A stretch of 64,000 nucleotides of DNA, taken from positions 14,818,001-14,882,000 of the forward strand of contig NC_135358.1 of assembly GCF_051622035.1 (NCBI RefSeq). The letters are read 5' to 3'. This document shows, in pieces, positions 1 through 64,000 of the stretch. The notes under the pieces were generated by a model. The model searched no databases. It had not been told where the DNA came from and was given only the letters and a program-made list of their open reading frames with translations. A program made the position numbers and the translations under genes. The stretch's first letter is position 1; each line of letters opens with the position of its first letter. This DNA is from Arctopsyche grandis (taxonomy: Eukaryota > Arthropoda > Insecta > Trichoptera > Hydropsychidae).

Positions 1-3000
1 AGCTGTCCAGAAGATTATAAGCTAAACCCAGGTGCAGTAGAATGTATCAGCGAACATCCGAACGATTCACACCTTCTACTCATTGGTTATAATCGCGGTC
101 TAATAGTAGTATGGGATCGGCGCAATAATCGCGCAAGAAATACTTTTGTTTCCAACCAGCAACTTGAGAGTGTGTGTTGGCATGAAAATGGCACCGAATT
201 CACATCATCACATAACGATGGCTCATATATGTCTTGGGATTTGTCAATAAGTAGAGAAAAGCCACTCAAAGAGCCTTCTGCTCCGTATGGACCTTATCCT
301 TGTAAGGCAATAACAAAACTCTTGCAACGAACGACTGCTGACAAAAAAAATATAACAATATTTTCAGGTAATACATTTATTTGCATTTTTTATTATTATT
401 ATTTTGCAATTAGGCGCCGTTATCAATTTTCGTTTCATCTTAGGTGGTATGCAAAGATCATCTCATGCTGACAAATATACTGTAACTGTCATACAGGGTG
501 ATAAACATGTTGTTTTCGATTTTACTAGTCGGGTTAGTATTTTTCTTTATTTTTCGTATTTCATTTTAATTAATTAATTAAATGTGGATGTAATATTTAA
601 TACAGGTGATAGATTTTTTCACCACGACACCTGTACCACCCGAAGAGCCTTCAGAAGACGTCGTTGATTCAGCAAGGCCACTAACTGCTGGAGAAATTCT
701 ACCGCAGACAGTTCAACAAGAAGCTTCTACATTGATTGTTGTGGCTGATGAAGAAATGGTTGCCATAGATCTTACAGATTCGAATTGGAAAATGATAAAA
801 TTACCTTATTTGGTTTCACTACATGCGTCAGCTGTAACTTGTACGCAATACATCAGCTATGTCGATGAAGAAGTGTATGATAATATTGTTACAGCAGGTA
901 TGAATATAATCTGATATTTATGTATATTAATTAAAAATTTAAATTTGATAACAGCCTGATTATTTTTCTTATAGGTGAAAACCAAACAAGTAATTTATAT
1001 TCTTCGGCGGAGTGGCCTGTAACCGGTGGAAATTTATTATGCGCAAAACCGGCAAATCCTGAGGATTCTCAAAGACAAATTTTGCTAACGGGTCATGAAG
1101 ATGGAACTGTTCGGTTTTGGGATGCTTCTGGAGTCACGTTAAATCCATTATATAAATTCGTAACATCTAATCTATTCAGGTACAAACAAATTCAACTTTA
1201 AAACAATTTAAAATTTATTTTTTATGCTTTTCAACGAATATTCAATAATTTAAAAAGAAAATGATTGTTTCATTGATAGCATGAGTTCAAACCCCATTTT
1301 ATTTACAAAGCAAATATTGTAGAATGCTTGATGTATGTATGTTCACTCCCCTTTTTATTTGACTTATTCAGGATGTTTAATATGTTGGGTTTATAATATG
1401 AATTGCTAAATTATATAATTAAGGATATGTAATCTAATCTATAATTTGGAAAGAGACTTTGTATGTATCCTTGGTCGTCGTTTTCGTCGTTTTCGTCGTT
1501 TTCGTCCGTAGATCGGTGACGTCATCGAACACGTGATTCGATTTTTTTTTTTTCGATCCATGGGCGCCGATTTGTTTTTTTCGTTTCAATGGATTCACCC
1601 CCGCGGGGGCGCAAGGCGAGTAGCTTCATGGGGCCCCGCCAGGGGCGCCACAAGGGGCGCAGCCCCGTGGGGCCCCGAAGGGGGCCCGGGGGGCCCAGCC
1701 TCATGGGGCGCAGCCCCATGGGGCTCAAAAGGGGGCGCCACGAGGGGCGCAGCCCCGTGGGGCCCCGGGGGGGCCCAGCCTCATGGGGCGCAGCCCCATG
1801 GGGCTCAAAAGGGGGCGCCACAAGGGGCGCAGCCCCGTGGGGCCCCGAAGGGGGCCCGGAGGGCCCAGCCTCATGGGGCGCAGCCCCATGGGGCTCAAAA
1901 GGGGGCGCCACAAGGGACGCAGCCCCGTGGGGCCCCGAAGGGGGCCCGGGGGGCCCAGCCTCATGGGGCGCAGCCCCATGGGGCTCAAAAGGGGGCGCCA
2001 CAAGGGGCGCAGCCCCGTGGGGCCCCGGGGGGGCCCAGCCTCATGGGGCACAGCCCCATGGGGCTCAAAAGGGGGCGCCACATGGGGCTCAAAAGGGGGC
2101 GCCACAAGGGGCGCAGCCCCGTGGGGCCCCGAATGGGGGCCCGGGGGGCCCAGCCTCATGGGGCGCAAGCCCTAATAGGCATTAACTAAGGGGGGCGAAG
2201 CCCTAGACGGCAATTAATCATGGGGGCGCGGAGGGGCGAAGCCCTAAAAGGCAACTGATCATGGGGGCGAAACCTTAGACGGCATTTAATCGTGGGGGCG
2301 CGGAGGGGCGAAGCCCTAAAAGGCATTAACTAAAGGGGGCGAAGCCCTAAACGGCAATTAATCTTGGGGGCGCGGGGGGCGAAGCCCTAAAAGGCATTAA
2401 CTAAGGGGGGCGAAGCCCGAAACGGCAATTAATCTTGGGGGCGCGGGGGGCGAAGCCCTAAAAGGCATTAACTAAGGGGGGCGAAGCCCTAGACGGCTTT
2501 GAATCATGGGGGCGCGGAGGGGCGAAGCCCTAAAAGGCAACTGATCATGGGGGCGAAGCCCTAAACGGCAATTGCTCATGGGGCGTGGAGGGGCGAAGCC
2601 CTAGAAGGCAAAGGCTCAGGGGGGTGCCGAGGGCGAAGCCCTAGAAGGCAAAAAAAAAAATTTTGATTTTTTTTTTTGATTTTTTTAAATTTTTTTTTTG
2701 ATTTTTTTTTTATTTTTTTTTTGATTTTTTTTTTTATTTTTTTTTATTTTTTTTTTTTATTTTTTTTTTAAATTTTTAAATTTTTTTTTTTTTTTTAATT
2801 AAATTAGCTTAGTCATGTTTAAGCGGTTTATATTATAAACACTGAGCGAAGCCGGGTAATACAGCTAGTATATAAATATTTAAATAAATTGTTACTGTGA
2901 AGAAAACACAACGACATATTTTGAAATAACAACTTAATCAAAAAATTAGTGCATAATCTATAATACGTATAAATTTATTTATCAAATCAATGCCTTGTTA

Positions 3001-6000
3001 ATGCTTTCGGCTTGCTAAAGTGGGCTAAAGCGAATTGCTCTGAGGTATGTTGCTATTTTGGGCAGATTTTTATGCAATGTTCGTCATGTATTAAAAATAT
3101 ATTTTTTATTTATTATTTTGTTGATTATAACTAAATAGCATTGAATAGTTATTACTCGTAATTTCGGGCTTGAATTTTGGAATGTGGCTCTATTCATTTT
3201 TATCTCTTTAATGTTTTTGTGGAATAGGGTAGATACTGTGCAAAATATATTATCATATGTACTTGTCCATGATTGTAGTAATAGAACTTCTCTAGGTTTA
3301 ATTGGACAGTTAAAATTTTACTTTGTTTATTTTTAGTAGTAGTATACATTAATGATTTTTTTTTTCTAAAAATGCAATGCTATTTTTATTTGTTTCAGTG
3401 TTAGGACAAGGTAAATTTCAAAAAGAAAACATTTAAATGACTTAATTTAAAAAATCATATTAATCCATAACACAAGTTATGCATGTCATTATTTTTCATT
3501 TTTAAACCAATATAGTAATATATCTGTGCCCATTACAATACTTTTATTTCACCATTGCATGAAGTTATTGCTCAAAACTGCATGTGTACAATTTTTGTTA
3601 TAGTAGACTATAAATTAAGTTAATTTTTATTACATTTAATGTTTTTATTGTTAACTGGTTTTTATTAACATCTTAATTAATGAAAAGTTTGTTATACTGA
3701 TTCATCATTATGATTTTACTGTCATTTGTATTAGACACGTTCATACTTATGTTTCATCAAAATCATTTTTTATCATTTTGTAAAAAAATAATTTCCATCA
3801 TGAGTAAAATTTTGTACTTTATTTATTGCTTGAGTTTTTTTGATAGTTCAGCATGGTCATTTTTAATGTCACAAATGTATGTTGTCTCTTGTATATTTTA
3901 TCATTTCTTTTTAAATAATTTTAGCGGAGACGATATTATGGATGATGCCATTGAGTCTCCGATAAGTGGTGACGATGAAGAAGATTGGCCTCCATTTAAA
4001 AAGATAGGAGTCTTTGACCCATACAGTGATGATCCTCGCCTTGCTGTGAAAAAAATTGCACTTTGTCCTTTATCTGGAACATTGGTTGTGGCTGGAACTG
4101 CCGGTCACGTTGTCACTGCTACCATTGGAATGGATCAAGTGTCCAGAGATGTCAATGTAAACGAATATTAATTTATTAAAATATTTTGTATCCCATGATG
4201 GATTCAGGCTAAAATTTTGCTTATTTTTTAGCATGTTCCTTTGAACATTGTTTCTGACAGAGATGGGTTTATTTGGAAAGGTCATGATCAATTAAATCTT
4301 CGCCATGGTCCCATAACTATGACTCCTGGGTTCCAAGTGAGTAATGAATGTGTGATTATAAAATGATCTAGTACTATTTAAAAATGAATGGTATTTAAAT
4401 ATATTTTTGTTTAGGTTAACAGTGTACTTCAAATATTACCACCGGCTGCAATTACCTGTTGCTCATTACAAGCTGAATGGGGACTCATTACTGCTGGTAC
4501 TGCTCACGGGCTTGCACTCTTCGACTACAAGAGAAATGTATCGGTTATGCATAAGTGTACTCTTAACCCTAACGGTAAAGTATATCAATTTTTTTTTTTT
4601 TGGTTTTGTTTATTTAATCACATTACAAAATATACTTATAATTGTGTTACATTTTCTATTCAGATTTAAATGGATCTGGTGATACGCCGATATCTAGACG
4701 CAAGTCATTCAAAAAATCACTCAGGGAGTCATTCAGACGACTTCGTAAAGGTCGTTCACAAAGACGTCAGGCTACACCTGTTCAAGGGTCCGAAACTGAT
4801 AAAAAATCTTCTCCACAGGTATTTTCATACTGCATTTATTTTACAGCAAGTGATTTATGGTGAATGAAAATTGTTTATTTTTATATTATAGACAGTTCCT
4901 AAAAAGTCTGAAACTGGAGAGTCCTTAAGTCCTTTGGATGCCAAACCAATCGAGAGGCAAATTGAAGCCAGACCAGTGGATGACTCTAATGGATCTATGG
5001 TTCGGTGTCTGCATTTTGCTAAGAGTTATCTTACAAATAGTTAGTATTCTTTTGTAGTTCTTGAAGTGCAACATTGTAATGATTTTATTTTATCAGTGCT
5101 AAAATGATAAATGTTTACTTATAGCTCAAAAAACCGAGTCTACATTATGGGCTGGTACTAATAATGGAACTGTGTATGCATTTGCAATAGCGGTGCCACC
5201 TGCTACAGTAAGACAAGCGAATGATGTAAGATTGTAGTTTTTCTATATTTAATATTATTATTAAAATAGTCATCTCTGTCAATAGAAAATTGCCCTGAGT
5301 GGTCAAACAATATATTCACTCTTGCTTGTTGAATATAAAACAATTAAATGGATGATTTCTAAACATTTTTGTCAATTTTTCTATTCAGGTTACATGCCAA
5401 TTAGCAAAAGAAATACAGCTGAAGCATCGAGCACCTGTTATTGGCATTGCTGTATTAGATGGAGCATCTGTTCCTTTGCCTGAACCTTTCGAAGTATTAA
5501 ACGATTATTTTTGTTAATAAAATTAGATATATCCTAAAACTATGCCAATATTAAATGTACACCCTTCTTAGGTTGAAAAAGGAGTTTCCCCATTGCCTGA
5601 TATAACACAACCTCACAGAGTAATTATTGCATCAGAAGAGCAATTTAAAATATTTTCACTTCCATCATTGAAGCCTTACGGCAAATATAAATTGACCGCG
5701 CATGAAGGAGCTAGGGTGATTATTTTTTGTTTTTTTTGTCTTGTCTGTTTTAATATTAATGAATAATAAAATTTTGTTTACATGCTTTTGCATTCTATTA
5801 TGATCCTCCAGGTACGTCGAATGGCATTTGGTAACTTCTTGTGTATGTTAAGTGAAAATGGAAAAACAGTCAAACATTTAGAATGTTGTCTACTGTGTCT
5901 TACAAACCTCGGTGACTGTCTCATATTAAGTGTCCCTGATCTCAGACGACAGTTGAATGCAGCTGCTGTAAGAAAAGAAGACATAAAGTGAGTTTCTGCT

Positions 6001-9000
6001 CTATCAAATACATATTTACAATTTATTGTTATTTCTCCTTTGAAGGGAATTGAAATATATTGATGTATTTTTAGTGGAATATCAAGTCTCACATTTTCAA
6101 AATATGGAGAGGCTCTATATTTACATTCTTCATCAGAACTACAACGAATAACTGTCTCTACCAACAAGGTAACAAGGGCTCGTTGTTATTTGTTACTACC
6201 ACTTTGGGCACAACCTACGGAAATATCCATCGATACCAGTGAAATAAGGTCTTCACCTCTATTGAACGGAGAACATAAGGTTTTTTTTTATTTATACATT
6301 TATCATGTGGATTGTGTGATTTTAAACCGGATAATAAGTGATTTTTATTTTTTATCAAGTCTGGAGATTTACAAGAAAATGGTTCAGCTGATGAGATTGC
6401 ACATAATGTTACAACATCGTCACAAAGTATTGGCGATATTACGGTGGACAGTGTGAAAGATCATCTGATACAGATCGCCAATCATCAGAAGGATCCCAAT
6501 CATTCTGATAGCTTCTCTAACGCACTTGGCACAATTAATTTACAAGTTAGTATATTGAAAAATATTTAAAGCATTATCATTGTTCTATTTATTAAACTTA
6601 TTTTGCAATGTTTAGACATCATCTGTTAATCAGAGCTCCGTGATTGTAAAGACTACAACGTTGACCACATTAAATAATTCTGCTAATGGACCTCCAACTG
6701 GAACGACAGAAGCTAACACCACAACTTCGTCACATCACTCGACTTCTACCACTACAGATAATAGTAAGCTACTTTTTCAATAATTAGTAAAACTAGACAT
6801 TTTGGCATTCACGTAAATTAATCGAATATCAGTCAGTTAAAAGGAAACCTGCCTTTCATTAATTGTGTCAGTAAATCTTAGATGTTAAAAAACAATTTCG
6901 GATGAGAACTGTTGTTTTGGTTGGTAATCCAAATTTCAAAGAAATGTGATGTTTTTCAGATGCTGCTAAAAAAGGTTTGTTTGAAAAAAAAAACGATGCA
7001 TTTAAGGTGAATTGTAATACGTGCTATATATAAATGTGTGTGTCTTTTGTCTAGTTTTATAAAAATGATATATTTCAACTTTCCAAAACCTTTAATTTCA
7101 ACTTGCATTAATCAATATACATACATATGTATATGTATATTTTACCCGATTGGTGAAATTGCTCATTAACCCTTTGACTGCTACAACAACGATAAATCGT
7201 TGTTTTGAAATCGGCGAAGATTGCTACGACGATCGTTGTTTTCGTCATTAATTGTCGTATTTCAATACTTTCTTTGAGCCACCAGCGCATCAGTGGCACG
7301 AAACATTTTTTTTGTATACGTATTTATATTTATTTTACCATCAAGCTTTATAAACATTTATCAATTTTTTAAATAAAAGCTCTTCAATTTCGGGTTCATC
7401 ATCAAAGTAAATTTCGGGTTCGTTGTCAATGTCATATAAGGAGTTATTACTTGGGAATTGATTATTGTCGATAAATTCATTTTCAGAATCAGTAGAGCTG
7501 CTGATTGGTCGAGTTCCTCGGCGAGGAGCTATTATTTCGCTTTCATCACTTTCACTGTCCGATATCATTTTGCAGAGTTAAAATAAATGGCAAAAAACAA
7601 TAGAAATCCGCTTTCAATTATATAGGTCACGAGACGTCACGAATTCATGCAATCAATCGAATGCAACTGAAATGCATACAAAATGTTTATGATACATGTT
7701 GAAAAAATATTTGATTATTAGAAACTTCACATCCTTGTGTGTCTCGCTCACACGTACACAATTAAAACCAAGAAAGAAAGAGAGAAAGACCGCTACCTGT
7801 TTCGAATATATCGCATGTTGTAAGGATACATCGATGTCTGAAAATAGATTATTGAAAAAAATAAAGCGTCGGAAAACAATCGTCAAAACTTATTTAGTGT
7901 ATATATGTAGGTATCTCTTTCGCACGCACGCATGTAAAAGCAAGACAGAAAGAGAGAGCACGAGTCCATAACTGCTTCTAAAAATGTATATAAAGTATTA
8001 TAAAAATTACAAGCGTTCGGCGAAGTAAGTATGTAAAAAAAAATATTATATTTATTTTTTTTCAAAATAATTACAAATGTTAGCATTTTTCGCTTGGACA
8101 TTGAAAAACCTCGTAGCAGCAAAGGGTTAAATGAAAACGTCAAAAAAAACTTAGTTATTAACCAGTAAAAGTCTATGTATGTCGCCTAACGAATGTCAAA
8201 TATACTATTTTTATGAAGGTTGAAATATAAACTTTAAATACAATCGAATATGCTATCCATTTATTATATTTTCAATTATGCGTATGTTTGTTCGAACATT
8301 CATAGTTATACCTCTCTTGATATTGTAAGTGATGTATGCTTATAGTTTCCGTTTGAACAGCCTCTCTTATGCCAAATGTTAGAATTTAATGAAATGATGT
8401 AAATAAATTTAATACGTACATATTTTATTAACTCGTTATGGACCGTCTGAATTTTCTGAAAACTGCGTATTTTTCGTAAAGTAACGATAAAAGTAATGGG
8501 TTTTATAAATTAAACCTATATATCAATTAAATTAAAAATTGGAATACAGCTTCTTTTCAGTTGAATTATAATATCAGTATTTTTCAAACTGTGGTTATTT
8601 CTGTATTTAATTTTGTATAAAATTTTAGATACATTTCAATATATTTTCACGTAATAAATGATATCTATCTTTTAGATAATCATTGTTTTATGCATTCGAA
8701 TGAAAAATTCAATTTGAAATATATGAATGCTGCGCGAGAAAAAAACAGTCAATTTCAATATCTGCGGATTTGAAATCTTTTTGGAATATCAATAAATTTT
8801 TTGGAGAAATAGAACGTTAAACCTTCGAAATATATTTTTTTAAATTTATTTATCAATATTTTGAATACAAAATGTGTTGGTTTGATATCTATGAATGGAT
8901 GATTTGTATGAAGTTTGGAGGATTTAAAAACACACGCTGTGTGAATGAATGAAGTTTTATTAAAAACACAGTATGTGTTACGACTCATAAGGAGTTAATT

Positions 9001-10498
9001 AAATAAATTATGTAGCTTTTGAAAATATTCAGTGGATAGCATTTTTTTGTTATTGAGAGCTTTTTGGTAAGGTTATTTACATATTTCAGTTTGTATTTTT
9101 TTATGTTGGGATTTTTTTGTTCATTTTTCATCTTTAAAATTCAAAATTGAAAGTAGAGTCTTCATTTCTTCATGTGTGTATTATTTTTGTGGCTTCCATA
9201 TATTTAATTTTAATAAGAATCATTGCCCATAAATATTTTGTGTTTCCAATTTTTGTTTGACGAGTTACAATGTCACTAAAATTTTTTCACGCTTATTTTT
9301 TTTTTTGATATACACATTTAATTTTATCTATTTTCATACATCATTTTGTTTTATTTATTAAATTTCACATGTTTTTGTTCACACATTTTGTGCCTCACTT
9401 TTGCTTTGTTTATTTGTTGATCCGCTGCTTATTATTTTTTTCTTTGTAGTCCTAGAGCATAGCAGAGAAGAAGGACAGATCACTCGCATCGAGGTATTTT
9501 TTTTTTAATTCATTATTATTAAGTATTACACGTACATATGTGTGCATATACAATATATGTGCCTAAGTCTTGGGTGTTTGTATTTAGCTCTTTTTTTCAC
9601 TGACATTATTAACACTGACTGTTTCGTTGTGTTTTAGCTATACGGTTTATTTTTGATGAAAGTGGAGCAAACAATTAAGCTTATTTAATTATGATTTTTG
9701 TTAATGTGTGTTTTCGTACACTAATTATTATGGTACTACATATGTTCAATATTCAAAATGAATGTACATATGTACATATGTATGTATGTATATCATGAAT
9801 TGATATAAATACATAGTTCATAGTTTTTGTAGTGATTTTTTTTATGCATTCCATCTACAGAATTTTTAAAATACTATTGGCTGTAACTTAATAAAATGGC
9901 TTCTAAATTTGCTAATATACATATTTGTGTTGATATTGAATATTTCATACATACATACATATGTATGTTATGATTAATGTAATAAATTCTGTTATTATTA
10001 ATAATAATCAATAACCAGTTACTGGAATTAATATTAATTTTTAAACCTAATTTACTCCCCTTTATCATATTAACTGGTAATTTTTAATAATGACTGATTA
10101 AATAATCACATTGATCATAGAATACATTAGTATATTAGCTGCTTTATATTTCGCGTTTTATCTGACAATAATTACTTTGTGTATATTAAAAAATACTAGT
10201 CAAAAAAACATTTCTAGCGTTTTTGTAATATTTAGCTAATTCCATTTTTTCTAATTTCTAAACAATATTTTGGTGTTTTGGCACTTTTTGACGGAATCCT
10301 ACGTAAGTACTTGGAATTAATATATGTATATGTATCTTATTTTTATTTTTTTAGACTAGCACAGTGACAGTGCCAGCGGGGACGGATCCTAAAACTATTT
10401 TAGAAATGTTTGAAAGAAATCGAACACCTTTATCAGCTCCGTTGGCGCGTGTTGAAGACTCTGAAACTGAAACTGTCACCGTTACTGAAGCACATTAG
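1..10498 (+). CDS. l(2)gl: Lethal(2) giant larvae (LLGL/Lgl), 5' end outside window
   Basis: This is a cytoskeletal cell-polarity scaffold that opposes aPKC at the basolateral cortex and also belongs to the tomosyn-like exocytosis family. Exons read: 1-367, 444-532, 606-897, 975-1179, 3925-4156, 4232-4336, 4415-4574, 4664-4818, 4892-5039, 5125-5225, 5389-5493, 5572-5715, 5812-5987, 6075-6279, 6360-6545, 6616-6763, 6960-6974, 9450-9493 and 10355-10498 (stop). They sum to 3021 nt, or 1006 visible residues; I estimate that roughly the first 190 are missing. WD-type repeats show as [15 protein letters not shown] and [14 protein letters not shown]. The family signature [10 protein letters not shown] lies at 4012-4041. 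The basic aPKC-target segment ([20 protein letters not shown]) is in the 4664-4818 exon. A Ser/Thr-rich tail follows. Two large introns (1180-3924, 6975-9449) carry transposons. Identification is by remembered family sequence and is very secure; the 15-nt exon is less certain. Confidence 0.95.
1433..2868 (+). mobile_element. Non-autonomous Helitron, copy A
   Basis: It starts with TCTAATCTATAATTTGG after an A and ends with ACAGCTAG before a T, as expected for Helitron insertion between A and T. A short hairpin (GAGCGAAGCCGGGT region, 2843-2857) precedes the CTAG end. Three other copies in the window share the 5' end (AAAGAGACTTTG) and the AAGCGGTTTATATTA 3' region. No Rep/helicase coding is present. 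The interior is a GC-rich tandem array followed by a T-rich tract. It lies in an l(2)gl intron. Confidence 0.8.
1610..2650. repeat. GC-rich tandem arrays inside Helitron A
   Basis: There are two adjacent arrays. From about 1620 to 2165 a unit of roughly 100-125 bp recurs, built around CAGCCTCATGGGGCGCAGC and AAAAGGGGGCGCCAC. From about 2165 to 2650 a shorter family alternates GGGGCGAAGCCCTAAAAGGC with ggcaattaatcatgggg. The block is far richer in G+C than the surrounding DNA. Open frames on both strands here come from the repeat and lack stops only because of composition. Confidence 0.85.
2869..3924. other. l(2)gl intron, unique AT-rich DNA
   Basis: AT-rich intron sequence between the Helitron and the acceptor at 3923-3924. 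I see no coding region or recognisable element. Confidence 0.6.
6960..6974 (+). other. Putative 15-nt microexon of l(2)gl
   Basis: A tttttcag acceptor and a GTTTGT donor bracket 15 nt that would add five residues ending in Ala-Lys-Lys. The flanking exons join in phase with or without it, so it could be a cassette exon. Only splice signals and phase support it. Confidence 0.45.
7170..8126 (-). mobile_element. piggyBac-type element, internally deleted
   Basis: TTAA target copies lie at 7166-7169 and 8127-8130. Terminal inverted repeats are CCCTTTGACTGCTAC on the left and CCCTTTGCTGCTAC on the right (reverse complement). The 957 bp body keeps only a short acidic transposase-like N-terminus on the minus strand (7341-7568). 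TTAA target use is the hallmark of the piggyBac superfamily. It lies in the l(2)gl intron between the microexon and the 9450 exon. Confidence 0.8.
7341..7568 (-). pseudogene. piggyBac transposase N-terminal remnant
   Basis: This 75-residue open frame begins [18 protein letters not shown] and is rich in Asp, Glu and Ser. Acidic N-termini like this are usual for piggyBac-like transposases. No catalytic DDE region follows, because the frame ends about 170 bp from the element's left terminal repeat. It is most likely the relic of an autonomous parent. Confidence 0.5.
8131..9449. other. l(2)gl intron, AT-rich
   Basis: AT-rich intron sequence with short homopolymer runs. No gene or recognisable element seen. 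Confidence 0.55.
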
Positions 10499-10503
10499 TG
10501 ATC

Positions 10504-10509
10504 AATAAA
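10504..10509 (+). terminator. Poly(A) signal candidate for l(2)gl
   Basis: AATAAA lies five bases after the stop codon. More AATAAA motifs occur near 10733-10745, so the 3' UTR may be longer. Confidence 0.4.
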
Positions 10510-11188
10510 AAACACTGCCAGTCTATATATACCATATCACGCTTCACTTATTTATTGTAATAATAGCTTAAAATGCAGGACAATATTATTATTTTAAGTA
10601 TATATCGCCTTTTTTTAAATCTGCTATTTCATACTTTGTTTATTTCCCTACCATTTATTGTCAAATTTTACTACCAATCTGCTTATAAATTAAATGTGAA
10701 ATTTATTGTGTTCCTGTCCTGCTTTATATTATAAAATAAATAAATAAACCAAGGTAATCGTGCTTTAGTGAAGTGATATTTTAATACACTTTTGACATCA
10801 ACATTCATTATATTTAATATATTATATTTAGTATATGTTGGCAATTATGTTCGGTAGCTTTTATACATTTTTATAATATATACACATTTATATATTATAT
10901 GTACATCTATCTGCCTTATTATATTTACTTGTCTTGATTATTTGTCTGTTCATTTACTTTTTTATTTAATTAGATCGACACTCGCATTTTATGTATCGGA
11001 ATGTTACATACATGTTTTAACAGTCTTAGATATAAAAATAAATATACCTTTTGCATGTAAATATATGCATAATGCCTTAAGACTTAACTGTTGCAAACAT
11101 GTTACTACCTAATAACAACTTTAATTATCGCTTATGTATGAACATTACGATGAATAAAATCGATGCTTGCGATTTTTTTCATTTATTT

Positions 11189-11269
<81 letters not shown>

Positions 11270-12540
11270 TATATATACAAGTAATTTAAGTTTAAATAGT
11301 GAAATACATATTTTTCAAATATGTATTTGAAAAATATTTAGATTGTCAGTGTTGTTATATAATTTTTAATTTAGATTAGACTTCCTTTTTTTTCTTTTAC
11401 TATAATATTTTCAGTATTTAAATTTAAATTACCTGTGTAATGGCATCTGGCATAATTTTGAATGATTAAAATTTTGTAATTTTATATATTTTTTATATAA
11501 AAGCTTTTAAAATATTATTTTATAATTAAGATAACTGTCTTTCGATGAATTAAAATCAAGCATATTTTTTAATATTTCATAATGAATAATTGACTTCTAA
11601 AACTAAGTTTTTATTTTCTTATTGTAAATTTATATTTAAAAATGGTTTGATAATGTCTATAAATATAGATAAATCACATACAAATATTGTTGTCAATTAT
11701 TATCATCTCTTCATTAAATGCCTAAAGTAATCCCGTATTATGTTTCATTTGAAGATGTTTGAATAATAAAGTTTGCCATATTTGTAATTTTTTATTACTA
11801 AATCTAAGAGTGGTGTAAATTCTCTTAATGAAATAGTTTATAATTTTATATCAGTAATCAATATTTTCATCATTTCTATTTCTAAAAAAAATAGTGTGAT
11901 GAGACAATATGAATTTAATATTTCCTTTTTTTTTCATATGTTAGTACAAAATATACACGTGAGCATAGGATTCTATCAATTAACTTGAATTTTGAAAATT
12001 TAAAGTATCGTTTTTGGATATTGATTTTAAAATTGGGTAAATTTGAAAGTATATGTATATTTTTTTGTATGTTTACTTATATAAACATTCCTCTTCACTG
12101 CCTACGTTTACAGGTATATGTATTTATAAGTTTTTCTTTTTGGAAAGTGAAAAATTCGAATCTAATATTTTTGTAAATTCAAAAACGAATTAAAGAATTT
12201 TTTTATATATACATATATGATAAAGTTACACATCTTTTAAAAACACAATAATGTTTCAGTTACTGTGTGTACTGTAATTTAATATTAAGTTAAAGTTAAA
12301 GAAATCATTTTGGTTTTATTTTTAATTATCAACTCTTATAAATATATATACATATGAAATTGTGAGTGTTTTCTATCATGACATTGTTACAGTTTTAAAA
12401 TGAACAATACATTGTTTCCTTGTTCTTTTTTGTATTAACTTTATCACATAAAATATAGTCTATTTACAAACATTTTTTTTTATTTTCCCTTCAAATACAC
12501 AAATCATAAGTACATAATATATGTATATGCTTATACACAG
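10510..12540. other. Intergenic AT-rich spacer
   Basis: Very AT-rich DNA downstream of l(2)gl with microsatellites, including the (TA)n run at 11192-11262. I see no supported gene. Confidence 0.6.
11192..11262. repeat. (TA)n microsatellite
   Basis: About 71 bp of uninterrupted TA dinucleotide, plain in the sequence. Confidence 0.95.
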
Positions 12541-13800
12541 GGCTAACGAGAGGGGGGGGGAGCTGAGGTAAAGTTCCAGGTAGGGACGTCATATGGGAGG
12601 GGGGGGGGGGCACACGCCCCCCCTAAATGTGGGAATAGTGTGAATTTAGAAAAAAAATATGAATTTAATGATTAATGAATACTATGGATCTATGAATATT
12701 TTATTTTTTATGTTACTTTTGGGTAGCTTAGTGGCCAATAAAATAACTGCTGCAATGAACTACTTTGAAAAAAAGATTTTATGATTTCGATTGAGTAAAA
12801 GACTTAGAAATTGTTTTAGTTATTAAATAAAATTACGTACTGACCAAAACCTTATCAACTCTTTAGTACATAAGGAATACAAATAAAAATTTTCAGCTTG
12901 ATACGTTAAAGGGTGTGGAAAAAACCGTGTGGTCACAACATTTTTGACTTTTCTAAGTCGAAAAATACACTCCAGGGCGGTGATTTTGGGACGGTGTGCT
13001 GGGCGTTCAATGAATATGTGCAAGGCATTCCACATTTTTTCCAATATAGAATTTACCAAAGAATACTGTCCGTACTTGCAGGATACCTCCTGCTGCCGGT
13101 TCGTGCTGGGTAGGTATGAACAGACCTTTATACTTAATAATGTAACGTGGGAGAGAGTATTCACTGTCTAACTGCATTCGTGGATGAACGATAGAAACCC
13201 CGGATTAGGCTAACGGGACTCAGTAAGTGGGTTCTCACAGAACGGGGCGAGTACGGGTAGACCTAAGTGCCTATGTACACAATAAACACGCCAACGGATC
13301 GGGGATACTATATTTATAAGGAGGTATACACCGTACACGGTATATTAAGTATTCTGGAGCGAGCGGTGATCTCGTATGGACCTGAATCGTTGAATAAATG
13401 CTGTGAAGCGACTTTGGCCTTTCATTTGTATCCGGAACCCACTCAAAATATGATGATGATTTATCGCACGCCACTGCCTAAGCGCTTTCGGCACCTTTTG
13501 ATTTCGAGTCATTGCCTAGGGACTTTTGATGCGACAGCGCGAAGTTATTATTTTTATTTGTAATATTCTGTGCAGCCGCTCCTAAAAACAATACTTTCGG
13601 TCGGTCGAAAATGTTTCAGATATAAGGTAGAACCTCTGAAGGTAGTCCGGATAGTGAAAAATCGGGATAATCGAAACAATCACATTTGACAGGGAAAGAC
13701 AAGTACATTTAGTATTGTTGCGTAGGGGTGGGTGGAGGATCCAAGTAAAAGGCCAAAGTCGTTTCACAGCACGGTTATTGGTGATTAAGGTTTCACCAAT
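12541..13800. repeat. Mixed repeat block with G-runs and LTR-like pieces
   Basis: Long G-runs lie at 12552-12613. A higher-GC stretch follows at 12900-13600. At 13709-13745 there is a segment beginning TGTTGCGTAGGGGTGGG that recurs near 57340. Its apparent end, ATTGGTGATTAAGG, matches the end of the 57 kb copy, so this looks like a shortened copy of the same repeat. Short open frames here show no recognisable domain. Confidence 0.4.
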
Positions 13801-13844
13801 AAATGTATTTATTTTAATTTTATTTTATTTATTACTATTAACTT

Positions 13845-14057
13845 TTTTATGATTGTGTTATATGCTGTATTTTATTTTACTTTTCTTTTTATTTGTTTTT
13901 GTAATTTTTTATATCTTAATTTTTTGCTTTTGCTTTTAATTTCTATTATTTTTTGTTTTCTCCGTCTTATTTTATTTTATTATGTAGGCCATTGTGGCGC
14001 ATTAGGTTCTTCCTGTAATGCCACAATAGTCCAAAATATTAATTAAATAAATAAATA
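13845..14057 (+). mobile_element. 5'-truncated LINE 3' end
   Basis: A T-rich 3' UTR-like stretch leads to a hairpin (CATTGTGGC ... GCCACAATA, 13993-14028) and then an (AAAT)n-type tail at 14040-14057. A 3' hairpin plus short tandem tail is typical of insect non-LTR retrotransposons. No coding part remains. Confidence 0.55.
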
Positions 14058-15210
14058 ATTGATATAATTATATTTTGTGCTGTTTTTTTTAAACAATCTA
14101 AGTTTAGAAAAAACATTTTGGAGGCGGCATTTCGAAGGATTGCATCATACGGAGAAAGTTTACCGCACGGCCCTATATATCCATTTATAAATCTTCTAAT
14201 GAAGATTTCCGACCATTGCACTTTATGTACATCTGGAGACTGTAACACACACAACAAGAACCATGTGCTCTTCTCAAACCATTTGCGTAAATATGTAGCC
14301 ACGAGATTCTCCTGTCTCCGTCCTCCCTGTATGATGAGCTGAAATACTGTGTTTTTCGCTACGTACATATGTATGTAGTATGTTCTTAATCTTATCAAGC
14401 CACTCTAATATTTTACATAAGATTTGGGTCAGGGTCCTTTAATTTCATACAGTATTATGGGGAATTTGTAGCATTAAACAATTTGCAGCAGTTGGAATAA
14501 ATTTCAAGAATTGGTTTCATATTTCTACATGAACTTTCTATATATTATTCATGGTTCTATTCGTGATTTGTAAACTCGATTTCCAGATATGTACATACAT
14601 TCATAGGTATTCAATAAACTTAAAGAAGATAATTAAATTCTTTGAAATTTGACGAAATAAAAATGATTATTAAAATTTGATTAATCTTATCACACTATTT
14701 TTTTTTTTTTACATTTTGTACGTAAACATTTAAACATGTATGCATCCACATGCAAGAGTCCTAAGGTCATAGAGAGGCTTGTTCGAAAGTCGCACTGTGA
14801 TTGGTCTAATCAAAATATGTACACTAAAGCATATGTTATCGTAAACCTTTTTATATAAAAGTGGTATTTTTATAAAACCTACATAAATTACATACACACA
14901 TACATATATGAATATTGAGTTTTCAATTGAATTTTGTAGAAATAATTTATTTAATAATTGTGAGGCAAGCGACATAATTGATGATATTTTAAGAAGTTTA
15001 GGATTAGCAATATAAAATTAGAACCCAATATATTATGTATAATATAATAATATAATACTTTTGAAATTAAATAAAAACCTTAAATCAAAAATGTACATCT
15101 TAAACTATTATACATTTTAAACTATTGATTTATACGATACAAATATGTAGTGTTCAAATTGTATTGAGTGATTGCATAAGTTCGTGTCTCATCATATATA
15201 CCTATATAAT
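14058..15210. other. Intergenic, no supported gene
   Basis: This is AT-rich DNA with one slightly richer patch at 14118-14342 that holds overlapping short open frames on both strands without recognisable motifs. Nothing else is seen. Confidence 0.5.
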
Positions 15211-15211
15211 T

Positions 15212-15900
15212 TTAAAATAAATATACAAACTTTAATAATATATATATATTTTTTATGAAAACAGTTTTATCAATCAAATATTTAGTCACCACCCTTTTCC
15301 AGAAGTATTTTCCAACGCTGTACAGGCTTGTCGATTCCATTTTTGTAGAAAGAATTTGGTTTATCTTGGAAAAACTTCGTGAGCTGATTTTCGACAGCTT
15401 CCACGGAATTAAGATTTTTACCATTCTAGCTATTCTACAGACACCGGAACAAAAGAAAATATGAAAGCAATATCAAGAAATTAGGGTGGGTGCTGGAGAA
15501 TTTTCAAATGGACACTTATATGTGGTGGATGCTGGATAAATGGACACTCATATGCGGTTCAGCTTGTTCTTTTCAGTCAACGAATATGGCTAAGATTAAG
15601 AATAGTTTAAGATGGCACCCACTTATCGAGCTTGGAAGTAAATCCAAACTTTTTTTAAATGGCGAAATTCTGTCGAATTATCAATGTTCAACTTCTCGGC
15701 AATTTCCTCAGTGGTAATCATTATTATTTTTTTTTCTACAAAGGTATTCATAATGTCATCAATGGCGAATGGTCGTCCAGAGCGGAGTTGATCTTTCATA
15801 TTATAGTCACCATTTCGAAATCTGTTGAACCACTTCTTAACTGTCCGGAGAGTAATATTTGGAATAGATTGCACGCAGTTCCATCGATCATTTGAAACTG
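15212..15900 (-). pseudogene. mariner transposase relic
   Basis: On the minus strand, 15623-15874 encodes a helix-turn-helix segment (KKWFNRFRNGDYNMKDQLR, SGRPFAIDD, AEKLNIDNST) typical of the mariner N-terminus. A degenerate SLTEKNKLNR piece lies near 15550. The region 15212-15420 reads in another frame like the mariner C-terminus (FFQDKPNSFYKNGIDK, WKILLEKGGD). The central catalytic region is mostly missing and frames are broken. It is an old, inactive copy. Confidence 0.75.
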
Positions 15901-15993
15901 GCTTAGGGGGAAAACAGACTGATTAGTATGGGATGTCACGTCTTTCTTTTTTGCTTCAGCTTCCCCCTATGACCGTAAACAATGGGTGTTCCC

Positions 15994-16555
15994 CAGTGGT
16001 GTAGTGCTAAATTTTTAGGTGCCGGTACGCTCGATTTTGCACTTTTTTGCATTATGCAAGAAATGCATCGAGTGTATCCTCAAAGCAATCTTCGAGAGAT
16101 GAATGTATCCTTCAGTTCATGACACTAAGCCGTTTGTTTGTTTGTTCGTCGCAGCCCCCAAGAACGCTACCTACCTTCATGTACCGATAGCACAATTAAA
16201 CATTCTCCCTAGACAATGGTTTGAGCCGACATAAGCGAAAAAAAGGTCCAGGGCCCATTTATTTCGTTAATGGGTCCATGAATGGGGACCAATATTTAAA
16301 TGTGATAAAGACACATCTGGTGCCTCACATAAAGCCTGGTGGTATCCTTGACCCTGACAGCATTTTTATGCATGACAGCGCCCTTTTCATTGAGCTTGGG
16401 CGAAATATATTGAAAAAGTGGTAAAACTTCGAAAAAATTAAAGTTTTATACTATGATATTTTGATTTTTGAAATTTTTTTGCCGGGTCGCGTACCGGTGC
16501 CGATAAAAGGTGGCGGGGCGCCATACCGGCGCGTACCGGCTATTCTAAAACCCTG
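15994..16555. mobile_element. hAT-type non-autonomous element carrying a Tc1-like fragment
   Basis: Perfect 8-bp direct repeats GTGTTCCC flank it (15986-15993, 16556-16563), as hAT insertions produce. The ends begin CAGTGG and, in reverse complement, CAGGGT. Sub-terminal inverted GCCGGTACGC motifs lie at both ends. A 220 bp piece of unrelated Tc1-like transposase sits inside. Confidence 0.7.
16205..16424 (+). pseudogene. Tc1-like transposase fragment
   Basis: The frame reads GPGPIYFVNGSMNGDQYLNV, then LVPHIKPGG and DSIFMHDSALF. This corresponds to the Tc1 region between the first and second catalytic acids, where HD(N/S)AP is usual; Ala-Leu replaces Ala-Pro. N-terminal DNA-binding and C-terminal parts are absent. 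Confidence 0.65.
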
Positions 16556-16676
16556 GTGTTCCCCAAACTGAAATCGGGTGTACTTGCACGTGCAGAATGC
16601 ATATGCTTGGGAGGTCGCACGTGTATGCATATCCATATGCAACCGACAAGTTTCTCCTACATTTCTTCAAAATGGT

Positions 16677-16840
16677 ATGGGGGATGAACGAATGAGACGA
16701 CTGGCATGTTGATGCACGTGTCTTATTTATGACAGCTAAAGGCAGAGTGAGTAGCCGCTCTCCGAACCCAGCCGAGTTGGTCCCCACTCGCAGGAAGGTA
16801 ACCAAACTCGACCATGTCGTATAGCGAGCCGCCACAATGG
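16677..16840 (-). repeat. LTR-like dispersed repeat, minus copy
   Basis: On the minus strand it matches the repeat at 57400-57556: GGCGGCTCGC, ACGACATGGTCGAGTTTGG, CGAGTGGGGACCAAC and CATGCCAGTCGTCTCATTCG. An AATAAG-type signal sits where a polyadenylation signal would lie in an LTR. Assignment to an LTR retrotransposon is a guess; it looks like an old fossil fragment. Confidence 0.5.
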
Positions 16841-16845
16841 GATTT

Positions 16846-17025
16846 ATCGTTATCGATCGCTGTCAAGCAAGGCTAAAATATCACTGAAAACACTCCAGGG
16901 GGTGATTTTTGGGTCTGTGTACCACGTATATAGGTTAGGGGTGCTGCGTTTTTTTTGCATGTTTTTAAGTGTCTAAAAAAAACACGTCCCACATCCCACT
17001 CAAGAGTGTTTTCGCCCTTAATCTG
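16846..17025. repeat. Dispersed repeat, copy 1
   Basis: It matches 24783-24975 through TAAAATATCACTGAAA, TATAGGTTAGG, GTGCTGCGTTTTTTTTGCAT and a run of CTAAAAAAAA-CACGT. Class unknown. It ends about 155 bp upstream of the fbp start. Confidence 0.6.
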
Positions 17026-17179
17026 CTTCGTTACTAACATCGTATACAGCAGTATACGTATCAATATGGTTGACAATCGCTGCCAAACACGAATTTTCCC
17101 ACTGGGCAAATTTCAATGTCAGTTGACTGGTGGGTTTTGATTGATCTGGTCGTCTGGTCGTCTGCTCGTCCGCTTCAAA

Positions 17180-19038
17180 ATGAGTCAAAGCGGCCAACTT
17201 TTTGATTCGAACTGCATGACGTTGACGAGATTCGTGTTGGCGAGTCAAAGACAGGTCCCAGGAGCCACCGGAGACCTCAGTCAACTCCTCAGCTCCATCC
17301 AGACAGCCGTCAAAGCCATACAAACTGCAGTCAGAAAGGCTGGCATTGCTAAACTGTTAGTTCAATATGTACATAATATTTTATTGTACCTATGTTCGTT
17401 CATGAAAAAATTCATATTTCGTATTATTGAGGCAGATTCCATACATTATTGTAATTTTATCTAAAAATAGCTTTATCAGAGATTAAGATATTAATCATGC
17501 ATGCAGACTTTTATTGAAAACGTTTCAACTATTTAAATGTGTATTTAATAAATTATTGTATCTATGTATGTATGCTTACAATGCAAAATGAAAATGTGAC
17601 TTTTTTCAAAGAGAAAGGATATCATACCATTCTTGAAATACTGGTTTTTTTTTTATTATATATGTATATGTATACACGGAAGTGTATTGAAATTTACAGC
17701 AATACAAATTTGCTGGATTTAGTTTTACTTTATTATACCTGATAAAATGAGCGTGCGTATTGTACATCACACATGGAAATGATTTTTACAATATTTGGAC
17801 GTAGCTCAAATAAGGTCATCATATTTGAATGTCAGATAAGAAAATTACACTGTTACTAACGACTTTTATCTTTTCAGTCATGGAATTTCTGGTGAAACTA
17901 ATATCCAGGGAGAGGAAGTAAAAAAATTAGATATCCTATCTAATGAGTTGTTTATTAACATGTTGAAATCGTCTTTTACGACATGCTTATTAGTATCTGA
18001 AGAAAATGATAACGTGATTGAGGTGAATCATCAACGACTTACTACAAACATACAAAATGAAAACAATCCGATATATTACAAAGTATTTTTATTTTAAATT
18101 GCAGGTCGAAACTGAAAAGCAGGGAAAATATATCGTATGTTTTGATCCATTAGATGGCTCTTCCAATATTGACTGTTTGGTATCAATCGGATCAATATTC
18201 GGTATTTGGAAGTAAGTGGCAGGTATTTTAATAAATTAGTTTAAATTTTCATTGACATATTTTAATAATGTTATTAAATCGCAGAAAAACTTCTAATGGT
18301 ACACCACAGTCATCTGATGTATTGAAACCTGGTAAAGAACTTGTTGCTGCTGGGTATGCATTATATGGTTCAGCCACAATGATGGTTTTATCATTAGGCA
18401 AAGGAGTCAATGGATTCATGTATGATCCGTCTATCGGCGAATTTATACTGACTGATCCAAATATGACGATACCCCAACGCGGAAAAATATATTCAATCAA
18501 TGAAGGTAAATAATCGAATAATTTTTTAAATAAAACATCTGAATATAGATTAAATTGGGTTTGAAATATTAATCAATGTTTTATATTATATAGGTTATTC
18601 TCATCTTTGGGATCCAGCTATAACAGAATATGTTCGGTTGAAAAAAGATCCGAATGCAGGTAAACCTTACGGTGCTCGTTATGTTGGATCTATGGTAGCT
18701 GACGTCCACAGAACAATAAAATACGGAGGAATATTCATGTATCCAGCCACAAGTGCCTCTCCCAAGGGAAAGGTGACATGCATACCTGTTATTTCATAGA
18801 TTACTTTAAATTTCATCTTGATTCATATTGGAATTTGTTTAAATTTCAGCTACGATTGCTTTACGAATGCATCCCCATGGCTTATTTGGTGTCACAAGCC
18901 GGTGGAATGGCCACAAATGGCAAAATTCCTATCTTAGACATAATGCCGGAGAACATACATCAACGAGCGCCAATATTTTTGGGTTCTAAAGACGATGTTG
19001 GGGATATCATGAAAATTATTGAAAAACATTCTAAATAA
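17180..19038 (+). CDS. fbp: Fructose-1,6-bisphosphatase
   Basis: This cytosolic gluconeogenic enzyme hydrolyses fructose-1,6-bisphosphate to fructose-6-phosphate. Six coding exons: 17180-17355, 17878-18022, 18105-18211, 18285-18505, 18594-18772 and 18850-19038. They total 1017 nt and encode 338 residues, the usual size. An open frame runs 13 codons upstream, but the ATG at 17180 ([11 protein letters not shown]) gives the usual N-terminus. The AMP-site segment [10 protein letters not shown], the metal-binding [10 protein letters not shown] and the substrate-side [17 protein letters not shown] are all present, as is [15 protein letters not shown]. No odd residue was noticed. It is convergent with Cbp80. 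Confidence 0.96.
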
Positions 19039-19642
19039 TACTGATGTTTATTTCATTCTTGTCCAATGTTGTTATATAATATATCGAATAATTCTTGAAC
19101 ATTTTTATCATTAATAAATAAGGCATCAATATTTTTACATTGATTTATGATTAATTTTAATCATTATTACTACTGCCAAATTTAATTTCCTGCAAGTGCA
19201 CAGTAATCGAGCATTTTTTTTTATACGTGATTTCACAGATAGTAAAACTGAAATAATTTCTATAGTGAAGATTGACACAATACAAAAGTGCGCCTTTATA
19301 AAATAAAACGGAATAAAATATAAAAGTTTATTAAAATAGAATGATTATACATATTTTCAAATGTATATATTATACTATTTACATATGCAATTCGAGCGAA
19401 TTATAAACATCTGCAATACTATAATCAACTTACATGGGACATAAAGTGTGATTCTTACTAGGTCAACTATTCAAAAGCTGAATTAAAACGTGAATAATGT
19501 TATAATATAAAGTCAAATTTAGAAAGAAAAAGAAAACTGGTGACTGGCATTTTACATATAAACATTTTTTGTATATGTCAGTTGACTTATTTCAATCGAA
19601 GAAATTCAAAAACATGAAAATAATTCAAAACACCAATACATT
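19039..19642. other. Convergent fbp/Cbp80 3' spacer
   Basis: This AT-rich 604 bp should hold both 3' UTRs. AATAAA on the plus strand at 19113-19118 suits fbp, and TTTATT at 19327-19332 would be the minus-strand signal for Cbp80. Confidence 0.45.
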
Positions 19643-22600
19643 TTACGATCTCAACGATACAAATTGATGGAAAACGTCCAAAATATGAGGATCCAAATCT
19701 TGAGTAAACAACAGAGTCTCCAATGTGCTGCTGTACTTCTGCACTTGTTCATGATGCTAAAATATAATAAGAAAACGTTAAATTGGAAATCTCCTTGAAT
19801 AACACAATTTAATAATTAAACTTACTGTTAGAAACACTTGCTGTAGTCTTCCAATTGTCCATTTATACCAGTAAGAGCCATAATCAAGTCCATCAGTATC
19901 ACAGCGTACTAAATGCTCCGACAATATCATTATAAATCTTTGGAAAATAATTAAAAACAGTCGTTTCTGATCCACGTGGGCACCTTCTAACCGCTCTTCC
20001 ATTCTTTCAACCATCTGGAATATAAGTTGTACATTCAAAAAACTATTTTTAAAACAATATAACAGACAAAATAAAATCTCTAATTCATACTTCTTCGGTG
20101 GGTTTGTCTGAATCGACTTTTTTCCTTTTGTTATCGCCATGTTGACTTGAATCATCATCAGACTCACTGCTAGAAGACTCTGCTCTAGCTAATTTTTCAC
20201 GAGCATCCAATAGTTCCGTGTCTATGAGAAATTGAATATTTAGAATTTTTGTATATATAAATATATTCAAATACATCAATCTTAATAAATACTCACTCAA
20301 TTTGCCAACATGTTTGTTCATTTTCTTGATTGTAAGATGAAGTACTTCCCAAATATACAACTTGGTAAACTCCCCAGTCATTTCTTTGGAGAAGATCCAT
20401 GTTGCTACAGCCGAGCATTCAACTATTTGAGTTTTCAACATTTTATCAACTAATACAACCATCATTTGTTGATGGGTGCCCCACAATTCGAACATATTAC
20501 GTAATATGCATATTTGAGCTTCTTCAGATTCAGCCAAAATCTATGATTTTTAATAGTTTAATATTATATTTTCTATTAGAATAAATTATATTTGAAAAAT
20601 ATTGCAACAATCGAACCTTGAATACGTAATGAAATTTAGAGATAGCTGAAAAGCTATGCGAGAAACTTTTAGAACCGAGATTTAGTAGAGTTTGCACGAA
20701 CACGTCAATCTTGAGCGGATTGTATGGAGTATCAGTAGATGGTTGATCTCCGTCGATTTCGGCACGGGGATTGGGCAATTCCCGTAAAACATTTAGTACT
20801 TCTTCAGAAGAGCAACGTTGACGAACCGCTCCCACGAGTAAATGTGCCGCGCGCGTACCTGGCAAAGATGCTGCAAAAAAACAAACAATGTACGATATTA
20901 TTTTAGGTAATATGATTAAGTCAGTTACTGTTGGTTATGTGATATTATTGGTTAAGACATATGAGCAACCATCCGAAGAACAATGAATAAAAGCGTTAAA
21001 ATCTCGAAAACAATAACGGAACAACACCGAACGAGAAACAATCGAAATACAATAGATGTTCACGGTAGACGAATTCCACAATTGTCCATTTTGGTGTGAT
21101 TTTATATTTCCCTCATTTCACCTTTGTTTTCACTCGGTTCAATCCAGTCACTTTACTTTCACATTACCAATTTCCCACCGTCTGGAGTGGATGGCAACCA
21201 TATTTCGTTTGAAAATTACTACACACTGAAACGATTTTTTGTTTTACATACCTCCGAGTGATTACTTTTAGCAATAATGTAAAATAAAATATCAGACAAA
21301 CAAAATTATAGAGGACAACTACAATATCCTATCTCATCCTATACTAATGAACCAAATGATGTAGAAATAGGTTGACAACTATCAATTGCAAAGCTTTTAT
21401 GCATGAATATGAAGAATATTATGTATATTATAACATAACATTCCTTGATACAACAGTCACATTTACAATTGCTTAACCTTTCCACCGCGTACGACTACTA
21501 TACATGTCTTAGCGAACATGCCCTCAGCGCGTGAGACACGCATAGATGTCTTGGAAGTTCCAACCTGTATAAGAGCCGTCTATTGTGTTAAAATTTTATA
21601 ACTTGGTTGAAAATATTACTAAATGTATACTTTACCAAATTCAATAGATGCCAGTAGTCAAAAAAAATTCAATATAGGCTAAAATAATTAAAAAAATATT
21701 ACAATCTATATTTATAGTCGAAAACGCGATAGCAAAATCCGTAAAAAAGCAGCCGCGTACAGGGCATGTTCGCTAAATTTGGTGACGCGGGCAAAGGGTT
21801 AATGGACAAAAAGTTTGGTTGATTTATTGCCCAGAATTAAATGAATAAAGTTTGGTTTTCCCAAAAATGATATGCATTTTTTTTTTAGAATTGTCAAAAT
21901 GACTGATAGTTATTATTTGAATTACTATTATTATTAGCCATCAAAAATAATAAATGTAAATTTATTAAAAAGGGCACCACATGTCTGAAATTATTGTTGT
22001 CATTGTTTTTATTATATGTACATATATACATGGGTGCACGGGATCGAATGTGAAAATCGAAAGATCTTAAGTCGAAAGATCAAAAAAAGGGTGCATGGTA
22101 AACGGTACATACTCACTTAATTTGCACGAGCAGGATACAACAGGAACAAGAGGAACAGGCTTTTCCTCCCGTATTCTGCGCGCGCACATTAATAAGACCA
22201 TCTATAAAATAGCCTCTTTTTTACACCCACGAAAAGAGTCCAGCGTGCTTATTTAATGGTCGATTTAAAAAAAAGTACGCGCACAGTTGCATAGAAAATA
22301 TCTTTCTCATTCCGATGATGAAATTTTTTTTAAAATTGGTCCATTTTCGGAGGAGAAAATTGGAGAATACGAAACCTCGATTTTGTCGATTTAAAATACG
22401 TATTATCTGGTCGAAGTGCAACTGTCGCATTCACTCAATATATATATATATTGTCGCATTCATTCAATATATACATATATCGAAGAAAGGAACGGCAACA
22501 AAATTGAGGTTTCGGGTGTACAGCCCTCTTAAATGTCGTTTTGACATTTTTTTTGTAATTTATTTTACAGCCGTGCCAAAAATATTACCCCAATTGAATA

Positions 22601-25600
22601 TCATGCCATTTTTAATTAAATAAATGAGTGTGCATTTACTTAATCTGTGACAAAATAGTTTCCGACAATTACCGATAAAGAAATTGGGGAGATTTACCGG
22701 TAAAGCGGAAGTGCACTCCCTAAACCAGAGATATCTTGCAACCGTCGAGAGCAGAAGCATGTCTAAGCGACACAAATCAAACAGTGTATATTTCACAAAC
22801 GATCACATCGAGTTAAACACTCCATTGTTAGACGACATGTCCTCCCGGAGACACATTTGAGCATCATCATTGATACTATCACTCAGCGTGAAATTCGGTC
22901 CGTTCAGAACGCGAAACAATGGCGACGTTCGTTTCGCGCGTTTGCTGCTCACGTGCTCGGAACAAAAGGGGTGTCACTAAATCGTGGCAATTTCGCAAAC
23001 GCGAATCGGTTCGATGATCACCGTCGAAGAAGACACCCAGCCTTAAAGTGTCTTCGTTTGCATTTTCGGTTCGCAAATCGAGGTCGTTTTCAAACATAAA
23101 AGACGAGTGTCGAAAGCGACCTCGGAACCTTTGTTTATGCGATTAATTAGCGGTATGTGATAATTGAGGCGGCACTTCGATCTAGATGGAATATGTACGT
23201 TATAAAACAGAATAATGAGTGTAGTAGGGTCGCGTGCCATACCGAAGTACTGAAATGTGTACAAATGGACAATAGGCAGTGAGACCGAAGTGTAGCGTTG
23301 CGCAAATGTTAAATATCAGCAGTGGGTAGTAGAAAGTGGTCACTATCTTCGAGGATCTCTTCCGCAACGGGCAATCAGGATGCTACCAGTTGGATACGGC
23401 TGTGACACCATACAATGGTGGATGCTTCGTGGTGCGTGCTACTATTGTGAAAATGGACATTTCCCACGCTCGCTATCGTGTGTACCCCATGTACATTACG
23501 TGTTTGTGTAAATATTTTCAATGGTGAAACTGAGAGGTTCACTTTTCCAAAACTATGATTTCTTGTATGCATACATGAAATCGATGAAAATGGGTTAGAA
23601 TTTGGTCAAACAGTCCCTCCTAATACCGTATTAACACGATATGAGTAAGCAGGGGCGGGGCGGCGCGTCCTAAGGAGTGCTGGGGCAGTCAAAATTAATA
23701 AATTGATACAGTAAGTCCTCGACTTACGCGAATTCGTACTTACGCGGTTGAGAATTTAAAAAAAAAATCCGCCGATTTCCGCCGTTATTGGCACGTGCAG
23801 TTGACACATAGGGACAAAAATATATTTATCACTAAGGGCGGTTTCAGACTAGCGTTTTTTTCTGCGCGTATACGGTCGTTTCGGCATACGCGCTTACAAG
23901 CGCGCTTCAAAAAACCGGACGCGCGTACACGGGCTTATTCCGGCGTTTTCGATCGAACCGGTAGTGGTGATTTAGTATCAACATGGATAATACGAGCTTA
24001 TAAGCGCGTCTACGCTCGTACGAGTTGCGCGTATGAAAAACGATGCGCCTATACGCGCCTACATGCACTTCAAAAAACGAGATTATACGCGCGTATAAAA
24101 CGCTAGTCTGAAACCGCCCTAAATAGCCATGGCAACGCGACCATTTCCACTTTTATGTACTTGATCCTCAAGTTCACCATGATCAGTAAAATTTCAGCAA
24201 TGTCGGTTACCAAATAAATGTTACTTTCATGAAGATTTATACACTTACTCTTATTTTTCTCAATTGTCCCTTGATACAAAAATATTAATACACACATACA
24301 TACAGTTCACACATCAAATATATCGAATTAAATTCGCCGATCTCTTGTTCTTCAGGTAATTATCATAGTTATCTTTGGGTGAGAAAGGATCTTTTTTTTG
24401 GCCCAATTTTTGGAACTAGTTAACTCCCAATAAAATTGTCGGACCTAGTAGCTTGGACGAGTGACTCGTAAATGTGGTTGACACGTAATCGCCAATTTGA
24501 CAATTTTAAAATGATGGATATGGTACTGCAAGGTATAAAAGCGGTAGCGTACATGTTGAAATAATTCATCAAACTCTCCCAAAATTAATTTAAAGGTGTG
24601 ATGAATTGGGTGTGTGTAATCATTTTCTTCGTGAGTTTTAGCAGGAAGATAAAGATACACACAAGATTAACACACTGCTCCACAAACCGTATTGTCTCTA
24701 GACTATTTTTTCTGATATATTATACAAAAAAAAAAAAAAACGCTGGTCCCCCAAATATGCACTGCAGTGGCTTTTCGCGAATCACTGATATCAATTACTG
24801 TCAAACCTATGTCAATACAAGGATAAAGTATCACCGAAATCACCTCAGCGGGCGAGTTTTGCCAAGGATCACGATAGTATAGGTTAGGCGTGCTACTGTT
24901 TTTTTTGCATGTTCAAAACTATCCTAAAAAAAACCACGTGCCGCGTGCCACTGTGTATCTGCGCCCTAAGACACCCACATATGTATGTAGATAAGAATAC
25001 AAAAGTTTTTATTAGCTTCACTTGGATAGTTAGATTAAATTCCTGAATGTCCGAAATTTGTTTGGCGATAAGATGTATTAGAATAAACCACATATGAGCG
25101 TGAATGGGGTACATTTGCATCGAAACTGAAAGTAAAGCTCGCGCGGGGAAATGCTAAGGAAAAACTGCTCGTCAACGCATTCGTTCTCGGTTCGTATTCG
25201 GGAGTAGACAACATTCAAATATTAGTAACGACTTGTTTACTAATATAGTAAACAGTAAAAACAGCCAATATCGAACGTGATGACAGTATTAGTCTTGGAC
25301 AATCATATACTATGAGCAAACGAGAAAAATGTTATGAAAACAAAAAAGTGATCAAATCGTGAAAATGGAACAATCGATTGCTATGTTTAAATTCGTCATA
25401 TTTATGCTAGTAAGTATTTTTAACCATTTTTCACACATTTAAAAGAACATGCATTACTTTAACGTACATACAATGTACATATATTTTATATATTATTAAT
25501 GGTTCCTGTTAAAAACTGGAAATTCACGCCAAGTAAAAAGTTGTATCAGTTATTCCACCATGTAACGTAATATAACTTAATTTGTTTATATGGGTCGGTC

Positions 25601-28600
25601 TTTTGTTTGTTTCGGTCAGGTTTCAAGAATAAATATATATGTTACAGTTGAAGTGTATGTATTTTCAGTTGAAATATATTCCAACTGGCGTTTTACGGCC
25701 ATTCATATTCGAATACAATTAAAGTAGTACAAGCGCAAATACACTTTCAACAATGTGCGCCAGTCGTAATATAACAGTTGAGTTTTGACAATTCTGATGT
25801 TTTTACGAATGCTTTAGAATTAAATATTTGCTGGATATTACTAATAAAGGTAATGAATGAGTACCGTATTACGATAACTCTATGAATGTGTTCAAAACAA
25901 AAATGTGACGTTTTCAAGAAAACCTAACCTCTCCATCTTACCTGGCACCAACTTATAGTTGAACTGTATTTTCAGTTGTGATATATTTTGACCAGTTGGA
26001 ATGTAATTCGCCATATGAATCAACTTACGTGGATTAGACGAAATATATTCCAAGTAGTCAAAATATATTATAACTGAAAATACACTTCAACTGTAATGGT
26101 AGTTGATACCAGGTTAGATGGAATATATTCCAATTAGTCAAAATACATTACAACTGGAAGATACACTTCAACTGTAACATAAATATATATGTAGCGCTAG
26201 TGTCGCCATACATTTCCTAACCTTTGCGCCTTTGGAGAAAGAAAATGTTTGCCGTTTTTCTTGATATTCTAGTGAATCTATAGCAGTATTTTTAATACAT
26301 CCAGTTGAATCTTATATGAATACATTGACTTTTGCTATAGTGCATTTTTATAGTAGACTTTTCGTAAGTATACGATGTCTTGTGTAAAATGTTTAGTGTT
26401 GAGACGATTCATCATAAAAAGTGCCATAAAGCGATGATGACAGTATCGTGTGCTGAAGCGTTTCAGACATAAGGGAGGACAAGCCATTATGGAGCGGTAA
26501 CATGCGTTTCGACATGGTATTAATTTAGATCACACGATAGGAAGCTCGTTAATGGGCGAGCGCTTTCGCTTTTGCATAGAAAACGAGCCAAGGTTGGAAA
26601 TTGTGCAACGCGAGCAGCAAACTTAATAATAATAAATAATTATTTCGCAAAATGCCGGGAAACACCTTCTGATATAATGCCCATTCAATTTATGAATATT
26701 CGTGCGATGTATAATAATAATAATCTCACGACCATTATTTGCCGTCGAGTCAATCAACCAAGAAACAATAACAAAACCGATCAAACCAACGACATCAAAA
26801 AGTTCATTGTTGAATTTGAACAATGCGTTTTTCATTTTTCAGATATCAATTGATACGTGCCAGGCCATCACGCGGTACAGTAGCTCGAGGCCTCACTTGG
26901 AAGAAGACTGGCGCATCAGTTACATCACACCTGAGCATGAAGTCCAACAGTACGGTGGGACATTCAGGGACGGTCGCAGTGCCAACGAATACCCAGCACC
27001 CCAACTTCCATGGGAAGAAGCTTTGCGTCACAGTGTGTATTTGACACTAGTCCGTGAAAAGATAGACCAACTATTAACGAAAACCGGTGGTTATACCCAC
27101 AACACTGAAACGCAAGAAGAAGACGACATAAACCAGTGGCAGAATATAAGAAGAGCGCCATTTAGGGCGAACAGCAAAGAGCGGGGTCCTATTTTCGGAG
27201 ATATAGCAATAATTTCCAGAGGTAAACTTATCGAAAGTCGAGAAGGGCTTTTGTTCGTCGAAGACGAAGATGTGAGGGATTGTATAGAATGTCATTTATA
27301 CAGTGCGAGATCGAATGAATTACAAGCTGAAAAGACTCTTGGGAGGGTTTGCCGAGGCTCAAACTGTGCAAACAAAAATATAAGAGCTCTGTGGACAGTT
27401 AGAAGAATAAGACATAGAAACTACAACGATAATGAATCGCCGTTTAGATATGAACTGATGTTTTCGATAGCGGCAGCTAAATTAGGAAGCAGTAGTAATT
27501 TGAATTACAATTCACCATCACAAACCTTTACAATTTCCGAAATAGACAAACCGACTACTAGACCGGAGAGATACGAGAGGAAAAAGTATATTCCAGTGGT
27601 GGATAAATCATCGGCAGAAACGGAAGAATATAACAAAAAACACTATGTAACATACGAGAGTCAAAAACCGTTCATTTATAGCGATGAACATGTTGGAACT
27701 CCACATCAATTAAGTAACCCTCACAAAGCAAGCGACACGCGCACAGAACGGACGTACTGGGTACACAGAAATATTGATCACCGACATCAACCGAAATCAA
27801 ATCACAAGATTCACTTTCCCGATAGCTATGAGAAAATTTTAAATCCTCCTTTGAATACCGGTGAAATATATTTGGAACAAAACCACAAGTCGCAACAAGC
27901 TTACTTTGGTAACAATGATTTTATTCAACAGAATGTAAAGAATCGTGGAAATAAAAAATACGAAAGTAATGACAAAGTATATACAGAAACAGACACTGAA
28001 CAGATTCAAAGTTACGAAAAAAACCAAAAATTACCAACAATAACGCATTTACACCATCATTATTATTTGGACGACAAAGGAATACCAATACTAAAGTTTC
28101 CAAGTGAAAATAAGCATAATCACGAAACCCATTCTTCAAAATTGGATAAAAACTTTGTGCCAAAAATCATAAAAATTCCTACAAATATACAGAGTCAAGC
28201 TACGCCTCCGCAAACAAATGTATATGAATCAAATGGTAGCAATTTAAGTCCAATCACTTCAAATATATATCCAAATCCAGCAACAGTAGCAATTTTTATA
28301 CCGGAATTAGAGCCAAGAGAACGTGGAAATATTACACAAAGTACCAAGTTTACAACAAATTCAAACTATTTAACCATGACAGCTAGACCAACTACCCTGC
28401 AAATGACGTTATTGAGCAGCAAGATGAATAGAGTAAGGCCAACTAAGCCATTCAGACCGAGTCCAGAAGAAATAAAAATAAGATTTTCTGAAACAGATCC
28501 CCTCTATCCACCGACTACGAGTACTCCTTTGTCATACATAACCGAATCTCAGATTGACACAACGTATTTACAATCTACACAAAATCAGAATACAAATGAA

Positions 28601-31600
28601 ATACTACAATTTTCATCCACACAACTTCCAATCGAATTGGAAACATTTAAATATACTATGGGTACCGTTTCCGAGAGCACTCCATACGAAAGTGTAGAAA
28701 CCTCGCGTTTCACTGAAAATACACAATCCCAAATCGAGAACAGTTCTACAAATGAGCAAGAAATTCATGCGGAGACAACAACAACAGAAAAAATTCTAAT
28801 TGTACTGCCCGATGAAAGTTTCACCACAAGAAGATCAGTAACCAGACATTCCAATACAGCATCCAATACTAAAGAACATGAAAACCATTCAACGAGAGCA
28901 ATGGAACGAAAAAGGATCGAGAGGCCAACTAGAAAACCACTAATAAGAAGAGTCAAATTACAAAAAAATTTTAGTGAATTAATAAACGCACAACTGCCAC
29001 CCCCAGATAAAGCATCTGGAACAACATTGCCATACACAACTACTCCTGTGACGCAACCATCATTAGAAAATAACTTCAAACCGGAAGACACAAGTAAACA
29101 TGAAATTTCAACAAACACACAAAATGTTGTAAATGGTGACAGGCATATTGCAGTTCGGAACAGGACGAATTTCGTACCACGGAATCCTCGAGCAAAATAT
29201 CAACGAAAAACAAGTAACTGGACTATCAGAAAATCTAAGCCCAGAGTAAACATACACCAAAGGGAAACTACTACAAAAGAAACAACTTCGATTAAAAATG
29301 TTGATAATGAAGAGGATAGTGTTGCGAATACGAACAATATCCAAACCACAATTCACTTACAAGAAGATACAACAAAACCGATCACAACTTTCGTTACTGA
29401 TAATGATGAAGAAATTATTGGAAAAGTTATGAATGCGACTGAATTGAATGAAAGTCTGATGGATAACAATTCAACAAATATATTTGTGAGTGAAATATTT
29501 GAAAAGACAACAGCCTTTGAAGATAGTCAGACTGAAAGCACAATGTTAATTCCCACTGACAATAACGATGATAATGAAACCACCGCATCAACGATGAATG
29601 ATTTAAATAAGGAGACTACATATTTAACATCGTCCAGTTATAACACTAGCAATACCGCATTCGAAGATGTGTTTACACCGTTAACTAAAAAAAGTATAGT
29701 GACATCGATTAGTTTAAAATTAGGAAACAAAACTAGACCTTACATTTCTTCTACACGTTCACCAAAAAATAAAAATAAAAATAAAGAAAAATCGCCAGAT
29801 GATGATAAAATAACAGCAAAGGATCTTCTGAAAGACTTCGATTTAAAAAATGCCAAGATCGCGACAATTTCAGAAATTAGTTCAGGCAAATCCGACTTTA
29901 CAATATATCGAGCCGAAGAAACGTCCCAAGATCAAAATTTACAAAATCAAAATTTTGATAACATAACAGAGCATATAATAAATCATGCAAAATTTGTAAA
30001 TGTAGTGACATTGAATACAACAACATGAGTATGTATGTAATTATTTAATAGTGATATTAAACAGTGTAAATAAATAAGCGAAGTGAAGTATACATAGAAG
30101 AGCCTTGTAAAAAAGACGAATATAAGTGGACAGATGTAATTATTAGTCATATGGAATGGGACATGTACCATAGAAGATATGTAATATAAGTGTAAAAGGA
30201 TAGCATATGTTTATCGAAAAATAAAATCATGAAATTTATATGTATTAAAATTACCTGCTCCCTCCATTGTGTATTTGTATTTTGGCTCAGGTTTTTCAGG
30301 TATCAGTGCAGCATATGATTCCGGCATCATCTCTTTAATTCTTTGATGATAAGACAATCTACAAAAAAATAAGAGTGCATAAATAAATATTTCGTAGTTC
30401 ATATGAAATTTAAACAAATTGAAATTAAAAAATTACCTCAAAGATTTCAGCAGAGTTTCTCTGATAAACTTTGGTCTAGGATGCTCAGGATTCAATTGCA
30501 AGCATGAATCCCAGTCTTCCCACGACCATCTAAATTGGAAGTTACTCAAATGGTAGGAAAACCAGTTCACAAATCTGCAGTAAAAATAAATAAATCAGCA
30601 CTCAATTCAATCATAATAAATTAAATATGTAACTATGTATGTAAATACCTATCAAAACAGGACGTATTCATAGAATCTATTCTCATGAAAAGTATTTCAG
30701 TCGCCTGTGCCAATACTTGAGGCATAGTAGAAGGTTGCAACTTGCAGAGTTCGATAAGAATAGAACCATAACATACTTCCAAATATCGAGGCACCGGCAT
30801 GTGGAAAAGCTCGGCAAATATCATCTCCACAATGCAATAATCAAGAGGAATTTTCGACTTGAAAGGAAAATATAACAAATGAGCTGCGCACTCCTTTCTC
30901 TCCATGTGATACATTTCCACAATCGAATGCAAATGTTCTTCAATTAAAAAGCGTTCAATGGAATGGGCTCCGGGTAAAACTGGCCCTTCAGGACAATCGG
31001 TATAATCGAACATTCTAAAAACAACCCATGGCATAGGATATACAAAGCTGTCTTGATGTGGAGGCGGAATTATAGTCGGTAAGTTGTGTTGTAAAGCCTC
31101 GCACAGAACCGAGTCGAATGCTAAATAAGGCCGAGGAATATGTTTCTCTGCCCAATTGTCCGACTTGAGCTTTTTTATTTGGGCCCAAAGACAATCGAGA
31201 TATTCCTCTTGAGGATGAGGCGCGTCCACAGACCACACCCTCAGAGCGTTGTGGTGTTTTTTGCTCCGCTTATTCAAGAACACTTCAATACTGACGAGAA
31301 GGTGCTCCAATTGGGCTTCCTTTTTCTCATACAACTCTCGACCGACCCATGGAAGGGTGCAAAGAACGGCAAAGACATACCAGTCTTTTCTGACTTGCGG
31401 CACGCTATCTTCGTTGGAAACGTCAACCAAGTTTTCCAACAGCGTTAACAAAGACGACGCGGCCAACACGTGACAGTTGACCAAGTCGGCAATGAAACGC
31501 AATGAATATCGAGCAATATCCCATTTGCAACTTTTGAGATTTTCTTTGAACGTCTTTACGATGTAATCAACGAATTCACCGCCAAAGTTGAAATTTTTGG

Positions 31601-33296
31601 CGTTCAATAATCCAACCAAAGTGGCGTAAATGGTGCATTTTTCTGGCATCCGTATCGCGCATTCTGTCAATATTCTCAATATCTTAACTCTGAAAGTGCT
31701 GAGATCAGCTTCTAGCACACTAGCTAAACCTTCGAGATTCGATTCCAAACTAGAAGTACTCTTCTCACCGACTCTGTGTATGAGCGATTCGAGGCGATCT
31801 TCTATTTCTTGATTTTCAGATACTTTGCGTCTCTTCCTATGAAGACGATCTATAAAAAAAAAAAAAAAATTATTTATCAAATGATATTAATATTGCATGG
31901 ACACATCATTGATTGAAATATAATTGAATACAACTATTGATATACATAAAGTGAATTTCCTATTTTGTTTTTATTTTAACAAAGACTATTGCATAAGGCT
32001 CACATATATACATACGTTACAGTAGAAGTGTATCTCCCAGTTGTAATATATTTTTACTTGGAATATATATCGTCTAATCTGGTACTGACTACCATTATCG
32101 TAATACGGTACTCGTCTAATCTGGTACTGACTACCATTATCGTAATACGGTACTCATTACCTTTATTCGTAATACATAGGTAGCAAATATTAACGCATTA
32201 TTGAATTCTAAAGCAACCGTAAAAACATCAGAGTTGTCAAAACTCAACTGTTATATTACAACTGGCGCACATTGTTGAAAGTGTATTTGCGCTTGTGCAG
32301 TTATAATTTACTAGTTGAATTGTATTCGAATAAGAATATATTAGGTGAATATATTACAAGCAGTGGTGGTGGATTAAGTAAATGGGGTCCTCAGACGCAT
32401 TTGAAATTTGAGACCCTCACTTTAGTAAAAAATGCTATCATCATTTTTTACCATGCTTTTCAGTATATGTTTTTTCATTAGGAATTTACAAAACCATATT
32501 TTTTTAGACAGTAACATATACAAATTAAACTAAATATCCAATAGGTTTTTAACAAAATTAAGTGAATCTAGATAAAAAAGGCGATGAAATTAGTGACCCA
32601 GGTAAGATTTATAGCGAATGAGATGCAATTTGTAAATGATACGATATGTCGGTTAAGCCCAAGATATGGGACCACTGTTTGTCAGTGGCTGTTATTTGTG
32701 AGTGTCGTCAGTATTGCCAATGCAGAAGAAAACGGCTTAGTCGACATCTACCTATCCAATATTTAGAATTTTAAGCAATCATATTCAGTACACCTTATTA
32801 AAATAAAAATAAAAAATTACGACCGGTCGACGGATGACAGTGCGCAATAGGCCTAAGTGTCGGAGTGGAGCCACTGACAAGTAGCACTCCCGTATCTCGG
32901 GCTTAACCGATATTTCCATCCTCCCGTACATTTCTATATAATCTGACATTTCATCAGTCTCGGGAAAGTAATTAAGCTTTTGTATGACGACGTTGTAAAA
33001 TATAAAATGTTCAATATGTATAGGCTATTTTGTTGATTCATCAGGGATGCTAGACAATTATCAGAAGGAAAATCTGGCCGACTTGTCAAAGCCCATGCTT
33101 GAAATTTTCCGATTATGATTTGACAGATATGATAATATTCGGATAGGTAAAATGAATTGTCGTAAAGTTCTATAGAATAAAATGAAAAAAAGAATCGCAG
33201 TGAGAACGAAATGTGTTCAGGATGGGGCTTCTTTGACAGCTTCTGGCCGTACTTACCATAGGTTTCGTCTTCATCGTGCGCACGTCGACGGTTCAT
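19643..33296 (-). CDS. Cbp80: Nuclear cap-binding protein subunit 1 (CBP80/NCBP1)
   Basis: This is the large subunit of the nuclear cap-binding complex. With CBP20 it binds the m7G cap and links splicing, export and small-RNA pathways. Exons in gene order: 33296-33257, 31849-30649, 30574-30437, 30358-30255, 20871-20617, 20540-20297, 20221-20101, 20014-19826 and 19756-19643. They total 2406 nt and encode 801 residues, close to the vertebrate 790. The N-terminus [14 protein letters not shown] leads to the basic nuclear signal HRKRRK. MIF4G-type helices follow ([44 protein letters not shown]). Later landmarks are [32 protein letters not shown] and [17 protein letters not shown]. Intron 4 (30254-20872, 9.4 kb) contains a whole gene on the other strand. 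Intron 1 carries repeats. Confidence 0.96.
21477..21798. mobile_element. piggyBac-like MITE
   Basis: It is flanked by TTAA at 21473-21476 and 21799-21802. The ends read CCTTTCCACCGCGT and, in reverse complement, CCCTTTGCCCGCGT. Inner inverted motifs TAGCGAACATGCCCT and AGGGCATGTTCGCTA strengthen the palindromic structure. There is no coding capacity in the 322 bp. Confidence 0.65.
22045..22195. repeat. Dispersed repeat matching the insert at 50.6 kb
   Basis: CGAAAGATCTTAAGTCGAAA, AGGGTGCATGGTAAAC and ACAAGAGGAACAGGCTTTTC are shared with 50642-50785 at high identity over about 140 bp. The class is unknown. Here it is unpaired, whereas the second copy continues into an inverted repeat. Confidence 0.65.
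22196..22839. other. Cbp80 intron 4 spacer
   Basis: AT-rich DNA with a short (TA)n run near 22440. No supported gene; short open frames lack motifs. Confidence 0.5.
22840..23540. other. CpG-richer block within Cbp80 intron 4
   Basis: About 700 bp with clearly more G+C and CpG than its surroundings. Short open frames on both strands show no domain and look like composition effects. It could be regulatory DNA or an upstream non-coding exon for the nested gene, or an unrecognised old transposon. The sequence does not decide between these. Confidence 0.35.
23709..23765 (+). mobile_element. pogo/Tigger-like terminal fragment
   Basis: TACAGTAAGTCCTCGACTTA begins at a TA, with a second TACTTACGCGGTTGA close behind. 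The 5' end resembles the CAGTAAGTCCTCGACTTACG-type ends of pogo/Tigger elements. A related end in reverse orientation lies at 35394-35424. Only the terminus is visible. Confidence 0.4.
23836..24119. mobile_element. Harbinger-type MITE
   Basis: TIRs of at least 22 bp, GGGCGGTTTCAGACTAGCGT on both ends, are flanked by TAA direct repeats (23833-23835, 24120-24122). The 284 bp interior is full of CGCGTATA-type motifs and has no coding function. A three-base TAA/TTA target is characteristic of PIF/Harbinger. Confidence 0.8.
24783..24975. repeat. Dispersed repeat, copy 2
   Basis: Homologous to 16846-17025 (see there). It lies about 390 bp upstream of the nested gene's start codon. Confidence 0.6.
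25365..30028 (+). CDS. Secreted Thr/Ser/Asn-rich protein nested in Cbp80 intron 4
   Basis: Unrecognised gene. Exon 1 (25365-25409) encodes [15 protein letters not shown] and ends at a GTAAGT donor. Exon 2 (26843-30028) follows a ttttcag acceptor in phase 0. Together they encode 1076 residues. The splice makes a convincing signal peptide: a hydrophobic core across the junction, with likely cleavage after about residue 23 (TCQA). After a moderately ordered N-terminus come four cysteines (C161, C164, C185, C190; C-x2-C-x20-C-x4-C) and the WTVRRIRHR segment. From about residue 240 the chain is low-complexity, Thr/Ser/Asn/Glu-rich, with many N-x-S/T sites, dibasic pairs and no membrane anchor. An extracellular matrix or mucin-like role is only an inference. 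Upstream codons open in the exon 2 frame (from 26702) are intronic. Confidence 0.8.
25641..26178. mobile_element. TIR element in the nested gene's intron
   Basis: The ends read GTTACAGTTGAAGTGTAT and its reverse complement. Both sides carry the 12-bp sequence ATAAATATATAT (25629-25640, 26179-26190), which could be a target duplication but is low-complexity. Several internal copies of TTCAGTTG(T)AATATATT-like sub-repeats occur in both orientations. A second, inverted copy lies at 32016-32345. Confidence 0.6.
30220..30225 (+). terminator. Poly(A) signal candidate for the nested gene
   Basis: AATAAA lies 192 bases after the stop and only about 30 bases before the edge of Cbp80 exon 4 on the opposite strand. 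An earlier AATAAA occurs at 30069-30074. Confidence 0.4.
32016..32345. mobile_element. TIR element, partial inverted copy
   Basis: The left end GTTACAGTAGAAGTGTAT matches the 25641 element's end. The segment 32240-32335 is the reverse complement of 25695-25785, including CAAGCGCAAATACACTTTCA. A short internal duplication repeats TCGTCTAATCTGGTACTGAC at 32087 and 32113. The far end is missing. It lies in Cbp80 intron 1. Confidence 0.6.
32646..32913. mobile_element. MITE-like inverted repeat
   Basis: ATATGTCGGTTAAGCCCAAG at 32644 pairs with the reverse complement of the right end, ATATCGGTTAAGCCCGAGAT. Pairing extends through TTGTCAGTGGCT, about 48 bp per arm. No coding content; superfamily unknown. 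Confidence 0.5.
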
Positions 33297-33298
33297 GG

Positions 33299-33350
33299 CT
33301 CGTCAGCTGGTCAGCTGGTCAGCTGGTCAACTGGTCAGCTGGTCAGCTCG
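33299..33350. repeat. 8-bp tandem repeat (TCAGCTGG)n next to the Cbp80 start
   Basis: About six units of TCAGCTGG with small changes lie two bases upstream of the Cbp80 ATG, so they are in its 5' UTR or promoter. Most units contain the E-box palindrome CAGCTG. Function is not shown. Confidence 0.75.
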
Positions 33351-33869
33351 TCGTCAGCAGACGCAACTCGGCGAAAGGGCGAGCGAGGGGAGCGGGGAGC
33401 GGGCGAATAGCGATCGAAGAGTGAGACCGGCACGAGCGTCAGCGACAAGCGGCGAACGCCAAACGCGATGCAGGCGTGCAACCTCATCCACTTGCACTAA
33501 ATCCACTCTTTTCTTGCCATTGCCGTTCGCCTCTCGCTCTTTATTACAGAAATGACAATAGCTCATGTTACATCCGGAATTTAAGTAAATAAGTAAGAGT
33601 CTCGATGCTCCTTGTTCACTACTAGCCAGCAGCATAGTTCGGTCAATTCTCTACTGGGAGCATATATTTCCGTCATTTTGGAATTAAAAAATTGTATTTA
33701 GTTCCCTTAAAGGTCTGTTCATACTTAACAGCACTGCACGGCTTCACATACTTAACAGCACTAGACGTCGCGGTCACGTCACGTTTACAGCAATTTGGCC
33801 GAGTGCAAGGCAAAATCGGCATACTTATACATTAGAGGCCATGACGATACGGCGCAATATTGCTTACTG

Positions 33870-34513
33870 TCCTTCTTTTCCATTTTTTGTCCTCCCGTCC
33901 TCCCTTACCTACTGTAAGTCCTCCTTTTTGCTAAACATTGGGCGGGACTGGCGGGAGGCGAAAAAGGGGGCAGGGCATGATGATTTAGTTTCATGCATTG
34001 AGTTCTTGAGCATCAGAGGTGTAGAGATTGACGATGTTAAGCTACACGATCAATTTTGTAACTTGATTTCATTTCTTAAATCAAAATCAGATGAAGATGA
34101 AGCATATTATGATTTGAAGTTGCACGAGCAGTGGACAATCTACTTCAAAAATGTTAAAAACATTGAATGTTTCTCAGAACTGCTCAAGATCTGCGAGTTT
34201 TATTTTTGTATAAGCGCACACTGATTAATACTCAGTGGAGCAAAGAGAGGAATAGACTAAGTGTGCAGTCAGTTAAATCTTTAATCCTTACTCAATACAA
34301 CTTTAAAAACATGACATGTGAAGATTTTTATAATTATTTGTTAAAAAACCAAGAACTTCTTTCCAAAATTGGCAGATCAGCTAAATATGATTAAAATAAA
34401 GTAAAGTAATATAAAAAATTCGTTTAATTTCTGAATGTCCTCCTTTTTTACAGAAAATCTTCCTTTTTAGACCTATCTGCCCTCCTTTATCAAATTATTA
34501 TCTGGCAACCCTA
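33870..34513 (+). pseudogene. hAT transposase C-terminal relic
   Basis: Two overlapping frames carry the hAT dimerisation region: ELLKICEFYFCISAH (33978-34222), then QWSKERNRLSVQSVKSLIL and CEDFYNYLLKNQELL (34167-34394). The usual NA-x-VER-x-FS linker between them is lost and the frame changes. The right terminus, in reverse complement AGGGTTGCCAGATA (34499-34512), resembles hAT ends. It is a degraded copy between Cbp80 and spn-E. Confidence 0.65.
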
Positions 34514-34706
34514 TCCCAAATGACGTCCCTGATCGATTGAAAGAAAATTAATATTCGTATAATATTGTACATATTATTTATTATCAGTTATTAGTGAGTA
34601 AGAGCACTATCGAAGGCAAAAACGGTTTTCAGTGCACGGTTCTTTTTTTTCTAACTCTAGTTTAATTTCTAGTGGGCAAAGACTCTTCCCAGTTGCACAC
34701 GCGTTA

Positions 34707-35705
34707 TGCTGCGTATGGACCAAACCAACGACGATTTTGGTCCAACGTTTTAACTAGCAGGATAAAACCAGTAGCGTACAAAATATCGAAATAAAAATTA
34801 AATAAAAAAATTGAAATTAAATATCAAAATTAAGCTAACGAGCGAGATTGAGCTAAAATTAGATCATCGTTGATGTTTTGAATTACGACGATATGCATTA
34901 CAACCAGAGAAATATTATAATTACGAGCGAAAAAAACCTTGTTATTGTTTCTTATAAGTCGTCACGATACACCAATGTGTTTCGCCGTCGATGAAATATT
35001 TAACAAAAAAAATGTCGGTGATTTGTCAAAGGGTTTTTTTTTTCTTTCGTCGAAATAAAATTAATAATCACACATTATCCGATAAATTTTACCTCTGAGA
35101 TGGATTTAATTATTTGATTTATTTCGACGAGAGAAACAATTGAAGACATTATCCGATAAAATTTACCTCTGAAATGATTTAATTAATTGATTTATTTCGA
35201 CGAGAGAAACAATTGAAGACTAAAAAAATTTCGTTTGATCAACCGACAACGTGTCGGGTTGGGACCATCACTCGGTCACCCATACTAACACATGATATAT
35301 TCTCAGTAACTGCGCATTACGGGGAAGTAAAAATAATAATTCTTTGATTTTTTTTTCGATCTTAGTGCGTATCTTCGTAAGTCAAAACATCTTCGACAAA
35401 CAAAAGTCGAGGATTACCTGTATGTGATTGTTGATGATCTAATTTTAGGTCAATCTCGAAAATTTATTTAAATTGGGCATGTTCTGTTTTAACTTTCAAT
35501 ATTTTATTTTAATTTTAATATATTGATTATAATTTTATTTTGATATTTGAATTTAATTTTAATATAATAATAATATTTTTAATTTTGATATTTAATTTCA
35601 ATTTTTAAATTTAATTTTTATTTCGATATTTTGTACGCTACTGGTTTTATCGTGCTGGTTAAATCGTTGGACCAAAATCGTCGTTGGTTTGGTCCGTACG
35701 CAGCA
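34707..35705. mobile_element. Long-TIR element (Harbinger-like target) upstream of spn-E
   Basis: Two inverted arms of about 130 bp, roughly 93% alike by eye, begin TGCTGCGTATGGACC and, in reverse complement, TGCTGCGTACGGACC. TTA direct repeats flank it (34704-34706, 35706-35708). A 72 bp segment is repeated in tandem at about 35082-35220, and a pogo-like end sits at 35394-35424. There is no transposase frame. It ends 143 bp before the spn-E start codon. Confidence 0.75.
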
Positions 35706-35848
35706 TTAAACAAAGGGAAGATGGTTGGTAGCTTGTAGATTGTAAGTGACAGTGGAGTGCATCGCCGTATGTTATCTGGTGATCAGGTAATCTCGGCAAA
35801 TAATAGATATTGGTAGTGGGTGTGGAGTAGTAAATCAACTGATGAGCC

Positions 35849-38527
35849 ATGGATGAACTAAATGCATTCTACAAAAGCACTAATTGTAAACGTATCGTTT
35901 TCGCGGGAGCCGCTTCTGGGGGAAGTCATTCGCAACCGATCGGCGTTGCTCAGGCGGAGTCTCAGCGTGTTTCCGCCTTCGAACCGGTTCCAGGCATTTC
36001 TTATGCCACCAAGTACTTGAACCAAGAGAGAGATGATGCCCAACATGTAACATTTTCTTTTACCATTTGATACAGAAATTTACATTTCCAGGTTGTACTG
36101 GAAATGTCAACTTAATACAGGGTCTGTTGTACGAGTAGTGTTTTTGGTTTTTAGAGTCATCTCAAAATGCTGCCAGAAGATGAACTCGATATGTTGGATG
36201 AAGACAACGCCGACTCTATGGAAGACGTTTCGTTTCAAGAAGAAACTGCTATTTTATACCAAAAGTATAACTTGAATAAAGTCTCCAAAGGAAGTTTTCC
36301 TATTGACAAAATAAAGTCTCAGGTCAAATACTCAATTATTAATCAACAATAGTCACAAATCTCTGCTTGAAGCTCGTCCTTTGTTTCTTAGATGTCATTC
36401 ATCTCAACTGTAACCTTTATTAAAGCACCCGCACAATAACTTGCTACCCCTTTGTACATGTTTTGTTCATCATCACACCGGCCAGTTTTTGGTATTATTG
36501 TTGAATTTGATTATTTTTCATTTAATATTTCAGATATTAGGAAGTATACGTTCTCAGTCTGTAACAATTATTGAAGGGCCGACTGGGTGTGGGAAGACAA
36601 CTCAAGTTCCACAGTGGATATTGCAAGACAGTTATAAAAATCGAACGCACTGCAATATACTTGTTACTCAGCCTCGTAGAATCGCAGCCGTCTCTATTGC
36701 CAATCGCGTCTGTGAAGAAAATAATCTAGTACTAGGAGAACTTGTTGGATATCAGGTTTCTTTCTTGAAATATTATTTAAAAAATGTTTGTAAGTTAACA
36801 TAAATTATTATTGATGTTTGTATTTTATTTTAATAGATTGGCTTGGATAAAAAGGTTTCAAATGATACTCGATTACAATATGTAACTACTGGTATATTCT
36901 TGCAAAATTTAGGTAATTACAATTCTTGTGTACGTATAAATATTTATTATAATTTTGAGGTTAATTTTTTATTATATCTTTAATATTTTAAGTAACACGT
37001 AAAAATATGAAAACATACACTCATATTATTTTGGATGAAGTCCACGAACGAGAAAAAGATATGGACTTCTTACTTCTCATTGTAAGAAAATTACTGTGGA
37101 AGAATTCCCAAAATGTTAAGGTATGTGTATCTAGGATGCGGTGCATCCGCTCTAAAATCGCCAGACAAATTGAATGACAGATTAACGGACGGCTGCTTTA
37201 AATGCAATTCTCATCTTCTCGAATGATAGATTGCACATCAGATGACGGGTAACCCTTTGATGTGCACAGATGCAATTATTAAAATGGTAATTATTAAAAT
37301 TGAGTTGGATCTTTCAGGCGAGTTTAATAAGGCAAGATTCGATAAGTTCCGAATCTTGCCTTATTAAACTCGCCAGAAAGATCCAACTCAATTTTAATAA
37401 TTGTATCTGTGCACATCGAAAGGTTACTCGTCATCTGATGTGCAATCTATCATTCGAGAAAACGAGAATTACGTTCAAAGCTGCCATTCTGTTAATCTGG
37501 CGATTTTAGAGCGGATGCACCAAACCCGTGTATCTAATATATAATTTCGAAAGAGACTTTGCCTATACATATGTAACCTTCGTTCGTTCGTTGGTTGGTT
37601 GGGAAATCCGTTACGTCATCGAACAAAAAATTATATTTTTTTCGATTCAAAGGATTCGAAGTCCCCGGGGGCGAAAGCGCCAAAGGCGAAGCCCTAGGGG
37701 GAGAAGGCGCCTCCGAAGGTGAAGGCTCCGGGAGGCGACGGAGCCGATGGCGAAGGCGCCTTCGCGCCACTTACTAGACTTACGAGACTTACTATATATG
37801 TTTGTTTGTTCGTGACAGTCAATTTAATGAAAAAAAAAACAAATTAATATCCAAATAAATTTATATAAAATAAAACTATTCAAATAAATTTAATAAAATG
37901 TTTACTATTCGATTAGTCATGCTTAAGCGGGTAATACAGCTAGTTTTGAAATAGAAATATTCTTACTATATTATTGTAATAATTTATACTTCAAATATTT
38001 TAATAATTTAAATGAATATGTATATTTTTACAAGGTTTATATTAGTTTTAAAATGTTTTCATACTGTCATAAATATTGAATATATTATTTTCAGGTAATA
38101 TTGATGTCAGCAACATTTAATGTTAGGCAATTTTCTAAATACTTTTCTACTCAAACTGGCAATGGATTTGAGAGAATACCTATAATATCATTGTCTGAAA
38201 AGAGAAGTCACAGGCTGGGAATATACTATTTAGATGAGTTATCGTTAATTGGCCAAGTAAGTACATATACAGTTAATATGCTATTTTATGCAATAATATT
38301 TATGTATATCGAAAAATATATGTATATATAATTTAAGTTACCAGAGGTAAACATGGAGGAACCATCGATATCTAAGAAACATTATGAATTCACTGTGAAG
38401 TTACTAAACGCTTTTGAAAAAATGGATATTGCTTGTAAGGATTCTTCCAGACAAGGTGTTCTAATATTTTTGCCAGGTATTCGTGAAATAGAAGAATTAT
38501 ATTTGATGCTCAATAGTTTGGCAATCC

Positions 38528-38565
<38 letters not shown>

Positions 38566-41500
38566 ACAAATGAGTATAATTTATTATTCAATTTTTATTT
38601 TAAATATTTGATTGTTCAAAATATATTTCAGTTCAAAGATCGATTCCAATTGCACATTGCATAAATGGTGGTTGGTTCCATTACACTCTACTATAACTAC
38701 TGAAGAACAAGTTAAAGCCTTTAAAAACCCTCCTATTGGTTGTCGTAAAATAATATTGGCAACTAATATTGCAGAAAGTTCTATTACAGTACCAGATATA
38801 AAATATGGTTTGTGAAATAAACCCTTGAAAGTGATATTATTGAACTAATAAAATTTACCACACGTCCTTGTGAATCGTTATTGATCTATTAAATTTGAAA
38901 ATTGATTTTCCAGTTATAGATTTTTGTCTTACCAAAATGATAATTTGTAATCACAATACAAATTTTTCTTCCCTTCAATTATGCTGGGCATCCCAAAACA
39001 ATTGCACACAACGAGCAGGAAGGGCAGGTCGAGTGTGTGACGGAAAAGTGTACCGTTTAGTACCTTCAGACTTTTATGTAAGTTTCATTATTATTAGTTT
39101 ACAAATATGAAAATTCATAGATTAATTCATATTTTTACTTTTAGGATAAATTGCCAACTGAATGCCCTCCTGAAATATTGCGATGTAGTTTGGAAAATTT
39201 AGTTTTATCAACAAAACTTTTAAATATGGGGTCACCCAAAGCTGTACTTGCGCTTGCAATGAACCCTCCAGATTTGACCAATATCTTTAAAACTGTGCTA
39301 GTCCTTAAGGAGGTTAATATTATATTATACTATGTATTTATTTTATTCTACACATGTTGGACTATTATAAATGTTAAAATGATTTTATAGGTAGGTGCAA
39401 TGTCTAAAACTTTAGGAGAAGAAATTTGTTTTGATGATGGTGACATAACTAATCTTGGGAAGATTATGGCCATACTTCCTCTTGATGTTAGAGTTTCAAA
39501 ACTCATAATGCTCGGATATGTTTTTGGTTGTTTGGAAGATTGCATTATAATGGGTAATTTTAATTCAATAATATTATAAATATTTAACCTCATTTAAGAT
39601 AAAAATAATTATAATAAATTTTTAGGCGCTGCTGTGAGTATAAAGAGTGTATTTAGTAGTCCATTTTTAGAAAGAATGTCTGCATTCAATTCAAAACTTA
39701 CTTGGGCCTTTGGATCGACTAGTGATTGCATAGCGTATCTTAACGTATATAAAGTATGATATTATAATTATAATATTAATTTGATTTGATGCAAATAAAA
39801 ATTACACATTTGTTTATTGATGGTGTTATTTTATTAAAGGTATACGCAAGTCTTAAAACGCAAAATAATTTTTCACATTTTGAAGGCGGAGTGCGAGAAT
39901 GGGCTAAATCTACTTTTGTGCAGTTGAATGCAATAGAAGAATTAAGTATACTTGTAAATGAGATAAAACGTAGATTGTATGATGAAGGAATTTCAGAAAA
40001 TTTTTCTGAACGGAGGACACTATGGAACAATGTTGAGCTGCCATTAATCTTAAAGGTAGTATTATTTCTTTTCTTTCTTCTTTTTAATTTTCCCATGATG
40101 CTATTGTGGTTGTCTCTGAGCGACACCTATGGTATTAAACTTGTACATATATAAATTTATATATTATACATTTTTGAAATCATATTCAAATAGTGATGAC
40201 ATAGTGGGTAGGACAATTAAATCAGATAAATTGGCAAACTGATAAGAAACGATCGACTTGGAGTCACAAATATCCAAGTCTGACCAGCAATAATACAGAA
40301 ATATTTCCAAAAAACTTCTTTTCAATCAGGGTCAACCCAGGGCTGGAATCTGGAAACCTCTCGTTGGTTAGCATTAATGCAACCACTGAACTATACTGCT
40401 GGGTACAATAGTTAAATTTCTACGCATAATTTATTATAATTATAACTATTTCTTTTATTAGATGGTAATTGCTGGGGCTTTTTATCCACACTACTTTGTA
40501 TTATCTTCTGGAAGTGAAAGTGATGAACATGAAGCTATTAAAACGTTGAGTGGCAAAGATCCTTTTTGTACCGTTTATTTGTCTAATATGGACACCAGCC
40601 AACCGAGTGCATTGTATTCACGTCAAGTGAAAAAAATTTTCAGCAGTTTGAATTTGGTCGACATGAATATTGAATTTGACAATAATAGCAGGTTAGTGAT
40701 TATCTCTTATCGATAGCTAGTATTATGTATATGTTTATTTTTTAATGATCAAAATAAAGACATTGAATACAAATACAGAATTTCAAATTCAAAAATTTGC
40801 ATTTTTACGTTTTTAGAATAATAATTTCTTCCAATATTCTTAAATTATAGCTCTTAACCTCAATATTTTTTTATGATACCAAATTAACTTCAATAAAGAC
40901 TTATTTGTGAGGTAAATAAACATTGTATATGTATTATTGTACATTTTTTGTTCAAAAAATTGTCACATGCAGTACTAACGAACCTAGTATTATCTTACTG
41001 AAATCATGTTTGGTCTTCCTCTAATGTTCTTCTAATACTCTTTATTAAATAGAGAAGATTTTTTTGAATATTAAGCATGTAACTAGTAAAAAAATAAGTT
41101 TTCTGCAAAAAATCTCTTTTAATCTTTAAATAAAACGAAAAGATGCTCGTTTTTTTTCACCTGCAATATTTTTGAAGAGTTACATGGGTGTCACAGTTTT
41201 GATCCCTGGAAGAGGCGCTAAATATTAACACCTAGATTTGTTAATCAATGTCTTTTCGCCTTGAGACTCTACAAAAGTATACATATACGTAACATTTTCT
41301 TAAGCAGAGAAATTTTAGAACCGTTGCAATGTTCTATCTCATTCATCCATTAATAGTAAATATATTTGTTTTTTTCGCAGCAAAATATTTGTTTCCTGTC
41401 CAGATGTGACTCAACCAAAAGTATAAATAAATTTATTTTTACTTTTTTATTTTTTATTATAGATTTAAAAATAATAATCGATAAATAAATGTTTCCCACA

Positions 41501-44500
41501 GATCATTCAAAGAGCCAAAATACCTGGTAAAGTATCATTGTTTGTTTATCAAGCATTGAAGATGCGACAGCTAAAAATGCCATTAACCTTAAATGTCATG
41601 CCGTAAGTATTCTTAAAATAAATTTACACTAAAACATTAATTTTGCAAAATATGTAATATATTTTTTAATAAAAGTTGTTGATGTGTTTATTTTAGGTGC
41701 AATAAGGCAATACAAAGAGCATCGGATTTAGGAATAAATCTTGATAAAAATCTTGAAAAATATCACTCAAGTGGAGACTCTTTTAAAAATCTTCCCTACT
41801 CAATGCAATTCCGGCTTCCGGGAATAGATGAAGCACACGTTGCAATAAAAATAACTTATGTTAGTATTTCTAGCGTTGAATTTTGAAAAAAAAATTTCAT
41901 TGTACATACATATGTAGCTCATAGTTTTTCCATTCTTCTTCGTTCATAGACTCAGGATTGCAGTAATTTTTGGGCCAATCATCATGACGACTGTACTAAG
42001 CAAGACATAGAATGGTTATATAATATACTAAATTCCTCAAAAGAAGCAATACATCCATTCAATAGTAAACCAATTGTTGGAAATTTGTACGCTGCGCTGT
42101 TTAAACCTAATGACCTCAGTCCTCGACAATATTATAGGGCGAGGGTTGAGAGAAATTTACCTAAAAAATTGACATGGGTAAGAAATTTTATTAGCTTTGT
42201 AATGTATTGCAGTAATTTCCAATCGAGTTGTGAGCTTTTTTTTTAATACAAATGTTAAGGAATACTTCATTAGTTTCCCCTCAAAGAAAATAAAATAATG
42301 AAGTATGCAATCGCTGCAAAAATAATTAGTTGATTATTAATTCAAACTCTCTACTATCAATGATAGGTTCATTTTATTGACTTTGGACAACGTGAAGAAA
42401 TACCATTTGATCAATTACGAGAGTTTAACCCTACAATAAAAAGGCTATTTGAAATGAAACCTGTTGCTTTTAAGTGTACCCTAGCTGAAATAGGCCCATC
42501 ATTTATTAAGGATACAATGGGCTTCTGGACGAAAGAGGCAAATGATAGATTTTTAAAATTTACTAATAGCGATCAGCTACATGGAAAGGTATTCAATTGA
42601 TATTTTCCAATTATAAATAATTTTATTTTTTTATTTTTACATATACTCATACACAGCTTGTTTTTCTATTAACAGGTTTATTCTGTTGTAAATTCCGTTG
42701 TCGCTTTGGAACTGTATATTGGTAATACCAATATAAATGAAGTTCTTCTTAATGAAGGCTTTGCCCAAGTAATTGAAGAAAGTTATGCTTCAAAGGTACG
42801 ATTTTCATTTTATTATGCAGCGTTTCCCAACCACGGATATGCGTAACCTCGTAACCCGAAGGGTACACGAAAAAAAAAATAATGGTAGAAAAATAATGCA
42901 ATAATTATTTCTGACCTTCCCGCACATCGATTATTGATAATTTTTGTCCTTTGTTAAACGTTGCATGGACTGGTTTTCTTTAACTATTCTTTAATGGTCT
43001 TCTATTTTTTTTCTATTAATTATTTTGAATTTACTATTATTATTTTTTAGCTTTTAATTTTATGGCTTGTTTCTTATTATTAATGTTATTATTAATAATA
43101 ATAATAATAATAAGAAACTTATAATATTGTAGGATTTGGTTGTTTGGAGACATGGGCGGTAATGTAAAATAATACTCGTTGAGCGGTTTAAAACATTGTT
43201 TACTAGGTGTAGCGCTGCAACGGTCTGTTCCGACACTACAAGCTACCAACCTTATCATTCATTGTACTCATGCATGCCAACTTAATCATTTATACAGGCA
43301 TTCTTCTAGGTTATAAAACTAAAGCCCACACTATTACATATTTTTGATTTTCTCTTTTACGTTTTTGTTTTATGCTTATAGCAAATCTATCGGTTAAAGC
43401 TCCTTCCCAAGTGTTTTTAGCGATTTTTCCTTTTTCTGGTGCTCATAGTCGATAACTGTCTAATATATAATTTCGAAAGAGACTTTGTATGTAACTATTG
43501 TTGGTTTGTAGAAAAATAAATTAATATTTAGATAAAATAAAACTATTCAAATAAATTTAATAAAATGTTTACTATTAGATTGGTCATGTTTAAGCGGTTT
43601 ATATTACAAATACCGAGCGAAGCTGGGTAAAAACACTAATTTAGAATAAAAAGCTTGTAAAAACTTTTAAAAATAGAATGCCGATTTGTCTATTGCATGT
43701 ATAGCAGAGATAAAAAATTTACAAGGTCCTTTTGCACCGTTAGGGAGGGGGGGGGGGGGGAGCGGATTAGTCTTATTAAACTTAAAAAAAATTAAATAGG
43801 GGTACAATTTTCGAATATGGGCTGCTAGGGTGTATACGATTCAAAAAAAGTTGGGAACTGTTTATCTTTTTTAAAGGTGATCCAATGGTTAGCGCGAAAG
43901 TTTTTCTTAAATAAAACGATTTATGAGGGAATATCGAATATCTCTATTTTATTTGAAAGTTTGATTTATTCTAATTACATGCGAAACACATTATTGTTCG
44001 TTTAATTACCCGCGTTCGATTACAGGCACTCGAGCTTTTAGATCAAATAAAGGTTTCTGATATTAATTCTTGTCATATCGAAAACAAGAAAACATCAACA
44101 TTATTTTCTTAAAAAATATGTTTTATTTAAGAAAACTATTTGATGGCCCATTATATTTCCAGATTTTAGATAATGTATAACATGAAAACATTTAAAATTT
44201 AATTGCAGATGAACAAGGATTTACGTGAACGTATTTTAGATTTCCAGCCATCTCAAATAGCTTTTTTTAATGAACAACAATTACAAAAAGATATGGACTC
44301 TTGCGATCATTTATCTCCGTCCCCAGAGGAATGTACTAACCAAATAAATCTTACAGGACCTTTTAGGTAATAAAATAAAACGAACCTGGAATTATTTTGT
44401 GCTTATGCAATAAAATTAATATGTTAATAAGTTAATAATTTTATTTTCAGTCCTTTGGAAACAAATGTTTACAGCATTATGCATACAGGTAAAGATAATA

Positions 44501-45652
44501 GGGTAAATGTTGAGTGGGACTCGGTTAATTCTATTCTTTTGAACACTGAACCTCAAATTCGAAAACAAAGGTACATATATATGTACATATATATTTTGGT
44601 GAATTAATATTTCTTTAATTATGGTTTCCATGCATCTATTTGAACACTATTTGATTTATTTCTAGATTACTTGTAGCAGCATCTGTTTCTGAATCAACTG
44701 ATGGAAGTGTTTTCAAGATTAGGAATACCACACTAATGCCAAGTATTCCAGGACTTGCAGAATTAGTGTCATTGATGTTTTGTCCAACTGCTGAATTGTG
44801 TTGCAATGCTACACGTGACCGATATGTTGCGATTCTTTGTGGTCTTGGTCATGTAGACGGAAAACCTATATTCCCCGATCACGACATGCTAGTTAATATT
44901 GATTTTGAGATTACCAATGAAGATATTAAAAATGTGAGTACATATTTTAAATGCATAAAAATAATATATGTACATGTATGTATGCATATAAAACACTATA
45001 CTTTATATAAAATGAAATTGAACTTTTAGATAAATTTCTTAAGATATACAATGGATTTTGCGTTATTAAAATCAGATACACAATTGATGACAGATGAACA
45101 AAGAAGCGAAACCCCAAAAACAATAAAAAAAATCATCGAAAAGTAATATACTTAAGAAATTCTATTTATTGCAAGTGTTTAATTGGTACATATTATACAT
45201 TTGTATATTTTTTATCAGGTTGATTTCTCGTAATCGGAAGCAACAGGAATTTGTGGCTACACCTGATTTGTGGCAGTGGAATAAAGTAGATGCCAAGGAA
45301 GTTTTGAATTGTCCGGATCTATTCAATACATGTGCAGTTTATCCACCACATAACGCTATTCGTTTACTTCCTCAAAATCCTAATTACCTTATAAAACTTG
45401 CCCAAGAAAACGCTAAAATACATGACATTTGTAAAGGGTAAACAATATACATTTTAAATTTTTTATGTATAGTGAATAAATTAGACTTATTTCAATAACA
45501 CTTTTTTTAGGCTTCAAAATGGTGATGGAAAAAGATTCCAATGTAATCTTTGCGATACTGGATTACTCAATGTTCCTAGTCTTCGACTTCATCTATATTC
45601 TCGAATGCATCGAGAGCATGAGAAAGATTTACCACACATTCCTACAAAATAA
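35849..45652 (+). CDS. spn-E: Spindle-E / TDRD9, DEAH-box helicase with Tudor domain
   Basis: This is a nuage RNA helicase needed for germline piRNA production and transposon silencing. Exons: 35849-36046, 36155-36322, 36534-36755, 36837-36912, 36993-37120, 38095-38256, 38338-38528, 38632-38807, 38914-39077, 39145-39312, 39391-39553, 39626-39753, 39840-40055, 40462-40691, 41381-41420, 41502-41602, 41697-41859, 41950-42177, 42367-42588, 42676-42795, 44209-44366, 44451-44570, 44666-44933, 45030-45142, 45219-45437 and 45511-45652. The sum is 4284 nt, or 1427 residues; the fly protein is about this size. Visible motifs: Walker A GPTGCGKT (~137), DEVH (~236), SAT (~269), VLIFLPGIREIEELY, QRAGRAGR (~473) and Tudor VHFIDFGQREEI (~975-990). 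A C-terminal zinc finger, FQCNLCDTG...LHLYSRMH, lies at ~1389-1417. The exon 2 donor (GTCAAA) is weak. Confidence 0.96.
37140..37521. mobile_element. Foldback element (near-complete palindrome)
   Basis: The ends read GGTGCATCCGCTCTAAAATC and its exact reverse complement. Pairing continues with small indels to a centre near 37345, where AATAAGGCAAGATTCG faces CGAATCTTGCCTTATT. The arms are about 185 bp each. No coding content. It lies in spn-E intron 5, 11 bp left of a Helitron. Confidence 0.85.
37533..37943 (+). mobile_element. Non-autonomous Helitron, copy B
   Basis: It starts TCTAATATATAATTTCGAAA after an A and ends ACAGCTAG before a T. It holds a short GC-rich core (37660-37770) with GGCGAAGGCGCC-type repeats. 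The terminal hairpin region has been lost by deletion compared with copies A and C. Located in spn-E intron 5. Confidence 0.75.
40200..40412 (-). mobile_element. tRNA-derived SINE candidate
   Basis: Read on the minus strand it begins ACCCAGCAGTATAGTTCAGT. TAGTTCAGTGG resembles a Pol III A box, and AGATTCCAGCC about 35 bases further on is a weakened B box. The element then runs into an AT-rich 3' part. It lies in spn-E intron 13. The tRNA origin is inferred from the two boxes only. Confidence 0.5.
42818..43860. mobile_element. hAT-like element with inserted Helitron
   Basis: The left end CAGCGTTTCCCAACC and the right end in reverse complement, CAGTTCCCAAC, are of the hAT type. The sub-terminal GTAACCCGAAGGGTACACG is also typical of hAT elements. 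No clear 8-bp target duplication is left, so one boundary may be off. It contains Helitron copy C and a G-run at 43747-43760. No transposase frame. Located in spn-E intron 20. Confidence 0.5.
43459..43639 (+). mobile_element. Non-autonomous Helitron, copy C
   Basis: The 5' end TCTAATATATAATTTCGAAA and the 3' end with hairpin (ACCGAGCGAAGCTGGGT) close with CTAA before T. At 181 bp it is the shortest copy and has no GC-rich core. Confidence 0.7.
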
Positions 45653-45684
45653 GATGACTAAAAAATTGTTGTACCTACTTAGAT

Positions 45685-45690
45685 AATAAA
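45685..45690 (+). terminator. Poly(A) signal candidate for spn-E
   Basis: AATAAA lies 33 bases after the spn-E stop codon, a suitable place for a short 3' UTR. Confidence 0.5.
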
Positions 45691-45771
45691 TATCATTGTC
45701 AAAAAAAATCTTTATATTTAGTGTTACAACAACCATAAAAGTGTAAACAATGAACATACATAACATGTAAC

Positions 45772-45948
45772 GGTGGTGACTAACTTGAGCAATGCTCGCG
45801 AGCATATTGTCAAGAATTTGACAATATGCTAGCGAGTACTAAGTTGAATTGTTTTAGTATTCTTTGATTTTAAATTTATTGTTACAAATCAGCATAAAAG
45901 TACTTTTTGACAGTATGTTCGTGAACATTGCTCAAGTCAGTCGACACC
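45772..45948. mobile_element. Short TIR element (MITE)
   Basis: GACTAACTTGAGCAATG on the left pairs with the right end, which reads GACTGACTTGAGCAATG in reverse complement. A second inverted copy of the motif (TTTGACAATATGCTAGCGAG) follows the left end, giving a compound hairpin. It is 177 bp and non-coding. Confidence 0.6.
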
Positions 45949-45992
45949 ATAATATAAAAACAATTCTTCGTAAAATGTTAGATGTAAATGTA

Positions 45993-46155
45993 TAGGTCTG
46001 TTACCGAGAGTTAGCGCGAACAAATGCGCTTGTGTTGTGTAAGTGAAAAGGTGTATAGCATGCTGTCACACTGCATTCAATAATAAAAAGACACTATCCC
46101 TTTCGCGCGCTTCTGTGTGAGTATGAGAACGCGCCAACTCTCAGTAACAGACCTG
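45993..46155. mobile_element. hAT-type MITE
   Basis: The ends, TAGGTCTGTTACCGAGAG and (reverse complement) CAGGTCTGTTACTGAGAG, are flanked by perfect 8-bp direct repeats TAAATGTA (45985-45992, 46156-46163). An 8-bp duplication is the hAT hallmark. It is 163 bp and non-coding. Confidence 0.8.
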
Positions 46156-46417
46156 TAAATGTAGTGATTTTTTTAGGTCTAGTATTAGTCATAATTTAAC
46201 TTTGCATAATTATTCCGATTTTCAATTGCGTGATTGTTGAATAATAAGAGTACATACAGGAAACAGTCTCACATGGATGAGAAGAAAAATGTGTGGCATT
46301 GAGTGGACAAATGTTGCTCATAAGAGAAACAAATGGAAGAACATTAGAAAAGCCTTCCATCTGCCAGTGGATGGTGAATGATTCTGAATATTGACTGATA
46401 TTAAACATACATATAAT

Positions 46418-47000
46418 CAGGGATTTTTTGGAAAAAAAAGGTGCCGGAACTCACTTCGTATCAAGTTTTTTTATTAGAATCAATTATATTATATAGAATA
46501 CTTTTTAGTTTTACCCCGCTTCGCTTGGTATTTTTAATATAAACCGCTTAAACATGACTAATCTAATAGTAAACATTTTACTAAATTTATTTGAATAGTT
46601 TTATTTTATATAAATTTATTTGAATATTCATTTGTTTTTTTTATTAAATTGACTGTCACGAACAAACAAACATATATACTAAGTCTCTTTCGAAATTATA
46701 TGTATACCAGAATTCGGCGGCCCCCCAGCGCCTTCTCCATCGCTCCCGGAGCCTTCGCCCTCGGAGCCTTCGCTCCCGGTGCCTACGCCCCCGGGACTTC
46801 GAATCTAAAAAAATCGAATCAGCGCCTATGAATCGAAAAAAAAAATCGAATGTGTTGTCTACGAACCAACCAATCAAGGTTACATATATGCAAAGTCTCT
46901 TTCGAAATTATATATTAGATTTTTTTGAAGCATAAAAAATGCCGAGAAAAATAGGTGCTGGAACGCTGTTCCACTGCGTTACATGGGAAAAAAAGCCCTG
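46418..47000. mobile_element. hAT-type element interrupted by a Helitron
   Basis: Perfect 8-bp direct repeats CATATAAT (46410-46417, 47001-47008) flank ends CAGGGATTTTTT and, in reverse complement, CAGGGCTTTTTTT. About 168 bp belongs to the hAT element itself; the rest is Helitron copy D. Confidence 0.8.
46505..46919 (-). mobile_element. Non-autonomous Helitron, copy D
   Basis: On the minus strand it begins TCTAATATATAATTTCGAAA after an A and ends with the hairpin ACCAAGCGAAGCGGGGT and CTAA. A GC-rich core (46717-46800) resembles copy B. A second copy of the 5' motif (46682-46700) inside suggests internal rearrangement. Confidence 0.7.
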
Positions 47001-47008
47001 CATATAAT

Positions 47009-47830
47009 ATATTTATTTCATCATCATCAGCATTTAGCATCATATACATGTATGTATATAAGTTCATGTAATATTTTATTTTCATATTGCGTCATTGCGA
47101 CATTACGGGGTTTCCCAATTCGTCGATATGACCAAAATAAAAAAATCTATGTATCATATATTATTAATATATAAATTAGCAATAGAACACATAACATAAA
47201 AACAAAACGAGAGAAAACAAACAACAACAAATGTACGACAATATACATAATCTATAAATATATAAAATGTGTGTATATAAAAAATATAGCATAAATGATG
47301 AAAAAATTTAAGAAAAAAATACATTTCTCAATATCAACATATGGAAAATATCAGTATGTACATACATATATTGGTCCTAGCTCTTACGGGTTTAAAAAAT
47401 CTTCTACATTGAGATTTCCTTCTATGCGACAGTCCGTTTTTATATATTTAATAATCATTCTCTTAAGTACAACAAAGAAATTTTCTTTGAACTCTTTCTA
47501 ATTTGAGAGAGTAATCAGTTAGACTGGTATACCAAATGATCAAGCCAGTCTCAAGCAAACTACGCACTATCATATACGACAAACGTATAGCCCAAACATT
47601 TTCAAAAGTGCGTGAACTCCTTATAACAAAACCCAGCATCCCATGGCTCTTTGAGCAGACTAACGAAGTGAAGGTTGAAAGATCACTTATTTACAAAAGT
47701 AATTCTTAGGTCCGTTGTGTGAAGTTCTCGACATAAAATAGAATTAAAAATTCTGTAAGAAACTGGACTGGTAGATGGGAACTAGAATAGGAGACAATAT
47801 AGCACATATTAATGCCAAACAGTAGACGAT
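47009..47830. other. Intergenic, no supported gene
   Basis: AT-rich spacer between spn-E and pug with acatacata-type microsatellite tracts. No gene or recognisable element. Confidence 0.5.
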
Positions 47831-47839
47831 TATTTAGTG

Positions 47840-48125
47840 ATTATCGATATCAAATCAATATCGATTTTATATTGCGGTCTTCAGTTTTTCTAGTGTGTGT
47901 GGGTTTTCTTCGTACACGTGTGCTTTAAGGTAGCTCCACAAATCAAAATTACACTTGGAAAGGTCAAGTGAATGGGCAGGCCAGGGGACATCACCAAAGC
48001 GTGAAATAACTCTCGAACTGCAGTCAGTGAAACTCTGGCTCTATGTGCATTAGCCCTTATTAAAACCATACAAGATTCCTCGTCTTCGAAGTTCTAGCTA
48101 TATTCATGATTACTGGCATGACGAC
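47840..48125 (-). pseudogene. Tc1/mariner-superfamily transposase relic
   Basis: On the minus strand one frame reads VISRFGDVPWPAHSLDLSKC, then NFDLWSYLKAHVYEENPHT and LEKLKTAI. This is the C-terminal catalytic region in which W-P-x-x-S-P-D-L-x-x-x-DFFLWGYLK is usual. The preceding AHRARVSLTAVREL is in another frame. Short, broken and inactive. Confidence 0.7.
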
Positions 48126-48409
48126 TAAATGGCATAAAGTGAGGAGTCTAACAACCATCTCCCCAGGTTCCTTCTTTCCTCCAGACGCCCAAGTACTAAT
48201 TACAAAAACGTCCGTTTCCCGTGGAGCAGTATAATATTATATTATGTCAACAATTCAAAATTATTCAAGAGCACTAATGACGTAAATATTTGTAACCTAT
48301 ATGAACTATAACAATACGCATGTACATAAATGTATGCATATAACAATAATCCACTGGAAATAGTGTTATTGTCTAATACTAATTAAAATTGATATAGTAC
48401 TAATACACA

Positions 48410-51400
48410 ATGGAGGTGCGCGCTTTGTTAAAGTTACGATTTTTATTACATAAAAAATTGAAAACGTATTCTCAATGCAGGAGAATAACAGGTAAGTACA
48501 TTTTATAATGTGTGCTTCAAAATTAAAACATTTCAAATAATATAAAGTTATTATCACATAGTCCCAAGTAGTATTAAAAATTGTCGTGAAAATGAGAATG
48601 TAATTATGAAATAATGTTGTATTATATTATAAATATGTATGTAACATATACATATATTGAAATATGAAAAAGTAGATACATCATTTATCGTTGTTGTTTT
48701 GTTATGTATCGATTATTCGATAAACTCTTGACATTTGATTAAAATATGAAGTTATATTTTAACAAACGCTTCAAAAGATTAGTCACAGTGAGGTCCAGGT
48801 CGTTTTGCTGCACTGTTTAACTAATAGAAAATTTTCACTTTATTTTAAAGCCGAAAGTGTAATTAGACTAAATATGAATGTCTCATCGACAGAAAAAATT
48901 TTATCGGGGACCAAATTAGCAGAGTGAGTATACATATTTTGGAATTTATATGCATTTCCAATTTACGTATTTACGTATATGAATATAAAAATATTTTAAC
49001 ATAACACAGAGAATTACAAGAAAAATTGAAGTACGATGTAAGAAATTTGCAAGATGTACATCCAAAATTTGCTCCCGGTTTAGCAATTGTACAAGTTGGT
49101 GGACGTGAGGATTCTAATGTATATATTCGGATGAAAATGAAGGCAGCAAATAACATAGGAATAAAGACAGAGTATGTTAAATTACCCAATACTACTACTG
49201 AAACAGAGGTAATCAAAATATCTATCGATACATACATACATATATGCCCTTTTATATTGCAAGAATAATTACTGAATTATTCATTTTAGTTACTTAAACG
49301 AATTAATCAATTGAATTACGATCCTAATGTTCATGGAATAATTGTTCAAATGCCGCTTGATTCAGTTAATAAAATAAATTCGAATTTAATAACAGATGCG
49401 GTCCTTCCCGAAAAAGATGTCGATGGGTAAAATTTAAACTAAATTTTTATCGTATCTCAATATGCATATCGAGCTAAAACTAATAGCATTTATTGATTAT
49501 ATAAAAAACATGATATATTTCGAGTCTGAAATATTGTGTATAATTTTCAAATTTTTGCCAGTCTACATACAATGAACGAGGGAAGAATTGCCATCAATGA
49601 TATGACTGGTTTCATTCCGTGCACGCCTAATGGATGTTTGCAGCTCATTAAAAAAACTGGAGTTAATATTGTTGGTAGTAAAGTGGTTGTAATAGGTCGC
49701 AGTAAAATTGTTGGAACACCTGTTGCTGAACTATTAAAATGGGAACATGCCACCGTTACAATTTGCCATTCTAAAACAAAAGATTTAGAAGGAGAGGTAT
49801 TGTTTTTTCATTTTAATTATGCTCCATGTAATAATATTGTTTATAATATTATGTACGATAGAATGAAATTTATAACATCGATACATTTAGGCAAAAAAAG
49901 CTGATATTCTCGTCGTGGCTATTGGGCAACCGGAGATGGTAAAAGCATCGTGGGTCAAACCAGGGGCAGTTGTTATCGATTGTGGTATCAATGCTATTTC
50001 TGGTAAACATTATTTTGAATTTAAACTTGGTAATTTAAATCAACATGTTTTGAACGAATTATAACAGCGTTGTAACATTTTTATAAGCAGTAAACAAAAC
50101 AAGCACATACGTACATGGATGCATATATTGACTATTTATTTGTACCTTGCAATAATCTTGAGTGTACATATATTATCCATGTAGTCATGTGCATCTGGTA
50201 AAACGCCTAATTTACCTTTTGTTTTGATTTTTTCTAATATTTTGAACAAGATTCAATTTTTTTTATGAATGAACTAAGAAATATAAGTAGATATTTACTA
50301 ATGCTTCTCATTGACACTTTCCAGAAATCCTAACCTAATTGATTTCACTTACAATATTGAGAACGTAGATCTTATAGCGAAAAACTGTACCAGAGACTTA
50401 GGTCTAATTATAGATTCCAAACTATCATTTAGTGAACATATTAATCGTATTGTCACTAAATCTTATAAACTCTTGGGATTTATTTGCTGAGTTGCGAAGC
50501 CCTTTAAGAAGCCCCATACTCTGATTCTGCTCTATTACAGTTTGGTTCGTAGTAATATGGAGTATGCCTCAATCCGGTCTCCGTGACGGGCCGGAATGTG
50601 AAATTATCGAAAACGCAAATATCGGAAGGCAAAGATCGAAAATCGAAAGATCTTAAGTCGAAAGATCAAAAAAAAAAGGGTGCATGGTAAACTGTACATA
50701 TTCACTTAATTTGCGCGAGCAGGATACAACAGGAACAAGAGGAACAGGCTTTTCCTTCCGTATTAATGTGCGCACGCAGAATACGGGAGGAAAAGCCTGT
50801 TCCTCTTGTGAGATTAACTTTAACGTTAATGCCCGATTCACCAAATGTACAAATCTTTTTTATCCACCAATTTGTCAAAGCAACACTTCTTTCAATAGTG
50901 CAATCGTTCGTATATGCCGTAGTTCGTATATGACGATAGCTTAGATGATTGTCCCGACCTCTTTAATGACTCTTTTAGTATTTTTAGGACAAAGGTGAAG
51001 AAAATAATCTGTGGTTGATTTGCTTCTTCACCTTCATTGTCTTTCTTTTTCTTTTTTACTTTATCTGTTTCTTTTTTTTAAATCTTGATGTTTTTGCAAT
51101 ATTACTTTTTTATATTACCATGTGGTGCTCACTGTAAATGGAATATTATATTTTTATTTGTGTTTATTATTATTTTTTGTCTCACTATACAACTTTCTTT
51201 TTATATTTTATTCTGTATGTGTGCCTATTTAAATAAAAATAAAAATAAAATAATAATAAGTAGATATTATTTATTTATAATAAGTAGATATTATAAATAA
51301 ATAATATCTATAAGTAGATATTAATAATCGTAAGAAATATATAGTAGATATTAATAATCGTAAGAAATATGAGTAGATATTTATTTATTGAGCAAACAAA

Positions 51401-54400
51401 ACATTATATACTCTACCGTTAGCCGCAGTTTTATTAAAAACAAATGAAATTTAAAAAAAAATCATTTATTTATACATTATATATTTATAATGTTACGACA
51501 AAATTTTCATGTATACATATTTCTTACATTCAATAGATCCTTCTAAGAAAACTGGAAAAAAACTAGTCGGAGACGTCGATTATTTGGCTGCGAAAGAAGT
51601 TGCCAGTTACATTACTCCAGTCCCTGGTGGTGTTGGACCAATGACTGTAACAATGTTGATGTATAACACTGTTTTGGGGGCCCAGAGAGCCTTGAAAAGA
51701 ATGACTACAAATATTTGGGATTTGAAAAGGTTGCCATTGGATATTAAAAACCCCGTTCCTAGGTATATTACATATATTAAATATTAATAATAAAAAAAAT
51801 ATACTACATATAATAAATATCAATAGTAAAAGATATATGTAATACTAAATATATATGTTTACTTATTTAGTGACATTGATATATCACGATCACAAGAACC
51901 AAAAGACATTTCTCAGCTTGGACAAGAGATAGGAATTTTACCAAATGAGATATCACTTTATGGAAATAAAAAGGCAAAGATATCTTTAAATATTATTGAT
52001 CGGTTGAATAATCAGAAAGACGGAAAATATATTGTTGTAGCAGGGTAATTATAAATTTATTCCCATATAAGGTTACGAAAAATATTTCGATATTAAAATG
52101 TGACCGATTAATTTTAGGATTACTCCTACGCCATTGGGAGAGGGTAAAAGTACCACACTGATTGGCTTAGTTCAGGCTTTGACTGCACACAAAGGTAAAA
52201 ATTCAATTGCATGTATTAGACAACCATCACAAGGACCAACATTTGGAGTGAAAGGTGGTGCTGCTGGAGGAGGATACTCTCAGGTATATCTTTAGAATAC
52301 GCACGAAGGCAAGTATATAAGTGAAAAAATTTAAATTTACAATATTTGCAACAATAAATTTAAGATAATTCCCATGGAAGATTTCAACCTTCATTTAACT
52401 GGTGATATACATGCGGTGACTGTAGCTAATAATTTGCTAGCAGCCCAGATAGATGCTAGAATTTTCCACGAATCTACTCAAAAAGATCAAGCACTCTACG
52501 ATAGGCTAGTGCCAAAAATAAATGGAAAAAGATCCTTTTCAAACATACAACTAAGAAGACTCCAACGTCTAGGTATTACAGAAACAAATCCAGATTTGCT
52601 AACAAAAGACGAAATTACTGCATTTTCGAGACTAGACATTGATCCGAATAATGTTACATGGACAAGAGGTTAATATCTACTTTATTATTATTTCCATATC
52701 CATTATATGAGCTGTTATATTCGAAAGCGGCATAAGTCCACTTTTCTTCATTTCGAGAAATATTTCGCAAAACATTAAATATAATGTTTGTGACACGTTT
52801 GTTCTGCTTTTCCGAGAACTTGGACATATCGAAGTTAAAGAAGTGATAATAATTTGTGAATTAAGTCAAACAGAAATGGCGTCGGAACTGAAAATTGGAC
52901 TTCCGCCACTTTCAAATATAATGGCTCATATGCATAATTATTTATAGAATTTGTATTTTTTAGTGATGGACTTGAACGATAGGTATTTGAGGAAAATAAC
53001 AATAGGCCAATCGGTGACTGAAAAAGGTTTTACTAGAGAAACTTCATTTGCCATATCGGTTGCTAGTGAAATTATGGCAATATTGGCACTCTCTGTTGAT
53101 TTAAAAGATATGAAGCGAAGACTAGCATCCATGGTAGTAGCATTTGATAAAAAAGGAAATCCAGTAACAGCAGATGATATGGTAATTTTTTTATATAGCA
53201 TTTCATAGGTTAAAATTACTCATAAAACTGATCAATCAGACGTGGTTAACCGACATAACTAGTACTTGGGCCACTATAACACCATAAATCGTATGTAAAA
53301 CATAAAATAAATATTTCTGTTTAATATATGTATGTACATACATATATGTATGTATGTATATTTCATAGTTAACACATTTTTGTGGAATTAAGAATGGCTT
53401 TTTTATTTTGGTATACCTTTCATTTATATGGATAACTTGTGGATTGAATATATTTAGTTTTCAAAAGTATGCCCATAAATGTGAAACTTTTGAATCATTG
53501 TCATAGGGTGCAACTGGTGCAATGACGGTTCTTTTAAAAGATGCTATTGAACCAACTCTCATGCAAACCTTAGAGGGCACCCCAGTTCTAGTTCACGCTG
53601 GACCGTTTGCTAATATCGCTCATGGATGTTCATCTATTGTGGCCGATAAAATTGCATTGAAACTAGTGAAGGAAGATGGATATGTTGCAACTGAAGCTGG
53701 CTTTGGCTCTGATATAGGTATAAATCTACTCAATATAACCAAATATTTTGACCAAAATTTTCGATATAAATCATTATACACGTGTATTTACATATATAAA
53801 AAATGCTGCAATTTAAATACTTATTTACAAGGTATGGAAAAATTCTTCAACATAAAATGCCGATCGAGTGGTAATGTGCCCAACTGTGTGGTCTTGGTTT
53901 GTACGATACGAGCCCTCAAAATGCATGGTGGAGGTCCAGCTGTAACTGCTGGGGCTCCGTTGCACTCGGATTATACTCAAGAAAACATAGGTCTGCTGGA
54001 AAAGGGTTTGTGTAATCTGAAAAAGCACATTGAAAATGGAATAGTGCACAACATTCCCGTTGTGGTCGCTATTAACAAACATATGTAAGTTAGTGTTATA
54101 TTTTTAAACACATTATTGATTGATTTAATGGTTTAATTTACATATATTAATTTTAGGAATGATTCAAAAGCCGAGATTGAAATGGTGAGATCATTTTCAA
54201 TGAATAATGGAGCATTTGGAGCCGTGTTGTGTGATCATTGGAGCAAAGGTGGAGCAGGTGCAATCGAATTGGCTGATACAGTTATCAATGCTTGTCAAGA
54301 GCAATCAGAATTTAAATTTTTATATCCTTTGAATACATCAATTGAAGAAAAAATATTGCTAATTGCCAAACAAATGTACGGTGCTGGTAATGTAACATTT

Positions 54401-54774
54401 ACAGAAAACGTTTTGAAAACAATTAAAGAATATAAGAAACAGGCGAGTATTTCACACGTACATTCGTTTAGTTTTTGTACTTATACTGAAATGTTTTTTT
54501 ATTGAAGCTTTATTTTTTTTAAATCTAATAGGGATACGATAATTTACCAATTTGTATGGCTAAAACTTCAATGTCTCTCACGGGAGATGCTGCAGTCAAA
54601 GGAGCTCCTACAAACTTTATTTTGCAAATAAACGATATATTTTTATCAGCTGGAGCTGGATTTATTGTTCCTATGGTAGGCGATATATCTAAAATGCCTG
54701 GATTACCCACAAGACCAAGCATATATGATATCGATTTCAATATTGAAACTCAGCAGATAGAAGGATTGTACTAA
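48410..54774 (+). CDS. pug: C1-tetrahydrofolate synthase (MTHFD1-type, trifunctional)
   Basis: It interconverts one-carbon folates: methylene-THF dehydrogenase and methenyl-THF cyclohydrolase in the N-terminal third, then ATP-dependent formyl-THF synthetase. Exons: 48410-48491, 48851-48923, 49010-49208, 49290-49426, 49562-49796, 49891-50002, 51537-51762, 51871-52044, 52118-52283, 52365-52668, 52964-53181, 53507-53717, 53832-54084, 54157-54442 and 54532-54774. Total 2919 nt, 972 residues. Seen: catalytic [13 protein letters not shown]-site [17 protein letters not shown], the synthetase P-loop [32 protein letters not shown] and the C-terminus [15 protein letters not shown]. The first 35 residues are Arg/Lys/Leu-rich without acids until residue 29, like a mitochondrial leader. 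A second in-frame ATG at 48874 would give 937 residues, matching cytosolic MTHFD1. The intron after 54442 starts GC, not GT. Confidence 0.95.
50323..51250 (+). pseudogene. Jockey-like LINE 3' fragment
   Basis: The frame reads [20 protein letters not shown], then KSYKLLGFI and [11 protein letters not shown], the segment after the reverse transcriptase fingers and palm in jockey-clade LINEs. It resumes at 50816 with [20 protein letters not shown] and ends in a T-rich 3' UTR and an (AAAAT)n tail (51230-51250). One in-frame stop and a foreign insertion interrupt it. It sits in pug intron 6. Confidence 0.75.
50584..50815. mobile_element. Hairpin insertion within the LINE
   Basis: It splits the LINE reading at about 50583/50816. 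The right half is an inverted repeat: ACAAGAGGAACAGGCTTTTC (50733) against GGAAAAGCCTGTTCCTCTTG (50789). The left 140 bp matches 22045-22190. No coding content. Confidence 0.6.
51251..51395. repeat. AT-rich short direct repeats
   Basis: Repeats of AAGTAGATATTA and AATAATCGTAAGAAATAT follow the LINE tail. AAGAAATATAAGTAGATATT also precedes the LINE at 50277, so this may be an expanded target-site duplication. Confidence 0.5.
52705..52932. mobile_element. MITE in pug intron 10
   Basis: The ends pair as ATGAGCTGTTATATTCGAAA on the left and ATGAGCCATTATATTTGAAA in reverse complement from the right. About 34 bp of arm continues into GCGGCATAAGTCCA/GTGGCGGAAGTCCA. Non-coding, 228 bp. Confidence 0.65.
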
Positions 54775-54917
54775 GTTTCCATTAGGTGTTAATGTTTTAT
54801 ATTTAAAATATTATTTTACTCTTGTTTATAAATATATTTTTATACGTAAGTATATTGGAAATCAATATGTATATGTGGAAAAGGAAAAATAATACTGTAT
54901 TGAAATATTTTGTTCTA

Positions 54918-54934
54918 AATAAATTCAATTTATT
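54918..54934. terminator. Palindromic poly(A) signals for pug and Mettl15
   Basis: AATAAATTCAATTTATT gives AATAAA on the plus strand (54918-54923) and on the minus strand (54934-54929). It lies 144 bp past the pug stop and about 90 bp past the Mettl15 stop, so both convergent genes could use it. Confidence 0.55.
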
Positions 54935-55024
54935 CTGTACTATTTTTATAAACGCATGGGCAAAAAAAAATGTAGTATTTCTTTACCATCAACAATTTTA
55001 GCAAATTACATATATAAAATAACA

Positions 55025-56116
55025 CTATTTTATTTTAACTGCGGCTCTTAATCTGGCTGACCGAGAGCGTGGATTGTCTTTAACCTCTCCGTCAGATGGC
55101 ACAATAACATGTTTTGTTAAAGAATGCCAACATTTGTGTATAAACGTCTCGGCAAATTCCTTTTGATAAACCATTGAATAATCACAGTATTTGAGGGGAA
55201 GTGCGTTAGCGACGTTTCCAGTGATGTGTCCAGTAATGTGCCTCTTTACAATGGTATCTTCAAGTGAGTGAAAAGCTATTGTGATCAGTCGTCCGCCAAT
55301 TTTAAGATATTGACTAGCAATATGCATCCCTTGGTTAATTTCGTTGAGTTCGTCATTGACAAATATTCTCAAAGCTTGAAATATCTTAGTAGCGTTGTGT
55401 GCAGGTCTATTCAGCATGTCAAATCTTACTTCGTCCTCACAAATACTATCAACCAATTCACACAACTCTTTAGTAGTGTTTAAGTTTCTGAATAGGTACC
55501 TTGACTCAATTATGGCTCTAGCAATTTTTTTGTAGTTTTTTTCCTCTCCATATATTTTAAAAATTCTTCCAAGATCATCCTCTGTTCCTCTGGCTAATAT
55601 GTCCCTAGCAGTAAATGAGTCTGGAAATCTGTCCCCATCCATTCTCATGTCTAACGGTCCGTCTTTACTTACTGAAAATCCTCTATTTGCTGTGTCGAAT
55701 TGCATAGATGAACAACCAAAATCAAACAATATACCATCTATTGTATTTTGATAGATTTTTTTGGACCGCAGCAAATCAGGCAATTCAGAAAATTTTCCCA
55801 ACAAAGGTATTATTTTGTTGGGATAACTTTCAGCCATTTCAATAGCTCTCTCATGGCTCACTTGATCTCGGTCTAAAGCTATAATAGTAACATCATAATT
55901 TTCATCCAAAATAGATTGCGTATGTCCACCAGCCCCGAAGGTCATGTCTATGATTGTTTGTTTGTTTTGTGGTTTTAAATACTTGATAACTTCATGTACC
56001 ATCACTGGTACATGTAATGGTCTCTCATCAACTTGCACTTGGGTCGACAGGTATCTGCGAATTCGACTATAAGAGAATAAACGATTTTGCTTATTCATAA
56101 ATTTAAAAATATGCAT
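55025..56116 (-). CDS. Mettl15: METTL15, mitochondrial 12S rRNA N4-methylcytidine methyltransferase
   Basis: It belongs to the RsmH/MraW family; the animal mitochondrial member methylates a cytidine in the small-subunit rRNA. The coding region is one exon of 363 residues. Motifs in order: HVPVM (~35), SAM-binding DMTFGAGGHT (~57), LFDFGCSSMQFD (~131), RGFSVSKDGPLDMRMD, FQALRIFVNDEL, IAFHSLEDTIVKRH (~292) and the C-terminal NPRSRSARLRA. The N-terminus (MNKQNRLFSYSRIRRYLSTQ from Met7) is Arg-rich without acids, fitting a mitochondrial presequence. Its ATG lies 12 bases after the Uqcc2 stop and in the same frame, so the two probably share a transcript. Confidence 0.92.
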   Translation of the reverse strand: MHIFKFMNKQNRLFSYSRIRRYLSTQVQVDERPLHVPVMVHEVIKYLKPQNKQTIIDMTFGAGGHTQSILDENYDVTIIALDRDQVSHERAIEMAESYPNKIIPLLGKFSELPDLLRSKKIYQNTIDGILFDFGCSSMQFDTANRGFSVSKDGPLDMRMDGDRFPDSFTARDILARGTEDDLGRIFKIYGEEKNYKKIARAIIESRYLFRNLNTTKELCELVDSICEDEVRFDMLNRPAHNATKIFQALRIFVNDELNEINQGMHIASQYLKIGGRLITIAFHSLEDTIVKRHITGHITGNVANALPLKYCDYSMVYQKEFAETFIHKCWHSLTKHVIVPSDGEVKDNPRSRSARLRAAVKIK

Positions 56117-56128
56117 GATGAAATTATT

Positions 56129-56867
56129 TTAGTCTCTATTGAATAGTTTTGATATCAATCCTCTATCGTCTTTTTTCAGGTATTCTAGCGATTCATTAGA
56201 AAGTAATAATTTGCACTCTTCAGCTGTCAGACCGGTGGATGAATACGGTTTGTTTCTTTTGTATGTATTTGCGTAAGAATTATCGGAGAGATTCTTTAAA
56301 GATTTATATTGCTGATCACAATATTTAGGATCGCCGTTGAATTGTTCAGAATTGAACGCAATCTTCACACACTCTCTTATACGTTCACCGATGTCCCTGA
56401 AAATAAATACCATATAAATTTATATAGTATATACATTTATTATTTATATAACTTCGGTTAATTGCGAATGTATATACAATGATATTAAAAATATCAATAT
56501 TACATGTGATACACATATTTATTTACACTTTTTTATATGATAATCTCAAGGGAGTACAGAATGATTTTAAAATCACCTTCCTAAAATGCAACTATTATTC
56601 AGTACATAGCTGTGTAATTTTACACTCTCAAAATTTAACTAAACGAATACAAATATGTATAGCTTTATAAAAAAATATGTGAATACCGAAGGTTAAATGA
56701 TTTTTAAAGTATCTTACTATATTAGATATATGTATTCACAGTTTACAGCTTTCATATATTCAACGATATTGTATTTGATAGGTTATGTACCTTCCAGATT
56801 TAGTAGGTTCGAGTGGCCACCGCTCCAACAAGCGCATGAAATCTCTGTAGCGGGAAGCGCTGTTCAT
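56129..56867 (-). CDS. Uqcc2: UQCC2 (Cbp6/MNF1), complex III assembly factor
   Basis: A small mitochondrial protein that works with UQCC1 in cytochrome b synthesis and early complex III assembly. Two exons, 56867-56791 and 56396-56129, join in phase 2 and give 114 residues (human 126). The N-terminus MNSASRYRDFMRLLERWPLE and the following GRDIGERIRE match the family pattern SRYRRF...WPV...KRGRDLG. Later TGLTAEECKLLLSNESLEYL corresponds to the human [20 protein letters not shown]. Exon 1 is too short to be seen without splicing logic. The stop TAA is followed by only four codons before the Mettl15 ATG in the same frame. Confidence 0.88.
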
Positions 56868-57065
56868 TGCAACACCAGCTACTTTATTCAACCACTTTCA
56901 TCCACTTGACTGCAGCTAGTTGTGCAACTGGAAGCCGCAATTGACGGCTACAATCCGCACGCGCCGCACCTGTCAACTCGACCTTCTCACTACATATTAC
57001 ATATGTACTATTTTAGTCCATTCAATTTTCTATAATCCCAAAACGATCAACACCATGAGAAAACT

Positions 57066-57170
57066 GGTTGACCGAGTTTAGGGTGTGACCAGTTTTAGGG
57101 TGTGACCAGTTTTAGGGTGTGACCAGTTTTAGGGTGTGACCAGTTTTCTCGTGACCAGTTTTAGTGTGAC
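57066..57170. repeat. Tandem repeat GTGTGACCAGTTTTAGG
   Basis: About four units of period near 19 bp, then degenerate ones (CGTGACCAGTTTTAGTGTGA). Upstream of Uqcc2; no function seen. Confidence 0.85.
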
Positions 57171-57339
57171 GGGTGATCACGTGTGACCGATCTAGAGCGA
57201 CTGGTTCACATTTGACTAGTTATCACCGAACCTTACTAAACATCTAAGCAGGGAACCGAACCGACATTTTATTTCGGTTCAGTAAAATTAATATGTTAAA
57301 ATTATACTTTGGGAATGATACTGGAATGTATATCATATT

Positions 57340-57580
57340 GTTGCGTAGGGGTGGGTGGAGGATCCAAGTAAAAAAAGGGGGTATATTATTAAGGGTGTGG
57401 CGGCTCGCTTATACGACATGGTCGAGTTTGGTTGCCTTCCTGCGAGTGGGGACCAACCCGGCTGGGTTCGGAGAGCCGCTACTCACTCTGTCTTCAGCTG
57501 TCATATAATAAACACGTGCATTAACATGCCAGTCGTCTCATTCGTTCATCCTCCATAAGGGTATATATATTTATTGATGA
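57340..57580 (+). repeat. LTR-like dispersed repeat, longest copy
   Basis: It starts TGTTGCGTAGGGGTGGGTGG and includes the CGACATGGTCGAGTTTGG block, an ATAATAAAC signal and CATGCCAGTCGTCTCATTCG. Related copies lie at 16677-16840 (minus), 59640-59835 and, shortened, 13709-13795. I suspect an LTR fossil but see no internal region. Confidence 0.45.
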
Positions 57581-58215
57581 TTAAGGTCTAGAAATTTGAA
57601 GAAATCGATTTTTTTTCTTTTTTTTTTTTTCATCATTTTCGGAGATATAGCTGCTTTAGTGACGTGGAATTTGAGCAGCACGTAAGTTAACCCGAAACTT
57701 TAAACGCGTTTTTTTCGAAACTACTTTTTTCGAGACGGTTGACATGATATCTCAAGTTCTACTAGACCAATTTACTTGAAATTTGGTGTGAGCCTTCTCT
57801 ATACATTCCTCTATCGCATGAACTAGAACTATGACAAATTCCAATTTTTACTATTTTTAAAAAATTCGGAAAAGTCAAAAAAACTGGTAAAAAAAATTTT
57901 GTTTGACTTTTCCGTAGTTCATGCCATAGCAGCATTTGTTTGGATTAAGAATTAATTTGCTTTTTTGATTTTGGAATACTAGGAGGGTTGGAATCGTGTC
58001 AACCAGGGCGCACCATTTTTCGAGACGCCTCACTTCATCAGCCTGTAACTTTTTGAATTTTGAATTTTTTCCTTTGATTTTTTTTTCTATGTATTCTTCA
58101 AACAGTAATAAATATTTGGTAAAATAATGGCTGCTAAAAATATTTTTTGTTTTTTTTTTATTGCACCTGAAAAAATACCTAAAATTCATGCCTCTAGACT
58201 AGAATACCCCCTTAA
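57581..58215. repeat. Unclassified T-rich repeat
   Basis: The ends TTAAGGTCTAGAAA and, in reverse complement, TTAAGGGGGTATTCTAGTCT are loosely similar, and TTAA lies at both edges. The interior is T-rich with no coding content. It may be a DNA transposon remnant. Confidence 0.35.
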
Positions 58216-58439
58216 GGAGATACACGCACTTGCAGTGCTCCGTCCAGAATGTCTTGAAGTACCGCCTTATAAGGGGCAGGTCTCTCAGGACATCTTCGAC
58301 GTCTGATTTGTTTACCTATTGTTATGGTCACGTACTCGGGTATGTACATTCGGTCCCACGGTACCAAGGTAGCGTTCACTTCTGAGAAGGGACCGATAAC
58401 GGCCAACTCGGTCGCCATTGTTTAGCCTACATGCACTTA

Positions 58440-59580
58440 GTAATCCTTGAAACTATGGGGACTGATCTAGTTGTGAAGGTGTTCTTCACCACCAGTCCAC
58501 CATGGGTTTGTAGGAATCTCGTCACCGCAATTGAAACATCTATTCCGACGGAGGATATATTTCTCACGCTCAACCATTGACGTCATCTCGAGTCGAGACC
58601 ACAGTCAACATCAGTCAACAACCAGCAGCAGACCATGCTACACCAACAACCAGTCAGCTAGAAGCAGCCGACCAGCAAAAGAGCCAGACTCACTCAACCT
58701 GCAACAACCAAAATGGAAGAACCGCTCCAGAACTCAGCCGAATCCAGCCGCTTCGAGAACTTCTAGAACTCAGCCGATTCCAGTCACTTAGAGGACATCC
58801 AGAACATACCCGCTTCAACAACATATTTATACACTTGTATACCCAAACTAAACAATAAAAATAAATTATTCAAACAAACACAACAGTGTTTCGTTAGGCT
58901 GGGATAGGGTCAACACTTCCTACCCCCGCCTACAGGTTTATAGACGAGTTCGTATGTGTTTAAGTTTGTAAATACTGTTGTTTGTTTGGATAAAGTATTT
59001 ATTTATAATAATGTATACAAGTTTATAATTATGTAGTAGTTATGAAAAGCAGCTAAGTGTTGCTGGCTCGGCATTCAGCTATGTTCAGATGGTCTCTGGA
59101 TAGTGTAGTGGCAGTTGGTCAGAAGCTGGATGTCGACTGGTTGTTGGTGTAGCATGGTCTGATCCTGGCTGTTCACTCGTGGCGGCTGTTGTAGTTTGAC
59201 TAAAGTTTATCCTGCCCAGACTCCCTTTTATAGTGCTTTTGGCCGGATGCGAGCCGGCCAGATGTTGGACACCTGCATTTGCATGTGTGAGTCGCCAACG
59301 GATGTCTACATCCCGTCGGCGGGGTGCACATGTCCAGTATGGTGTGCACGTGATCTCGCGCCGTGAATTTGTGTGTGTCCCATGTGATGTGCACGTGTCC
59401 AGCGCGAGGTCGTTTTTGATATCACGTGTTCGGACACGCGCCGTCTATGCTTCTTGCAAGGATGTCTAGGGGTAAAGATTTGTCGGTCGAGTTTCGGTAG
59501 GTTTTCGCTATTTATTTCTTATTATTTTTAATAAGTTAGTTTTGATTGTTAGTGAATTGGGATTCCCCACAAAACCAATT
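58440..59580. mobile_element. Inverted pair of LTR-like sequences (fossil)
   Basis: Read on the minus strand, 59580-58960 looks like an LTR: a TGTGGGGAATCCC start, a TATA box in CTATAAAAGGGAGTC near 59230, and AATAAATAC near 58995. A plus-strand copy of its second half occupies about 58620-58890; CAGACCATGCTACACCAACA is shared. The two meet around CTACCCCCGCCTACAGG (58919). No gag or pol is recognised. The pair looks old and incomplete. Confidence 0.5.
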
Positions 59581-59639
59581 ATAACGGTCGCACAGTGTCA
59601 GAGATGCGCCTCGGCTTAATCCGATTGCACTTAACCGGC

Positions 59640-59835
59640 GGCTCTTTTTTAGTATATGCTACAATATCATCATATTGTGGCGGCTCTACGACATGGTCGA
59701 GTTTCAGTCACCATCCTGTGAGTTGGGACCAATTCGGCCGCGTTCAAAATTTACTATACCACTTCTTCCTCGGCTGCCAGAATAAGCACTTGTGTGCATT
59801 AACAAGCCAGTCATCTCATTCGCCCTACCCGCATA
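59640..59835 (+). repeat. LTR-like dispersed repeat, diverged copy
   Basis: Same family as 57340-57580, recognised by GGCGGCTCTACGACATGG, TGGGACCAATTCGG and GCCAGTCATCTCATTCG. It is more diverged, hence probably older. Confidence 0.45.
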
Positions 59836-61090
59836 ATATCATATCATATAACATATAATATAGCTATTCTCTGTGTGTCTGTCTGTCTGAGATAACGCTC
59901 GCCGTACCGTAATAGTCGTTTAGATTCGACATATGTATGTACGTCAAAGCTAAACCTCTGCCAAAACGTATATACGAATATAATATTTCCTACCAATGTT
60001 TTCGTTTGGCAGAGAAGTTACCGCCATCTATTGAAGATTTTATAGGACAGGAGGTTATGTTGTGACCGTAAACCCGGCCTATGGAAACTCGTTGTAAATT
60101 TCCGCTGTAGAACAGAGGAAATTTATTTTCTTCAGTATACAAGTTTATTGTCAGTACAGAAAATTCACGGGGAAGGGGGCTAGTTGCCTGCTTCAGGGGA
60201 AAGCCTGACTGAACTGCTGTATGTGGCTCCTGTACTGGTTTATATATGGGCACGGTGATGTCATCCCATTCTCGAAGATTCTTCCAGGCTCAAGGGTATC
60301 CTTTGTGTGGCTGTGTCTCAAGGTTGCTTGATGATTGTTTTTATCTGGAGCGAGCCGAATCGCCTTTATCGGTTGTCTTGATATGGGTGAGGTGATGTCA
60401 TCTCGTTCTCGAAGATTCTTCCAGGCTTAAGGGTATCCTTTGTGTGGTCGAGTGCCTTGTGTTTTATGGGGTAGTAGGATTTATGCTATTTCGGTTGTTC
60501 CCTTGAGGGGGGGGGGAGTCAACAAAGAAACCACGCGTGCTTTTTGAGGTTAGCCACGCGTAGCTGAGTTGTCTGCCTTCTGGACGAAGACAGACCAGGC
60601 TTCCTCTGATGCACACCGGACGGATACTGGAGCTGGTCTCCAAGTATCGTCTCAACCCACCAGTCTCCAGCTGGTGGTCGGTGGCAAGGAGCGAGGGCCA
60701 CGTAAGCACCCAGTGTTAACGCGCCAAACCGTTATCGACAACTGTCAGTTTGTGGGCCAACCGCTGTCAGGGTGGCCAACACAAAAATATATCGGCCAAA
60801 TCGTGGGTCGTAAGGCCACGAAAGCCGATCATCAGACATGGTCTGAACAGTTTGTTTATCTGGAGCGAATAGATGATTGCTTTGGCTTTGCTGAAAGCTC
60901 GTACAAGCTGTATTGTATTCCTACAATTTATTTAATTAAAAATATGTTTTCGAAACTTTTAGAAAAATATAATATCGATATTAAAGAGGTTTTAGTTATA
61001 AGAAGCTACTAACTCACTCCATTTGAAAAGAAAGAATCTCTGATTTATTTGAGAGTATGGTCTCTCATAGAATATTTTTGTTAAACGTTA
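59836..61090. repeat. Repeat-rich spacer with a 68-bp duplication
   Basis: The segments 60245-60312 and 60382-60450 are near-identical (GATTCTTCCAGGCT, AAGGGTATCCTTTGTGTGG), offset by about 137 bp. A 147-codon open frame at 60569-61012 has no motif I recognise. I treat this block as repeat-derived. Confidence 0.4.
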
Positions 61091-61793
61091 AGGTGGCTAC
61101 AGACGCTCCGGATTATTGGACCAGCCGTCGTTCCGGCGATCGATGTCGACGTAGGCCGGAACGTGTGTAGGTGAATTCATCGTCAGATTGAACTTTTTCG
61201 GCTGGCCGGACGTCGAACCAAATTCTGTATTGTCGCCGGACGGTGAATACCCCCTCTCCCAGCCCAGCCCAGCGTGCGTGTTTTGTTTTTTATTACATAC
61301 CTCTTTTTTTACTATTGTTGTTGCTGACCTCGAGAAGGTTTATTAGTCATCCGGCTTTCGCTGTTCTGTGTGTCGCTGTTGCGCGAATTTCTTCGACAAT
61401 TATCATGTAGAAGGAAATGTTAGAAGAATTTATCTGTATATATCGAGATTCTCCTTGCCTTTGGCAAATTAAGGCCAAGGAATACCACGATCGTGATAAA
61501 AAAGATGCGGCATATAAAAAACTATTGAATAAATTAAAATAAATAGAGCCTTTTGTTAATAAAGATGCCGTGGTTAAAAAAGTGAATAATTTACGAAGCA
61601 CCGTCAAAAAGGAAGTGAAAAAAGTGAACGATCACTACTGAGAATTGACGTTAAAATCGTACCATCGCACGCATTCCGGAGACGCGGCCGGAGCGTGTGT
61701 AGGCCCCGACCATTTCAGTTCTATCGAAAGAAAAATTGCACAATTTCTCGCAACGAATTCCGGTCCGATAATACGGAGCGTGTGTAGCCTCCT
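61091..61793 (+). mobile_element. Harbinger-type element with MADF gene remnant
   Basis: TIRs AGGTGGCTACAGACGCTCCG and, in reverse complement, AGGAGGCTACACACGCTCCG continue into ATTATTGGACC/ATTATCGGACC. TTA direct repeats flank it (61088-61090, 61794-61796). Harbinger elements use this target and often carry a Myb/SANT- or MADF-like second gene. A MADF frame is present at 61417-61641. Confidence 0.75.
61417..61641 (+). pseudogene. MADF DNA-binding domain remnant
   Basis: The frame reads MLEEFICIYRDSPCLWQIKA, then KEYHDRDKKDAAYKKLLNK. After an in-frame stop at codon 41 it continues VNNLRSTVKKEVKKV. This is the start and middle of a MADF (Myb/SANT-like in Adf1) domain: YR-x-x-P-x-LW, then YKDR...A, then K-x-N-x-LR-x-x-F. 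It is the DNA-binding partner gene of a Harbinger-type transposon. Confidence 0.65.
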
Positions 61794-62059
61794 TTAGGAG
61801 GTTAATTATAAGGCAATAATTGCAATGGTCTAATTTTTATGTAAAAAATACAAGTATTGTTTTTATGGTACGTTGACTAATTAATTTAAACAGTCGATAA
61901 AATCACCACATTATTATTTAACCCGGGGATTGTTAGTAAAACCCGGAGACTCCGGACCAAAGGTGGAGAGGTGGCAACCATGGTTTCGCCTATTGTAGGT
62001 ATCGTTCAAATATCGAGAGATTGTTTAGGTGGGTTGGTAGTAGTGGCTGTCAGTACAAG

Positions 62060-62101
62060 TGTCGAGTGTCGAGTGTCGACTGTCGACTGTCGACTGTCGA
62101 G
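62060..62101. repeat. 7-bp tandem repeat GTGTCGA
   Basis: Six to seven units, alternating GTGTCGA and CTGTCGA, about 70 bp upstream of the next gene's first ATG. Likely in its 5' UTR or promoter. Confidence 0.8.
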
Positions 62102-62171
62102 TGCAGCGTGTGTGTGCGCAGGTGTAGGTGTAGGTGAGGTGTAGGTGTACTTCTGCGCGTGTCGTGAAGGC

Positions 62172-64000
62172 ATGGGGCCGCAACGGCGGCGGGCTCCCGA
62201 GGTGGGGGCTCCGCCATGGGGGCCCGCAGGCCGAGCAGGAGGAGTCCCCCACAGGCCGGTGCGCCCCCACCATCAGCTGCCCAGAGGACCTCGACACCCT
62301 AATATCCCCCAACACCACATCAACATTTCACACCAACATCAGCATCAGCATCAGCATCAGCATCAACACCAGCATCAGCATCAGCACCAACACCAGCAAC
62401 AGCATCCGCAACAGAGACTTCGACCGCCCAGGTTCCATACCTTAGTTCTCTTTCATTGTCTATTTACCGCACTTTTTACTTTCGGCAGACGTTAGTCGAA
62501 TTCGATGCCAGATGTCTCATTTATGTTAGGCGTATTTTACAGTAACATCGTATTGTTTTCATTTTTGAAATTCGCCTCTGACTATCTGGCTATCACTCGT
62601 CGATTCATTGAGCATTTTTTTTTAATATATACATTATTTCGTAAGAAAATGAAAAAATCTGTCGAGTCAACAGAAATTTTTGAGACAACGTAATTTTTGA
62701 TATTCGAAACTCCATGAATCTTTTTTTTGTAAAAAGGTAAAAGCAAAATTGTATGACCTTTGATATTAAACTAAAGTATTATTATTTATCTTCATGATAT
62801 TGTTTTTATAACGCGAAAAAAAAATTACGAGGTAAAGAAAAACAGTATTTTAAAGCTTTTTTTTCAATTTTTTTCGATAATAGTTTTAGCTTCTGATTAT
62901 AATTTGTACCAAGCATTTATCTGGAAAGTCTGATCTCATACATATATCGATTCCTTGGTATTAATGAGATAGTTTATAATATTATAATTTTTTCAGCTCT
63001 TTGCAATAGTCAAATCTAATTGCTATTTAATATCTATATGTTTTTCAGAATATATTAAGATTTAAAAGGCATCATTTCTCAGAGTGAAAAATAAGCTAAA
63101 GTTTATGTTGCTACAAAAAACTTAAGTGCTAATTTCCTTTTTTTATGACTAGATAATGAGGGATTATATTTTTATGTTCATATTTAGTATATATATATAT
63201 ACATATGTTTTTAATATAATACTTAAATGACAACAAAAGAGGTACCCAAAGTACAAAAAGAACCTATTTGTTTGCAAAAAGAAAATGTTCGATTATCCGA
63301 ATAAATTTGTTAATTTAAGTACAGTATGTATCTATGTATCTTTATAAGTTGTTCCCTAATTAATAAGATAATTTATTTTGATTTACAGGCCTAATTTGCA
63401 ATGGAGTACAAATGATATGCAACAATTTGCCGCACATGCGTCTCTATGGCAACATCCCGCTGTCCCTTCGAACATAAACAATAGTAATTATCGGATGAGT
63501 GTTCCTTCTCAACATTACCCACATCCCAGATTGAATTGGAATCCAAGTAATCAACTTCAAAGGAATCCAGCTGCATCTACATGGAACTATCGCTGTCGTC
63601 CTCTTTTGCCGCTACCTCACCATTCGCCTTCCTTCAGTAATGTGAAGACTGATCCCGTAGTGGAAAAAGCTAGTGACGCTAATAAACCTTTTGACAAAAC
63701 TTTGTGCGATGCTATTGATACAGTTAAGAGAAAATTGAGGGAGCGCAAGTTGAGCGAAACTCATAGAGAAAAACTCACTCTTGTAGCGGAGTCTCAATCG
63801 GAGGAATCTTCCGTGAAAATGCCTGAAAAGAAGCGGATTGAACATGCTAAATTTTCACCCAAAACTCTAGCCCCTAAGAAGGTCGAAAAAAAAGAAGAAA
63901 AAGTAAAAACTCCAAATTCTTCCGGCGTTGGAAAACCTGAATATCGTAAAAAATCTCAAGTGTTGCGAAGAAAAATATTGCAGCAATTATTTAAGTTAAA
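62172..64000 (+). CDS. Unidentified gene, N-terminal part, runs off the window
   Basis: I do not recognise this gene. Exon 1 (62172-62431) starts at the first ATG of its frame (MGPQRRRAPEV) after an in-frame TAG. It is Pro/Arg-rich, contains an uninterrupted His-Gln repeat (about 62329-62400) and ends in phase 2 at a GT donor of weak consensus (GTTCC). Exon 2 (63389 to the edge) follows a TTTACAG acceptor in matching phase and stays open for 611 bases. It encodes a Ser/Pro/Asn-rich stretch (PNLQWSTNDMQQFAAH), then a basic helical region (DTVKRKLRERKLSETHREK) and Lys-rich sequence (KKVEKKEEKVKTP, KKSQVLRRKILQQLFKL). It looks like a nuclear, largely disordered regulator; that is inference. Confidence 0.65.

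Follow-up and report, generated by a model that had tools for sequence, protein, structure and literature searches.

UQCC2 and METTL15 as a candidate dicistronic locus in the trichopteran Arctopsyche grandis

How METTL15 is expressed when its start codon lies only 12 nt beyond the stop codon of UQCC2 is the question raised by this locus of Arctopsyche grandis. Within the window, by which we mean the whole stretch of 64,000 nt that was analysed, both genes are read from the minus strand, and UQCC2 encodes a protein of 114 aa in two exons. Exon 1 (56791..56867) opens with the ATG at 56867-56865, holds codons 1-25 together with two bases of codon 26, and is followed by a GT..AG intron of 394 nt and 22.6% GC (56397..56790) and by exon 2 (56129..56396), which ends with the TAA at 56131-56129. 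The gap (56117..56128) consists of four sense codons, AAT AAT TTC ATC, and leads to the METTL15 ATG at 56116, which stands in the same frame as the UQCC2 TAA; the first-pass annotation had described this junction, and all its elements were confirmed on the minus strand. The METTL15 coding sequence (55025..56116) is intronless, with 363 codons and a stop at 55027-55025. Downstream, a formate-tetrahydrofolate ligase gene (MTHFD1-like) runs in the opposite direction; its last frame ends at 54774, leaving 250 bp between the end of that gene and the METTL15 stop.

The identities of both genes are well supported by profile matches. The spliced UQCC2 protein belongs to the UQCC2/CBP6 family, matching PF20180 with 65.8 bits (cut-off 27.9, E 5e-18) over profile positions 1-89 of 90, and exon 2 alone scores 35 bits. 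No convincing sequence match to UQCC2 was found in the PDB, where the best of two matches at E up to 1 was chain SC_2L4HC2_23 (E 0.011). METTL15 belongs to the METTL15/RsmH family, with 280 bits against PF01795 (cut-off 27, E 3.4e-83, positions 3-308 of 309), and its closest PDB matches, the best of seven, are animal mitochondrial METTL15 chains (E 6.8e-89). In a search of the 475.7-Mb assembly in which the best candidates were scored, METTL15 was found in one place and UQCC2 in two, namely its own two exons, of which exon 1 was matched alone; no second copy of either gene was found among these candidates, and the profiles PF20180 and PF01795 each match one place in the assembly. A METTL15 pattern scan of other genome contigs gave 58 matches, 9 of which encode relatives, all in records with bacterial titles. 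Both proteins have reported mitochondrial roles: UQCC2, together with UQCC1, binds the exit tunnel of the mitoribosome and activates cytochrome b synthesis, according to the excerpted text of PMC4391031, and METTL15 makes m4C839 in 12S rRNA, its depletion impairing mitoribosome assembly, according to that of PMC8348895.

The real feature of the locus is the tight spacing of two intact single-copy genes and not their shared frame, which carries no weight because it has a one-in-three prior at so short a gap. A 12-nt gap between single-copy genes on the same strand would not be expected by chance in a genome this large.

Between the first base of UQCC2 exon 2 and position 55034, neither of the canonical poly(A) hexamers, AATAAA and ATTAAA, occurs. 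Recoded sequence over the same span contains a mean of 3.1 of these words and lacks them in 2% of draws, a comparison confined to this locus; coding DNA may avoid canonical poly(A) words generally. Weak variants are present, among them AATAGA (56140) and ACTAAA (56133) at the UQCC2 stop. On the minus strand, AATAAA occurs at 55034, where it overlaps the last METTL15 codons, and at 54929..54934, where it is the first canonical hexamer past the METTL15 stop, while the copies in the UQCC2 intron (56523 and 56441, same strand) are consensus words only. Since neither hexamer is found between UQCC2 exon 2 and the end of METTL15, the two genes likely share one 3' end.

Considering the short gap, the single copies and the missing canonical poly(A) hexamer between the genes, the locus is best explained, on indirect evidence, by one dicistronic mRNA. 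In this respect the first-pass annotation is supported, as it proposed two cistrons on one mRNA and listed reinitiation, a promoter within exon 2 and read-through as possible outcomes; leaky scanning was missing from its list. We propose, with a probability of roughly 0.5, that UQCC2-METTL15 is a dicistronic locus in which METTL15 is reached mainly by leaky scanning. In the mechanism that we infer, a spanning mRNA would arise from one promoter upstream of UQCC2 and end at one poly(A) site at or beyond the METTL15 end. The majority of ribosomes would initiate at the UQCC2 AUG, and some would pass this AUG and a few weak internal ones to initiate at the METTL15 AUG, with more UQCC2 than METTL15 as the predicted outcome.

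Under leaky scanning, AUGs should be scarce before the second start, as they are here. The spliced sequence contains three before the METTL15 start: the UQCC2 start, a further in-frame AUG (codon 11) and a single out-of-frame AUG. The last of these is the sole out-of-frame ATG in the coding sequence of UQCC2; its 3-codon ORF (ATG AAT CGC TAG; 56185..56196, minus strand) closes 68 nt upstream of the METTL15 AUG. This one out-of-frame ATG compares with 4.2 expected under synonymous codon permutation (P 0.013) and 4.0 expected under codon-usage sampling (P 0.024), where P is the fraction of draws with one or fewer out-of-frame ATGs (1.3% and 2.4%). The controls came from open frames 150 aa or longer in the window and in 20 neighbouring 10-kb stretches, a total of 51. 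Thirteen were discarded as low in complexity; the remaining 38, some of them overlapping, some unverified as genes and METTL15 itself among them, yielded 61 stretches, each 114 codons long. A P of 0.013 was reached by none of these, the lowest value being 0.070. One or no out-of-frame ATG was seen in seven control stretches, all with a lower expectation, and in none of the 41 stretches with an expectation of at least 3.5. UQCC2 is unusually AUG-poor, as judged on this one sequence.

The start contexts were judged by eye against the fly optimum CAAA-ATG, as given in the available excerpt of PMC9681215. The UQCC2 start context, TGCA, agrees with this optimum at one of four positions, but its G at -3 means that it is not a poor one. 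METTL15 starts in the context CATC, with two of four positions in agreement and A at -3; the difference between the two is small. The intervening AUGs stand in poorer contexts (TTTC, 0/4, and TCTA, 1/4). These contexts fit modest leakage. An upstream ORF of five codons, MKVVE (56884..56901, minus strand), ends 16 nt before the UQCC2 ATG; it is relevant only if transcription starts above 56901, in which case it may complicate scanning, and ribosomes that reinitiate late after it could contribute to bypass of the UQCC2 start. Further up, at 57070-57165 of the window and just upstream of the UQCC2 promoter region, short head-to-tail copies of a ACTGGTCACACCCTAAA-like unit were noted by eye. The junction shows no stable fold (z 0.38, with 132 of 200 shuffles folding equally well) and the locus no Rfam match, and there is, therefore, no sign of a structured IRES.

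Arrangements of this kind are known, if uncommon, in insects. They are frequent in flies: Drosophila melanogaster has 159 annotated dicistronic pairs, and gaps at its polycistronic-only loci range from -34 to 319 nt (PMC4528330); the two conserved, same-strand coding regions described here, 12 nt apart, fall within that range, although the fly loci rest on transcripts and UQCC2-METTL15 on genome sequence. A close parallel may be drawn with the Drosophila pair sloth1-sloth2, for which the excerpts of PMC9681215 describe a pair of nuclear genes whose mitochondrial products are linked to complex III, a stop-to-start distance of 5 nt (against 12 nt here) and reporters that respond as leaky scanning predicts. 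According to the same source, however, sloth1 and sloth2 encode short paralogous peptides (79 and 61 aa), and a cDNA spans them both, whereas UQCC2 and METTL15 are unrelated proteins of 114 and 363 aa read from the genome. Green-algal bicistrons, as excerpted from PMC11291117, also use leaky scanning past the first ORF, and AUGs added before the second ORF lower its output; these, however, belong to another kingdom and were tested by mutation. A likeness of content is offered by Rsm22-Cox11 of Schizosaccharomyces pombe, which joins a methyltransferase-like factor of the small mitoribosomal subunit to a respiratory-complex assembly factor (PMC12375894 and PMC4381221, in the parts available); it is a true protein fusion of other genes, whereas a stop codon parts UQCC2 from METTL15. 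The insect Su(var)3-9/eIF2gamma locus likewise keeps two unrelated genes together, long retained and lost in aphids, but shares its sequence via alternative splicing and not as tandem ORFs, as far as the excerpt of PMC1435931 goes.

The foremost alternative, which we consider unlikely, is that METTL15 is transcribed from a promoter of its own, located in the UQCC2 intron or exon 2, into a monocistronic mRNA with an exon 2 leader, the spanning transcript being minor. The first-pass annotation had left no room for a separate promoter unless it lay within UQCC2 coding DNA, which is too strict, as the 394-nt intron could hold one. TCAKTY-type sites are present in the intron at 56698 and 56562 (consensus words), TATA-like words at 56669, 56537, 56450 and 56426, and a TATAAA at 56308 in exon 2, but words of both types are expected by chance in AT-rich DNA, and TCAKTY is absent from exon 2. 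A leader formed by exon 2 would contain one AUG only, and the scarcity of AUGs in exon 2 would suit such a leader as well as it suits leaky scanning. Moreover, fly 3' cistrons that have a monocistronic mRNA usually have a downstream promoter (PMC4528330). An internal promoter would, however, leave unexplained that UQCC2 has no canonical poly(A) hexamer.

A dicistronic mRNA could alternatively be translated by termination and reinitiation, with ribosomes that finish UQCC2 restarting 12 nt on at the METTL15 AUG. The very short gap suits this route, but reinitiation does not usually follow a first ORF as long as 114 codons and, moreover, does not need the AUG scarcity seen in UQCC2. Reinitiation is said to be commoner when the gap is a few bp (excerpt of PMC11291117); the tested bicistrons of like shape nevertheless used leaky scanning, as reported in the available parts of PMC9681215 and PMC11291117. 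Owing to the scarcity of AUGs and to the insect (sloth1/sloth2) and algal precedents, leaky scanning is favoured over reinitiation, which appears quite unlikely.

It is improbable that the two genes share a promoter and are separated by alternative splicing, in which a donor in the 5' leader would be joined to an acceptor within UQCC2 exon 2 to give a METTL15-only mRNA. A donor-like CAG|GTGCGG is present at 56969, and a CTAAT..TAG branch/acceptor-like word ends at 56185, on the same bases as the 3-codon ORF, with no ATG between it and the METTL15 start. These are, however, consensus words only, and when UQCC2 is recoded, an acceptor word of this kind appears in 13% of the sequences. Similar alternative splices are known in flies, yet downstream promoters are the usual route there (PMC4528330).

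Low-level read-through of the UQCC2 stop, giving a fused precursor that would be cleaved in mitochondria at the METTL15 presequence, had also been put forward in the first-pass annotation. Its observation of a shared frame is correct, but a fused product is the weakest of the outcomes that it listed and, in our judgement, very improbable. A TAA followed by A, as at the UQCC2 stop, is a strong stop that terminates well, and METTL15 has an AUG of its own followed by a basic, presequence-like N terminus; the identity of frames on which read-through depends would arise by chance in one case in three. An internal presequence is thinkable, given that METTL15 residues 1-25 contain six K/R and no D/E, and fission yeast Rsm22-Cox11 is such a fused precursor, cut after import (PMC12375894 and PMC4381221, as excerpted). 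We give almost no credence to an assembly error that made neighbours of genes not adjacent in the animal, as two intact conserved frames flank the junction, each gene is found once and the locus is carried by a 37-Mb contig.

If leaky scanning on a dicistronic mRNA is taken as the preferred reading, UQCC2-METTL15 is likely a new pair within a known, uncommon insect arrangement. No paper naming both genes was found in a search confined to the two names UQCC2 and METTL15 themselves; fly UQCC2 is not named in the available excerpt of PMC8455400, and an annotation of this pair may already exist for some insect. Should both proteins come from one mRNA, an activator of cytochrome b synthesis and a mitoribosome assembly enzyme would be expressed together, with translation alone setting their balance. 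Such a locus would place a mitochondrial dicistron with a full-length enzyme as its second cistron beside sloth1/sloth2, and knocking down either gene by RNA interference in such insects would hit the other too. Joint expression of UQCC2 and METTL15 makes sense, yet that is no evidence of coupling. It is possible, though doubtful, that the single mRNA represents a conserved insect 'mito-operon', in which a product ratio set by leaky scanning would tune complex III assembly with mitoribosome maturation and selection would keep AUGs out of UQCC2.

Several other features of the assembly and of the window were observed. A run of mitochondrial genes lies at C1:36081147-36088758, within a 42.7-Mb nuclear contig, in the order tRNA M -Q I, ND2, W -C -Y, COX1, L2, COX2, K, D, on to ND3 and F, and a second, inverted cluster of ND2 and tRNA genes adjoins it; this run reflects a recent insertion into nuclear DNA or else a join made during assembly. 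A tRNA order M -Q I ahead of ND2 is of a type that occurs in some sawflies, which gives no more than a lead. TTAGG arrays are abundant genome-wide, with 31317 and 20972 overlapping five-unit matches on the two strands, and also occur far from the end of contig C1. Of two insect protein profiles tried on the assembly, Gloverin gave a partial match of 32 bits, and Apis_Csd matched neither the assembly nor the controls. Within the window, an open frame of 1110 codons on the plus strand (26696-30025), rich in Thr, Ser and Asn and with no Pfam match, perhaps encodes a secreted or structural protein. A GC-rich repeat array at 1512-2189 of the window is open in several frames on both strands.
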